Shown here: positions 1 to 44,412 of the stretch, one piece after another
Position numbering within the stretch: the stretch's first letter is position 1
Layout: every line of letters begins with the position of its first letter
DNA from: Prevotella sp.
GTDB lineage: Bacteria > Bacteroidota > Bacteroidia > Bacteroidales > Bacteroidaceae
Length of the DNA: 44,412 nt
Assembly (NCBI GenBank): GCA_017545045.1
Contig: JAFYDA010000062.1
Location: forward strand, 1-44,412
Direction of reading: 5' to 3'
Notes under the pieces: model-generated
What the model saw: the letters and a program-made list of their open reading frames with translations, nothing else
Told to the model about the DNA's origin: nothing
The model's database searches: none
Translations under genes and position numbers: made by a program

Positions 1-590
1 TCTCGTTCTACAAGATCAACATGATTGCCAACGCTCCGAACCCCGAGACCGAGGCATCGGACGACATCTGGGTGTTCCTGAAGAGGATGGAGGCAGGCGA
101 CGTGCTGCACGCCAACATGCCTTACGTCTATAGGGCAAAGAGTGCCGTGGATAACTATGAGTTCACCACCAACAACGCTATGCTGAAGGCGAAGACCACC
201 GATGCCCGCATCACCATGATGACGGCTGAGGAGACCTACACGCTCTACGGCACTTACGAGGGCACGACAGCCACAGCCGAAGCCCCGTTCTACTATGTGA
301 ACATCGACGGCGACCTGAGCCTCGGCAACGACGGCACAGTGACCGTGGGCGCCTACCGCTGGATCATGCGCGTGGAGAGCAAGTTCGGCTCGACACCTGC
401 CTACGCCCGCAACGTACACTTCTTCGACGGTGAAGACAGCGAGACAACGGGTATAAGTGAAGAGCGAAGAGTGAAGAGTGAAGAATTTGCTACCGCCGAA
501 GGGTGGTACTCGCTCGACGGCCGCCGCGTGGCACAGCCGAAGAAGGGCGGACTCTACATCGTAAACGGCAAGAAGGTTGTAATAAAGTAA
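1..590 (+). CDS. C-terminal part of a surface/secreted protein with a type-IX-like sorting tail (5' end outside the window)
   Basis: The reading frame is open from the first complete codon (base 3), so the first ATG at base 21 is probably internal and the gene starts upstream of the window. About 195 residues are visible. Most form a beta-rich region without a family I recognise. The end (YSLDGRRVAQPKKGGLYIVN, then GKKVVIK) matches the tail seen on many secreted Prevotella proteins and resembles the type A sorting signal of the type IX secretion system, so I infer export to the cell surface. A low-complexity linker, EERRVKSEE, precedes the tail; it is encoded by a GAAGAGTGAA repeat at about 455-490. 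Two other proteins in this window (2785-5259 and 6884-7903) carry the same kind of tail. The molecular function is unknown. Confidence 0.75.
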   Translation, partial: SFYKINMIANAPNPETEASDDIWVFLKRMEAGDVLHANMPYVYRAKSAVDNYEFTTNNAMLKAKTTDARITMMTAEETYTLYGTYEGTTATAEAPFYYVNIDGDLSLGNDGTVTVGAYRWIMRVESKFGSTPAYARNVHFFDGEDSETTGISEERRVKSEEFATAEGWYSLDGRRVAQPKKGGLYIVNGKKVVIK

Positions 591-605
591 ATGGAGGGCA
601 CAACT

Positions 606-782
606 ATGAAAAAAGTATATTTGAAACCCGCCATTGAAATATTGGAGGAAGAACTGACTCAGATGCTCTGCACCAGCACCGTGATTAACCCGGGCGGGGC
701 CAACAAGCCCGCCGGCGCACGCGAGTCTGGCTGGGACCTCTGGGACGATGCGGATGACAACCAGTCAGCCTGGGACGAGTAA
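606..782 (+). CDS. small Asp/Trp-rich protein, 58 aa, family unknown
   Basis: A 58-codon ORF with its ATG at 606; an in-frame ATG at 591 exists, but MKKVYLKP is the more natural start. The N-terminal half has the pattern Y-x-KP-x-I-E-I-L-E-x-E-L-x-Q-x-L. The middle is Gly/Pro-rich, and the end is acidic with three Trp (GWDLWDD...AWDE). The N-terminal pattern recurs in the small protein at 1032-1235. There is no signal peptide or membrane segment. It lies 15 nt after the surface-protein gene and is closed by a strong hairpin at 806-844, so it is probably co-transcribed with its upstream neighbour. A leader-plus-core layout, as in peptide precursors, is possible, but no modification enzyme is visible here. 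Function unknown. Confidence 0.6.
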   Translation: MKKVYLKPAIEILEEELTQMLCTSTVINPGGANKPAGARESGWDLWDDADDNQSAWDE

Positions 783-805
783 CTGCAGCCCTCACAGAAC
801 CAGTC

Positions 806-855
806 ATCGGGGGCCATGCGCCAAGAGTGCGCATGGCCCCCGATTTCTGTTTTCT
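806..855 (+). terminator. strong intrinsic terminator after the first small protein
   Basis: Perfect 16-bp inverted repeat with arms ATCGGGGGCCATGCGC (806-821) and its complement (829-844), a 7-nt loop, then a T-rich run (TTCTGTTTTCT, 845-855). It lies 24 nt after the stop at 782. Confidence 0.85.
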
Positions 856-1031
856 CTGAACGCCGTGAATATAGAGGCACCTCCAGAGGCGACTACTTTC
901 CATTGTCGTTACATTGGCTTCGCATGGGCAATGTTCACAAATTATGGCTGCGCAGCCAATTCTTTGCAAGCCGCTCGGCGACGATAGGAGACGCTTGCCA
1001 GAGCAAGAAGTAAAGCAAGGAGGACACCGAT

Positions 1032-1235
1032 ATGACAAAGAAAGTAATTGATTTTAATCGCTTGCCTAAGCAAGAATATCAGAAGCCCGTGATGGAGGTC
1101 ATAGAGGCTGACATTGAGCAACAGATTCTGGCCGGGTCTGTTACGAGCTTGACGACCTCTGGTCTTGACGATGACTTGGCTCTTCCCGACAACGAAGAGC
1201 CTAAAAGTGGCGATGTTTGGGAAGAAGCTTGGTAA
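1032..1235 (+). CDS. small acidic protein, 67 aa, related to the protein at 606-782
   Basis: A 67-codon ORF preceded by a purine-rich AAGGAGGACACC that looks like a good ribosome binding site, unusual for this phylum. Residues about 15-35 read EYQKPVMEVIEADIEQQILAGS, the same layout as in the 606-782 protein (Y-x-KP-x-[IM]-E-[IV]-[LI]-E...Q-x-L). After AGS the sequence becomes acidic and ends in a Trp-containing tail (GDVWEEAW). Closed by its own hairpin at 1261-1298. Short proteins with a KPxxEVxE...QILAGS start are common in Prevotella-like genomes, in my recollection, but have no assigned role. No enzyme or transporter gene lies nearby to suggest one. Confidence 0.6.
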   Translation: MTKKVIDFNRLPKQEYQKPVMEVIEADIEQQILAGSVTSLTTSGLDDDLALPDNEEPKSGDVWEEAW

Positions 1236-1260
1236 CTATTTGTACCATTAGCAACCATCA

Positions 1261-1308
1261 TTCGGGGACGAAGCACTTTCGTATGCTTCGTCCCCGAATT
1301 TATTTAAA
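1261..1308 (+). terminator. intrinsic terminator after the second small protein
   Basis: Perfect 15-bp inverted repeat with arms TTCGGGGACGAAGCA (1261-1275) and complement (1284-1298), an 8-nt loop, then an AT-rich TTTATTTAAA stretch. It follows the stop at 1235. Confidence 0.8.
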
Positions 1309-1434
1309 TCAAATCCAGTATATCCCTAAAGAAAGCCTCGACAGTCCGTTGCATTAATGGCTCGTCATCTTTGTTGTTCATAGAATCTATGGTTTCACTT
1401 TTCTACCGTTTAACACGTAATTTATTGATATAAA

Positions 1435-1641
1435 ATGAAATACAAATACAATGGCTGTACCGATCTGAGCACTGTCACCATCTATGCCCCCGAGCTGAGC
1501 GAATACGGCTACGGTGACGAAGCGTTCTACAACAATGCCGACGGTCGCAAGATATACGTGTTTAAAAGAAAGCATCAACCTGAAGGACAATGACGACAAC
1601 AGCAGCCTCATCGCGGCGGCAAAAAGGTCGTCATACCCTAA
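1435..1641 (+). pseudogene. remnant of a BspA-type leucine-rich-repeat surface protein
   Basis: The frame from the ATG at 1435 to the TGA at 1591 reads MKYKYNGCTDLSTVTIYAPE and then EAFYNNADGRKIYVF. That is the typical end of a BspA-type LRR_5 repeat block (GCTxLxxVTIYAPxL...AFxNNAxGRKIYVFS). After IYVF the sequence decays. A neighbouring frame gives INLKDNDDNSS, which resembles the next segment of such proteins, and the original frame ends GGKKVVIP-stop at 1641, like a sorting tail. The pieces are too short and interrupted for a working gene, so this looks like a deletion remnant. It ends 6 nt from the stop of the converging gene at 1648. Confidence 0.55.
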
Positions 1642-1647
1642 AATACA

Positions 1648-2646
1648 TCATAATCTGATTCCGACAAAGGCCCTTGCTCTCCATTTGTTCTGGTTGACAA
1701 CGACGGCATCGTCGTCGAAGACGGAATTGTTCATGGTGAGTGTGGTGCCAATGAAGAGGCGAGGCGAAAATTGATGAACGATGGCGAGGCGCTCGTTGAA
1801 GATCATGTTGAAGCGCATGTGACCGGCATTCCGACGCTCATCGTTGATGGTGAGGTTGTTGCGATTGTAGACAACGATGGTGGGGAGCATCGTGAAGTGA
1901 AGAAGCCACTTCTTGCCTGGCACCCAGTTATAGGCGTAGCCTCCGCCAATACCTACATGTCCTATATAAATGCGGGTATCGGGTGCAAGGGTATTTCTGT
2001 CCTTCAGGGCATCGGTGGTCTCAATGCTACCACCCTGATAGCTGAGGCCTGCGAGCCATGAGCCTGCGGAGCGGCGCTGGAGATAACTCTGGGTGAAAGC
2101 GGCGGGATAGGAGAAACGGCGGTGGTTGAAGACGTAGTAGGCGGCAAGGTTGAGCATTTTCATCGATACATCGCCCGACTCTAAGTATTTCGCTTCGTCG
2201 TTGCGCCGCATGTCGCCGGCAAGCGAGTTGGAACGCTGGTAGGCTGCATCGAGGCTCAGCCGACTGCTGTGGTACTCCAGATTGAATTCGTAGTCCTTGT
2301 AGGCTCCACTCAGCTTGGCGGGATTGAGGGCGAGAGATAGGGATATTCCACGGTAAGAAGCTGAGAGGCTGACGGTGGTTTTGTGACTGGTGCTCAGGCC
2401 AGCCTTCCAGTGGTTGTCATTGATGGTGCCCTTGGCGTTGAAGTCGTTGCCCGTCTGGTTAAACCTCACCTTCAGGGTCAGCCGCCCTTCCGGACGGGTG
2501 ACGTAGTTAGTGTCGTAGGATGTGCGGTAGTAACGGGCTGCGAGCACGCTGTCCATACGGTTTCTCCACTGTTCTTGCCTCTGAGCCTCGACTTCCATAA
2601 GGAAAGCCAAGGTTAGGGCTGTCAACACAAGCAGTCGCTTTCTCAT
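1648..2646 (-). CDS. DUF4421-like outer-membrane beta-barrel protein
   Basis: 332 aa with a cleavable signal peptide (MRKRLLVLTALTLAFLMEVEAQ). After a short N-terminal part (RMDSVLAARYYRTSYDTNYV) the chain alternates between hydrophobic and polar residues in many beta strands, and it ends in a strand with a hydrophobic C-terminus (WRARAFVGIRL), as expected of an outer-membrane barrel. The D-T-N-Y-V-x-RP motif and overall length fit the DUF4421 family of Bacteroidota; its function is unknown. It is the last gene of the likely four-gene minus-strand operon and is separated from the DUF4859 gene by a 138-nt repeat-rich gap. Start chosen for the signal peptide. Confidence 0.65.
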   Translation of the reverse strand: MRKRLLVLTALTLAFLMEVEAQRQEQWRNRMDSVLAARYYRTSYDTNYVTRPEGRLTLKVRFNQTGNDFNAKGTINDNHWKAGLSTSHKTTVSLSASYRGISLSLALNPAKLSGAYKDYEFNLEYHSSRLSLDAAYQRSNSLAGDMRRNDEAKYLESGDVSMKMLNLAAYYVFNHRRFSYPAAFTQSYLQRRSAGSWLAGLSYQGGSIETTDALKDRNTLAPDTRIYIGHVGIGGGYAYNWVPGKKWLLHFTMLPTIVVYNRNNLTINDERRNAGHMRFNMIFNERLAIVHQFSPRLFIGTTLTMNNSVFDDDAVVVNQNKWRARAFVGIRL

Positions 2647-2663
2647 GTTTTATTCTTAATAAT

Positions 2664-2770
2664 TGCAGCGGACTTCCACGGACAATCAGCACTCGTCCGC
2701 GTCAATCCGCTGCTTATTTCAGTCTGTTCGCATCTGTCCGCTACTTATTTCGGACAGGCTGCATCAGTCC
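2664..2770. repeat. intergenic TCCGC-rich direct and inverted repeat
   Basis: The gap between two minus-strand genes holds at least five copies of GTCCGC/GCGGAC or close variants. The word TCCGCTGCTTATTTC at 2706 recurs as TCCGCTACTTATTTC at 2737, a 31-nt period. Copies occur in both orientations (for example GCGGAC at 2668, CGGAC at 2751), so small hairpins can form. No ORF. Confidence 0.6.
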
Positions 2771-2784
2771 TCTTTTTAAAAATT

Positions 2785-5259
2785 TTATTTTATCATGATC
2801 TTCTTGCCGTCCATGATGTACAAGCCACGTGCAGGATGCTTCACTTCACGTCCGCTCAGATCGTAAATCCGGCCAGTCTGCTTGCCATTGGCAACTGTTG
2901 TGATGCCTGCAGCATAAGCAGAGGGAGCCAGAACCGTAGCATTGAATTCATATGTCTTGTCGCCTACCTGGAAGCAGAAGAAGACAAAGGCTGTGAAGTC
3001 TTCCTTCACTTCAGTGTTGCAGAAGACAATCAGCTTGCAAGTTCCGTCCTCTTTCTTCTCGACCATGATGCTGATAGGACCGCTGACATCATAGTAGCCG
3101 TTGAGACTGAAGTTCAGACCGTTCCAGCAGTCCATGCCTTCGCCGTACATGCCGCTGTCCATCATACCGTGCATGTACTTGCTCTCTTCGTTCATCAGTT
3201 CGTCAAGAGTGATGCCCAGTGCATCAGCCACTTTATTCATGTCAATATCGATTTCAACCTCCTTATCAGAAGCAGCAGGCAGCAGGATTTCCTCGGAGCC
3301 TACGATGTCAGCCTCAACAATCTCGTTGACAAAGGCAAGGGTGAACTTCAGCGTTATCATCTTGCCGCTTTCGGGATTCACGAGATAAAGTGTAGAGGTG
3401 AACACGTCGCCGGCGTTGTTACGGCCAGGATACTGGAAGAACTGGAAGGTTCCGTCGGCTCCGTAGCAGATGCCTACAACAGTCTCTGTATCGTCCCAAA
3501 CACTCACCTTACCAGCCTTGTTGAGCCAGAAACCGGGCTTCGGGTCGCAGCTGTAAGCGTCAGAGTATTGGCTTTCGGGCTTCTCAGGATCCACCTCAAT
3601 GGCATCGCCGTAAAGTTTCGGCTCATCCGTGCCAATATACTCCTTGAGCAGGGCCAGATCCATGGTGATTCTGTCATCAATAGGATAAGCGTCGGCAGAA
3701 GGAATGACCTGGATGGTCGGCAGGGTGAGCGTACGTACGCTGTTGAATGCAAAGTCGTCTGACGGTCCCACCTTTTCTATCGCCTTCAGCGTGATGGCCA
3801 GGGTGAAGTATTTTTCGCCTTCCGGACCGTTGAAGAAATACAGGTAAGAGGTGTGCTCGTCGCCTACGGCAAAAGCGTTAGGATACTGACCGACGTTGAA
3901 GCTGGTCAGGTCGAGTTTCGTACCATCGGGAGCATTGGTGGGTTCAATGAACATGACAGCACTTTCTCCCCATGAGCAGACGCGGCCTTCACCGTCGAAC
4001 CAGAAACCGCCATTGTTGGCCGTAGAGCTACCCCAACTGTCGCTGCTGTCGAGAGCTTTCATGGTCAGTCCGTCCACCTCACATCCCAGAGCCGTTGCAA
4101 TAGCCTCAAGGTCGGGCTTCACCACCTTCGGCGTGTAGTCGGTCGTCGGCTCCTGCTCTATGACGATGGCCTCACGCTTCACTTCGGTCAGTCCTTCCAG
4201 CCCAGTGCCCTGCTCCTTGACAAGCACATTGAAGTTGAGGCGGATGCGATAAGCCTTGTCACCATATATAATATAGAAGTTGACGAAGAGCTTCTCGTCG
4301 CCCTGACACTTGCCGGGATACTGCCCGACGTTGAAGGTCAGCGTGTCGTTCTCGGCATTGAAGGCAAACTGTTCGGCATAGAAGTAGTCGCCACCGCCAT
4401 AAGCGGCTGCTGCGCACTCACCCGTAGCCTGACCGTCGACGCGAATGTCGGTAATCCAGAAACCGGGAGCACCAGCCGTACTCTCATTGGAAACAGAATC
4501 CTTCTTTCCCACTGTCTCAACGTCAAACACTGGGCAATACAGCAGTTCGCCCAGATAGTTCTGAAGAACAGTGCCGCTGGGAATGCCCAACTTTTCAATG
4601 ATATCGTCCAGCTTCAGGGCAACGCCATCGGCATCATAGCTGGTACGCGGATACTGTTCAACCGTCACTTCTTTCTCGCCCACGATGTTAAGTTCGGCCT
4701 CTTTCAGCGTCTTGATCTCAGGCAGCTCCACTTTCTCGGTACCTGTCACGGTGAAGTCGATGGCAAACGTGGCAGTCTTCTCGCCATACTTCAGGGCGAA
4801 GTTCAGCGTCTGGTTGTAGACACCATACTTCAGGGCATCGGGCATCAAGCCGATGTTGATAGAGAAAGTGCTCTCCTCGCTGCTCCATACGGGGTTGCAG
4901 TAGTAAGCACCGTCAGGATAGCTGATGATTTCACCGTTCTCGGCAATCCAGAATCCCTTCTCGCCGCCCGTAGTATAGCCGTCCGACCATGTATCGGGGG
5001 CCGATGGGGCTGCATAGAAGAACATGTTGGGGTCGGTGCTGCCTTCTGCCATCCAGGAGTCGAGAGCGCCAAGAAGGGTGGCGGCGTCAGTGCCAAGTGC
5101 CTCGGCTATTTCGGCCATGTTAAACACTGCGGCTTCCGGTGCCCAGTCGTTACGTGGAACTTGGTTCACCGTACCCTTGAACTGAGCCTGAGCCTGTATG
5201 CCTGCGAAGAGACATACCACTGCTACGAGCAGTTTTTTCATACAATTAGTAGTTTTCAT
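2785..5259 (-). CDS. secreted protein with tandem DUF4859-like modules and a sorting tail
   Basis: 824 aa. The signal peptide starts at Met1 or Met7 (MKKLLVAVVCLFAGIQAQAQ). The rest is built of about five modules of 135-160 residues. Each has an acidic helix-like segment naming an 'xxALGxD' site, then a GFW motif (around residues 102, 266, 416 and 574; weaker in the last module), then a beta hairpin with F-x-x-GQYP and a closing K/Y-rich strand. This matches the DUF4859 family of Bacteroidota surface proteins, whose role is not established. The C-terminus (YDLSGREVKHPARGLYIMD, then GKKIMIK) is a type-IX-like sorting tail. It sits third in a four-gene run with the DUF6055 and sorting-tail genes upstream. 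Repeated modules suggest adhesion or glycan binding; that is inference. Confidence 0.65.
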   Translation of the reverse strand: MKTTNCMKKLLVAVVCLFAGIQAQAQFKGTVNQVPRNDWAPEAAVFNMAEIAEALGTDAATLLGALDSWMAEGSTDPNMFFYAAPSAPDTWSDGYTTGGEKGFWIAENGEIISYPDGAYYCNPVWSSEESTFSINIGLMPDALKYGVYNQTLNFALKYGEKTATFAIDFTVTGTEKVELPEIKTLKEAELNIVGEKEVTVEQYPRTSYDADGVALKLDDIIEKLGIPSGTVLQNYLGELLYCPVFDVETVGKKDSVSNESTAGAPGFWITDIRVDGQATGECAAAAYGGGDYFYAEQFAFNAENDTLTFNVGQYPGKCQGDEKLFVNFYIIYGDKAYRIRLNFNVLVKEQGTGLEGLTEVKREAIVIEQEPTTDYTPKVVKPDLEAIATALGCEVDGLTMKALDSSDSWGSSTANNGGFWFDGEGRVCSWGESAVMFIEPTNAPDGTKLDLTSFNVGQYPNAFAVGDEHTSYLYFFNGPEGEKYFTLAITLKAIEKVGPSDDFAFNSVRTLTLPTIQVIPSADAYPIDDRITMDLALLKEYIGTDEPKLYGDAIEVDPEKPESQYSDAYSCDPKPGFWLNKAGKVSVWDDTETVVGICYGADGTFQFFQYPGRNNAGDVFTSTLYLVNPESGKMITLKFTLAFVNEIVEADIVGSEEILLPAASDKEVEIDIDMNKVADALGITLDELMNEESKYMHGMMDSGMYGEGMDCWNGLNFSLNGYYDVSGPISIMVEKKEDGTCKLIVFCNTEVKEDFTAFVFFCFQVGDKTYEFNATVLAPSAYAAGITTVANGKQTGRIYDLSGREVKHPARGLYIMDGKKIMIK

Positions 5260-5305
5260 ACCATAAAATTTAAATTAGTTAGATTATAAATATTGTGAAT
5301 TGTTG

Positions 5306-6871
5306 TCATTGCGGTTTTGTTTCCTCAAACTGTACACGGTAAGGCCACTGTTCGTCGTTCACCGACCAGTCGCTGCTGGCTTTGCCGCTGGTCCAGGGAT
5401 GCGACCAATGCTGCGTAGGAGCACCCATCACGACAAAGAACAGGTTGGTACACTTCTCGGGAACAGTCAGCTCGGCAGTGCCCTCCTTGTCGGCGTTCAC
5501 CGCGCCGTAGGTACGTGTACCGTCGCTGCTCATGGCCACGAAGGCATATCGCCATCCTGCACGGTTCTTATTGACATATCTGTAGCCGGCAGCATCGGTG
5601 AGTCCCGTAAAATGGGCTTTCACTACGGTGCCAGCCGCCGGACGCTGTAGCTTGGTGATGTGATAGCCGTAGTTCTGGATACAGGTGGCGGGCTGCGTGG
5701 TATAGATGCGTTGCGAGGCATTCTCGGCCTTGAGGAAGTTCTTGTGCTGGCCGATGCGGTGCTTGGCACGATCGCGTACACCGTCTATGTCCCACGTGGC
5801 CATGCGCATATATCCCTCCATCAGTTCATTGTTGAACTGCTCCTGATCCAGCTTGTTCATGCGCTTGTAGGTCTGTATGGGATCCTCATTGGGTTTCGTC
5901 TCACGCCACATGCGTCCAATGAAATCGCGCCCATACTTCATCGTCCACCAGTCGTGTATGTAGCAGCAGGCGTAGCGCCAGTCGTCATGCAGCAGGTTCA
6001 GGTAGTGCTTATCCAAATGTTGCTCGAAGTATTCGCCGTCAGTGAACTGGCGGTCTGGGAATATTTGGTAGGCTTGCCAGTCGGCACAGCTTTCCCACCA
6101 GCTGTTGTCGTTGCCGCCTCCCCATCCCCATCGCCATCCGCGGTCGAGGTGGTTGGCACCATCGGTTCCCAAGTCGGCCGACACAAGGAACTGGAAGGTA
6201 TGCCCTACTTCATGAGCTACGGTATGGCCGCCGCGGGCAACGGCTGCCCAAGGGTTGAAGTGGCCTATGCCCGTCATGCTCCACGTGCCGTTAGCCTCCT
6301 GGCCACTCGTTCCCGATGCATCGGCGCGCCAGTCTTTCTGGTAGGGAATGTAGAGCTGTATCTTGTACTTGTCAGTCGTCGACTTGCCTGGCACGACGAA
6401 GCCCAACTCGCCGACATACACGTTCCAGCACTTCTCGGCAATGTCGAGCACGGTCTTCGCATTGGCTACATTGCCATCGCCGGGATATTGTATTTTAGCA
6501 GAATTGGAGCCGTAGCGTACGTCCCAGAACACCACGAAATGTTCGCTCTCCATGGAGTGAGCAAAGTTATAGCCCTCCTTGGCGTTCTGGTTTTCATAGT
6601 TCGTGCCGCTGTACGTATCGGGCTTCAGCAAGTAGCGTCCGGGATTAGCAAAGACAACCGTCGACTTGTCGGCCACCAAGGCTTGAGTCTTTGACTTCCC
6701 GTCGAGCATGAATATCTTCAGCTGCCCCGCCTTCAACTCTATAGAGTCGGCATTGGCAATGTTCAGTTCAACGTTACGCTGGAATCGGTTGTCATAGCGA
6801 ACCCAGAGTGAATCTTGTGCCTGCACGGCGGTAGCAAGGAGCAGGACGGATGAAAGGATTGTTTTCTTCAT
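5306..6871 (-). CDS. secreted zincin-like protein, DUF6055 type
   Basis: 521 aa with signal peptide MKKTILSSVLLLATAVQAQ. An N-terminal beta region is followed by a region with HFVVFWDVRYG (about 111-121). The HEVGH motif at 220-224 is a zinc-metallopeptidase HExxH signature, and WWESCADW places Glu260 as a plausible third zinc ligand 36 residues later, the gluzincin arrangement. The C-terminal third is beta-rich and lacks the sorting tail of its neighbours. The family resembles DUF6055, which is annotated without function; peptidase activity is inferred from the motif. It starts 12 nt after the stop of the 6884-7903 gene, so the two are very probably co-transcribed. Confidence 0.65.
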   Translation of the reverse strand: MKKTILSSVLLLATAVQAQDSLWVRYDNRFQRNVELNIANADSIELKAGQLKIFMLDGKSKTQALVADKSTVVFANPGRYLLKPDTYSGTNYENQNAKEGYNFAHSMESEHFVVFWDVRYGSNSAKIQYPGDGNVANAKTVLDIAEKCWNVYVGELGFVVPGKSTTDKYKIQLYIPYQKDWRADASGTSGQEANGTWSMTGIGHFNPWAAVARGGHTVAHEVGHTFQFLVSADLGTDGANHLDRGWRWGWGGGNDNSWWESCADWQAYQIFPDRQFTDGEYFEQHLDKHYLNLLHDDWRYACCYIHDWWTMKYGRDFIGRMWRETKPNEDPIQTYKRMNKLDQEQFNNELMEGYMRMATWDIDGVRDRAKHRIGQHKNFLKAENASQRIYTTQPATCIQNYGYHITKLQRPAAGTVVKAHFTGLTDAAGYRYVNKNRAGWRYAFVAMSSDGTRTYGAVNADKEGTAELTVPEKCTNLFFVVMGAPTQHWSHPWTSGKASSDWSVNDEQWPYRVQFEETKPQ

Positions 6872-6883
6872 GACAGTCTGTTT

Positions 6884-7903
6884 TTATCTCATCATGACTT
6901 TCTTGCCGTCAACGATATAGAGGCCTTTTTTCAGTGTTGACGCATTCACGCGGCGTCCCTGAAGGTCATAAACGCCGGTTTTGCTTTCTTTCGGGACAGA
7001 GAGGACTGCAATGGCGGTAACGTCGCTGATGTCCTCGTCCACGCCGTTGATATAGAAGCGGAGGTGATCGTGGCTCTCCTGACTGGCATCTTCAATATAG
7101 CTGCGGAAGGCTTTCTGAGACATCGTGGCAGTCAGCTGGTAGAAACGGCCCTCGTCGCTCAACACATAGCGGGGGTTACTGCCCAAGGCCACGTCGCGTG
7201 AGCCGTAGGAACCGCGAAGCCTCACCGTCGTGCTCTTGTCATCCGAACGCATGGACTGGAGTTTGGGCGTCTGTCCACTCTCCAATGTCACGCCAGCAAT
7301 AGCGTAGACAGGCCCCGTCACCTTGGTCTTTCCGTAATTGACGGAGGTTTGGCTGCCTGCGGCAATGTCGGGTTCCCGCGATGGCCTAATGAGGTAATGC
7401 TGGTTAGCCTCCATCACAATGTCATTGGTTTTCAAATCAAGGGTCTGGAACTCTACCGTAGGATTATCGCCGTCAGTAACGTTCTGCAAGGCGGCCACCT
7501 GCGTGTCTTCGCCGAAGGCATCAAGCAGCTGACTGCCTGTCAGGGAGAAGGGTACACAGATGCTGTTCCACTGCCCCACGTTCATGGAGCGACGAAAGGC
7601 CAGCAGGCCATAATTAATAGTGTACTTGTTATTGAACGCCGAACTGTCTTCATCAATGGCATAGCGCGTCAACGACTGCAGGCGCAGCGATGCGTTGGCG
7701 TCCAATGGAGTGTCATTCAGCATCAGTTGTCCGTCTTTACGATAGATTTTCAGACTCTCACCGGTTTTCAGCAGATGATGGCTGACCTCCTGACCATTGT
7801 TGACCACCAGCTGCCGTGCATTCTGGAGGGTTGTAATACGGTTAGTCTGCGAGAATGCCATCAAAGGCAGGGTCATCATCGCAAGTTGTAGTAGTTTTTT
7901 CAT
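6884..7903 (-). CDS. secreted protein with sorting tail, unknown function
   Basis: 339 aa. Signal peptide MKKLLQLAMMTLPLMAFSQ, then a region with LKTGESLKIYRKDGQLMLND, and a middle beta-sandwich segment containing WNSICVPFSLTGSQLLDAFG. That segment is the 'WNTLCLPF' module often found just before the tail in Prevotella surface proteins. The end is YDLQGRRVNASTLKKGLYIV and DGKKVMMR, a type-IX-like sorting tail. It is the first gene behind a good promoter at 7924-7954 and probably leads the operon that continues to 1648. No catalytic motif seen. Confidence 0.65.
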   Translation of the reverse strand: MKKLLQLAMMTLPLMAFSQTNRITTLQNARQLVVNNGQEVSHHLLKTGESLKIYRKDGQLMLNDTPLDANASLRLQSLTRYAIDEDSSAFNNKYTINYGLLAFRRSMNVGQWNSICVPFSLTGSQLLDAFGEDTQVAALQNVTDGDNPTVEFQTLDLKTNDIVMEANQHYLIRPSREPDIAAGSQTSVNYGKTKVTGPVYAIAGVTLESGQTPKLQSMRSDDKSTTVRLRGSYGSRDVALGSNPRYVLSDEGRFYQLTATMSQKAFRSYIEDASQESHDHLRFYINGVDEDISDVTAIAVLSVPKESKTGVYDLQGRRVNASTLKKGLYIVDGKKVMMR

Positions 7904-7923
7904 GTTTTATGGATATTTGAGCG

Positions 7924-7954
7924 CAAAGATACACAAAAAGACTGGAAAAACAAA
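7924..7954 (-). promoter_or_regulatory. Bacteroidota-type promoter for the 7903-1648 gene cluster
   Basis: On the minus strand TTTG (7954-7951), 19 nt, TATCTTTG (7931-7924), matching the primary sigma consensus of this phylum (TTTG-N19-TAnnTTTG). About 20 nt separate it from the ATG at 7903. A divergent -7 element TAACTTTG at 7974-7981 faces prmC. Confidence 0.8.
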
Positions 7955-8011
7955 GAATTTGAAAAGAAATGTGTAACTTTGCGCTGAAAATAAGAACAAA
8001 ATAGAGGCAGG

Positions 8012-8851
8012 ATGAACTATTCTGAATTCTGGCGTTCCCTGACGTCCGTCTACGACGAAGGCGAAGCGAAGTCCGTGGCACGGCTTGTTCTTGAAGTGCG
8101 CTTCGGACTTACGCTGCCCGACGTGCTGTGTGGCCGCATGCCGGACGAATCCATCCTGCGTCCCATCCAGAAACAACTGCTCGCAGGCGTTCCCGTACAA
8201 TATGTGCTGGGGCAAGCGATGTTTGGCCCGCGGACTTTTCTGGTGACGCCTGCCGTGCTGATTCCCCGACCGGAGACTTACGAACTGTGCCAGTGGGTTA
8301 TGGCGAAGGGTGGCAACCACATTCTCGACATCGGGACGGGCAGTGGCTGTATTGCCTGCACGTTGGCGGCCGAGCTTCCCCAGGCCGACGTAACGGCGTG
8401 GGACATCTCAGAAGAGGCGCTGACCGTGGCCCGTGAGAATGCACGGCGCATAGGCGTCAGTGTGAAATTCGAGAAGAAAGATGCGCTCAACCTTGAGAAC
8501 ATAGCCTCACGGGACCTAACTGTCAGCAATGACACTGCCTCATGGGACCTGATTGTCAGCAATCCTCCCTATGTCTGCCACCGCGAAAAGGCGGCTATGG
8601 AACGGAACGTGCTGGAACACGAGCCGCACATTGCCCTCTTTGTGCCCGATGACGACCCGTTGCTGTTCTATCGCGCCATTGCAACCTACGCCGCACGTGC
8701 GCTGACTGCCGGCGGGCAGCTGGCTTTCGAAATCAACCCGCTCTATGCCAGCCAGTTAGAAGCGTTGCTGGAGTCGCTGGGATTTATACACATAGAGACA
8801 CGCCATGACCAGTTCGGGAAGGAGCGTTTCATAAAAACCATCAAACCATGA
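8012..8851 (+). CDS. prmC: release factor glutamine methyltransferase PrmC (HemK)
   Basis: 279 aa. It methylates the GGQ glutamine of peptide-chain release factors using S-adenosylmethionine. Visible signatures are an N-terminal helical domain, IPRPETYELC (about 86), the SAM-binding glycine motif ILDIGTGSGCIA (about 105-116), and the catalytic NPPYV at 184-188. Just before NPPY is an internal duplication: ASRDLTVSND is followed by ASWDLIVSNP, so the chain is about 11 residues longer here than expected (see the repeat at 8504-8563). The stop overlaps the recX start (ATGA at 8848). A -7 element TAACTTTG at 7974-7981 sits 30 nt upstream. Start codon supported by family length. Confidence 0.93.
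   Translation: MNYSEFWRSLTSVYDEGEAKSVARLVLEVRFGLTLPDVLCGRMPDESILRPIQKQLLAGVPVQYVLGQAMFGPRTFLVTPAVLIPRPETYELCQWVMAKGGNHILDIGTGSGCIACTLAAELPQADVTAWDISEEALTVARENARRIGVSVKFEKKDALNLENIASRDLTVSNDTASWDLIVSNPPYVCHREKAAMERNVLEHEPHIALFVPDDDPLLFYRAIATYAARALTAGGQLAFEINPLYASQLEALLESLGFIHIETRHDQFGKERFIKTIKP
8504..8563 (+). repeat. in-frame 33-nt tandem duplication inside prmC
   Basis: Copy 1 at 8504-8530 and copy 2 at 8537-8563 match at 24 of 27 positions, offset by 33 nt, so the frame is kept. Copy 2 runs into the catalytic NPPY codons; copy 1 is the likely extra one. Confidence 0.8.
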
Positions 8852-9330
8852 AGGAAGTAACCGAGCAGGGAGCCTACCTGCAACTGGCCAGTCTTTGCGC
8901 CCGTGCCGAACACTGCCAGTACGAGATGACTGCTAAGATGCGCCGCTGGGAAATGTCTGACGAGGCGCAAGCCCGCGTCATGCAGCGCCTCGTCAGTGAG
9001 CACTACGTTGACGACGAGCGCTTCGCCCGTGCCTTTGTCAACGACAAAATCCGCTACAACAAATGGGGACGCCGCAAGGTGGAGCAGGCCCTATGGATGA
9101 AACGCATAGATGACGACATCCGCCAGCGCGTACTCGACGAGGTGGACGACAGTGAATACATCAACGTCCTCAGAGCTTTGCTGAAACAGAAGCGACGCGC
9201 CACAAAGGCAGCCAGCGACTACGAGATGAACCAGAAGCTGGTGAAGTACGCCCTCTCGCGTGGTTTCACCTTCGACATCATCCGCCAGTGCATCGACGGC
9301 GACATAGAGGAAGTTGACGATGAAGAATAG
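8848..9330 (+). CDS. recX: regulatory protein RecX
   Basis: 160 aa, mostly helical. RecX proteins bind RecA filaments and limit recombinase activity. Family features visible here are the alternating three-helix repeats, with LVSEHYVDDERFARAFVNDK (about 50-70), then KWGRRKVEQALWMKRI, and the last repeat near the C-terminus (YALSRGFTFDIIRQCI). The start overlaps the prmC stop by 4 nt and the 3' end overlaps comF by 17 nt, so the three genes are translationally packed. In many bacteria recX lies next to recA; here it travels with prmC and comF, an arrangement I associate with Bacteroidales. Confidence 0.88.
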   Translation: MKEVTEQGAYLQLASLCARAEHCQYEMTAKMRRWEMSDEAQARVMQRLVSEHYVDDERFARAFVNDKIRYNKWGRRKVEQALWMKRIDDDIRQRVLDEVDDSEYINVLRALLKQKRRATKAASDYEMNQKLVKYALSRGFTFDIIRQCIDGDIEEVDDEE

Positions 9331-10018
9331 CTTGTGGCATCGGCTCCTCGACCTCATAGCCCCACGGCTCTGCGTGGTCTGCGGGCGTCGGCTCTCACTG
9401 ACGGAACAGGTGCTGTGTGCATCGTGCAATGTTCACCTGCCACGCACGGGCTATCAGTGGAATGCTTCAGACAACGTCATGGCACGGCTCTTTTGGGGCA
9501 TTGTCCCCGTAGAACGGGCAGCGGCACTCTTCTACTATGAAGCGGGCTCAAGAACGGCCAACATCCTGTACGACTTGAAATACCACGACCACCCTGAAAT
9601 CGGGGTAACGATGGGACAGTTGGTGGGGCGCGAATTCTCTGAGGCAGGATTCTTCGACGGCATCGACCTTATCGTGCCCGTACCGTTAGCCCGTCAACGG
9701 CAGCGCCACCGAGGCTACAACCAAAGCCAGTGCATCGCCGAAGGCATCAGCCGTGTCACGGGGCTGCCTGTCGGTAACCACGTGGTGTACCGCACTTCAT
9801 TCAAGCAGAGTCAGACGCGGATGGGACGATGGGAGCGGCAGGAAAATGTGCAGGGCGTCTTCAAACTGACCGACGCGCCGGCACTCCAGGGGCATCACAT
9901 CCTTTTGGTCGACGACGTCGTCACTACAGGCGCCACACTCACTGCCTGCGCTCATGAATTACTGACTGTCGGCGACGTAAAGCTAAGTTTCCTTTCGCTT
10001 GGCATCACTAAGACATAA
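9314..10018 (+). CDS. comF: ComF-family phosphoribosyltransferase-like protein
   Basis: 234 aa from the ATG at 9314; an alternative ATG at 9320 gives MKNSLWHRLLD. The N-terminal part carries a zinc-ribbon pair, CVVCGRR and CASC, typical of ComF. The C-terminal half is a type I phosphoribosyltransferase fold: LIVPVPLARQRQRHRGYNQS and the PRPP-binding loop ILLVDDVVTTGATL. ComF family members are needed for DNA uptake in naturally competent bacteria, but in non-competent species their role is unclear. Last gene of the prmC-recX-comF unit, followed by the promoter of pyrE. Confidence 0.88.
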   Translation: MTMKNSLWHRLLDLIAPRLCVVCGRRLSLTEQVLCASCNVHLPRTGYQWNASDNVMARLFWGIVPVERAAALFYYEAGSRTANILYDLKYHDHPEIGVTMGQLVGREFSEAGFFDGIDLIVPVPLARQRQRHRGYNQSQCIAEGISRVTGLPVGNHVVYRTSFKQSQTRMGRWERQENVQGVFKLTDAPALQGHHILLVDDVVTTGATLTACAHELLTVGDVKLSFLSLGITKT

Positions 10019-10051
10019 CCATAAATAATACAAAGAAAAAGCCGATTTTTC

Positions 10052-10082
10052 TTTGTTTTTTGACCAGTTTGCACTATCTTTG
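10052..10082 (+). promoter_or_regulatory. Bacteroidota-type promoter of pyrE
   Basis: TTTG (10052-10055), exactly 19 nt, TATCTTTG (10075-10082); a full match to the phylum consensus. The pyrE ATG lies 20 nt downstream. Confidence 0.85.
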
Positions 10083-10102
10083 CACCCAAAACCAGTAAAC
10101 GT

Positions 10103-10741
10103 ATGGAGAATATCAAGAATCAATTTGCCCGTCAACTGATGGAAATCAAAGCTATCAAGTTGCAACCCAACGACCCGTTTACATGGGCCAGCGGGTGGAA
10201 GTCGCCCATTTACACCGACAACCGTAAGACGCTGGGCTATCCCCGTCTGCGTTCGTTTGTAAAGCTGGAACTGTGTCACATTATTCAGGAGCAGTTCCCT
10301 GAGGCAGAGGCCGTAGCCGGTGTGGCTACCGGTGCCATTGCTCAGGGAGCGCTGGTAGCCGAAGAGCTGGGCTTACCCTACTGCTATGTGCGTCCGAAAC
10401 CGAAGGATCACGGTATGGGCAACCAAGTGGAAGGAGAGCTGGCAAAGGGTGCAAAGGTAGTGGTGGTCGAAGACCTGATTTCCACTGGCGGTTCCTCGCT
10501 GAAGGCTGTCGAGGCCCTTCGCCAGTATGGGGTGGAGGTCATCGGCATGGTGGCTTCGTTCACCTACGGTTTCCCCGTAGCCGAGGAGGCCTTTGCTGCC
10601 GCTGGTGTGAAGCTCATCACACTGAGCAACTACGAAGCCGTTGTTGAGGAGGCAGCCAAGACGGGCTATATCAAGGAAGCAGACAAAGCCGTGTTGGCAG
10701 AGTGGCGCAAAGACCCCAGCATCTGGGGAATTGAGAAATAA
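10103..10741 (+). CDS. pyrE: orotate phosphoribosyltransferase
   Basis: 212 aa. Converts orotate and PRPP to orotidine 5'-monophosphate in pyrimidine synthesis; cytosolic. Family features are FTWASGWKSPIYTDNR near residues 27-42, YVRPKPKDHGMGNQVEG (the flexible catalytic loop with Lys and His), and the PRPP-binding motif VVVVEDLISTGGSS. The length fits bacterial PyrE. A consensus promoter lies directly upstream, and an 86-nt AT-rich gap separates it from the SRPBCC gene. The set pyrE, SRPBCC and argH may form one unit; PyrE and ArgH both serve branches that use carbamoyl phosphate. Confidence 0.95.
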   Translation: MENIKNQFARQLMEIKAIKLQPNDPFTWASGWKSPIYTDNRKTLGYPRLRSFVKLELCHIIQEQFPEAEAVAGVATGAIAQGALVAEELGLPYCYVRPKPKDHGMGNQVEGELAKGAKVVVVEDLISTGGSSLKAVEALRQYGVEVIGMVASFTYGFPVAEEAFAAAGVKLITLSNYEAVVEEAAKTGYIKEADKAVLAEWRKDPSIWGIEK

Positions 10742-10827
10742 TTCTAAATTCCTACGTCTTATTCGCAGCAAAGCGAGAATACACTTTAATTCTGAATTCA
10801 AAAATCTAAATTTAAAAATTAGAAGAT

Positions 10828-11259
10828 ATGGGACTTTTTGGAGGAGAAAGCAAATTCGAGAGTAGTATCAAACAGATACCATATCCTCAGCAGGCTGTCT
10901 ATAACAACATCAGCGACTTGCGTAACTTGGAGAAAGTGCGCGACCGTGTGCCGGAAGACAAAGTGAGCGACTTTTCGTTCGACGAGGACTCTGTGAGCCT
11001 GAACGTACCGCCTGTGGGCGAGCTGAAACTGCGCATCTGCGACCGTGAAGAGCCAAAGTGCGTGAAGTTTGAAACCGTGCAGTCGCCCGTGCCTTTCAAC
11101 GTGTGGATCCAGGTGCTGCCCGTTGATGAAAACAATTCGAAGATGAAGGTAACGGTCAAAGCCGAGCTGAATCCTTTCATCAAGGGAATGGTTGAAGGTC
11201 CGCTGCAGGACGGTGTGGAAAAGATAGCCGACGCACTTTCACAAATACACTACGAATAA
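10828..11259 (+). CDS. SRPBCC-fold (START-like) protein
   Basis: 143 aa without signal peptide. It begins MGLFGGESKFESS and contains the layout of a helix-grip (SRPBCC/polyketide cyclase-like) domain: IPYPQQAVYNNISDLRNLEKV at the start, a curved beta sheet (SVSLNVPPVGELKLRI, KCVKFETVQSPVPFNVWIQV) and a long C-terminal helix (PLQDGVEKIADALSQIHYE). Such folds bind hydrophobic ligands; no ligand can be named here. It ends 4 nt before argH, so the two are almost certainly co-transcribed, and the same neighbourhood is familiar from other Bacteroidales. Confidence 0.75.
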   Translation: MGLFGGESKFESSIKQIPYPQQAVYNNISDLRNLEKVRDRVPEDKVSDFSFDEDSVSLNVPPVGELKLRICDREEPKCVKFETVQSPVPFNVWIQVLPVDENNSKMKVTVKAELNPFIKGMVEGPLQDGVEKIADALSQIHYE

Positions 11260-11263
11260 GACG

Positions 11264-12598
11264 ATGAAACTTTGGGAGAAGAACTTTGAGATTAACAAGG
11301 AAATAGAGCGGTTCACCGTGGGCCGCGACCGCGAGATGGACCTCTATCTGGCGAAGTACGACGTATTAGGGTCGATGGCCCACATCACCATGCTCGAGTC
11401 GATAGGACTGATTGGCAAGGACGAGCTGCCCGTGCTGCTTAAGGAGCTGAAGAGCATCTATGAACTGGCCGAGCGGGGTGAGTTCGTCATCGAGGACGAC
11501 GTTGAGGACGTTCACTCGCAGGTGGAGATGCTGCTGACGCGCAAGCTTGGCGACATGGGCAAGAAGATTCACTCCGGCCGCTCACGCAACGACCAGGTGC
11601 TTGTCGACCTAAAGCTCTTCACCCGTCACCAGCTGATGGAGATAGCAGAGGAGGTGAAGACGCTGTTCGACGAGCTCATTCAGAAGAGCAACCAGTACAA
11701 GCACGTGCTGATGCCGGGCTACACCCACCTGCAGGTGGCCATGCCTTCGAGCTTCGGCTTGTGGTTCGGCGCCTACGCCGAGAGTCTTTGCGACGACATG
11801 CTGTTCCTTCAGGCTGCCTACAAGATGACCAACCGCAATCCCCTCGGCTCGGCGGCCGGCTATGGTTCCAGCTTCCCGCTGAACCGCACGATGACGACAG
11901 AGCTGCTGGGCTTCGACTCGATGGACTACAACGTGGTCTACGCACAGATGGGCCGCGGAAAGATGGAGCGCAACGTCGGTTTCGCAATCGCCACCATCGC
12001 CGGAACAATAGCCAAGATGGCGTTCGATGCCTGCCTGTTCAACTCGCAGAACTTCTCGTTTGTGAAGCTGCCTAAGGAATGTACGACAGGTTCCAGCATT
12101 ATGCCGCATAAGAAGAATCCGGATGTCTTCGAGCTCATCCGCGCCAAGTCCAACAAGCTGCAGAGCCTACCGCAGCAGGTGACGCTCATCATGAACAACC
12201 TGCCCGTGGGCTATTTCCGCGACCTGCAAATCATCAAAGAGGTCTTCCTGCCCGCCTTCGACGAGCTGAAAGACTGCCTGCAAATGGCCGCTTACATTAT
12301 TAATAAGATAGAGGTCAACGAGCATATCCTCGACAACCCCATGTACGACCCGATGTTCTCCGTCGAGGAAGTCAACCGCCTCGCCGCCGAAGGCATGCCC
12401 TTCCGCGATGCCTACAAGAAGGTGGGACTCGACATCGAGGCTGGACAGTTCACGCCCTGCAAGGACATCCACCACACCCACGAAGGCAGCATCGGCAACC
12501 TCTGCAACGACCAAATTACCGCGCTCATGGAGCAAGTGCTCGAAGGTTTTGCCTTCGAACGAATGGTTGATGCAGAACAAAAGCTGTTAGGCCGATGA
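11264..12598 (+). CDS. argH: argininosuccinate lyase
   Basis: 444 aa. Last step of arginine synthesis: argininosuccinate to arginine plus fumarate. Signatures: HSGRSRNDQ at 103-111, GYTHLQ with the catalytic His at 154, LGSAAGYGSSFPLNR (194-208), and the fumarase/lyase superfamily motif GSSIMPHKKNPD at 276-287 with the catalytic Ser. Slightly shorter than the usual 460 residues but complete in all motifs. Starts 4 nt after the SRPBCC gene and its stop overlaps the next ATG (ATGA at 12595), suggesting translational coupling with the lipoprotein gene. Confidence 0.95.
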   Translation: MKLWEKNFEINKEIERFTVGRDREMDLYLAKYDVLGSMAHITMLESIGLIGKDELPVLLKELKSIYELAERGEFVIEDDVEDVHSQVEMLLTRKLGDMGKKIHSGRSRNDQVLVDLKLFTRHQLMEIAEEVKTLFDELIQKSNQYKHVLMPGYTHLQVAMPSSFGLWFGAYAESLCDDMLFLQAAYKMTNRNPLGSAAGYGSSFPLNRTMTTELLGFDSMDYNVVYAQMGRGKMERNVGFAIATIAGTIAKMAFDACLFNSQNFSFVKLPKECTTGSSIMPHKKNPDVFELIRAKSNKLQSLPQQVTLIMNNLPVGYFRDLQIIKEVFLPAFDELKDCLQMAAYIINKIEVNEHILDNPMYDPMFSVEEVNRLAAEGMPFRDAYKKVGLDIEAGQFTPCKDIHHTHEGSIGNLCNDQITALMEQVLEGFAFERMVDAEQKLLGR

Positions 12599-13146
12599 AA
12601 CGGCTCGGATGGCTCTTGGCGTGCCTCATGCTGTGGGCTTGCGACAACATTGAGGACAGCATCTATCACGGCTACGACTGTGCTTTCTTCTTCGACACGA
12701 CACTGCACCCCGCGCCCTGTCAGTTGACAATGGCGCTGGGCAATCCTGGGCATTTCCTCATTGTCAAGGCCACCATGGTCTCCGGCATACGCCACATACA
12801 GACCGTGCGCAACTACGACCATGCCACCGAGGACATCCCGCTGCGCACGGAACCTGAGAACAAAACGCGCTGCCTGTTAGGGGCCAACAATGCCATCATC
12901 ATCGGACGAAGCAGCTACACCAGCCAGCTCGTCTGCTATGAAGGGCAGTGTGCCAACTGTCTTAACGACTTCGGCGGCAACAACTATCCCCTGACGTGGT
13001 CGGATAACGGTCAGCAGCTACAATGCGCCCGCTGCCATCGCAGTTACGATGTCAACAACGGCGTGGTTGCCGCTGGCGACGGCGGCCACCAGCTCTACAA
13101 CTACCGCGCCGCCTACGACGGTGCCGTGCTCCACACTTGGAACTGA
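12595..13146 (+). CDS. lipoprotein with a Rieske-like domain carrying four cysteines
   Basis: 183 aa. Lipoprotein signal MKRLGWLLACLMLWAC with the lipid-bearing Cys at 16. The C-terminal half reads CYEGQCANCLNDFGG (Cys 114, 119, 122) and then LQCARCHRSYDVNNGVVAAG (Cys 144, 147), followed by LYNYRAAYDG. The second part closely follows the Rieske pattern C-P-x-H-G-S-x-F-D-x-x-T-G-x-V-x-x-G-P. However, the first Rieske half (C-x-H) is replaced by C-x-x-C, so the site would be Cys4 rather than Cys2His2. A structural zinc or rubredoxin-like iron site is possible. Coupled to argH by a 4-nt overlap; its role there is unknown. Periplasmic or outer-membrane anchored by inference. Confidence 0.6.
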   Translation: MKRLGWLLACLMLWACDNIEDSIYHGYDCAFFFDTTLHPAPCQLTMALGNPGHFLIVKATMVSGIRHIQTVRNYDHATEDIPLRTEPENKTRCLLGANNAIIIGRSSYTSQLVCYEGQCANCLNDFGGNNYPLTWSDNGQQLQCARCHRSYDVNNGVVAAGDGGHQLYNYRAAYDGAVLHTWN

Positions 13147-13185
13147 GCTTTTCCTATCCATTTGACTTATACTTAAAAAAAAGCC

Positions 13186-13212
13186 CTCTGTGCACTCTGT
13201 GTCTCTGTGGTG
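13186..13212. repeat. CTCTGTG short tandem word
   Basis: CTCTGTG occurs three times with spacings of 9 and 8 nt (from 13186) just after the lipoprotein gene. The same word builds the tract in the trpC-trpA gap at 19107-19194. Confidence 0.55.
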
Positions 13213-13225
13213 AATAATCAGAATT

Positions 13226-13331
13226 ACATGGAGCCTTCACAGAAAAGTCCCACGGCCTGGGACAAATTTCCCAGGCCGTGGGACAAATACGCGGAGCCTC
13301 TACAGAAATCTGTGGAGAAACGAACAGAAAA
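13226..13331. repeat. array of 21-nt intergenic units, including a perfect palindrome
   Basis: Five consecutive units of 21-22 nt start at 13226, 13248, 13269, 13290 and 13311. Units 2 and 3 are reverse complements over 16 nt (TCCCACGGCCTGGGA against TCCCAGGCCGTGGGA) and form a hairpin at 13247-13284. Units 1 and 4 contain GGAGCCT(T/C)(C/T)ACAGAAA, the same word as in the 27316-27420 array. A 61-codon ORF across this region is only a reading of the repeat. Confidence 0.7.
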
Positions 13332-13438
13332 AGTTAAAAAAGCGAAAAGAAAATGGCTTCTTAACGGTATCATAAAGTATAATTCAGAATAATTTGGTAT
13401 TTTTGCAACGCTTCTTCTTTAATATCCTTATCATATAC

Positions 13439-14239
13439 ATGAACCAGCAATTACAGTTAGAAGAATTGACGCGAGCCGTCTGCGAAATAGCCAGACAGGC
13501 GGGTGCCTACATCAGGGAGGAACGCAGAAAGTTCTCCATAGAGCGCGTGGAGCGTAAACACGCTCACGACTACGTGTCGTATGTTGACAAGGGGTCGGAA
13601 CAGCTGATAGTGAATGCGCTGCGCAAGCTGTTGCATGAGGCAGGATTCATCACCGAGGAGGGGACGGCGAAAGAATATCAAGGAGGAGAAGCCGGATCAC
13701 CCCTCACGTGGGTGGTCGACCCGCTTGACGGCACCACGAACTTCATCCATCAGTATGCGCCATACGCCGTGAGCATCGCCCTGCTGCAGGGTGAGACCAT
13801 TCTGCTGGGAGTCGTCTACGAGGTGTGCCACGACGAGTGTTACTACGCCTGGCAAGGTGGTGGAGCCTACTTGAACGGAAACGTGCTGCACGTCAGCAAC
13901 CATCATATTCAGGATGCGCTGCTCTGCTTGCAGTTGCCCTATAACAGTGATGCCTACAAACCCGTCATCAAGCATCTGATAGACGAACTCTATGGCCAGG
14001 TGGGCAGCATACGCATGTGCGGCTCTGCAGCCATGGCGCTCTGTCATGTGGCTGCCGGGAGATACGACGGCTATGCAGAAAAGTACATTGGCCAGTGGGA
14101 CTACATGGCGGGGGCGCTGATAGTGAAGGAGGCTGGTGGCACAGTGACTGACTATACTGGCTCAGAGCACTTCACGCAGGGCGACAGCGTGGTAGCCACA
14201 AACGGCATTATCCAGCAGGATTTGTTAAAAAGATTATAA
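13439..14239 (+). CDS. inositol-monophosphatase-family phosphatase
   Basis: 266 aa from the ATG at 13439. A longer frame begins at 13394, but a -7 element TATTTTTG at 13398-13405 lies inside that extension, so the later ATG fits better. Family features: the metal-binding WVVDPLDGTTNF motif (about residues 96-107), Glu at ITEEGT, and the second metal motif QWDYMAGALIVKEAGG near residue 220. The enzyme hydrolyses sugar or inositol phosphates with Mg2+; SuhB and CysQ belong to the same superfamily and the exact substrate cannot be told from sequence. Monocistronic, bounded by the 21-nt repeat array upstream and a tRNA gene downstream. Confidence 0.88.
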   Translation: MNQQLQLEELTRAVCEIARQAGAYIREERRKFSIERVERKHAHDYVSYVDKGSEQLIVNALRKLLHEAGFITEEGTAKEYQGGEAGSPLTWVVDPLDGTTNFIHQYAPYAVSIALLQGETILLGVVYEVCHDECYYAWQGGGAYLNGNVLHVSNHHIQDALLCLQLPYNSDAYKPVIKHLIDELYGQVGSIRMCGSAAMALCHVAAGRYDGYAEKYIGQWDYMAGALIVKEAGGTVTDYTGSEHFTQGDSVVATNGIIQQDLLKRL

Positions 14240-14320
14240 TTCTCCAACTTTTTATTCATTCATTACGCACTTTTCACTTTTTTATTGTACCTTTGCATCA
14301 CTTTTGGAAACAAAAGGGTT

Positions 14321-14406
14321 GCCGCAATGGTGGAATTGGTAGACACGAGGGACTTAAAATCCCTTGACCAGTAATGGTTGTGCGGGTTCGAGTCCCGCTC
14401 GCGGCA
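14321..14406 (+). tRNA. tRNA-Leu, anticodon TAA
   Basis: Begins GCCGCAATGGTGGAATTGG. The anticodon stem and loop are AGGGA-CTTAAAA-TCCCT with anticodon TAA at 14355-14357. A long variable arm, as in class II tRNAs, is followed by the T arm GCGGG-TTCGAGT-CCCGC and the acceptor end TCGCGGC plus discriminator A. The 3' CCA is not encoded. The acceptor stem has one A-C mismatch at pair 6-67. A -7 element TACCTTTG at 14288-14295 lies 25 nt upstream. Confidence 0.95.
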
Positions 14407-14439
14407 CATAGATTATAATCCAAATACTATTTTATTCAG

Positions 14440-16119
14440 ATGAAGAAAAATCATTATGTTCTTTTGTCGGCCGCATCTCTTCTGCTGCTGACGTCTTGTT
14501 CGGGCAAACTGGGTGCATTGTCTGCCGACAACTTCACAGTGACTCCTAATCCGTTGGAGACAGAGACGGGGAAAGTGCCTACCACCATTAACGGAACATT
14601 CCCCGAGAAGTATATGAAGAAGAAGGCCGTGGTGACGGTAATGCCGGAACTGCGCTATGCCGACGGCCAGGTGGCTAAAGGTCAGGGCGCCACGTTCCAG
14701 GGCGAGAAAGTGCAAGGTAACGACCAGACCATCCTGTATCAGGTGGGCGGACGCTATAATATCAAGAGCACATTCGACTACCTGAACTGCAACAAGGCCG
14801 ACATGTACCTGACCTTCAATGCGAAAGTAGGTAAGAAAACGGTGAAAGTTCCCGACGTGAAGGTGGCCGAGGGCATCATTGCCACATCGGAATTATATAA
14901 GAGCACGCTCAAGTCGGCTGCTGCCGCCATCGCTCCCGATGCATTCCAGCGCATCAACGCCCAGAAGCAGGAGGCAAACATCAAGTTCCTGATTCAGCAG
15001 GCAACACTGCGCCAAAGCGAACTGAAGAACAACTCCGTACAGGAGTTCGTGAGACTGCTGGCACAGATTAACAACGACCGCGAGGGATTGCGCCTGAACG
15101 AGGTCGAGGTCTCGGCATACGCATCGCCTGACGGCGGCTTCTCACTGAATGACAGACTGGCTGCCGACCGCCAGAAGAACACTGAGAAATACGTGCAGCA
15201 GGAGCTAAAGAAAGCTCAGCTGGCTGATGCGAGCATCGATGCCAAGTACACGGCAGAGGACTGGGAAGGTTTCCAGGAACTGGTGAAGGCTTCGAACATC
15301 CAGGACAAGGACGTCATACTGCGTGTGCTCTCCATGTACAAGGATCCGCAGGAGCGTGAACAGCAGATCAAGAACATCTCCAGCGCATTCCGCGAACTGG
15401 CCGACGGCATCCTGCCCCAGCTGCGCCGCTCGCGCATGATCATCAACTACGAGACCGTAGGACGCAGTGATGAGCAGATTCAACAGCAGATGAAGGACGA
15501 CGCCACTAAACTCAGCGTGGAAGAAATGCTGTATGCCGCCACACTGGTGGACGACGTCAACGCCAAGGAGGATGTCTACAAGGCTACCACTGAGATTTAT
15601 CCCAACGACGCTCGTGCATACAACAACATCGCCTCCATGGAATATGCCAAAGGCAACATTGCCGCTGCCAAGCAATACCTTGAGAAGGCACAGCAACTCA
15701 GCAGCAGCCTGCCAGAAGCTGCCGCCAACCTCGGCATGATAGCCCTGATGAATGGTGACATCCAGTCAGCAGAGACATTTATTGCCAAGGCTAATGGTGC
15801 CAACGGACTTGAAGAGGTGCTGGGCAACCTGAATCTGGCCAAGGGCAACTACGCTCAGGCAGAGCAGGACTTCAAAGACGTTTATTCCAACAGCGCCGCC
15901 CTGGCACAGATTCTGAACAAGAACTATGCGTCGGCTGCCGTCACACTGAAGTATATCAAGAATCCAGACGCTACGACCGAATACCTGAAGGCCGTGCTTT
16001 CGGCCCGTATGGGTAATAACAGCGACGCTGCCGATGCGCTCCGTGCCGCCCTGGCCAAGGATCCGAGCCTCTCGCAGTATGCGAAGTACGACCTGGAGCT
16101 GAAGAATGTTGCCAAGTAA
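14440..16119 (+). CDS. TPR-repeat lipoprotein with an OmpA-like middle segment
   Basis: 559 aa. Lipoprotein signal peptide with lipobox LLLLTSC (Cys about 20). An N-terminal beta-rich domain (about 30-150) is followed by a segment reading LNEVEVSAYASPDGGFSLND and RLAADRQKNTEKYV, which resembles the peptidoglycan-binding OmpA region. From about residue 370 there are tetratricopeptide-like helices (ARAYNNIASMEYAKGNIAAA, LPEAAANLGMIALMNGDIQS and so on). Similar proteins in Bacteroidales are annotated as TPR or OmpA-related outer-membrane lipoproteins without known function. The next gene starts 6 nt later, so they form an operon. Confidence 0.7.
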   Translation: MKKNHYVLLSAASLLLLTSCSGKLGALSADNFTVTPNPLETETGKVPTTINGTFPEKYMKKKAVVTVMPELRYADGQVAKGQGATFQGEKVQGNDQTILYQVGGRYNIKSTFDYLNCNKADMYLTFNAKVGKKTVKVPDVKVAEGIIATSELYKSTLKSAAAAIAPDAFQRINAQKQEANIKFLIQQATLRQSELKNNSVQEFVRLLAQINNDREGLRLNEVEVSAYASPDGGFSLNDRLAADRQKNTEKYVQQELKKAQLADASIDAKYTAEDWEGFQELVKASNIQDKDVILRVLSMYKDPQEREQQIKNISSAFRELADGILPQLRRSRMIINYETVGRSDEQIQQQMKDDATKLSVEEMLYAATLVDDVNAKEDVYKATTEIYPNDARAYNNIASMEYAKGNIAAAKQYLEKAQQLSSSLPEAAANLGMIALMNGDIQSAETFIAKANGANGLEEVLGNLNLAKGNYAQAEQDFKDVYSNSAALAQILNKNYASAAVTLKYIKNPDATTEYLKAVLSARMGNNSDAADALRAALAKDPSLSQYAKYDLELKNVAK

Positions 16120-16125
16120 GAAGGC

Positions 16126-17139
16126 ATGAAGAAGTTCCTGGGATTCCTTTTGCTCACCCTGACTGTAGTCTCTTGCTCAGCCCCCGACGGCATATTCCGC
16201 CTGACTGGTAAGTTCAAGAACTTCAGTCAGGGTGAACTCTATATCTACGCCATGAACGGCAAGGGAAAGATTGACACCATCAAGCTGGCCGATAGCAAAT
16301 TCCGCTACGAGATACCGATGGAAGACACTGTCATGCTGAGCATCATCTTCCCTAACTTTTCAGAAATCCCCATCGTTGCCATGCCAGGCACCGACGTAAA
16401 AATGGAAGGTGACGCCTCACACTTGAAGGAGGTGGCCGTAAAAGGAACAGAGGAAAACGACCAGCTAACACTGTTCAGGATGAAGGCTAACGAACAGACG
16501 CCTCCGGAGGCAGCAAAGACGGCTGAGGCGTTTATAAAGGAGCATCCTGCCTCGCCTGCCTGCCTGTACTTGGTCAACAAATACTTTCTGCTGAAAGCTG
16601 ACGCAGACCTCAGTAAGGTGCAGTCACTGCTGACGCTGATGCTGAAAGCAACTCCCGACAACAAACAAATCCAGCAAATAAAGAAACAGACAGCCATGAT
16701 GCACCCGCTGACAAAAGGACACACACTGCCAAAGTTCTCTGCGGTCAGCATTGACGGACGCCATGTCAGCAATGAGGATTTGAAAGGCGACGTCAATATC
16801 GTCTGCATCTGGGCTAACTGGAGCTATGAATCACTAAGCATACAGCGCCAGTTGCTCGAATTACAAAAAGACTATGGAAAGAGGCTCCAGATTGTCGGCA
16901 TCTGCATGGACGCCAATCCTGAAGAATGCCGTAAGACGGTGGAGCGCGACTCACTGCGATGGCCCATCATGTGCGACGGGGCAATGTGGGACATGGCGGT
17001 CGTCAGGCAATTAGGCATTCAAGCAGTGCCAGACAACATCATTACAGGCAAAGACGGAAAAATCATTGCCTCCCGGCTTTCTGCCGGAGAATTAAGACTC
17101 AAGATTCAGGAATTACTGAATCAGACAGCAAAGAAATAA
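16126..17139 (+). CDS. thioredoxin-fold lipoprotein (DUF4369/TlpA type) lacking the CxxC
   Basis: 337 aa. Lipoprotein signal MKKFLGFLLLTLTVVSCS. Residues about 25-110 resemble the DUF4369 domain (FRLTGKFKNFSQGELYIYAM). The C-terminal half is an AhpC/TlpA-like thioredoxin fold: LPKFSAVSIDGRHVSNEDLK, VNIVCIWANW, a cis-Pro segment QAVPDNIITGKDGKII. Where family members have WCxxC this protein has WSYES (around residues 232-236), so both redox cysteines are replaced by serine. A thiol-redox role is therefore unlikely; a binding or chaperone-like role is possible. Follows the TPR lipoprotein gene by 6 nt. Converges with trpS, whose stop is 4 nt away. Confidence 0.75.
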   Translation: MKKFLGFLLLTLTVVSCSAPDGIFRLTGKFKNFSQGELYIYAMNGKGKIDTIKLADSKFRYEIPMEDTVMLSIIFPNFSEIPIVAMPGTDVKMEGDASHLKEVAVKGTEENDQLTLFRMKANEQTPPEAAKTAEAFIKEHPASPACLYLVNKYFLLKADADLSKVQSLLTLMLKATPDNKQIQQIKKQTAMMHPLTKGHTLPKFSAVSIDGRHVSNEDLKGDVNIVCIWANWSYESLSIQRQLLELQKDYGKRLQIVGICMDANPEECRKTVERDSLRWPIMCDGAMWDMAVVRQLGIQAVPDNIITGKDGKIIASRLSAGELRLKIQELLNQTAKK

Positions 17140-17143
17140 CAAC

Positions 17144-18223
<1,080 letters not shown>

Positions 18224-18241
18224 TTATTTAAATTCGGACTG

Positions 18242-18272
18242 CAAAGGTACGAAAAAACGAGGGAAAAGCAAA
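18242..18272 (-). promoter_or_regulatory. Bacteroidota-type promoter of trpS
   Basis: Minus strand TTTG (18272-18269), 19 nt, TACCTTTG (18249-18242). The trpS ATG at 18211 is about 30 nt downstream. It overlaps the hairpin at 18252-18288. Confidence 0.8.
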
Positions 18273-18288
18273 AGGAAAACTCGTTTTT
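18252..18288 (-). terminator. probable terminator of the trp operon after trpA
   Basis: Minus strand AAAAACGAG, an 18-nt spacer, CTCGTTTTTTC. The 9-bp stem ends in a T-run. Low GC and a large loop make it weaker than the window's other terminators. Confidence 0.5.
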
Positions 18289-18310
18289 CTTATGCTTTTC
18301 CTGTCTCTGT

Positions 18311-19087
18311 TCAACTAAGGGCTTCAAACAGACGGTCAAGGGCGGTGTCAGTGTTGCCATCGGCTTCGTTGAGGAGAGTGACGAACTTCGAACCGATGAT
18401 GGCACCAGCAGCATTGTCGTTGGCGGCCTTCAGTGTCTGGGCGTTGCTGATGCCGAAGCCGATCATGCGGGGATTGCGGAGGTTCATCGCGCCGATGCGG
18501 CGGAAGTAAGCCTGCTTGGCGTCGTCAAAACTCTTCTGGGCACCGGTGATGGCGGCGCTGCTGACCATGTAGATGAAGCCGTCAGTGTGGTCGTCAATGA
18601 AGCGGATACGGTCGTCGCTGGTCTCGGGGGTGATGAGCATGATGACTCTTAAATCATATTTGTCGGCGACGGGCTTCACCTGGGCGAGGTAGTCATCGAA
18701 GGGGAGGTCGGGGATGATCATGCCGCTGACGCCGGCATCGGCGCACGACTGGCAGAAGGCTTCGATGCCGTAGTGGAGGATGGGATTGAGATAGCCCATC
18801 AATATCAGCGGGATATGTACCTCGTCCTTGATGGCTTTCAACTGGTCGAAGAGGGTTTTCAGGGTCATGCCGTTCTTGAGGGCTGTGGTGGCAGCACTTT
18901 GGATGACGGGGCCGTCAGCGAGGGGGTCGCTGAAGGGGATGCCGACCTCGATGAAGTCGATGCCTCTTTTTTGCATGGTTTTTATCACGGTGGCGGTGCC
19001 GTCGAGGGTGGGACATCCGGCACAGAAGTAGAGGCTTAACAGTTTGCGGTCGCCGCGAGTGGCGAAAACTTGGTTTATCTTGTTCAT
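18311..19087 (-). CDS. trpA: tryptophan synthase alpha chain
   Basis: 258 aa. Cleaves indole-3-glycerol phosphate to indole, which passes to TrpB. Family motifs: FIEVGIPFSDPLADGPVIQ (catalytic Glu in EVGIPFSDP), LILMGYLNPILHYG, GMIIPDLPFDDY (catalytic Asp), then IYMVSSAAITGAQ and IGFGISNAQTL (phosphate site). GYLNPILHYG and the length are normal. Last gene of the trp operon. It starts 76 nt after trpC, and that gap, where trpF would be expected in this gene order, contains only a CAGAG/CTCTG repeat tract. Confidence 0.95.
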   Translation of the reverse strand: MNKINQVFATRGDRKLLSLYFCAGCPTLDGTATVIKTMQKRGIDFIEVGIPFSDPLADGPVIQSAATTALKNGMTLKTLFDQLKAIKDEVHIPLILMGYLNPILHYGIEAFCQSCADAGVSGMIIPDLPFDDYLAQVKPVADKYDLRVIMLITPETSDDRIRFIDDHTDGFIYMVSSAAITGAQKSFDDAKQAYFRRIGAMNLRNPRMIGFGISNAQTLKAANDNAAGAIIGSKFVTLLNEADGNTDTALDRLFEALS

Positions 19088-19106
19088 TGTTTTGCTGTTT
19101 TAATGG

Positions 19107-19194
19107 AACACAGAGACTGGAGGCACAGAGTTTCTTTTCTCTGTTGTCGTTGGCACAGAGCTTTTATTCTCTGTGTCTTTGTGTCTCTGTGTTC
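19107..19194. repeat. CAGAG/CTCTG tract filling the trpC-trpA gap
   Basis: At least nine CACAGAG or CTCTGTG words, first in one orientation and then the other (ACACAGAG at 19109; CTCTGTGTCTTTGTGTCTCTGTGTTC at 19169-19194), giving a potential long hairpin. The last part overlaps the trpC stop and encodes its final residues LNTETQRHRE. Confidence 0.75.
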
Positions 19195-19958
19195 AGTTCA
19201 TGTATAAATTGGTTGAGGGCCTGGCCGGGGTCGGGCTGTCGCATAAAGGTCTCGCCGATGAGGAAGCCGCGGAATCCGGCGGCGCGGAGGGCGCAGACGG
19301 TCTGCGGGTTACTGATGCCGCTCTCGCTGACGAGGGCGGGCGTTGTGTTCGTGGCTGTGGCACAGCCACATACTGAACGGAGGCGCTCAGCCAGACGGAA
19401 GGAGTTCTCAACGTCGGTGTGGAAGGAGCCGAGGTTGCGGTTGTTGATGCCACAGAGGTCGGGCTGCAGGTCGGCATACTCCAGTTCCTGTTCGGAGTGC
19501 ATTTCTAACAGTACCTCAAGGCCAAGGGCGTGTGCCTTATCCAACAGCGATCGGCATTGTGCTTTAGTCAGGCAGGCGGCGATGAGCAGGACGGCGCTGG
19601 CTCCACAGAGGGCGGCGGCATAGAGCTGGGCCTCGTCGATGACGAAATTCTTATATAATATAGGAAGGGTGACGCCGGACGTGCGAGCCGTGCGGATGAA
19701 GTCATCGGAGCCGCCGAAGTAGTGCTCGTCGGTAAGGATGGAGAGGGCCGCGGCGCCGTTCTGCTGATAGCTCAGCGGGATGATGTCGGGGCGGCCTTCT
19801 TCCTTAATCCAGCCCTTCGAGGGTGAGCGGCGCTTGAACTCGGCAATAATGCCGCTCTCGCTCTGGAGCAAAGCCTCGCGCAGAGACGGTTTCTTAGCGC
19901 AAAGCTGCTCCAGTTCCACATGCTTATGGGCAATGATTTCTTGAAGAATATCCTGCAT
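19164..19958 (-). CDS. trpC: indole-3-glycerol phosphate synthase
   Basis: 264 aa. Closes the indole ring: CdRP to indole-3-glycerol phosphate. Family motifs: IIAEFKRRSPSKGWI (catalytic Lys), ALSILTDEHYFGGSDDF, LPILYKNFVIDEAQLY, VLLEMHSEQEL, GINNRNLGSFHTDVENS, and ALVSESGISNPQTV with GFLIGETFM. It is a stand-alone TrpC, not fused to TrpF. The C-terminus LNTETQRHRE is encoded by an intergenic repeat tract and is unlikely to be part of the native barrel. Followed 76 nt later by trpA; no trpF in between. Confidence 0.95.
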   Translation of the reverse strand: MQDILQEIIAHKHVELEQLCAKKPSLREALLQSESGIIAEFKRRSPSKGWIKEEGRPDIIPLSYQQNGAAALSILTDEHYFGGSDDFIRTARTSGVTLPILYKNFVIDEAQLYAAALCGASAVLLIAACLTKAQCRSLLDKAHALGLEVLLEMHSEQELEYADLQPDLCGINNRNLGSFHTDVENSFRLAERLRSVCGCATATNTTPALVSESGISNPQTVCALRAAGFRGFLIGETFMRQPDPGQALNQFIHELNTETQRHRE

Positions 19959-19964
19959 AGTTTT

Positions 19965-19996
19965 CGTTATTACGTTATATCGTTATCACGTTATTA
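19965..19996. repeat. four tandem 8-mers in the trpD-trpC gap
   Basis: CGTTATTA, CGTTATAT, CGTTATCA, CGTTATTA in direct succession (19965-19996), then CGATTTA. They occupy almost the whole 42-nt gap. Confidence 0.75.
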
Positions 19997-20000
19997 CGAT

Positions 20001-21053
20001 TTAGCTGTTGAGTTCCACGAACTTCTTGAACGTCTTCAGGGCGTTGCCGCTGTCGATACTCTCGCGGGCAATCTCAATACATTCCTCGATGCTCTTCTGA
20101 CCCTTCTCCAGCACCTGAATACCAAAGCCTGCGTTGGCCAGCACGATGTTCTTCTGGGCGGGCAAGGCGCGGTTCTCCAGCACACTGTCGAAAATCTGTG
20201 CGGCCTCCTCCTCGGTGGCACCGCCAACGAGTTCCTCGGGCTTGGCAATGTCGAAGCCGAGGTCGCGGGGGGAGAAGATGCGCTCGTAGCCGAAGGTGTC
20301 GGCGGGGGAACCGCCGACCGCAGACGAGCCGAAACCGGTGGTTACCTTGAAGTCGCCCGTCAGCGAAATCTCGTCGTAGCCGTCGATGCTGTTCACGATG
20401 CCGTAGTCGATGCCGAGCTTCTGGTACACGGCGTGATAGAGCCGCATCTGGTCGAGGTTGGCCACGCCGAGCAGCTGGCATTTGGGACGCGATGGATTGA
20501 CAATGGGGCCAAGCAGATTAAAGATGGTTGGGAACGGCAGAGCCTTGCGGATGGGTCCGACGAACTTCATCGCCTTGGCGAAGAGCTGGGCGTGGAGATA
20601 CACGATGCCGGCCTCGTTGAGACTCCTATTGAGACGGTCGATGTCATCGGTAAACTTGATGCCGTGATGGGCGATGACGTTCGACGCACCCGATACTGAC
20701 GTGGCGGCGTAGTTGCCGTGCTTCGCCACCTTGTAGCCCGCGCCGGCGATGACGAAGCAGGCCGTGGTAGAGATATTAAAAGTGTTCTTGCGGTCGCCGC
20801 CGGTGCCGACGACATCGATGTAGCGGTCGCAGTCGAGGATGGCGGGCACACCCGTCTCCAGGATGCCGTCGCGGAAGCCTAACAGCTCATCGACGGTGAC
20901 GCCGCGCATCTGCAGGCAGGTCAGCAGGGCTGTAATCTGCTCGTTGGGATACTCACTCTGTGTGATTCCAATCAGGATGGTCTTCATCTCCTCGCGGGAG
21001 AGCTCTTCGTGGTTCAGGAGGCGGAAGAGGTAGCCTTTCATTGTCTGTTCCAT
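20001..21053 (-). CDS. trpD: anthranilate phosphoribosyltransferase
   Basis: 350 aa. Transfers phosphoribose from PRPP to anthranilate. Signature segments: VDVVGTGGDRKNTFNIST (PRPP and Mg site, about 80-97), VAKHGNYAATSVSGASNVI with the KHGN anthranilate loop, and LRLYHAV-like MRLYHAVYQKLGI. The length is typical. Lies between trpG (103 nt upstream, palindromic repeats) and trpC (42 nt downstream, CGTTAT tract). Start codon preceded by an AT-rich region; another in-frame Met lies at residue 5, so the exact start is uncertain by a few codons. Confidence 0.95.
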   Translation of the reverse strand: MEQTMKGYLFRLLNHEELSREEMKTILIGITQSEYPNEQITALLTCLQMRGVTVDELLGFRDGILETGVPAILDCDRYIDVVGTGGDRKNTFNISTTACFVIAGAGYKVAKHGNYAATSVSGASNVIAHHGIKFTDDIDRLNRSLNEAGIVYLHAQLFAKAMKFVGPIRKALPFPTIFNLLGPIVNPSRPKCQLLGVANLDQMRLYHAVYQKLGIDYGIVNSIDGYDEISLTGDFKVTTGFGSSAVGGSPADTFGYERIFSPRDLGFDIAKPEELVGGATEEEAAQIFDSVLENRALPAQKNIVLANAGFGIQVLEKGQKSIEECIEIARESIDSGNALKTFKKFVELNS

Positions 21054-21093
21054 ATTCGGTTTTGAAATTTTATTGTATTTTTGTTCTGATTTG

Positions 21094-21157
21094 GCTTCCG
21101 TTTGTCAAACGGAGGCTGTTTTCGGCTGTCGACGGCTTCCGTTTCGCAAACGGAAAC
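21094..21157. repeat. two palindromes in the trpG-trpD gap
   Basis: GCTTCCGTTT-GTC-AAACGGAGGC (21094-21116) and GCTTCCGTTT-CGC-AAACGGAAAC (21135-21157), 41 nt apart. Each can form a hairpin of 8-10 bp; the second runs up to the trpG stop codon. No T-run, so they are not obvious terminators. Confidence 0.75.
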
Positions 21158-21720
21158 TATAGGAAGAGCCAGTTCTGCAGCATCTGCCGTCCGTCGGGAG
21201 TCAGCACGCTCTCCGGGTGAAACTGTATGCCACGGACGTTCAGCTCGCGGTGGCGCAGGGCCATGATTTGTCCTTCTTCAGAGACGGCGGTAACTTCGAG
21301 GCAAGCGGGAAAACCGCTTGACGCAACCACCCAGGAGTGGTAACGGCCGACGGTGATATCCTTTTCCAATCTGGAGAACAGCGGGTCGTCGGCGATGATG
21401 TGACAGGGCGTTGCCACCCCGTGGAACACCTGCGAGAGGTTCTCCAGTCGGGCGCCAAACACCTCGCCGATGGCCTGATGCCCCAGACAGACGCCCAGGA
21501 TGGGCTTCCGTCCAGCATAGGTACGTATGACATCGCAGAGCAACCCTGCCTCCGAGGGAATGCCAGGACCGGGCGAGAGAATAATCTTACTGTAGGGTTC
21601 TAAGTCGGAAAGTTCGAACTGGTCGTTGCGCAGTACCGTAACCTCTGCCCCCAACTCTTTCACTAAATGACTCAGATTATAGGTAAACGAGTCGTAATTA
21701 TCGATGATGACTATCTTCAT
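21157..21720 (-). CDS. trpG: anthranilate synthase component II (glutamine amidotransferase)
   Basis: 187 aa. Supplies ammonia from glutamine to TrpE. Class I amidotransferase features: DNYDSFTYNL at the start, the oxyanion segment ILSPGPGIPSEAG, nucleophile Cys78 in GVCLGHQAIGE, and the His/Glu pair in IQFHPESVLTPDG near the C-terminus. It is the stand-alone form. Its location between trpE and trpD assigns it to tryptophan, although such subunits often also serve 4-amino-4-deoxychorismate synthesis; no pabB is present in the window. The 43-nt gap to trpE contains repeated GGAATT(G/A)AT words. Confidence 0.93.
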   Translation of the reverse strand: MKIVIIDNYDSFTYNLSHLVKELGAEVTVLRNDQFELSDLEPYSKIILSPGPGIPSEAGLLCDVIRTYAGRKPILGVCLGHQAIGEVFGARLENLSQVFHGVATPCHIIADDPLFSRLEKDITVGRYHSWVVASSGFPACLEVTAVSEEGQIMALRHRELNVRGIQFHPESVLTPDGRQMLQNWLFL

Positions 21721-21763
21721 AGGAATGATGGGAATTGATAGGAATTAATGAGAATAATGGGTG

Positions 21764-23155
21764 CTATAAGATTGCGGCTTTTTCTATGGCCTTGCGCAGG
21801 GCACCGAGTTTGTTGTTCACTTCCTGCAGTTCGTACTCCACGTCGCTCTTGGCCACGATGCCGCCGCCAGCCTGGAACCACAGTTCGTTGTTGCGGCTTA
21901 CGAACGTACGGATGGTGATGGCCTGATTCAGGCTGCCGTCCAGTCCGATGATGCCGATGCACCCGCCGTATGCGCCGCGGTTATGCGGTTCGTATTCGCT
22001 GATGAGCTGCATGGCGCGCACCTTCGGCGCACCGCTCAGCGTGCCGGCTGGGAACGTGTCGACAAACGCCTTAATGGGGTCGGCACCCTCGTCCAACGTT
22101 CCAGAAACACGAGAAACGAGATGGATGACGTGCGAATAGTACTGCAAATCCTTGTAGAAATCAACCTTCACACCGTGGCAGTTGCGGCTCAGGTCATTAC
22201 GCGCCAAGTCCACCAGCATCACATGCTCCGCATTCTCCTTCGGGTCATTACGCAGGTACTCTGCACCCTTGCGGTCGGCCTCCGCGTCGCCTGTGCGTTT
22301 GGTGGTTCCAGCGATGGGGTCGATATAGGCCTTCCTGCCTTCAATGCGACAATGGGTCTCTGGTGATGAACCAAAGATGCGGAAGCCGCCAAAATCAAAG
22401 TAGAACAGATACGGGCTGGGATTGATGCTCCGCAGCGCACGGTAGAGCTTGAAGTCATCGCCCTCATAGCGCTGGATAAAGCGGCGACTCAGCACAATCT
22501 GGAATACATCGCCGCGCAGACAGTGCTGGATGCCCCGCCGGATATTCTCCCTGTGCTCATCGTCGGTCAGCGTAGAGCGCACATCACCCACGGGATGGAA
22601 GTCGTAAGCCTGCACACTGGCCTTGTTCATCGCCTTCAGCACGGCGTCGATGTCAGCAGCGTCGCCCAGCGTCACAACTTTGAGCATATTGTTATGATGG
22701 TCGAACACAATCACCACCTTATATAATATATATAGCACGTCGGGCGCGTCGTTTTTCTCCTGTGTCTCGTCCTTCACGGCGATGTTCTCGAAATAGCGCA
22801 CGGCGTTGAACGAGGTGTAGCCGAACAGTCCGCACACGTCTGCATCGTCACCCTCTACGTGGATGCGGTCGATGAGGGCGTGGATAGCTTCGACGGAGCC
22901 GTATTCCTTGCCGAGGGCGCGGCGCTCGGTGGTTCCGTCGGGAAAACCGACGGACGCGACTCCGTGGCCGATGGCAACGCTGGCGATAGGGTTGATGCCA
23001 ATAAACGAGCGCGAATTGTTTGCGTCGTGATAGTCGGCACACTCCATCAGCGCACTCTGGGGATAGAGGTCGCGCAAGCGCATGTACACACCGACGGGCG
23101 TGTAGAGGTCGGCGAGAATCGTCTTACTGGTTGTTGTATATTTAAAAGTTTCCAT
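21764..23155 (-). CDS. trpE: anthranilate synthase component I
   Basis: 463 aa. Converts chorismate to anthranilate with TrpG. Conserved chorismate-binding segments: GDVFQIVLSRRF, IAGTTKRTGDAEADRKGAEY, MLVDLARNDLSRN (metal Glu/Asp region), and PAGTLSGAPKVRAMQLI. Near the N-terminus SALMECADYHDANNSRSFIG occupies the position of the LLES feedback site, reading LMEC here, so tryptophan inhibition may be retained. Short for the family but complete. Second gene of the operon, 20 nt after trpB. Confidence 0.95.
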   Translation of the reverse strand: METFKYTTTSKTILADLYTPVGVYMRLRDLYPQSALMECADYHDANNSRSFIGINPIASVAIGHGVASVGFPDGTTERRALGKEYGSVEAIHALIDRIHVEGDDADVCGLFGYTSFNAVRYFENIAVKDETQEKNDAPDVLYILYKVVIVFDHHNNMLKVVTLGDAADIDAVLKAMNKASVQAYDFHPVGDVRSTLTDDEHRENIRRGIQHCLRGDVFQIVLSRRFIQRYEGDDFKLYRALRSINPSPYLFYFDFGGFRIFGSSPETHCRIEGRKAYIDPIAGTTKRTGDAEADRKGAEYLRNDPKENAEHVMLVDLARNDLSRNCHGVKVDFYKDLQYYSHVIHLVSRVSGTLDEGADPIKAFVDTFPAGTLSGAPKVRAMQLISEYEPHNRGAYGGCIGIIGLDGSLNQAITIRTFVSRNNELWFQAGGGIVAKSDVEYELQEVNNKLGALRKAIEKAAIL

Positions 23156-23175
23156 AAATTCGTGTAATTCGTTGT

Positions 23176-24381
23176 TTAAAAATTTCCGTATTCCTTCGCC
23201 ATTTGCTTGTTCTTCAGATACGTTTCCACGTCCTTGTCACCGCGACCGCTGACGGTGAGCACCACCACGTCTGAGGGCTTGAAGGTCAATTTCTTCAGTG
23301 CGGCAATCGCGTGAGCGCTCTCGATGGCTGGGATGATGCCTTCCATCCTTGTCAGTTCATATCCTCCGTAGATGGCCTCGTCGTCGTTGATGCTCAGCAC
23401 CTGCGTACGGCCTTGCTTGGCCATGTTGCAATGCATCGGTCCCACGCCGGGATAGTCGAGACCAGCCGAGATAGTAAATGCCTCCTGAATCTGACCGTCC
23501 TCATTCTGCATCACCAGCATCTTCGCACCGTGCAGGATGCCTGTCGTGCCGCGATGAATCGTTGCTGCCGTATAATCGGTATCCCAGCCGTGTCCGCCAG
23601 CCTCGGCCAATACGATTTTCACACGATCATCATCCATATAGTGATAGATGGTGCCTGCGGCATTACTTCCACCGCCGATACAGGCTATCAAGTAGTCAGG
23701 ATAGTCACGACCTGTCTTTTCCTCCAACTGCCACTTGATTTCTTCAGAGATCACACTCTGCATCCGCGCCACGAGGTCGGGATAAGGATGCGGCCCCATC
23801 GTCGAGCCCACGATATAGAACGTGTCGCTGGGATGACAGCACCAGTCGCGGATAGCCTCGCTACAGGCGTCGCTCAGTGTCATGTTACCCGTACGGACAG
23901 GATGCACCTCAGCACCCAACATTTTCATACGCTCGACATTGGTGTGCTGACGCTCCACGTCGGTAGCACCCATAAACACTTCGCACTTCATGTTCATCAG
24001 CGCACAAACCGTCGCCGTCGCCACACCATGCTGTCCAGCTCCCGTCTCTGCAATGATGCGCGTCTTGCCAATCTTCTTTGCCAGCAGAATCTGTCCGATG
24101 GTGTTGTTAATCTTGTGCGCACCCGTATGGTTCAGGTCTTCGCGCTTCAGATAGAGCTGGCATCCGTACCGCTCGCTCATCCGCTTTGCGAAGTACAGCG
24201 GAGACGGCCGTCCCACGTAGTCCTTCAGCAGTGCATGATACTCCTGCTTGAACTCTTCGCTTTCTACAATCGGCAGATATGCCTCCTGCAAATCCCTCAC
24301 ACACTTGTAGAGAATCTCCGGCACATAAGCGCCACCGAACTCCCCGTAAAATCCTTTCTCGTCAACTTGATACTTGTTCAT
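23176..24381 (-). CDS. trpB: tryptophan synthase beta chain
   Basis: 401 aa. Condenses indole with serine using pyridoxal phosphate. Motifs: FGGAYVPEILY near the start, the PLP lysine Lys90 in LNHTGAHKINN, AETGAGQHGVATA, and the phosphate-binding GGGSNAAG (about 235). It is the long-established TrpB1 type. First structural gene, so the order is trpB-E-G-D-C-A, as in other Bacteroidales apart from the absent trpF. Its 5' leader (24382-24585) contains a Trp-codon leader peptide and terminator, described separately. The leader's last 30 nt repeat the word ATTTAC/ATTTAT. Confidence 0.96.
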   Translation of the reverse strand: MNKYQVDEKGFYGEFGGAYVPEILYKCVRDLQEAYLPIVESEEFKQEYHALLKDYVGRPSPLYFAKRMSERYGCQLYLKREDLNHTGAHKINNTIGQILLAKKIGKTRIIAETGAGQHGVATATVCALMNMKCEVFMGATDVERQHTNVERMKMLGAEVHPVRTGNMTLSDACSEAIRDWCCHPSDTFYIVGSTMGPHPYPDLVARMQSVISEEIKWQLEEKTGRDYPDYLIACIGGGSNAAGTIYHYMDDDRVKIVLAEAGGHGWDTDYTAATIHRGTTGILHGAKMLVMQNEDGQIQEAFTISAGLDYPGVGPMHCNMAKQGRTQVLSINDDEAIYGGYELTRMEGIIPAIESAHAIAALKKLTFKPSDVVVLTVSGRGDKDVETYLKNKQMAKEYGNF

Positions 24382-24425
24382 ATTATCATCGTTTTTGTGT
24401 AATAAATCGTAAATTAGTAAATCAT

Positions 24426-24461
24426 AAACAAAAGAGACTCGCCGCTGTCGCGACGAGCCTC
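24426..24461 (-). terminator. attenuator terminator in the trp leader
   Basis: On the minus strand the RNA reads GAGGCUCGUCGC (24461-24450), loop GACA, GCGGCGAGUCUC (24445-24434), then UUUUGUUU. The stem is 12 bp with two G-U pairs. It is followed at once by the U tract and sits 45 nt before the trpB ATG. Confidence 0.9.
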
Positions 24462-24522
24462 CGTTTTATCCCTTTGATGAACACACACGGCTCAGTGCCT
24501 CGCGACTTTATCGAGTCTCGAG
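24447..24522 (-). promoter_or_regulatory. pause hairpin and antiterminator of the trp attenuator
   Basis: Pause hairpin, minus strand 24522-24499: CTCG-A-GACT, loop CGATAA, AGTC-G-CGAG. Antiterminator: GTCGCGA (24506-24500) pairs with TCGCGAC (24453-24447), reinforced by GAGCC (24493-24489) with GGCTC (24459-24455). These use the 5' arm of the terminator, so the two structures exclude each other. The Trp codons end at 24525, so a ribosome stalled on them would cover the left arm of the pause hairpin and free the right arm for antitermination. One at the stop (24494-24492) would cover the right arm and allow termination. Confidence 0.85.
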
Positions 24523-24560
24523 CGCCACCACCAAGCGTAAGCATTCATAAAATTATTCAT
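24492..24560 (-). CDS. trpL: trp leader peptide (22 aa, three consecutive Trp)
   Basis: ATG at 24560, TGA at 24494-24492. The peptide begins MNNFMNAYAWWWR and ends KVARH. Trp codons are at residues 10-12 (24533-24525). It lies between a consensus promoter and a terminator directly before trpB, and the downstream RNA can fold into mutually exclusive pause, antiterminator and terminator structures. Together these mark a ribosome-mediated attenuator: low charged tRNA-Trp stalls the ribosome at the Trp codons and lets the operon be read. A second in-frame ATG at residue 5 could also be the start. Confidence 0.9.
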   Translation of the reverse strand: MNNFMNAYAWWWRSRLDKVARH

Positions 24561-24588
24561 AATTCGATATTTTCTTTCAATTCGGCAG

Positions 24589-24620
24589 CAAAAGTAATCA
24601 TTTTCTTTCAAACTGCCAAA
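24589..24620 (-). promoter_or_regulatory. Bacteroidota-type promoter of the trp operon
   Basis: Minus strand TTTG (24620-24617), 20 nt, TACTTTTG (24596-24589). Transcription should start about 24584, some 24 nt before the leader-peptide ATG at 24560. Confidence 0.8.
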
Positions 24621-24647
24621 TATTTCGACAGATTTTTTGCTATTTTC

Positions 24648-25415
24648 TTAAAAAGGATTGATGGTTATACCAAAAAGCACATTGGCTGTCTGTAAATAAG
24701 GATTGGTATGAAACTCTGCAAAGACAGGTATTTTCGAGAATCCCAAGTCAAGATCTTTCGTAGCGCGGATAGAAGCCATCACACAAGCCGCTCCCTCTGC
24801 ATAAAAGAAATTTCTTGCATAATAAGTATCAACGCCTAATAGCCCCTGATGCTCTTTTTCCTCCAGATAGCCGGCACTCTCAAAAGGTGTCATACCTGCA
24901 GTCAGTTGCCAGTTGATTCCACCCATTTCGAAGGGCACACCTAATTCTATATAAGTCGAATAAGCCTGTTTGCCGGAAATTCTAAAATCATTACCCCAAA
25001 CAAAGGTATAAGCTTGCAAGCTGAAATACTTGCACTTGTAGCCTATATTGGCCTCCAACTGGTGTGCTCCTTGTTTCTCAAAGAAAAAATAACGATTATT
25101 GGGATCAATACCCGACAGCCAGTAGTCAGTCACACCAATATTAAAACCACTGTATTCATAACCAAGCGTCAAGTCTATCTCCTTGTCGTCAGTAGATTCA
25201 AATCCCACATTACCAAACAATGTGAGCGACAAACCTTTCCAGTCCACAGTGGCAGTAGGCTGAATACTGATACCGCCCAATTCACGTCCACGCCACATGT
25301 ATTGGCTGACGAGATCGGCACTGACAGATGCCGATAAATCACTTTGGGCAAATGAGTTGGCAGACAATATGATAGCCACAAAGACCAACAATGTTCTTTC
25401 CTTAAGAATCCTCAT
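24648..25415 (-). CDS. outer-membrane beta-barrel protein (TorF/porin-like), unknown substrate
   Basis: 255 aa from the Met at 25415. A longer frame begins at 25511, but the -7 element TATCTTTG (25450-25443) lies inside that extension, so the shorter start MRILKERTLLVFVAIILSAN with a signal peptide ending SFAQ is preferred. The mature chain begins SDLSASVSADLVSQYMWRGRELGG and continues in alternating strands; it ends in the aromatic VLFGITINPF expected of outer-membrane barrels. The 'SQYMWRG' start is typical of a conserved porin-like family in Bacteroidota. Its stop is 28 nt upstream of the trp promoter -33 element. Substrate unknown. Confidence 0.65.
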   Translation of the reverse strand: MRILKERTLLVFVAIILSANSFAQSDLSASVSADLVSQYMWRGRELGGISIQPTATVDWKGLSLTLFGNVGFESTDDKEIDLTLGYEYSGFNIGVTDYWLSGIDPNNRYFFFEKQGAHQLEANIGYKCKYFSLQAYTFVWGNDFRISGKQAYSTYIELGVPFEMGGINWQLTAGMTPFESAGYLEEKEHQGLLGVDTYYARNFFYAEGAACVMASIRATKDLDLGFSKIPVFAEFHTNPYLQTANVLFGITINPF

Positions 25416-25442
25416 ACTTTTTAAATTATCTGTTAGCGGCTG

Positions 25443-25502
25443 CAAAGATACAAAAAAAAAGAATAATGAAAAACGAGAAATGAGTTTTTTTTCGTAACTT
25501 TG
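25443..25502. promoter_or_regulatory. divergent -7 elements between the OMP gene and the GH105 gene
   Basis: Minus strand TATCTTTG at 25450-25443 (for the OMP gene) and plus strand TAACTTTG at 25495-25502 (for the GH105 gene). Neither has a clean TTTG at -33. Confidence 0.6.
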
Positions 25503-25528
25503 CGCCATCACAACTAATGACCATAAAA

Positions 25529-26653
25529 ATGATGAAGAAAAGGAACCTCTTACTATCCGTGCTGCTTGTTGCAGCGTCAGCCGTACAGGCTCGTCAGTGG
25601 ACGTCCGCCCAGGTGAAGGACGTTATCCGTAAAGTGAACACCTATTGGCAACAGAACAACAAGGCGGAAGTGCGCTCGTTCTGGGACAATGCCGCCTATC
25701 ACACCGGCAACATGGAAGTCTATCAACTGCTTGGCGACCAGCAGATGCTCGACTACAGCATACGCTGGGCTGAGCACAACGAGTGGAAGGGTGCCAAGGA
25801 AGCAGACCCAGCCAAGTGGAAATACAAGAACTATGGCGAAGGGCAGGACTACGTGCTCTTTGGCGACTGGCAGATATGCTTCCAGACTTACATTGACCTT
25901 TATAACCTGTCGAAGGACGAGAAGCGCGTGGCCCGTGCCAAGGAGGTGATGGGCTACGAAGCCGACTCCCGTGAGAATGACTACTGGTGGTGGGCCGATG
26001 CGCTCTATATGGTGATGCCCGTGATGACGAAGATGTACAAGCTGACGGGCGACGTGAAGTACCTGAACAAGCTTTACGACAACATCCTCTACAGCGACGG
26101 CATCATGCTCGACCCCGAGACGGGCATCTACTTCCGCGACGGCAAGTATGTGTACCCCAAGCATAAGTCGGCCAACGGCAAGAAGGATTTCTGGGCACGC
26201 GGCGACGGTTGGGTGCTGGCCGGCTTGGCCAAGGTTTTGCAGGACATGCCTGAGACGTATGTGCGCCAGCCCTTCTTCGTCAACAAGTACGTGACACTGG
26301 CCCGTGCCGTTGCCGCCTGCCAGCAGCCGCAGGGTTACTGGACGCGCTCCATGCTCGACCCGCAGCATGCCCCTGGTCCTGAGACTTCGGGTACGGCCTT
26401 CTTCACCTACGGCATGCTGTGGGGCGTCAACCACGGTTATCTTTCCAAGAAGGAGTTCGCACCCGTCATTGCCAAGGCGTGGAAATATCTGACGGAGACA
26501 GCCCTGCAGTCCTCTGGCAAGGTGGGCTACGTACAGCCTATTGGCGAGCGCGCCATTCCCGGGCAGACCGTCGATCAGAACAGCGAGGCCAACTTCGGTG
26601 TGGGTGCTTTCCTGTTGGCCGCCTGCGAATATGTAAGGTATCTGGAACGCTGA
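25529..26653 (+). CDS. glycoside hydrolase family 105 (unsaturated rhamnogalacturonyl/uronyl hydrolase)
   Basis: 374 aa from the ATG at 25529; an ATG at 25517 would leave almost no 5' UTR after the -7 element at 25495-25502. Signal peptide KRNLLLSVLLVAASAVQAR. The (alpha/alpha)6 barrel features of GH105 are present: YGEGQDYVLFGDWQICFQTY, DYWWWADALYMVMPVMTKMY with the likely catalytic Asp in WAD, and FWARGDGWVLAGLAKVLQDM. GH105 enzymes remove the unsaturated uronyl residue left on oligosaccharides by pectin lyases. Periplasmic by inference. It is followed 3 nt later by an FAH-family gene and is not accompanied by a SusCD locus here, so the sugar source cannot be named. Confidence 0.85.
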   Translation: MMKKRNLLLSVLLVAASAVQARQWTSAQVKDVIRKVNTYWQQNNKAEVRSFWDNAAYHTGNMEVYQLLGDQQMLDYSIRWAEHNEWKGAKEADPAKWKYKNYGEGQDYVLFGDWQICFQTYIDLYNLSKDEKRVARAKEVMGYEADSRENDYWWWADALYMVMPVMTKMYKLTGDVKYLNKLYDNILYSDGIMLDPETGIYFRDGKYVYPKHKSANGKKDFWARGDGWVLAGLAKVLQDMPETYVRQPFFVNKYVTLARAVAACQQPQGYWTRSMLDPQHAPGPETSGTAFFTYGMLWGVNHGYLSKKEFAPVIAKAWKYLTETALQSSGKVGYVQPIGERAIPGQTVDQNSEANFGVGAFLLAACEYVRYLER

Positions 26654-26656
26654 ACG

Positions 26657-27283
26657 ATGAAGATCTTTGCCATCGGAATGAATTACGCAGCTCACAACAA
26701 GGAGCTGCAAAGGCTGCAGGTAGGCGACGCTAATGAATTGGTGAAGCCCGACGAGCCCGTCATCTTCACCAAAGCCGACTCGGCGCTGCTGAAGCCGGGC
26801 AAGCCGTTTTTCGTGCCCGACTTCATGGGACGCATCGACTACGAGGCTGAGCTCGTGTTCCGTATCTGCCGGTTGGGGAAGAGCATCCCTGAGCGGTTTG
26901 CCCACCGCTACTACGACGCTGTGACCGTAGGCATCGACTTCACCGCCCGCGACATGCAGCAAGCGGCCAGCCAGAAAGGTCAGCCGTGGACTATCTGCAA
27001 GGGTTTCGACGGCAGTGCCGCCATAGGTGAGTGGACGAATGTAGAAAGCGGCGTCATGACGTTCCGTCTTGATAAGAACGGCGAGACCGTGCAGCAGGGC
27101 TACAGTAGCGACATGTTCTACAGCGTAGACCAGATTATCAGCTACATCTCCCGCTTCTTTACGCTGAAGACCGGCGACCTGCTCTACACCGGTACGCCGG
27201 CTGGCGTAGGCCCCGTACAGATAGGTGACCATCTGGAAGGCTGGTTGGGCGAACGGAAGGTGCTCGACCTGCATTGCAAGTAA
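26657..27283 (+). CDS. fumarylacetoacetate hydrolase family protein
   Basis: 208 aa. The FAH fold binds a divalent metal and cleaves or decarboxylates beta-keto acids. The metal ligands are visible: Glu63 and Glu65 in DYEAELVFRI and Asp94 in VGIDFTARDMQ, with the conserved KGFDGSAAIGEW and GDLLYTGTPAGVGPVQIGD. It is a short single-domain member, like many bacterial ones. It is 3 nt after the GH105 gene and therefore probably co-transcribed. A role in handling keto-sugar or keto-acid products is plausible, but the general family also includes oxaloacetate decarboxylases, so the substrate is open. Confidence 0.85.
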   Translation: MKIFAIGMNYAAHNKELQRLQVGDANELVKPDEPVIFTKADSALLKPGKPFFVPDFMGRIDYEAELVFRICRLGKSIPERFAHRYYDAVTVGIDFTARDMQQAASQKGQPWTICKGFDGSAAIGEWTNVESGVMTFRLDKNGETVQQGYSSDMFYSVDQIISYISRFFTLKTGDLLYTGTPAGVGPVQIGDHLEGWLGERKVLDLHCK

Positions 27284-27302
27284 ATCCAATTTTTTCTGTA
27301 GC

Positions 27303-27420
27303 GCCTCCATATTTTTCTATGGAGGCTCCACAGAATCACAGGGAGCCTCCGCAGAATCACAGGGAGCCTCCGCAGAATTACAGGGAGGCTCCGCAGAATT
27401 CTGTGGAGGCTCCGCATGAA
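27303..27420. repeat. array of five 21-nt units between converging genes
   Basis: Units start at 27316, 27337, 27358, 27379 and 27400, each exactly 21 nt. Units 2 and 3 are identical (ACAGGGAGCCTCCGCAGAAT core); the others differ at a few positions and two are partly inverted (GGAGGCTCC instead of GGAGCCTCC). A hairpin at 27303-27326 (GCCTCCATA, loop TTTTTC, TATGGAGGC) opens the array and may act as a terminator for the FAH gene. The word GGAGCCTC-N-(A/G)CAGAA is shared with the array at 13226-13331. Confidence 0.8.
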
Positions 27421-27430
27421 AACCCGCTAT

Positions 27431-30019
27431 TTAGAAGGTGAATGCAATCGTGTAGCGCATGCCCCACTTGGGACTCGTCGGCAGATCGTTGTAATTCAGG
27501 CGTCGCACGTACTCCACATGGAAGAACTTGAAGATGTTGTGGATGCCTAACACCAGCTCAGCGTAGGGTTTCTTGGAGTCCATGATGTAGGAGCCTTCAG
27601 GGAAGTACATCAGGATATGGCTGCCGGCATTTTCGGCAAGATAGGGGTTGTTCTTGTCGGTCAATGTGCCCCAGAGCATGCGGAAACCGATGTACTCGCG
27701 CCAGTGTAAGTTCTTGATGATAGGCGTGCGGTTGAAGATTTTCCCGTTCAGGTCCCACGACACCATGAGCGAGGCGAAGCGGTCGTTGAGGAACTCCATC
27801 GTGTTGATGAGGCTGAAGGCCTCGCGCTGGATAGTGTACGACTGGTTGGCCGTAGGATGGATGAGCAGGGGGTATGGCACCTTGTCCCACTGTATGCCGC
27901 CCTTGAGTGTGACGTCCATCTTTCCCCAGCTGGAGAGCCAGAAGCGCTTGAAGACGTGCATCTCGGTATAGTTATAGTCATACTGACCGCCGAAGAGACC
28001 GCTGAATCCCTTGGTATGCGACAAGTTGAACACGGGTGCGTCGAGATTGATGACGCGGCGGCGCAGCTTGTTGTTGATATAGGTCTCGCCAGGGGCGTAG
28101 CGCAGGCGGGCTGTCACCTCGGCCGTTTTCATGAACTCGCCGTTGCCCAGTTTATTGAATGTCTCGCGGGGAGCTGTGTCGAGCGTGCGGAACGACATGT
28201 CGCCACAGGCTTCGTTCCGCTCCACCTTTCCGTTGATGGTGGCCTTCAGGCCCCAGTCGGTCTCGTAGTCGAAGGTCACCTGCTGGCGGTTGTAGAACAT
28301 CATCTTGTTGGCCTTGGCCCACTTCATGGCCACGATGAGGTTATCCTTGTCCGTATCGAGGAAACGGTCGCTGGGCGAGCAGACGTCGCTTGCCGACTGA
28401 ATGGTCACCGTGCGGCGCGGGAACTCGTGTGGCAGGTATTTCTTCGGATTCAGCGAATAAGTGGCTTCGGCGCTGTAGTAGTTCTTCTTGCTGCCCCATC
28501 CGCGACCATAATAGCCAGACAGGAAGAAGTGCTTGTTCAGGTTGGCCGTGGTCTTGGCACTGAAGCGGCTGCGCCATCCGTCCACGTAGTTGTGGGTCAG
28601 GAAGGTGTTCACAGGGCAGATGTCGATGTAGTTGGGCTTGCCTGTCTCCACAGAGTTCTCCAAAAGGGCTTTCAGACCGAAGATGACGTACTTCATGCCC
28701 TTCACGTTCTCAAAATTGTGGATAAATCCGTCCATCGAGCCTTCGCTCTTGGTCAGTTCCACCTGTCGGTACTGCTGCCAGAACTCCTCGTCACGCATCT
28801 CGGCATCGGCATCGGTCACCTCCTTGTTCATGCCTTTGAACCGCTTGTCGGGAATCGAGTCAAAGGCGTAGTCGGTGAGGCGGGTGGTGCGGGTGACAGT
28901 ACCCGCCTTGATGAGATCGTAGAGTTCCAGCTCCGTCGTCATGTCGTCCTTGGTGAGCACCCACTGACCGTCGGCCAGCCGTTCGTACTCCTGCAGAATC
29001 TGCACGTTCTCGACGAAATTGACATTGCTCTGCCTGGGGATGGTCATTTCGCAGCGGCGGACGTGGAGCGTCGAGTCATCGAGGATATAGAGGTCGCCGC
29101 GGAATCCCATGTCGTTCTGGTTGTTAGGCAGGAAGTTCAGGTGGATGCAGCGGTCGCTGATTCCCGGACTCTGCAGTCTTTCTACCATCACGGTGTCCTC
29201 AATATAATAGCGGTAGAAGCCGATGCCCTCAGCAGAAATAGGCGAGATGAACGGCCGCTGCAACAGTCGGATGTGATCCTGATAGAGGTCGATGGGCGTG
29301 AAGACGTCCTTGACCACGGTGTTGATGATGTCGCCCGTCTGGAACAGGTCGTTGAGTCCCTTTGAAGACTGGCCCTGAATATAGGTTTTCTCGGAACGCG
29401 GACTGCGCCGGTAGATTTTCTGCGAGACAGTCTCGTCAACACTAATGGGCAGTATCAGTTTGCCGGTAGCAGGGCTGGTCTCCACCTGATCTTTCAGCCA
29501 GGGGTGCTTCTTGAAGGGATTCTGCTCCAGCTGCTCAGGTTTCAGGTCGTTGAACGCCAAAGTGATCTTCTCGTACTTGTTGTACTGGTAGTAGTCGTTC
29601 AGTTCCAGGTCGGTTCGCTTCTTTGCAGCCACCACCCGCCGCATCAGCTCCACTGCGGGATTGTTGCGTCGGCTATAGCGGTTACGCTTCGACTTGACGG
29701 TCACTTCGCCCAGAATTTTCTTGTCGGGTTTAAGGGCTATATCCAACTGGTTCTTGGTCTTGCTGTTGATGGTAACGGTGCGCGGTTTGTAACCTACGGA
29801 ACTGAACGTGAGACTCCAGCCGTCATGGCGGACAATGCTGTAGCGTCCGTCGTTCTTGGAAGCTACAGCGACCTTGTGCCCCTTATAAACAACACTGGCA
29901 AAAGGAATGCTGTCGCCCGTCTCAGCATCGGTGACAATGCCCCTGATAGTCTGCTGTGCGCTGATGCCAAGTACCATCATCCATAAAATCATGATGATGG
30001 CGATACGTAATGTCTTCAT
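27431..30019 (-). CDS. DUF5686 / carboxypeptidase-regulatory-like outer-membrane protein
   Basis: 862 aa from the Met at 30019. An in-frame ATG at 30046 overlaps the -7 element at 30044-30051, so it is not used. Signal peptide KTLRIAIIMILWMMVLGISAQ. Residues about 25-105 form a CarboxypepD-reg-like beta sandwich (TIRGIVTDAETGDSIPFASV ... SVGYKPRTVTI). The rest corresponds to DUF5686: NPAVELMRRVVAAKKRTDLE (helix-rich linker), then a long barrel region ending RYTIAFTF. Similar proteins look like surface-barrel relatives of TonB receptors without a plug; function unknown. It diverges from sufBCD and ends 10 nt from the 21-nt repeat array. Confidence 0.8.
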   Translation of the reverse strand: MKTLRIAIIMILWMMVLGISAQQTIRGIVTDAETGDSIPFASVVYKGHKVAVASKNDGRYSIVRHDGWSLTFSSVGYKPRTVTINSKTKNQLDIALKPDKKILGEVTVKSKRNRYSRRNNPAVELMRRVVAAKKRTDLELNDYYQYNKYEKITLAFNDLKPEQLEQNPFKKHPWLKDQVETSPATGKLILPISVDETVSQKIYRRSPRSEKTYIQGQSSKGLNDLFQTGDIINTVVKDVFTPIDLYQDHIRLLQRPFISPISAEGIGFYRYYIEDTVMVERLQSPGISDRCIHLNFLPNNQNDMGFRGDLYILDDSTLHVRRCEMTIPRQSNVNFVENVQILQEYERLADGQWVLTKDDMTTELELYDLIKAGTVTRTTRLTDYAFDSIPDKRFKGMNKEVTDADAEMRDEEFWQQYRQVELTKSEGSMDGFIHNFENVKGMKYVIFGLKALLENSVETGKPNYIDICPVNTFLTHNYVDGWRSRFSAKTTANLNKHFFLSGYYGRGWGSKKNYYSAEATYSLNPKKYLPHEFPRRTVTIQSASDVCSPSDRFLDTDKDNLIVAMKWAKANKMMFYNRQQVTFDYETDWGLKATINGKVERNEACGDMSFRTLDTAPRETFNKLGNGEFMKTAEVTARLRYAPGETYINNKLRRRVINLDAPVFNLSHTKGFSGLFGGQYDYNYTEMHVFKRFWLSSWGKMDVTLKGGIQWDKVPYPLLIHPTANQSYTIQREAFSLINTMEFLNDRFASLMVSWDLNGKIFNRTPIIKNLHWREYIGFRMLWGTLTDKNNPYLAENAGSHILMYFPEGSYIMDSKKPYAELVLGIHNIFKFFHVEYVRRLNYNDLPTSPKWGMRYTIAFTF

Positions 30020-30043
30020 TCTTTCGAACAATCTTTCGGGGTG

Positions 30044-30075
30044 CAAAATTAGCCATTAATTTTTAAAACACCAAA
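30044..30075 (-). promoter_or_regulatory. promoter of the DUF5686 gene
   Basis: Minus strand TTTG (30075-30072), 20 nt, TAATTTTG (30051-30044); the ATG at 30019 is about 25 nt downstream. Confidence 0.75.
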
Positions 30076-30088
30076 AAATATGGAAAGA

Positions 30089-30120
30089 TTTGGCTGTTTG
30101 ACAAATAAACAGTAATTTTG
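30089..30120 (+). promoter_or_regulatory. promoter of sufBCD
   Basis: TTTG (30089-30092), 20 nt, TAATTTTG (30113-30120). It makes an ATG at 30118 untranslatable and supports the sufB start at 30142. Confidence 0.8.
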
Positions 30121-30141
30121 CAGCCAAAAAACGTGAAGTTC

Positions 30142-31650
30142 ATGATAGAAACAGAGAACGATCGTCCTGTCTCTGACGGCTCGCAAGATGACACGCAAGA
30201 CAAAAACGGGCTGGTTCGCCGCATTGCCGAACAGAAATATGAGTTTGGCTTTACTACGGATGTCCATACGGAAATCATCCCCGTGGGACTCAACGAAGAT
30301 GTGGTGAGACTTATCTCCGAGAAGAAGGGCGAGCCCGAATGGATGCTTGACTTCCGCCTGAAGGCGTTCCGCTACTGGAAGGAACAGAAGGAGCCGAAGT
30401 GGGGACATGTGCATGTACCCCCCGTCGACTACCAGGCCATCTCCTACTATGCAGACCCCACCGCGAAAAAGCCCGCGTCCGGCGGTTCGTCCGCCGGAAA
30501 AATCGATCCGGAGGTGGAGAAGACATTCGACAAGTTAGGCATTCCGCTTGAGGAGCGACTGGCGCTGAGCGGCAACACTGCCGTTGATGCCATCATGGAC
30601 TCTGTGTCGGTGAAAACCACGTTCAAGGAGAAACTTCGCGAAAAGGGTGTCATCTTCTGCTCCATCGGCGACGCCATCAAGGAGCATGGCGACTTGGTGC
30701 GGCAGTACCTGGGCACCGTCGTCCCCTATAAGGATAATTTCTACGCAGCGCTGAACTCAGCCGTGTTCAGTGACGGTTCATTCGTCTATATTCCAAAGGG
30801 AGTGCGCTGCCCGATGGAACTGAGCTCCTATTTCCGCATCAACGCCCGCAATACGGGCCAGTTTGAACGAACGCTCATTGTGGCCGACGACGACGCATAC
30901 GTGAGCTATCTTGAAGGCTGCACTGCCCCGATGCGTGACGAGAACCAGTTGCATGCTGCCATCGTCGAGATTATCGTCATGAACCGTGCCGAGGTGAAGT
31001 ACTCTACAGTGCAGAACTGGTATCCGGGCGATGAGCAGGGCAAGGGAGGCGTGCTGAATCTTGTGACCAAGCGCGGCGACCTGCGCGGCGTGGATTCAAA
31101 ACTGTCGTGGACACAGGTGGAGACGGGGTCGGCTATTACGTGGAAATATCCATCGTGCATCTTGCGTGGCGACAATTCACAGGCTGAGTTCTACAGCGTA
31201 GCCGTGACGAACAACTATCAGGAAGCCGATACGGGCACAAAGATGATTCATATCGGAAAGAACACCAAGTCGACCATCATCTCGAAAGGCATTTCGGCCG
31301 GGCATTCGCAGAATTCGTACCGTGGACTGGTGCGTGCTGCCGCTACGGCCGACAACGCCCGCAACTATTCGTCGTGCGACTCGCTGCTGCTGGGCTCGAA
31401 CTGCGGTGCCCACACCTTCCCCTACATGGATGTGAAGAACAGCACGGCCATCTTCGAACATGAGGCCACGACATCGAAAATCAGTGAAGACCAGTTGTTC
31501 TACTGCAACCAGCGCGGCATACCCACTGAGCAGGCTGTTGGTCTCATTGTCAACGGCTATGCCAAGGAAGTGCTGCAGAAGCTGCCGATGGAGTTTGCCG
31601 TGGAGGCGCAGAAGTTATTAAGTGTATCATTAGAAGGAACAGTAGGATAA
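30142..31650 (+). CDS. sufB: Fe-S cluster assembly scaffold SufB
   Basis: 502 aa. SufB, with SufC and SufD, builds iron-sulfur clusters in the cytosol. Visible features: [58 protein letters not shown] and [20 protein letters not shown] with FYCNQRGI. The N-terminus ([20 protein letters not shown]) is short and acidic. sufC begins 5 nt downstream. No sufS, sufU or sufE follows in this window. The promoter upstream is shared back to back with the DUF5686 gene. Confidence 0.95.
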
Positions 31651-31654
31651 GATC

Positions 31655-32410
31655 ATGTTAGAAGTCAAGAATTTGCATGCCAAGATAGGCGAGAAAGAGA
31701 TATTGAAAGGCATCGACCTCGTCATCAACGACGGCGAGACACACGCCATCATGGGTCCTAACGGCTCAGGCAAGTCTACACTCTCAGCAGTCCTCGTGGG
31801 CAATCCACTCTATGAGGTGACTGAGGGCGAGGCGTGGTTTAACGGGAAGAATCTGCTGGAAATGAAACCTGAGGACAGAGCCCACGAAGGGTTGTTCCTG
31901 TCGTTCCAGTACCCTGTGGAGATTCCTGGCGTCAGCATGACGAACTTCATGAAGGCCGCCATCAACGAGAAGCGCAAGTATCAGGGCCTGGAGCCAATGA
32001 ATGCAGCAGAGTTTCTGAAACTGATGCGTGAGAAGCGGAAGATTGTGGAACTGGACTCCAAACTGGCGAACCGTTCGGTGAACGAGGGATTCAGCGGTGG
32101 GGAGAAGAAACGCAACGAGATTTTCCAAATGGCGATGCTGGAACCGAAACTGAGTATCCTCGACGAGACGGACTCGGGACTTGACGTCGACGCCATGCGT
32201 ATCGTGGCTGACGGTGTGAACAAACTGCAGACGGCAGAGACCAGCTGTATCGTCATCACACACTACGACCGCCTGCTGGAGATGATCAAGCCCCAGTATG
32301 TGCATGTGTTGTATAAAGGACGTATCGTGAAGACCGGTGGCCCCGAACTGGCTGTTGAGATTCAGGAACACGGCTACGACTGGATAAAGGAAGAAATAGG
32401 AGAGGAATAA
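31655..32410 (+). CDS. sufC: Fe-S cluster assembly ATPase SufC
   Basis: 251 aa. ABC-type ATPase of the SufBCD complex. Walker A GPNGSGKSTLS (about 37), signature FSGGEKKRNEIFQM, Walker B LSILDETDSGLDVDAM, and switch His in IVITHYDRLL. The EKKRNE sequence after the signature is characteristic of SufC rather than transport ATPases. It lies 5 nt after sufB and 19 nt before sufD. Confidence 0.96.
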   Translation: MLEVKNLHAKIGEKEILKGIDLVINDGETHAIMGPNGSGKSTLSAVLVGNPLYEVTEGEAWFNGKNLLEMKPEDRAHEGLFLSFQYPVEIPGVSMTNFMKAAINEKRKYQGLEPMNAAEFLKLMREKRKIVELDSKLANRSVNEGFSGGEKKRNEIFQMAMLEPKLSILDETDSGLDVDAMRIVADGVNKLQTAETSCIVITHYDRLLEMIKPQYVHVLYKGRIVKTGGPELAVEIQEHGYDWIKEEIGEE

Positions 32411-32429
32411 TTTAAGTGAAGAGTGAATA

Positions 32430-33755
32430 GTGAAGTCAGAACAGCAATACATAGATTTGTACAAAGAGGCACGAGGGATGATCTGCGAACACAGCAGCAA
32501 CGTGATGAATGCCCCACGCGACGAGGCCTTCGACCGGTTGGTGTCGAGTGGTTTCCCCACCCGAAAGGTTGAGCGCTACAAGTACACCGACATCCAGGCT
32601 CTCTTTGCTCCCAATTACGGTCTGAACCTGAACCGCCTTGAGATTCCCGTCGACCCATACAAGGCTTTCAGTTGCGACGTGCCGAACCTGTCCACTTCGC
32701 TTTATTTTGTGGTCAACGATGTCTTCTACACCAAGATGCAGGCGAAAGCTCATCTGCCTGAGGGTGTCATCGTCGGTTCGCTGAAAGACTTTGCCACAAC
32801 GGAGTATTACAATCAGTTGGCAGGGAAGGCCAACGATGCCGTAACCGACTTGAATACCATGCTGACACAGGACGGACTCTACGTCTATGTGCCTAAAGGA
32901 GTGAAAACAGATCGTGCCATTCAGGTCATCAACATCCTGCGCTCCGACGTTGACTTGATGGTCAACCGCCGTGTGCTTATCATTGTTGAGGCGCAGGCAG
33001 AAATAAAGATGCTGTTCTGCGACCATGCTGCTGATGACAGGAACTTCCTGACAACACAGGTCATTGAGGCTTACGTAGGCGAGAATGCATCGCTCGACCT
33101 GTACTGTCTGGAAGAGACTCATTATAAAAATGTACGCGTAAGCAATGTCTATATCAACCAGGAACGCGACAGCCGCGTCACCCACAACGTGATTACCCTG
33201 CACAACGGCACAACCCGCAACAAGCTCGACCTGACATTCGCTGGCGAAGGTGCCGAATGCGCCTGCTACGGATGCGTCATTGCCGACAAGCAGCAGCATG
33301 TAGACAATAATACCCTGATTATCCACAAGGCGCCACACTGCACATCGAACGAACTCTACAAATACGTGCTCGACGACAAGGCGACAGGTGCTTTTGCGGG
33401 ACGCGTGTTGGTAGAGCACGGAGCACAGAAGACGACGTCGCAGATGACCAACCAGAATCTGACGGCAACGAAAGAGGCCCGTATGTACACTCAGCCCATG
33501 CTGGAGATTTATGCCGATGACGTGAAGTGTGCCCATGGCTCAACGGTAGGGCAACTGAATGATGCCGCCCTGTTCTATATGCGACAGCGCGGTATCAGCG
33601 AACAAGAGGCTCGCGTGCTATTGCAGCAAGCTTTTATCAATGAGGTTTTCGACAAGATGGAACTCACTCCCCTCCGCGACCGTTTGCACTATCTGGTGGA
33701 AAAACGCTTCCGCGGCGAACTGAACAAATGCGAGGGATGTATGCTCTGCAAGTAA
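32430..33755 (+). CDS. sufD: Fe-S cluster assembly protein SufD
   Basis: 441 aa. Partner of SufB in the SufBCD scaffold. The start is a GTG at 32430 (GTG-AAG-TCA-GAA), since no ATG is in a suitable place and MKSEQQYIDLYKEARGMI fits the family N-terminus. Motifs: CAHGSTVGQLNDAALFYMRQ and RGISEQEARVLLQQAF, with a C-terminal CEGCMLCK. The GTG sits in a GTGAAGAGTGAATAGTGAAG tract (32416-32435), a word that also occurs in two other genes of this window and may have supplied the start codon. Last gene of the suf unit. Confidence 0.92.
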   Translation: MKSEQQYIDLYKEARGMICEHSSNVMNAPRDEAFDRLVSSGFPTRKVERYKYTDIQALFAPNYGLNLNRLEIPVDPYKAFSCDVPNLSTSLYFVVNDVFYTKMQAKAHLPEGVIVGSLKDFATTEYYNQLAGKANDAVTDLNTMLTQDGLYVYVPKGVKTDRAIQVINILRSDVDLMVNRRVLIIVEAQAEIKMLFCDHAADDRNFLTTQVIEAYVGENASLDLYCLEETHYKNVRVSNVYINQERDSRVTHNVITLHNGTTRNKLDLTFAGEGAECACYGCVIADKQQHVDNNTLIIHKAPHCTSNELYKYVLDDKATGAFAGRVLVEHGAQKTTSQMTNQNLTATKEARMYTQPMLEIYADDVKCAHGSTVGQLNDAALFYMRQRGISEQEARVLLQQAFINEVFDKMELTPLRDRLHYLVEKRFRGELNKCEGCMLCK

Positions 33756-33943
33756 AATTCTTGTCTGCAGATGTCCTCTTTTGATGTAAGTCAAAAATAA
33801 TGAGCACAATTGAACAATAAAGGCTGACGGTAAACGTCGTCAGCCTAAAATTTGTACCTTTGCACCCGTAATCGTGATGATTACGCTATATTTTTCATTA
33901 GGTTAGTGTCCTTCGTCTATGACGAAGCAAATTTAAGGAAAAG

Positions 33944-34042
33944 ATGATGTTATTAGATTTTCAAACAACGGTGACGTTGGTTTCTGTTGCAATAGCTACC
34001 TTGTTGAGTATTTTCACTTTAACACAGGCCAACGTACGTTAG
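33944..34042 (+). CDS. 32-aa hydrophobic peptide in its own small transcription unit
   Basis: MMLLDFQTTVTLVSVAIATL followed by LSIFTLTQANVR: one membrane-length hydrophobic stretch from residue 10 to 27. The ATG-ATG at 33944 is preceded by TTTAAGGAAAAG. A -7 element TACCTTTG (33855-33862) lies 80 nt upstream, and the 5' UTR holds two inverted repeats: GTAATC-GTGAT-GATTAC at about 33867 and CTTCGTC-TAT-GACGAAG at about 33911. A clear terminator follows at 34045-34082. Could be a tiny membrane protein, or the transcript could mainly be a small RNA. Not recognised. Confidence 0.5.
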   Translation: MMLLDFQTTVTLVSVAIATLLSIFTLTQANVR

Positions 34043-34082
34043 AAAGAGTGCGGAGTGAGTGAGTCATACCGCGCTCTTTTTT
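34043..34082 (+). terminator. terminator of the 32-aa peptide unit
   Basis: AAAGAGTGCGG (34043-34053), 15-nt loop, CCGCGCTCTTT (34069-34079), then T-run to 34082. 11 bp with one G-U pair. Confidence 0.8.
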
Positions 34083-34200
34083 CTAAAACAAACTTAAAAA
34101 CACGTATTTTTCCTATATTTTAAAGAATAATAAGGTGAAAATGAACGAAATTTGCGGAAATGTGCGTAAATTTGCACCCAAATTTGAAATTGAATATTCG

Positions 34201-35202
34201 ATGAAAAGGATTTTTCAGGTGTTTTTCAGTATGCTCGTGGTGGCATTAGCGTTCACTTCGTGCCTGAAATCTGATAATGACACCGTGACGCTCTACGATG
34301 ATATAGCCATCATGGAATTCAAGTTGGGAACCCTCAACCGCTATCTTCATACTACCAGTTCAATCCATACCGACTCTATCTACAAGGTGACGTATTCGGC
34401 CAGCAACTACGTTATGAACATAGACCAGATAAACCACAAAATATATAATACCGACTCGCTGTTGGTCGGAACGGACATTTCACGCGTGGTTTGTACGGTG
34501 ACAACGGAGAACAGCGGCGTTGTCTATGTGAAGTCACAGACAAGTGATTCGCTGACCTATCTCAGGTCTGACTCGATAGACTTTACAGAGCCTCGCATCT
34601 TCCGTGTGTATGCATCCGACGGGTCTTGTAGCCGCGACTATACGGTGAGCCTGAATGTGCGTACCGTGGAGAAAGGAACATTCTACTGGACAGAGACCAG
34701 CAAGGAACTATTCCCCACGACAGATGTCGAACAGCCAAACTGGGCAGAAGAGCTGATGGACAGCACTGACGCGGACATGGTGCCGTATGCGGTCCTCGGC
34801 TATATCAGATGGAATATTAACAGCAAAACGGACTATTCCTTGATGGTGGGCAAGAGCAATGCACTGAAGGGGATGCTGGTCGTCTGGCGGAAAATTATCG
34901 ACGACAATCGTACCAGCCAATGGACGTATATGCCTTGGGCAGAGGACAACAGTGACTATCTGCCCGACATGGACAGGCTGGAACTGGTGTATTTTAAGAA
35001 TAGTGTACTGGCCTTCGGAAGCGATGGTAAAATATATCAAAGCCGTGACCAGGGAGTTACGTGGAAAACGGGCAATACCTTTGTCTATCCAGAAGGGTTC
35101 GACGTCGCGTCGCCATTCCAGATAGCCGTTGATGCTGACGGCTGCTTGTGGCTGACGGATACAGTCAATGGACGTACGTGGAAAGGTGTCATGACAGACT
35201 GA
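34201..35202 (+). CDS. DUF6242-like lipoprotein
   Basis: 333 aa from the Met at 34201. A longer frame begins at 34135 but would include a -7 element TAAATTTG (34167-34174). Lipoprotein signal KRIFQVFFSMLVVALAFTSC (Cys about 21). The N-terminal half has the pattern YDDIAIMEFKLGTLNRYLHT and YASDGSCSRDYTVSLNVRTV seen in DUF6242 proteins, a beta-sandwich type. The C-terminal half contains VYFKNSVLAFGSDGKIYQS and RDQGVTWKTG, reminiscent of BNR/beta-propeller blades. Function unknown. It starts the block DUF6242, DUF6089, uppS, bamA and is 5 nt from the DUF6089 gene. Confidence 0.7.
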   Translation: MKRIFQVFFSMLVVALAFTSCLKSDNDTVTLYDDIAIMEFKLGTLNRYLHTTSSIHTDSIYKVTYSASNYVMNIDQINHKIYNTDSLLVGTDISRVVCTVTTENSGVVYVKSQTSDSLTYLRSDSIDFTEPRIFRVYASDGSCSRDYTVSLNVRTVEKGTFYWTETSKELFPTTDVEQPNWAEELMDSTDADMVPYAVLGYIRWNINSKTDYSLMVGKSNALKGMLVVWRKIIDDNRTSQWTYMPWAEDNSDYLPDMDRLELVYFKNSVLAFGSDGKIYQSRDQGVTWKTGNTFVYPEGFDVASPFQIAVDADGCLWLTDTVNGRTWKGVMTD

Positions 35203-35207
35203 AAACG

Positions 35208-35885
35208 ATGAGACGGGTGCTGATATGCATGCTTCTGGCAGCAAGTGCTTTGGGTGTGAAAGCTCAAGACGACCCTGAGTACAAGATGGAAATCGGAGCG
35301 GGGGCTGGACTGATAAGCTATTTGGGCGACTTCAACGGCAGCCCACTGAAGAACATGCAGCCTATGGGGAGCCTGGTGGCCAAGTACCGTTCCAATCCGC
35401 GGATGTCGTGGGCGGCGAATATCAGCTATGGTAAGCTGAAAGGCAAATCGACTGATGATAAGAGCTGGTTCCCGAATATGGAAGAGCCTTGGTCGTTCAA
35501 CCATTCGCTCATTGATGTATGCCTGCGCTTTGAATATAATTTCTGGGCGTATGGAACAGGAAGGGAGTATCGCGGCGCCAAACCGATAGCGCCGTTCATT
35601 GCCATAGGACTGGGAGCCACGAGTGTGAGTGCAGATAAAAACGTATTCACCTTGAATATGCCAATGGGACTTGGCTTGAAATACAAAATAGGCAACCGGC
35701 TGAACCTGACAGCCGAATGGATGGTGCACTTTACTGGCAGTGACCAGCTTGACGGGGTGGAAGACCCCTATGGCATCAAACGCAGCGGACTGTTCAAGAA
35801 CACCGACTGCTATAGCGCCTTCCAAATGACGCTGACATACGATTTATGGGCAAAATGTAAAACTTGTAACAATGATAGAGACTGA
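35208..35885 (+). CDS. DUF6089-type outer-membrane protein
   Basis: 225 aa from the Met at 35208 with a signal peptide [20 protein letters not shown]; an upstream in-frame start at 35148 would run through the preceding gene. The mature chain has the typical [20 protein letters not shown] start of DUF6089 barrels and several aromatic beta strands, with [14 protein letters not shown] and [13 protein letters not shown]. Genes of this family usually sit just upstream of uppS and bamA in Bacteroidota, as here, suggesting a role in outer-membrane biogenesis. Overlaps uppS by 14 nt. Confidence 0.75.
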
Positions 35886-36621
35886 TATTAAATTGGATAA
35901 GACGCACATCCCCCAGCACATTGCCATCATTATGGATGGTAATGGGCGCTGGGCTACCGACCGTGGACTGGATCGTACTTTCGGCCATAAGGCAGGACTC
36001 GATACGGTGAAGACCATTACAGCAGAGTGTGCAAGGCTGGGCGTAAAGTACCTCACGCTATACACCTTCTCGACAGAGAACTGGAATCGTCCCGCCTACG
36101 AGATTGAGGCGCTGATGGGATTGGTGCTCGGATTCATAGAGATGGAACTCTTCACCGACAATAACGTGAAATTCCGCATGATAGGTGACATTGAGCGGTT
36201 GCCACAGAGTGTGCAGGACAAGATTCACTACATGGAAAACCTGACCATCAATAATGACGGCATGACAATGGTGGTTGCCATGAGCTATTCGTCAAAGCTT
36301 GAACTGGTGCGCGCTACACGGCTCATTGCCGAGAAGGTGCAGGCTGGGGAGCTAGCTCCTGCTGACATTAACGACCAGACCATTAACGACCATCTGTGGA
36401 CAAACTTCATGCCTGACCCGGAACTGCTCATACGTACGGGCGGTGAGTTGCGCATATCCAACTACCTGCTCTGGCAGTGTGCCTACTCTGAATTCTATTT
36501 CTGCGACACATACTGGCCAGACTTCGACGAGGCGTGCCTGCATAAGGCCATTGCTGACTACCAAAGGCGTCAGCGACGTTTCGGAAAGACAGAAGCGCAA
36601 GTTGAGGAGGAAGAAAAGTAA
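35872..36621 (+). CDS. uppS: isoprenyl transferase / undecaprenyl diphosphate synthase
   Basis: 249 aa. Makes the C55 lipid carrier for peptidoglycan and other wall polymers from farnesyl and isopentenyl diphosphates. Motifs: [17 protein letters not shown] with the catalytic Asp22, [16 protein letters not shown], and [20 protein letters not shown] with [15 protein letters not shown] near the end. Overlaps the DUF6089 gene by 14 nt; a repeat AAAAGTAAAGT (36612-36622) recurs at 36626-36636 just after the stop. The last residues are a basic-acidic tail of Gln/Glu/Lys. Confidence 0.95.
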
Positions 36622-36672
36622 AGTATCAAAAGTAAAGTGACATATCATATTATTATAAATAAGGTACGAGGG

Positions 36673-39342
36673 ATGGTAAAGTGTCTTTTGCCTTTTTACC
36701 TTCTCGTTTTCTTACCCTTCTTAGCCGTTGCACAGGACAAGATTGTGAATCCCGACATCTCGTATGCCGGTACGCCACGAACCTGTGAAATCGGAGGATT
36801 GGCCGTTGAAGGAGTCGATGGTTATGAAGACTATATACTTACAGGTCTTTCCGGACTATCAGTGGGACAGGAAATTGAAGTTCCCGGTACGGCTATTACT
36901 GAAGCCGTGAAACGCTACTGGCGTCATGGTCTTTTCTCTCGCGTACAGATAACGGCAGATTCTCTGATAGGTTCTAAAATATACTTGTGTATTCACTTGA
37001 GCCTGCGTCCCCGTGTCAGTACGATCAACTATCTCGGAGTAAAGAAAAGCGAACGGGAGGACTTGGAAGCAAAGCTTGGTATCATGAGGGGTAGTCAGAT
37101 TACGCCGAACATGATTGACCGCGCCAAAATCCTGGCCAAGAAATATTTTGACCAGAAAGGCTTTAAAAACGCGGAAATAGACATCATGCAGCGTGATGAC
37201 GTTACAGGTAAGAACCAAGTTATCCTGGATGTGAACATTGATAAGAAATCGAAGATGAAAGTGCGTCACATCATCTTCGAAGGAAATGAACAACTGGCAG
37301 ACAAGAAGATTAAGGGATCGCTCTTTAGCAAGGGCGCTTTTGGAAAGATTCATGAAGCCGGGAAACTGTCGAATATCTTCAAAGGAAAGAAATTTACCGA
37401 CGAGCGATATGTAGAAGCTAAAGAAGCACTCGTTGATAAATATAATGAACTGGGATACCGCGACATGACCATTATCAGTGATTCTGTGTGGAACAATGAT
37501 GAAAAGCACGTGAATGTGCTGGTCAGAGTGGAGGAAGGCCAGAAATACTATATCCGCAATATCACTTGGGCAGGTAACACCGTGGCTACAACCGACTATC
37601 TTAGCCGGGTCCTTGGTATGAAGAAGGGCGACGTCTACAACCAGCGATTGTTGCAGAAGCGACTGTCAGAGGACGAAGATGCCGTGGGAAACTACTATTG
37701 GAATAACGGTTACCTGTTCTATCAGCTGAACCCGGTAGAGGTCAATGTCGTAGGCGACTCCATTGACTTGGAAATGCGTATATGGGAAGGCACTCAGGCT
37801 CACCTTAATCACGTGCGTATCTATGGTAATGACCGTCTTTATGAGGAAGTCGTACGCCGTGAATTGCGTACCAAGCCAGGTGACCTCTTCTCCAAGGAAG
37901 CCCTCCAGCGTTCAGCACGTGAACTGGCTTCCATGGGGCATTTCGATCCTGAAAAGGTGAACCCAGAGATCAAGCCTAATGGCGAGGACGGCACGGTGGA
38001 CATCAACTGGATGCTGGAACAGAAATCTAACGACCAGATAGAGTTTTCTCTCGGATGGGGACAGACTGGCGTCATCGGACGTATTGGCCTTAAACTGAAT
38101 AATTTCTCCATGCGCAACCTGTTCGGCAAGAACAAGATGCACCGTGGTATCATGCCTGTTGGAGATGGTGAACAGTTAGGCATCAACTTCCAGACCAACG
38201 GTTCGTATTATAGCTCACTATCAACCAGCTACTCTACTAACTGGTTTGGTAATAAGCGCCCGAACTCGTTCAGCATTAGTCTGTTCTATTCAAAGCAGTC
38301 GGATATTTCCAGCTATTACCGCAACAATGCGCTTTACAACAGCCTGGGCTATGGTTATGGTTATGGCTACGGCTATGGTACGTTGAATAGTCTTGCCTAT
38401 AATTATGACTCCATGCTTGATGATGACAAGAACATCCGAATGTTTGGCGCAACCATCGGATGGGGTAAGCGACTGCGCTGGCCTGATGACTATTTCCAGT
38501 TCATGGCCACTATCGGTTACACACGCTATATGTTGCGTGACTGGAACTACTTCTATATTGCAAACGGTAACTGCAACAACCTGAACTTAGGGTTGCAGTT
38601 GTCGCGTACGTCAACAGATAATCAGTTGTTCCCGCGCCGTGGCTCTGAATTTCTGCTTTCGCTGACTGTTACCCCCCCTTGGTCGCTGTTTGACGGAAAG
38701 GACTATAGGAACTTGGCTTTGAACAGCAACTCTGCCACCTATGAAAGTGAGTTGCAGGATATGTATCGCTGGATTGAGTATCATAAATGGAAGTTTAAGT
38801 CACGTACCTATACGGCGTTGACGAGCGCACAGAAGTGCTTTGTCTTGATGACGCGTATAGAATTAGGCATATTAGGTTCGTTCAATAGTGACAAGAAGTC
38901 GCCGTTTGAAACCTTCTATGTAGGTGGCGACGGCATGAGTGGCTATAGCTACAGCTATGCAGAGGAGACCATTGGCATGCGTGGATACGACAACGGTTCT
39001 ATCTCGACATCATCTGCCTATACAGAGTCCAGTGGACGTCGCACGTCAAACAATGCATACGCCTATGACCGCTTCACGCTGGAATTGCGCTATCCGTTCA
39101 TGCTGGGTAATACCACCATTTATGGCCTCGGATTCCTGGAAGGTGGTAACGCATGGGCTGACATAAAGAAATTCAATCCCTTTAATATGAAGCGCTCTGC
39201 GGGTGTCGGTGTGCGCATCTTCCTGCCTATGGTTGGTCTGATGGGTATCGACTGGGCTTATGGCTTCGACAAAGTCTACGGTAGTGGTGGATGGTCTAAG
39301 GGTGGAAGCAATTTCCACTTCGTTCTCGGACAGGAATTTTAA
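36673..39342 (+). CDS. bamA: outer membrane assembly factor BamA
   Basis: 889 aa from the ATG at 36673 (signal peptide MVKCLLPFYLLVFLPFLAVA). A GTG at 36637 is in frame but adds a non-signal stretch. Five POTRA-like domains occupy about residues 40-440, with GLFSRVQITADSLIGSKIYL and RHIIFEGNEQLADKKIKGSL. The beta barrel follows; the end (GVGVRIFLPMVGLMGIDWAY and FHFVLGQEF) carries the usual aromatic terminus. BamA folds and inserts beta-barrel proteins. One predicted loop contains GYGYGYGYGYG (38347-38376), a low-complexity insertion. Followed by three skp-like genes that presumably deliver substrates. Confidence 0.93.
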   Translation: MVKCLLPFYLLVFLPFLAVAQDKIVNPDISYAGTPRTCEIGGLAVEGVDGYEDYILTGLSGLSVGQEIEVPGTAITEAVKRYWRHGLFSRVQITADSLIGSKIYLCIHLSLRPRVSTINYLGVKKSEREDLEAKLGIMRGSQITPNMIDRAKILAKKYFDQKGFKNAEIDIMQRDDVTGKNQVILDVNIDKKSKMKVRHIIFEGNEQLADKKIKGSLFSKGAFGKIHEAGKLSNIFKGKKFTDERYVEAKEALVDKYNELGYRDMTIISDSVWNNDEKHVNVLVRVEEGQKYYIRNITWAGNTVATTDYLSRVLGMKKGDVYNQRLLQKRLSEDEDAVGNYYWNNGYLFYQLNPVEVNVVGDSIDLEMRIWEGTQAHLNHVRIYGNDRLYEEVVRRELRTKPGDLFSKEALQRSARELASMGHFDPEKVNPEIKPNGEDGTVDINWMLEQKSNDQIEFSLGWGQTGVIGRIGLKLNNFSMRNLFGKNKMHRGIMPVGDGEQLGINFQTNGSYYSSLSTSYSTNWFGNKRPNSFSISLFYSKQSDISSYYRNNALYNSLGYGYGYGYGYGTLNSLAYNYDSMLDDDKNIRMFGATIGWGKRLRWPDDYFQFMATIGYTRYMLRDWNYFYIANGNCNNLNLGLQLSRTSTDNQLFPRRGSEFLLSLTVTPPWSLFDGKDYRNLALNSNSATYESELQDMYRWIEYHKWKFKSRTYTALTSAQKCFVLMTRIELGILGSFNSDKKSPFETFYVGGDGMSGYSYSYAEETIGMRGYDNGSISTSSAYTESSGRRTSNNAYAYDRFTLELRYPFMLGNTTIYGLGFLEGGNAWADIKKFNPFNMKRSAGVGVRIFLPMVGLMGIDWAYGFDKVYGSGGWSKGGSNFHFVLGQEF

Positions 39343-39900
39343 ATGAAAAAAGATATGAAAAAGAATTTGATGGTAAAACGACTGATGACTTTAGCATTGC
39401 TAATGATTCTTCACTCTTCATTCTTCACCCTTCACTCTATGGCGCAGAAGTTCGCGTTGGTGGATATGGACTATATCTTGAAGAACATTCCTGCTTATGA
39501 GCGGGCTAACGAACAGCTGAATCAGGTATCGAAGAAATGGCAGGCAGAGGTTGATGCGCTCACGACTGAGGCCCAGACACTGTATAAGAACTATCAGAAT
39601 GAACTGGTGTTCTTGTCGGCTGAGCAGAAAAAGGCCAAGCAGGATGCCATTATGGAAAAAGAGAAACAGGCTTCAGAACTGAAACGCAAGTATTTCGGTC
39701 CAGAAGGTGAGCTTTACAAAAAGCGCACTTCACTGATGTCGCCAATTCAAGACGAGATATATAATGCTGTCAAAGATATTGCCGAATTGCGCGGTTATCA
39801 GTTAGTGCTCGACCGCGCCAGCGACACAGGTATCATTTTTGGATCACCGAAAATTGATATTTCAAACGAGGTCCTTAGCAAGTTGGGCTACGCCAATTAA
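39343..39900 (+). CDS. OmpH/Skp-family periplasmic chaperone, paralogue 1
   Basis: 185 aa. The signal region ends HSSFFTLHSMAQ before KFALVDMDYILKNIPAYERA, the typical start of the mature Skp-like domain. A long coiled-coil-like helical section follows (TTEAQTLYKNYQNELVFLSA, KKAKQDAIMEKEKQASELKR), then RGYQLVLDRASDTGIIFGSP. Skp chaperones hold unfolded outer-membrane proteins in the periplasm. The start is uncertain: Met1, 5 and 10 are all possible. The signal peptide is partly encoded by a GAAGAGTGAA-type repeat in reverse orientation (about 39405-39437). Two paralogues follow directly. Confidence 0.85.
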   Translation: MKKDMKKNLMVKRLMTLALLMILHSSFFTLHSMAQKFALVDMDYILKNIPAYERANEQLNQVSKKWQAEVDALTTEAQTLYKNYQNELVFLSAEQKKAKQDAIMEKEKQASELKRKYFGPEGELYKKRTSLMSPIQDEIYNAVKDIAELRGYQLVLDRASDTGIIFGSPKIDISNEVLSKLGYAN

Positions 39901-39941
39901 AAGATTAATAACATCATAACGACAAAAATAAAAAAAGAAAA

Positions 39942-40448
39942 ATGAAAAAGTTTATCATTGGTGCCATCTGCGCCATCTGCGGTGTATTCACCGCCAATGC
40001 ACAGGCCAAGTTCGGTCATGTTAATACACAGGAAATCATTCAGGCTATGCCGGAATACGGAAAGGCAAAGACAGAAATCGAGGCACTGACCCAACAGTAT
40101 GAGGCTGATTTGAAGTCGATGCAGGACGAACTGCAAAAGAAGGGTGAAGCCTTTGACAAGGAGCAAGCTACCCTACCCGAAAATATCAAGCAGCGTCGCC
40201 AGCAGGAATTGCAGGACATGTACCAGAAGATTCAGCAAAGTTTTCAGGACAACCAGCAGGCATTGGCCAAGGCTCAGCAGGAAAAGATGCAAGCCATCAC
40301 GACAAAGGTGCTTGATGCCATCAAGACCGTAGGCCAGTCTGGAGGTTACGTCTATATCATGGAGATGGGAGCTGGTATTCCTTACATTAGCACCACGCTT
40401 TCCACCGATGTGACTGCCCAGGTAAAGACTCAGCTTGGATTAAAGTAA
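39942..40448 (+). CDS. OmpH/Skp-family periplasmic chaperone, paralogue 2
   Basis: 168 aa. Signal peptide MKKFIIGAICAICGVFTANA, mature chain starts QAKFGHVNTQEIIQAMPEYG. Central helices rich in Gln and Glu (KTEIEALTQQYEADLKSMQD) form the tentacles expected of Skp trimers. It ends YVYIMEMGAGIPYISTTLST. Lies 41 nt after paralogue 1 and 3 nt before paralogue 3. Same role by family; Bacteroidota often carry two or three such genes after bamA. Confidence 0.88.
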   Translation: MKKFIIGAICAICGVFTANAQAKFGHVNTQEIIQAMPEYGKAKTEIEALTQQYEADLKSMQDELQKKGEAFDKEQATLPENIKQRRQQELQDMYQKIQQSFQDNQQALAKAQQEKMQAITTKVLDAIKTVGQSGGYVYIMEMGAGIPYISTTLSTDVTAQVKTQLGLK

Positions 40449-40451
40449 AAA

Positions 40452-40997
40452 ATGAAGCGAATAGTAACCATATTACTGGGCTTGTGCGCTGTCCTGTGCC
40501 TGTCTGCCCAGGACAGCGTACGGGTTTTCAAGTTTGGCTACCTCAGTTATGAAATAGCGCTCCACTCGATGCCCGACTATACTTTGGCACAACAATCGCT
40601 GAACGCTCTGCGTGCAAAGTATGAAGCAGAAATGAAACGTGTGGAGCAAGACTTCAATTTGAAGTACGAAGAGTTTCTGGAGGGTATGCGTGACTTTCCA
40701 GAAACTATTCTCCGAAAGCGTCAGACAGAGTTGAAGGAACTATTGGAACGCAATATAGACTTCAAGGCTGAGTGCCGCCAGCAGCTTACAAAAGACGAGG
40801 CTCAATTGTTTGAACCTCTGAAAGCAAAACTTGCTGATGTACTTGCTACCATTGCCAGCGAGCGCGGCTATGCTTTCATTCTCAATACCGACCTCAATGC
40901 CGTTCCGTTTATCAACCCCGCCATGGGCGATGATATCAACGAACTGGTACGTTCTACGCTCATCAATCGTTCCACCCTGAAAAGTGTTATCCGCTAA
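40452..40997 (+). CDS. OmpH/Skp-family periplasmic chaperone, paralogue 3
   Basis: 181 aa. Signal peptide MKRIVTILLGLCAVLCLSAQ, then VRVFKFGYLSYEIALHSMPD, the Skp-like start. Helical arms with KYEAEMKRVEQDFNLKYEEF and a Glu/Arg-rich centre. End YAFILNTDLNAVPFINPAM. More divergent from paralogues 1 and 2 than they are from each other. It overlaps the murI start by 14 nt, so translation may be coupled. Confidence 0.85.
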   Translation: MKRIVTILLGLCAVLCLSAQDSVRVFKFGYLSYEIALHSMPDYTLAQQSLNALRAKYEAEMKRVEQDFNLKYEEFLEGMRDFPETILRKRQTELKELLERNIDFKAECRQQLTKDEAQLFEPLKAKLADVLATIASERGYAFILNTDLNAVPFINPAMGDDINELVRSTLINRSTLKSVIR

Positions 40998-41829
40998 CCC
41001 AGGCCCTATCGGCATCTTTGACAGTGGCTACGGCGGACTTACCATTCTTCACGGCATCCGCCAGTTGCTTCCCCAGTACGATTACTTGTATTTGGGCGAT
41101 AATGCCCGTGCACCTTATGGATCGCGTTCTTTCGACGTCGTCTATGAGTTTACCCGTCAGGCCGTCGTCAGGCTCTTTGAGATGGGGTGTCACCTCATTA
41201 TCCTCGGCTGTAACACAGCTTCCGCCAAGGCTTTGCGCTCTATTCAGCAGAAGGATCTGCCGCAGATTGATCCCAGTCGTCGCGTACTTGGTATTATCCG
41301 TCCCACAGCTGAAATTATCGGAAACCTGACCACCTCACGTCATGTCGGTGTATTGGCAACTGAGGGAACCATAAAAAGCGAAAGCTACAACCTGGAAATA
41401 CAGAAATTCTACCCGGATATTGTGGTGAGTGGCGTAGCCTGCCCATTCTGGGTGCCGCTGGTGGAATACAATGAGGCCGATTCCCCTGGTGCCGACTATT
41501 TCGTCAAGAAGCGCATAGACCAGATTATGCGCCTTGACCCCCAGATTGATGCATTGATTCTCGGCTGTACACACTATCCGTTGCTGATGCCGAAAATTCT
41601 GAAATATCTTCCAACGGGTGTACGTGTTGTTCCTCAGGGTGAATATGTGGCCGACAGTCTGCAGTCTTATCTGGAGCGCCATCCGGAAATGGAGCAACGC
41701 TGTTCTAAGAATGGTTCTGTTTATTATCTTACCACGGAGAACCCTGAGAAATTTAAGGAGCAGGCCCAGATATTCCTCCATGAGCCGGTGGAGGTGAGTA
41801 ATATCACGTTAGGAACAGTAAACACCTAA
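40984..41829 (+). CDS. murI: glutamate racemase
   Basis: 281 aa. Makes D-glutamate for peptidoglycan. The start is a GTG at 40984, since no ATG precedes the essential GPIGIFDSGYGGLTIL segment closely enough. Catalytic cysteines are present in ILGCNTASAKAL and LILGCTHYPLLMPK. The position after uppS, bamA and skp genes ties envelope lipid, membrane-protein and wall synthesis genes together. Ends 10 nt before the stop of the converging LolC/E-type permease gene. The 14-nt overlap with paralogue 3 of skp is unusual but consistent with the GTG start. Confidence 0.93.
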   Translation: MLSANPGPIGIFDSGYGGLTILHGIRQLLPQYDYLYLGDNARAPYGSRSFDVVYEFTRQAVVRLFEMGCHLIILGCNTASAKALRSIQQKDLPQIDPSRRVLGIIRPTAEIIGNLTTSRHVGVLATEGTIKSESYNLEIQKFYPDIVVSGVACPFWVPLVEYNEADSPGADYFVKKRIDQIMRLDPQIDALILGCTHYPLLMPKILKYLPTGVRVVPQGEYVADSLQSYLERHPEMEQRCSKNGSVYYLTTENPEKFKEQAQIFLHEPVEVSNITLGTVNT

Positions 41830-41839
41830 AACTGCACAC

Positions 41840-43069
41840 TTACTTCAGCAGTCGCCGCGAGAAGTAATGTACCGGATACCAGACGGCGAGCCATCCGACA
41901 ACAAGAACGGTTAAAAAGACGATAACAACATCTTCAGGATGAACGCTAACGGGATATGCATTCACCACAAAGGCTCCTGACGATGAACCGAGTTTCACGA
42001 CACCATAAACCTGCTGAATCCAGCATAGTAACAAACCTAAGGCAATGCCGATGACGGCACCGATGGAGGATATCAGGCGTCCTTCAAAAAGGAATATCTG
42101 TGTGATCTGCTTGTCTGTAGCGCCGAGGTTGCGTAGCGTCACCACATCGTCCCTTTTGTCAATAATCAACATAGAGAGGGAACCTATAATGTTGAAGCAA
42201 GCCACTATAAGGATAAACGTCAGGAAGAAATAGGCGATAAGCTTTTCTATCTTCATGATCTTGAAAGTCTCGTCCTGTTGCTCAAAACGGTCTTTCACAT
42301 AAAACTCATTTCCTGCTATCTTCTGGATTTCAGACTTTACAGATTCAAAATTGCTATTAGGCTTCAGTCGCAATTCCAGCGACGACACCATGCCTTGCTG
42401 TTCAAAGATGCGTCTGGCAAAAGGCAGACTGGTAATGATGTAGTTCTTGTCGTATTTGGCTTGTCTGACGCAGAACAGGACATTAGGCGAATACAACTCG
42501 TCCTCAATAAACCCCTCTTCAGGATTAGTCATGTCCAGCTGTCCCTCACGCCGAGGTGCATATATCTTCAACGGTCTGTCGTATGCAAATCCTGTTCCTA
42601 ATACCTCAGCCAATCGTACTCCAAGAATGCCGTAGTGCATGTCGGCCGCATGCAATTCGAATTCGCCGTCGCCCAGCAGAATCTCATCGATATGTGTCAG
42701 TTGGTCAAAGTTGTCGTCTACACCTTTGACGGTCACCATCGCCTGGCGATCGTTATAAATAGCCAAGGCTTGGTCTTCCACGCATTCCGTTACGACATCA
42801 ATCTGTGGAAGTTTCTTGATGGCTGTCAACTTGGGATTGTCTGCTGCAGCAGTTTTTCCTTTCACTGGCGTTACCTTCAATTGAGGGTCAAACGAGGTCA
42901 GGAACGAAGCCACCAAGTCGTGAAACCCGTTGAAGACACTCAATGTCACTACCATAGCCATGGTTGCCACGGCAACTCCAATCACTGAGATGCCGCTGAT
43001 GACATTGATGGCGTTGGTCGATTTCTTTGAGAAAAGATAACGCCGGGCAATGTAGAACGGGAAATTCAT
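41840..43069 (-). CDS. FtsX/LolC-E-type ABC transporter permease
   Basis: 409 aa. MacB-like periplasmic domain and FtsX-like membrane region: one membrane segment near the N-terminus (INVISGISVIGVAVATMAMV), a large periplasmic domain, and three segments in the C-terminal third (YFFLTFILIVACFNIIGSLS; SIGAVIGIALGLLLCWIQQ; VVIVFLTVLVVGWLAVWYPV). The N-terminal NFPFYIARRYLFSKKSTNAI and the pattern fit LolC/LolE, which release lipoproteins from the inner membrane. No ATPase partner (LolD) is in the window, so lipoprotein export is likely but not proven. Start overlaps the rbfA stop by 4 nt. Confidence 0.85.
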   Translation of the reverse strand: MNFPFYIARRYLFSKKSTNAINVISGISVIGVAVATMAMVVTLSVFNGFHDLVASFLTSFDPQLKVTPVKGKTAAADNPKLTAIKKLPQIDVVTECVEDQALAIYNDRQAMVTVKGVDDNFDQLTHIDEILLGDGEFELHAADMHYGILGVRLAEVLGTGFAYDRPLKIYAPRREGQLDMTNPEEGFIEDELYSPNVLFCVRQAKYDKNYIITSLPFARRIFEQQGMVSSLELRLKPNSNFESVKSEIQKIAGNEFYVKDRFEQQDETFKIMKIEKLIAYFFLTFILIVACFNIIGSLSMLIIDKRDDVVTLRNLGATDKQITQIFLFEGRLISSIGAVIGIALGLLLCWIQQVYGVVKLGSSSGAFVVNAYPVSVHPEDVVIVFLTVLVVGWLAVWYPVHYFSRRLLK

Positions 43070-43401
43070 TGTTTTAGCAGTTCGTCTATACGGTCAATGT
43101 AGTCGAGCGAGTCATCAATAAAGAAGCGCAGTTCAGGAATGATGCGCAACTGGTTACGGACACGCTGTCCCAGTGCAAAGCGTATAGACTTGTTGTTCTG
43201 TTCGATATTCTTGATCAGTTCTTCGCCCTTCTCTGAGGGGAAGATACTCAGGTAAGCAGTACAGACACTGAGATCAGGTGAAATCTTTACCCGTGTGACG
43301 CTCACCATTGTTCCATGTGTGGCGCGGGTCTGCTCCTGAAAGATGACACTCAGCTCTTTTTGCAGTAGTCGGGCTATTTTGTTCTGTCTTGTCTCTTGCA
43401 T
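43066..43401 (-). CDS. rbfA: ribosome-binding factor A
   Basis: 111 aa from the Met at 43401 (MQETRQNKIARLLQKELSVI); a longer frame from 43440 would cover the promoter. Single KH-like domain: VSVTRVKISPDLSVCTAYLS and VRNQLRIIPELRFFIDDSLD YIDRIDELL. RbfA binds the 30S subunit and helps 16S rRNA 5' maturation and cold adaptation. Its neighbour is a LolC/E-type gene rather than infB or truB, an arrangement I associate with Bacteroidales. Promoter: TATCTTTG at 43437-43430 on the minus strand with CTTG 19 nt upstream. Confidence 0.92.
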   Translation of the reverse strand: MQETRQNKIARLLQKELSVIFQEQTRATHGTMVSVTRVKISPDLSVCTAYLSIFPSEKGEELIKNIEQNNKSIRFALGQRVRNQLRIIPELRFFIDDSLDYIDRIDELLKQ

Positions 43402-43429
43402 GTCAATCGTAATTGTTATAATTCGTGTG

Positions 43430-43460
43430 CAAAGATACAAAACATTTCCGATTCCGCAAG
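43430..43460 (-). promoter_or_regulatory. promoter of rbfA
   Basis: Minus strand CTTG (43460-43457), 19 nt, TATCTTTG (43437-43430). ATG at 43401 about 28 nt downstream. The rest of the 367-nt gap up to 43768 shows only the repeat array at 43552-43642 and no gene. Confidence 0.7.
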
Positions 43461-43551
43461 AATTTCATTCGGAAAATATTTCTTTGAATTCAAAAACGTC
43501 GAAGTGCAAAGAGGCAGTGCAAAAAGTCAAAATGGAGCCTGTTTGAAAAAA

Positions 43552-43642
43552 TCCGAAGCCTTCGGACTGTCAGTCCGTTCCGCTTCGGACTGAGAGTCCG
43601 CACCGATACGGACGATTCGTCCGAAGCCGTCGGACAGAAATT
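43552..43642. repeat. array of four 22-23-nt TCCG/CGGAC units
   Basis: Units start at 43552, 43574, 43597 and 43620, each of the form TCCG-N7-(T/A)CGGAC-N6: TCCGAAGCCTTCGGAC, TCCGTTCCGCTTCGGAC, TCCGCACCGATACGGAC, TCCGAAGCCGTCGGAC. Each unit is itself a small palindrome. Similar spacing but a different sequence from the arrays at 13226 and 27316. No ORF; no T-run. Confidence 0.75.
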
Positions 43643-43768
43643 TCGCACATCGTTTTTTGACAGATTAAAGCGCATTTTTTAATTATGTCGGACATCTAAC
43701 AGAGTTACTATGTTACGCCCCTATACCGTTCAGCGCTCGTGCCTCGACTTTGAGGTATAATTAGAAGC

Positions 43769-44200
43769 CTAACGTCTCTCTGCAGCACACTGCGGACAGA
43801 GTCCCTTGGCCATGTAGTTAATGCTGTGCAGCCTATACCCCTCGGGAAGCAGGATGGGGGGTATGGGCATCTCGTTGATACAGAAAGTGCGGTGGCAGCG
43901 TTCGCAGTAGAAGTGCACGTGCTGGTCGTCGTCGTGCTCATGACCGTCGTGGCTGTGGCATAACTCGTAGCGCACCCCGTCGCCACCATCCTCTATGACA
44001 TGCACCAGATGATGCTCGCGAAACAACGTCAGCGCACGGAACACCCCCGACTTGTCAATAGACATAATTTTATATTCTAATTCGCTGAGCGACAAGGGAC
44101 GCTCAGCATCTGCCAGTGCCTTCACCACGACGATGCGGTTGGCAGTAGGCTTCACGCCATGTTCTTGGAGCATCTCCTCACAAATCTGTTGACTTATCAT
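43769..44200 (-). CDS. Fur-family metal-responsive repressor
   Basis: 143 aa. Winged-helix N-terminus (GVKPTANRIVVVKALADAER, then PLSLSELEYKIMSIDKSGVF and RALTLFREHHLVH). C-terminal metal-binding and dimer region: YELCHSHDGHEHDDDQHVHF, then CERC and CPQC pairs that hold a structural zinc. The His/Asp-rich stretch before CERC offers sensing ligands. Fur, Zur and PerR types cannot be separated with certainty; the His/Cys-rich divergent neighbour makes zinc or another soft metal more likely than iron. Minus-strand promoter TTTG-N20-TAACTTCG (44236-44205) overlaps an inverted repeat that may be its operator. Confidence 0.85.
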   Translation of the reverse strand: MISQQICEEMLQEHGVKPTANRIVVVKALADAERPLSLSELEYKIMSIDKSGVFRALTLFREHHLVHVIEDGGDGVRYELCHSHDGHEHDDDQHVHFYCERCHRTFCINEMPIPPILLPEGYRLHSINYMAKGLCPQCAAERR

Positions 44201-44218
44201 GCTGCGAAGTTACGCAAT

Positions 44219-44239
44219 AAGTTTGTAACTTCCAAACTT
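44219..44239. promoter_or_regulatory. candidate Fur-family operator
   Basis: AAGTTTG-N7-CAAACTT (44219-44239), an exact 7-bp dyad lying over the -33 region and spacer of the fur gene promoter. A second dyad TGCAAC-CAA-GTTGCA (44282-44296) sits upstream of the -7 element TAACTTTG (44309-44316) of the divergent gene. Operator function is inferred from position. Confidence 0.5.
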
Positions 44240-44344
44240 TTCTGCAGAAAACCGTCGGCAAGACAGCCCCTGTTCCTTGTTTGCAACCAAGTTGCAGAAA
44301 AGGTTTCGTAACTTTGCACCCAGAAACAATAAAACACTTAGGAT

Positions 44345-44412
44345 ATGGTACACAAACATCATCACGAACATCAAGGTGAATGCTGTTGTCATGAGCATCA
44401 TCATGAGCATCA
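44345..44412 (+). CDS. start of a His/Cys-rich metal-handling protein (3' end outside the window)
   Basis: Only 22 codons are visible: MVHKHHHEHQGECCCHEHHH and EH. Histidine, cysteine and glutamate make up most of it, as at the N-terminus of zinc or cadmium P-type ATPases, cation-diffusion facilitators and ZIP permeases of this phylum. A -7 element TAACTTTG at 44309-44316 lies about 28 nt upstream. It diverges from the Fur-family gene, the usual layout for a metal transporter and its repressor. The transporter class cannot be decided from this stub. Confidence 0.6.
   Translation, partial: MVHKHHHEHQGECCCHEHHHEH

Follow-up and report, generated by a model that had tools for sequence, protein, structure and literature searches.

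A putative ribosome-mediated attenuator of the trp cluster in a Prevotella-like genus

The window analysed here, that is, the whole 44,412-nt stretch of Prevotella sp. contig JAFYDA010000062.1, carries on its minus strand, upstream of trpB, an element that is best read as a ribosome-mediated transcription attenuator of the trp cluster. On the basis of sequence comparison and folding models, we give this reading a probability of about 0.93. The element contains a short ORF with Trp codons, together with a conserved antiterminator and an intrinsic terminator that are mutually exclusive (Table 1), as is characteristic of the attenuator class. Ribosome-mediated trp attenuation had been proposed in a preliminary description made from the DNA letters, and the proposal is now supported by covariation, the energies of cognate pairs, ribosome-mask folding and co-occurrence with trpB. 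The comparison provides a full, testable account of trp gene switching in a Prevotella-like genus, with three covarying helices in competition, a near-strict association with trpB, and a leader found at the head of the operon whichever gene order it has.

In the proposed mechanism, RNA polymerase would start a few bases 3' of the TACTTTTG box, and a ribosome would initiate on the leader without a Shine-Dalgarno-like site. When charged tRNA-Trp is ample, the ribosome would proceed to the stop codon and cover segment 2, and the 3:4 hairpin would terminate transcription before trpB. When charged tRNA-Trp is scarce, the ribosome would stall on Trp-Trp-Trp and block segment 1; segments 2 and 3 could then pair, no terminator would form, and trpBEGDCA, probably with trpS, would be transcribed. 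If the leader is not translated, the 1:2 and 3:4 hairpins are expected to form and transcription to stop. From this arrangement we infer actual termination, a tryptophan response and transcription-translation coupling at the trp leader.

Promoter, leader peptide and gene cluster

The promoter had been read previously as TTTG-N20-TACTTTTG. Its coordinates were rechecked, and a TAnnTTTG box was found 8-75 nt 5' of the leader ATG in 48 of the 49 usable genus leaders, as against 20 of 960 shuffled stretches. In the window, 28 nt separate the end of the TACTTTTG box from the leader ATG. Translation bears out the 22-codon leader described earlier, in which Trp-Trp-Trp occupies residues 10-12 (24533-24525); a second ATG at 24548 is in frame with this ORF. 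The motifs GGAG, GAGG and GGGG were found 5' of the leader ATG in none of the 49 usable genus leaders, in agreement with the earlier remark that Shine-Dalgarno use is unusual in the phylum. The element provides a natural system for assaying the coupling of transcription to translation in a phylum that, as sampled here, has leaders without Shine-Dalgarno-like motifs.

The hairpin loop of the window (24513-24508) holds one base more than that of most aligned relatives, and only L070 also has a base in this column. The extra base shifts the frame of the window leader and thereby places the stop codon inside segment 2.

Nascent-chain arrest is known from leaders of the tnaC type, and the leader peptide itself might act in this manner, or in trans, rather than through codon-specific stalling. 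We hold this to be very improbable, although the residues that follow Trp-Trp-Trp look conserved in many leaders (R-[NS]-S-R) and a trans-acting trp leader peptide has been described in Sinorhizobium meliloti, according to the available text of PMC7298713. The conserved residues coincide with the 1:2 stem. The RNA motif was located in 49 of the 50 leaders, and in one of these, L005, it is translated in a different frame, so that another peptide results; endings of a similar kind (RSRD/CSRD) are also seen among named relatives. The window peptide itself ends in LDKVARH, 3' of the base that is extra relative to the aligned relatives. In view of these frame changes, a peptide-level function of the leader was set aside.

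The trpS gene is probably co-transcribed with trpBEGDCA, judging from its position. If so, charging of tRNA-Trp would come under the same charged-tRNA sensor. No trpF was found in the 76-nt gap between trpC and trpA (19088-19163) or in the assembly of the window, whose completeness is 59%. Two other loci, L129 and L156, are also devoid of trpF between trpC and trpA, although L129 has one at another place in its genome; in L172 and L190, no trpC is present between trpD and trpF.

Table 1. Features of the trp leader and of the cluster downstream, in window coordinates.
Feature	Position	Strand	Basis
Bacteroidota-type promoter: TTTG (24620-24617), 20 nt, TACTTTTG (24596-24589)	24589..24620	-	direct reading
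Leader peptide ORF, MNNFMNAYAWWWRSRLDKVARH, 22 codons and TGA	24492..24560	-	translation; WW/WWW leaders conserved in relatives
Pause hairpin 1:2, arms 24522-24514 and 24507-24499, one conserved A.G mismatch	24499..24522	-	97.5% of cells paired
Segment 2, antiterminator left side: GTCGCGA (24506-24500) and GAGCC (24493-24489)	24487..24508	-	alignment; duplex and mask folding
Segment 3, antiterminator right side (GGCTC 24459-24455, TCGCGAC 24453-24447) and terminator left arm	24440..24464	-	2:3 covariation
Intrinsic terminator 3:4, T-run 24433-24426	24426..24462	-	fold z -6.1; covariation
trpB, first gene of the cluster	23176..24381	-	TIGR00263 above cut-off
trpE	21764..23155	-	best match TIGR00564, E 6e-122, below curated cut-off
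trpG	21157..21720	-	TIGR00566 (trpG_papA subfamily) above cut-off
trpD	20001..21053	-	TIGR01245 above cut-off
trpC	19164..19958	-	best match NF001377, E 3e-76, 256.3 bits against a cut-off of 260
trpA	18311..19087	-	TIGR00262 above cut-off
trpS, 99 nt after trpA	17144..18211	-	TIGR00233 above cut-off

Covariation and predicted switching of the helices

An alignment (A1) was built from 50 of the 77 trpB loci of the genus, namely those whose leaders have an alignable Trp run; L006 and L034 were treated by hand, the former being added and the latter re-anchored. The remaining 27 loci comprise L046 (genome G038), whose contig ends at trpB, L075, which has a Trp-Arg-Trp leader (36 bits), and 25 loci without a Trp-run leader before trpB. 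The genome of L046 and those of the 25 loci, 26 in all, each have a strong match elsewhere to R1, the covariance model built from the 50 aligned genus leaders, the window included. Runs of two to four Trp codons are found in all 50 aligned leaders. A side observation concerns L073 (413-546), where a TGA interrupts the Trp run after two Trp codons while the hairpins are still there, possibly as a result of decay or of a sequence error.

All three helices covary among the 50 sequences. Paired cells amount to 97.5% for 1:2, 99.4% for 2:3 and 98.9% for 3:4, with changes on both sides at 4 of 8, 3 of 7 and 7 of 11 pairs, respectively. At columns 43 and 60 of helix 1:2, for example, A-U and G-C are swapped (25 A-U, 24 G-C and 1 G-U). 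None of 500 shuffles attained the observed percentage of pairing or the covariation score for any helix; the count of further pair types was attained by 34 of 500 shuffles for 1:2, by none for 3:4 and by 240 for 2:3. When the partners were slid by 1-3 columns, pairing fell to 57.6% or less, as compared with 97.5-99.4% unslid. The covariation of 2:3 is the weakest of the three, since a slide of +3 nearly equals its score (0.228 versus 0.247, with the same 16 both-side cells), while pairing in that register reaches only 52.9%. The constant A.G mismatch of 1:2 (columns 44 and 59) fits with the pairing of the same G in 2:3, which occurs in 50 of 50 sequences. The absence of Trp codons or of compensatory changes from relatives, which the preliminary description had named as evidence that would count against attenuation, was looked for in these comparisons and was not what they returned.

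The leader as a whole folds with a z of -4.2, and none of 200 shuffles was equally stable. The predicted terminator fold has 13 pairs (24462-24450 with 24445-24433), at -23.6 kcal/mol and a z of -6.1. As the 13th pair draws on the T-run for its first T, the 12 bp given originally are a fair count; the T-run ends 44 nt from the trpB ATG, against the 45 nt first reported. By itself, the 1:2 region of the window is unremarkable (z -1.5, with 14 of 200 shuffles equally stable), and support for this hairpin comes from covariation and not from single-sequence stability. In its lower stem, bases of the Trp codons pair with a GCC region 3' of the hairpin (columns 31-35 with 72-76), where the alignment displays no both-side changes. 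Duplex folding of segments 2 and 3 of the window (-21.6 kcal/mol) returned the GTCGCGA/TCGCGAC antiterminator register that had been proposed, and the additional pairing of GAGCC with GGCTC can likewise form between 24493-24489 and 24459-24455. Across the genus, the 2:3 register consists of TCG[TC] with [AG]CG[AG] plus GCC with GGC.

The short distance between the end of the T-run and the trpB ATG is what one would look for if the hairpins mainly controlled access to the trpB start, that is, if attenuation were translational. This is likewise very improbable, slightly more so than a role of the peptide. The 3:4 hairpin of the window is followed by a T-run and is kept in the genus with strong covariation. 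The trpB start lies outside the hairpin, whose end is 165 nt away from it in L016 and 194 nt away in L032.

We further analyzed the pairing of segments 2 and 3, which fall into three sequence types in 48 of the 50 leaders (25, 13 and 10 leaders; 2 others). The mean 2:3 duplex energy was -19.8 kcal/mol for cognate segments, -16.9 kcal/mol for swapped segments and -11.0 kcal/mol when segment 3 was shuffled. That cognate segments pair better than only about three quarters of swaps reflects the small cost, 0.5 to 1.4 kcal/mol, of swaps inside one type.

In the folding simulations, the ribosome was represented as a mask with a default edge of 12 nt, and a leader was scored as switched when it had at least 8 expected 2:3 pairs. 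Without a ribosome, 3 of 50 leaders were predicted to reach this value. With the first or the second Trp codon in the A site, the predicted numbers were 46 and 50 of 50, and with the ribosome at the stop codon only 2 of 50. The outcome depends on the assumed edge: at 9 nt, 46 leaders switched with the second Trp codon in the A site and 8 with the ribosome at the stop codon, and at 15 nt the corresponding values were 50 and 1 of 50. The simulation is also only partly specific, as 20 of 50 stalled leaders still reached 8 pairs after shuffling of segment 3. The window itself is predicted to switch, with 13.2 to 13.7 2:3 pairs when stalled and 0.0 at the stop codon; without a ribosome it adopts a mixed fold, with 6.4 expected 2:3 pairs versus 8.2 1:2 pairs. 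With these caveats on edge and specificity, the modelling agrees with the original proposal that a stalled ribosome would mask the left arm of 1:2, blocking segment 1, and that a ribosome at the stop codon would mask the right arm, blocking segment 2.

Distribution and relation to catalogued leaders

A TrpB search of 100 genus genomes revealed the 77 trpB loci, with a canonical trpB (E below 1e-100) in 76 genomes. R1, whose E-values are rough, matched with at least 69 bits in 74 of these 76 genomes and in none of the 24 genomes without a canonical trpB. Matches at the 50 source loci follow from the way the model was built; the remaining 26 genomes are independent of it. R1 missed two genomes: in G071, the contig end cuts trpB, and in G093, trpB is preceded by a Trp-Arg-Trp leader with a weak match (36 bits). 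Weak matches were found in 7 of the 24 genomes without trpB, with E up to 0.01 and, among the matches listed, at most 34.4 bits. Where no Trp-run leader stands before trpB, the operon may begin with trpD: in all 8 loci inspected among the 25, the leader precedes trpD, seven of them having the order DCFABEG and one (L124) being cut off inside trpD. The trp operon thus occurs as BEGDC(F)A, as in the window (18311-24381), or as DCFABEG (L116, L117, L118, L120, L122, L126 and L127). The two orders are circular permutations of each other, and the leader comes first in both.

The closest named public records are Prevotella and Prevotellaceae assemblies, many of them titled as ruminant gut, along with a named isolate, Xylanibacter brevis ATCC 19188. 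Eighty named relatives were fetched, some being the same contigs as the genus genomes used, and 77 have at least 300 nt upstream of trpB. A WW leader ORF was found upstream of trpB in all 77, which rules out chance as the origin of the leader; that of X. brevis ATCC 19188 (locus L194) reads MTRIANYWWWHSSRFNRS. Of the 80 named loci, 22 were searched with R1, and every one of the 22 matched with at least 90 bits. Farther afield, R1 had matches in 86 of 295 order genomes (E at most 1e-6) and in 47 of 296 genomes across the phylum (E at most 1e-5), the window's genome being included in both counts. The best ten class-level loci were fetched, and all ten have a WWW leader before trpE. Leader peptides were located by motif scripts, which miss leaders lacking the motif (L119 and L154).

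At curated cut-offs, Rfam detects only a tRNA in the window, and a search of the window's own genome with RF01692 gave no hit. RF01692 (Bacteroid-trp, 'Bacteroidete tryptophan peptide leader RNA'; Weinberg et al. 2010, PMC2864571) is named once in the main text of that paper, in the table of motifs. The window scores 25.3 bits against it (E 1), below the curated cut-off of 49 bits, in an alignment that superimposes the Trp codons and an AGGCU region. Both have adjacent Trp codons on the left side of their first hairpin, an AGGCU-type start of the terminator arm, and a position directly upstream of trp genes in Bacteroidota. Searched on 20 of the 50 aligned relatives, RF01692 matched 10 at E 1 or better, always at the trp leader, and two of the 20 pass its cut-off (56.5 and 52.2 bits), both being aligned with the window in A1. 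Of 295 genomes of the order, 15 have an above-cut-off match to RF01692, and in 42 an E of 0.01 is reached. R1 overlaps 14 of the 15 above-cut-off loci at E 1e-6 or better; the fifteenth, in G289, lies at a contig end and gives a partial match (26.6 bits, cut off). R1 thereby establishes homology to accepted members, and the window element is a divergent member of the catalogued kind. It is no formal member of RF01692, given its sub-cut-off score, and is linked to the family through the intermediates that pass. The curated cut-off misses such divergent members. The RF01692 model, unlike the window element, ends at an unpaired terminator left arm and so contains neither 3:4 nor 2:3.

Sub-threshold snoRNA, miRNA and sRNA families in a cmscan of the window were treated as chance, and sub-threshold Thr_leader and L10_leader matches in relatives were left aside; the leaders in question have Trp codons. 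A switch operated by an RNA-binding protein or by direct metabolite binding, with incidental Trp codons, is compatible with folding alone and is the least probable of the alternatives, given the Trp runs beside helix 1:2 in every aligned leader, the WW/WWW leaders before trpB, trpD and trpE in loci of the order and class, and the fact that the sole trp-related family among seven sub-threshold Rfam matches in the window is the peptide leader RF01692.

The trpL attenuator of Escherichia coli consists of Trp codons, a pause hairpin, an antiterminator and a terminator, and the window would have an analogous set. In contrast to trpL, the window and its genus have no Shine-Dalgarno-like motif, a Bacteroidota-type promoter, and trpB or trpD rather than trpE as the first gene. 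No other trp-leader family is among the Rfam matches of the window; the likeness to trpL drawn here is one of working.

The preliminary description had also suggested that a trp case might be new for this group, which does not hold: RF01692 already describes a trp leader in Bacteroidetes, and the available text of PMC9723704 reports 'strong clues' that amino-acid operons of Flavobacterium psychrophilum are attenuated through leader peptides encoded upstream of them. The latter system belongs to the same phylum and is likewise a proposal of leader-peptide attenuation before amino-acid biosynthesis operons; it draws, as far as that text goes, on transcriptome data, whereas the window is known from sequence alone, and the terms tryptophan and trp are absent from the main text of that paper as available. 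In Bacteroides thetaiotaomicron, small ORFs 'reminiscent of leader peptides' are mentioned in the accessible text of PMC7366714, and a comparative study by Lopatovskaya and others is cited in that of PMC4833913. RNA regulatory elements of amino-acid genes were likewise derived by comparison in Actinobacteria (PMC1262725, available in part), a different phylum, and are likened here by description only. In the literature searched, in which subscription papers are thinly covered, no experimental trp attenuator in Bacteroidales was found.

Tandem and additional copies

It is possible, though we would not call it probable, that Trp attenuation without Shine-Dalgarno sites, which would oblige a ribosome to follow RNA polymerase closely from the earliest codons on, extends across Bacteroidia, with some lineages having two complete attenuators in series or a copy ahead of a TrpB-like gene. 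If true, the element would constitute a ready test of transcription-translation coupling in the phylum, and the tandem arrangement a two-stage version of the classic switch.

Two Trp leaders with terminators were found in series, about 140 nt apart, at L150 (3144-3419), L151 (3418-3679), L152 (1038-1299) and L107 (1385-1645). They stand before trpE in L150, L151 and L107 and before trpB in L152. Tandem leaders thus occur in four genomes of the order, three of which were identified by two R1 matches each; in the fourth, G313, the first match is weaker (35.7 bits) and its leader reads Trp-His-Trp. Both halves of the L150 pair fold, with z values of -3.8 and -4.5.

In two genus genomes, a second copy of the attenuator precedes a TrpB-like gene (NF009057 above cut-off), at L119 (3699-3828) and L121 (555-682), with leaders containing Trp-Cys-Trp and Trp-Trp-Trp, respectively. 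L154, from another genome of the order, has a weaker match (41.4 bits) ahead of a TrpB relative, where no Trp-run leader beginning with ATG is present.
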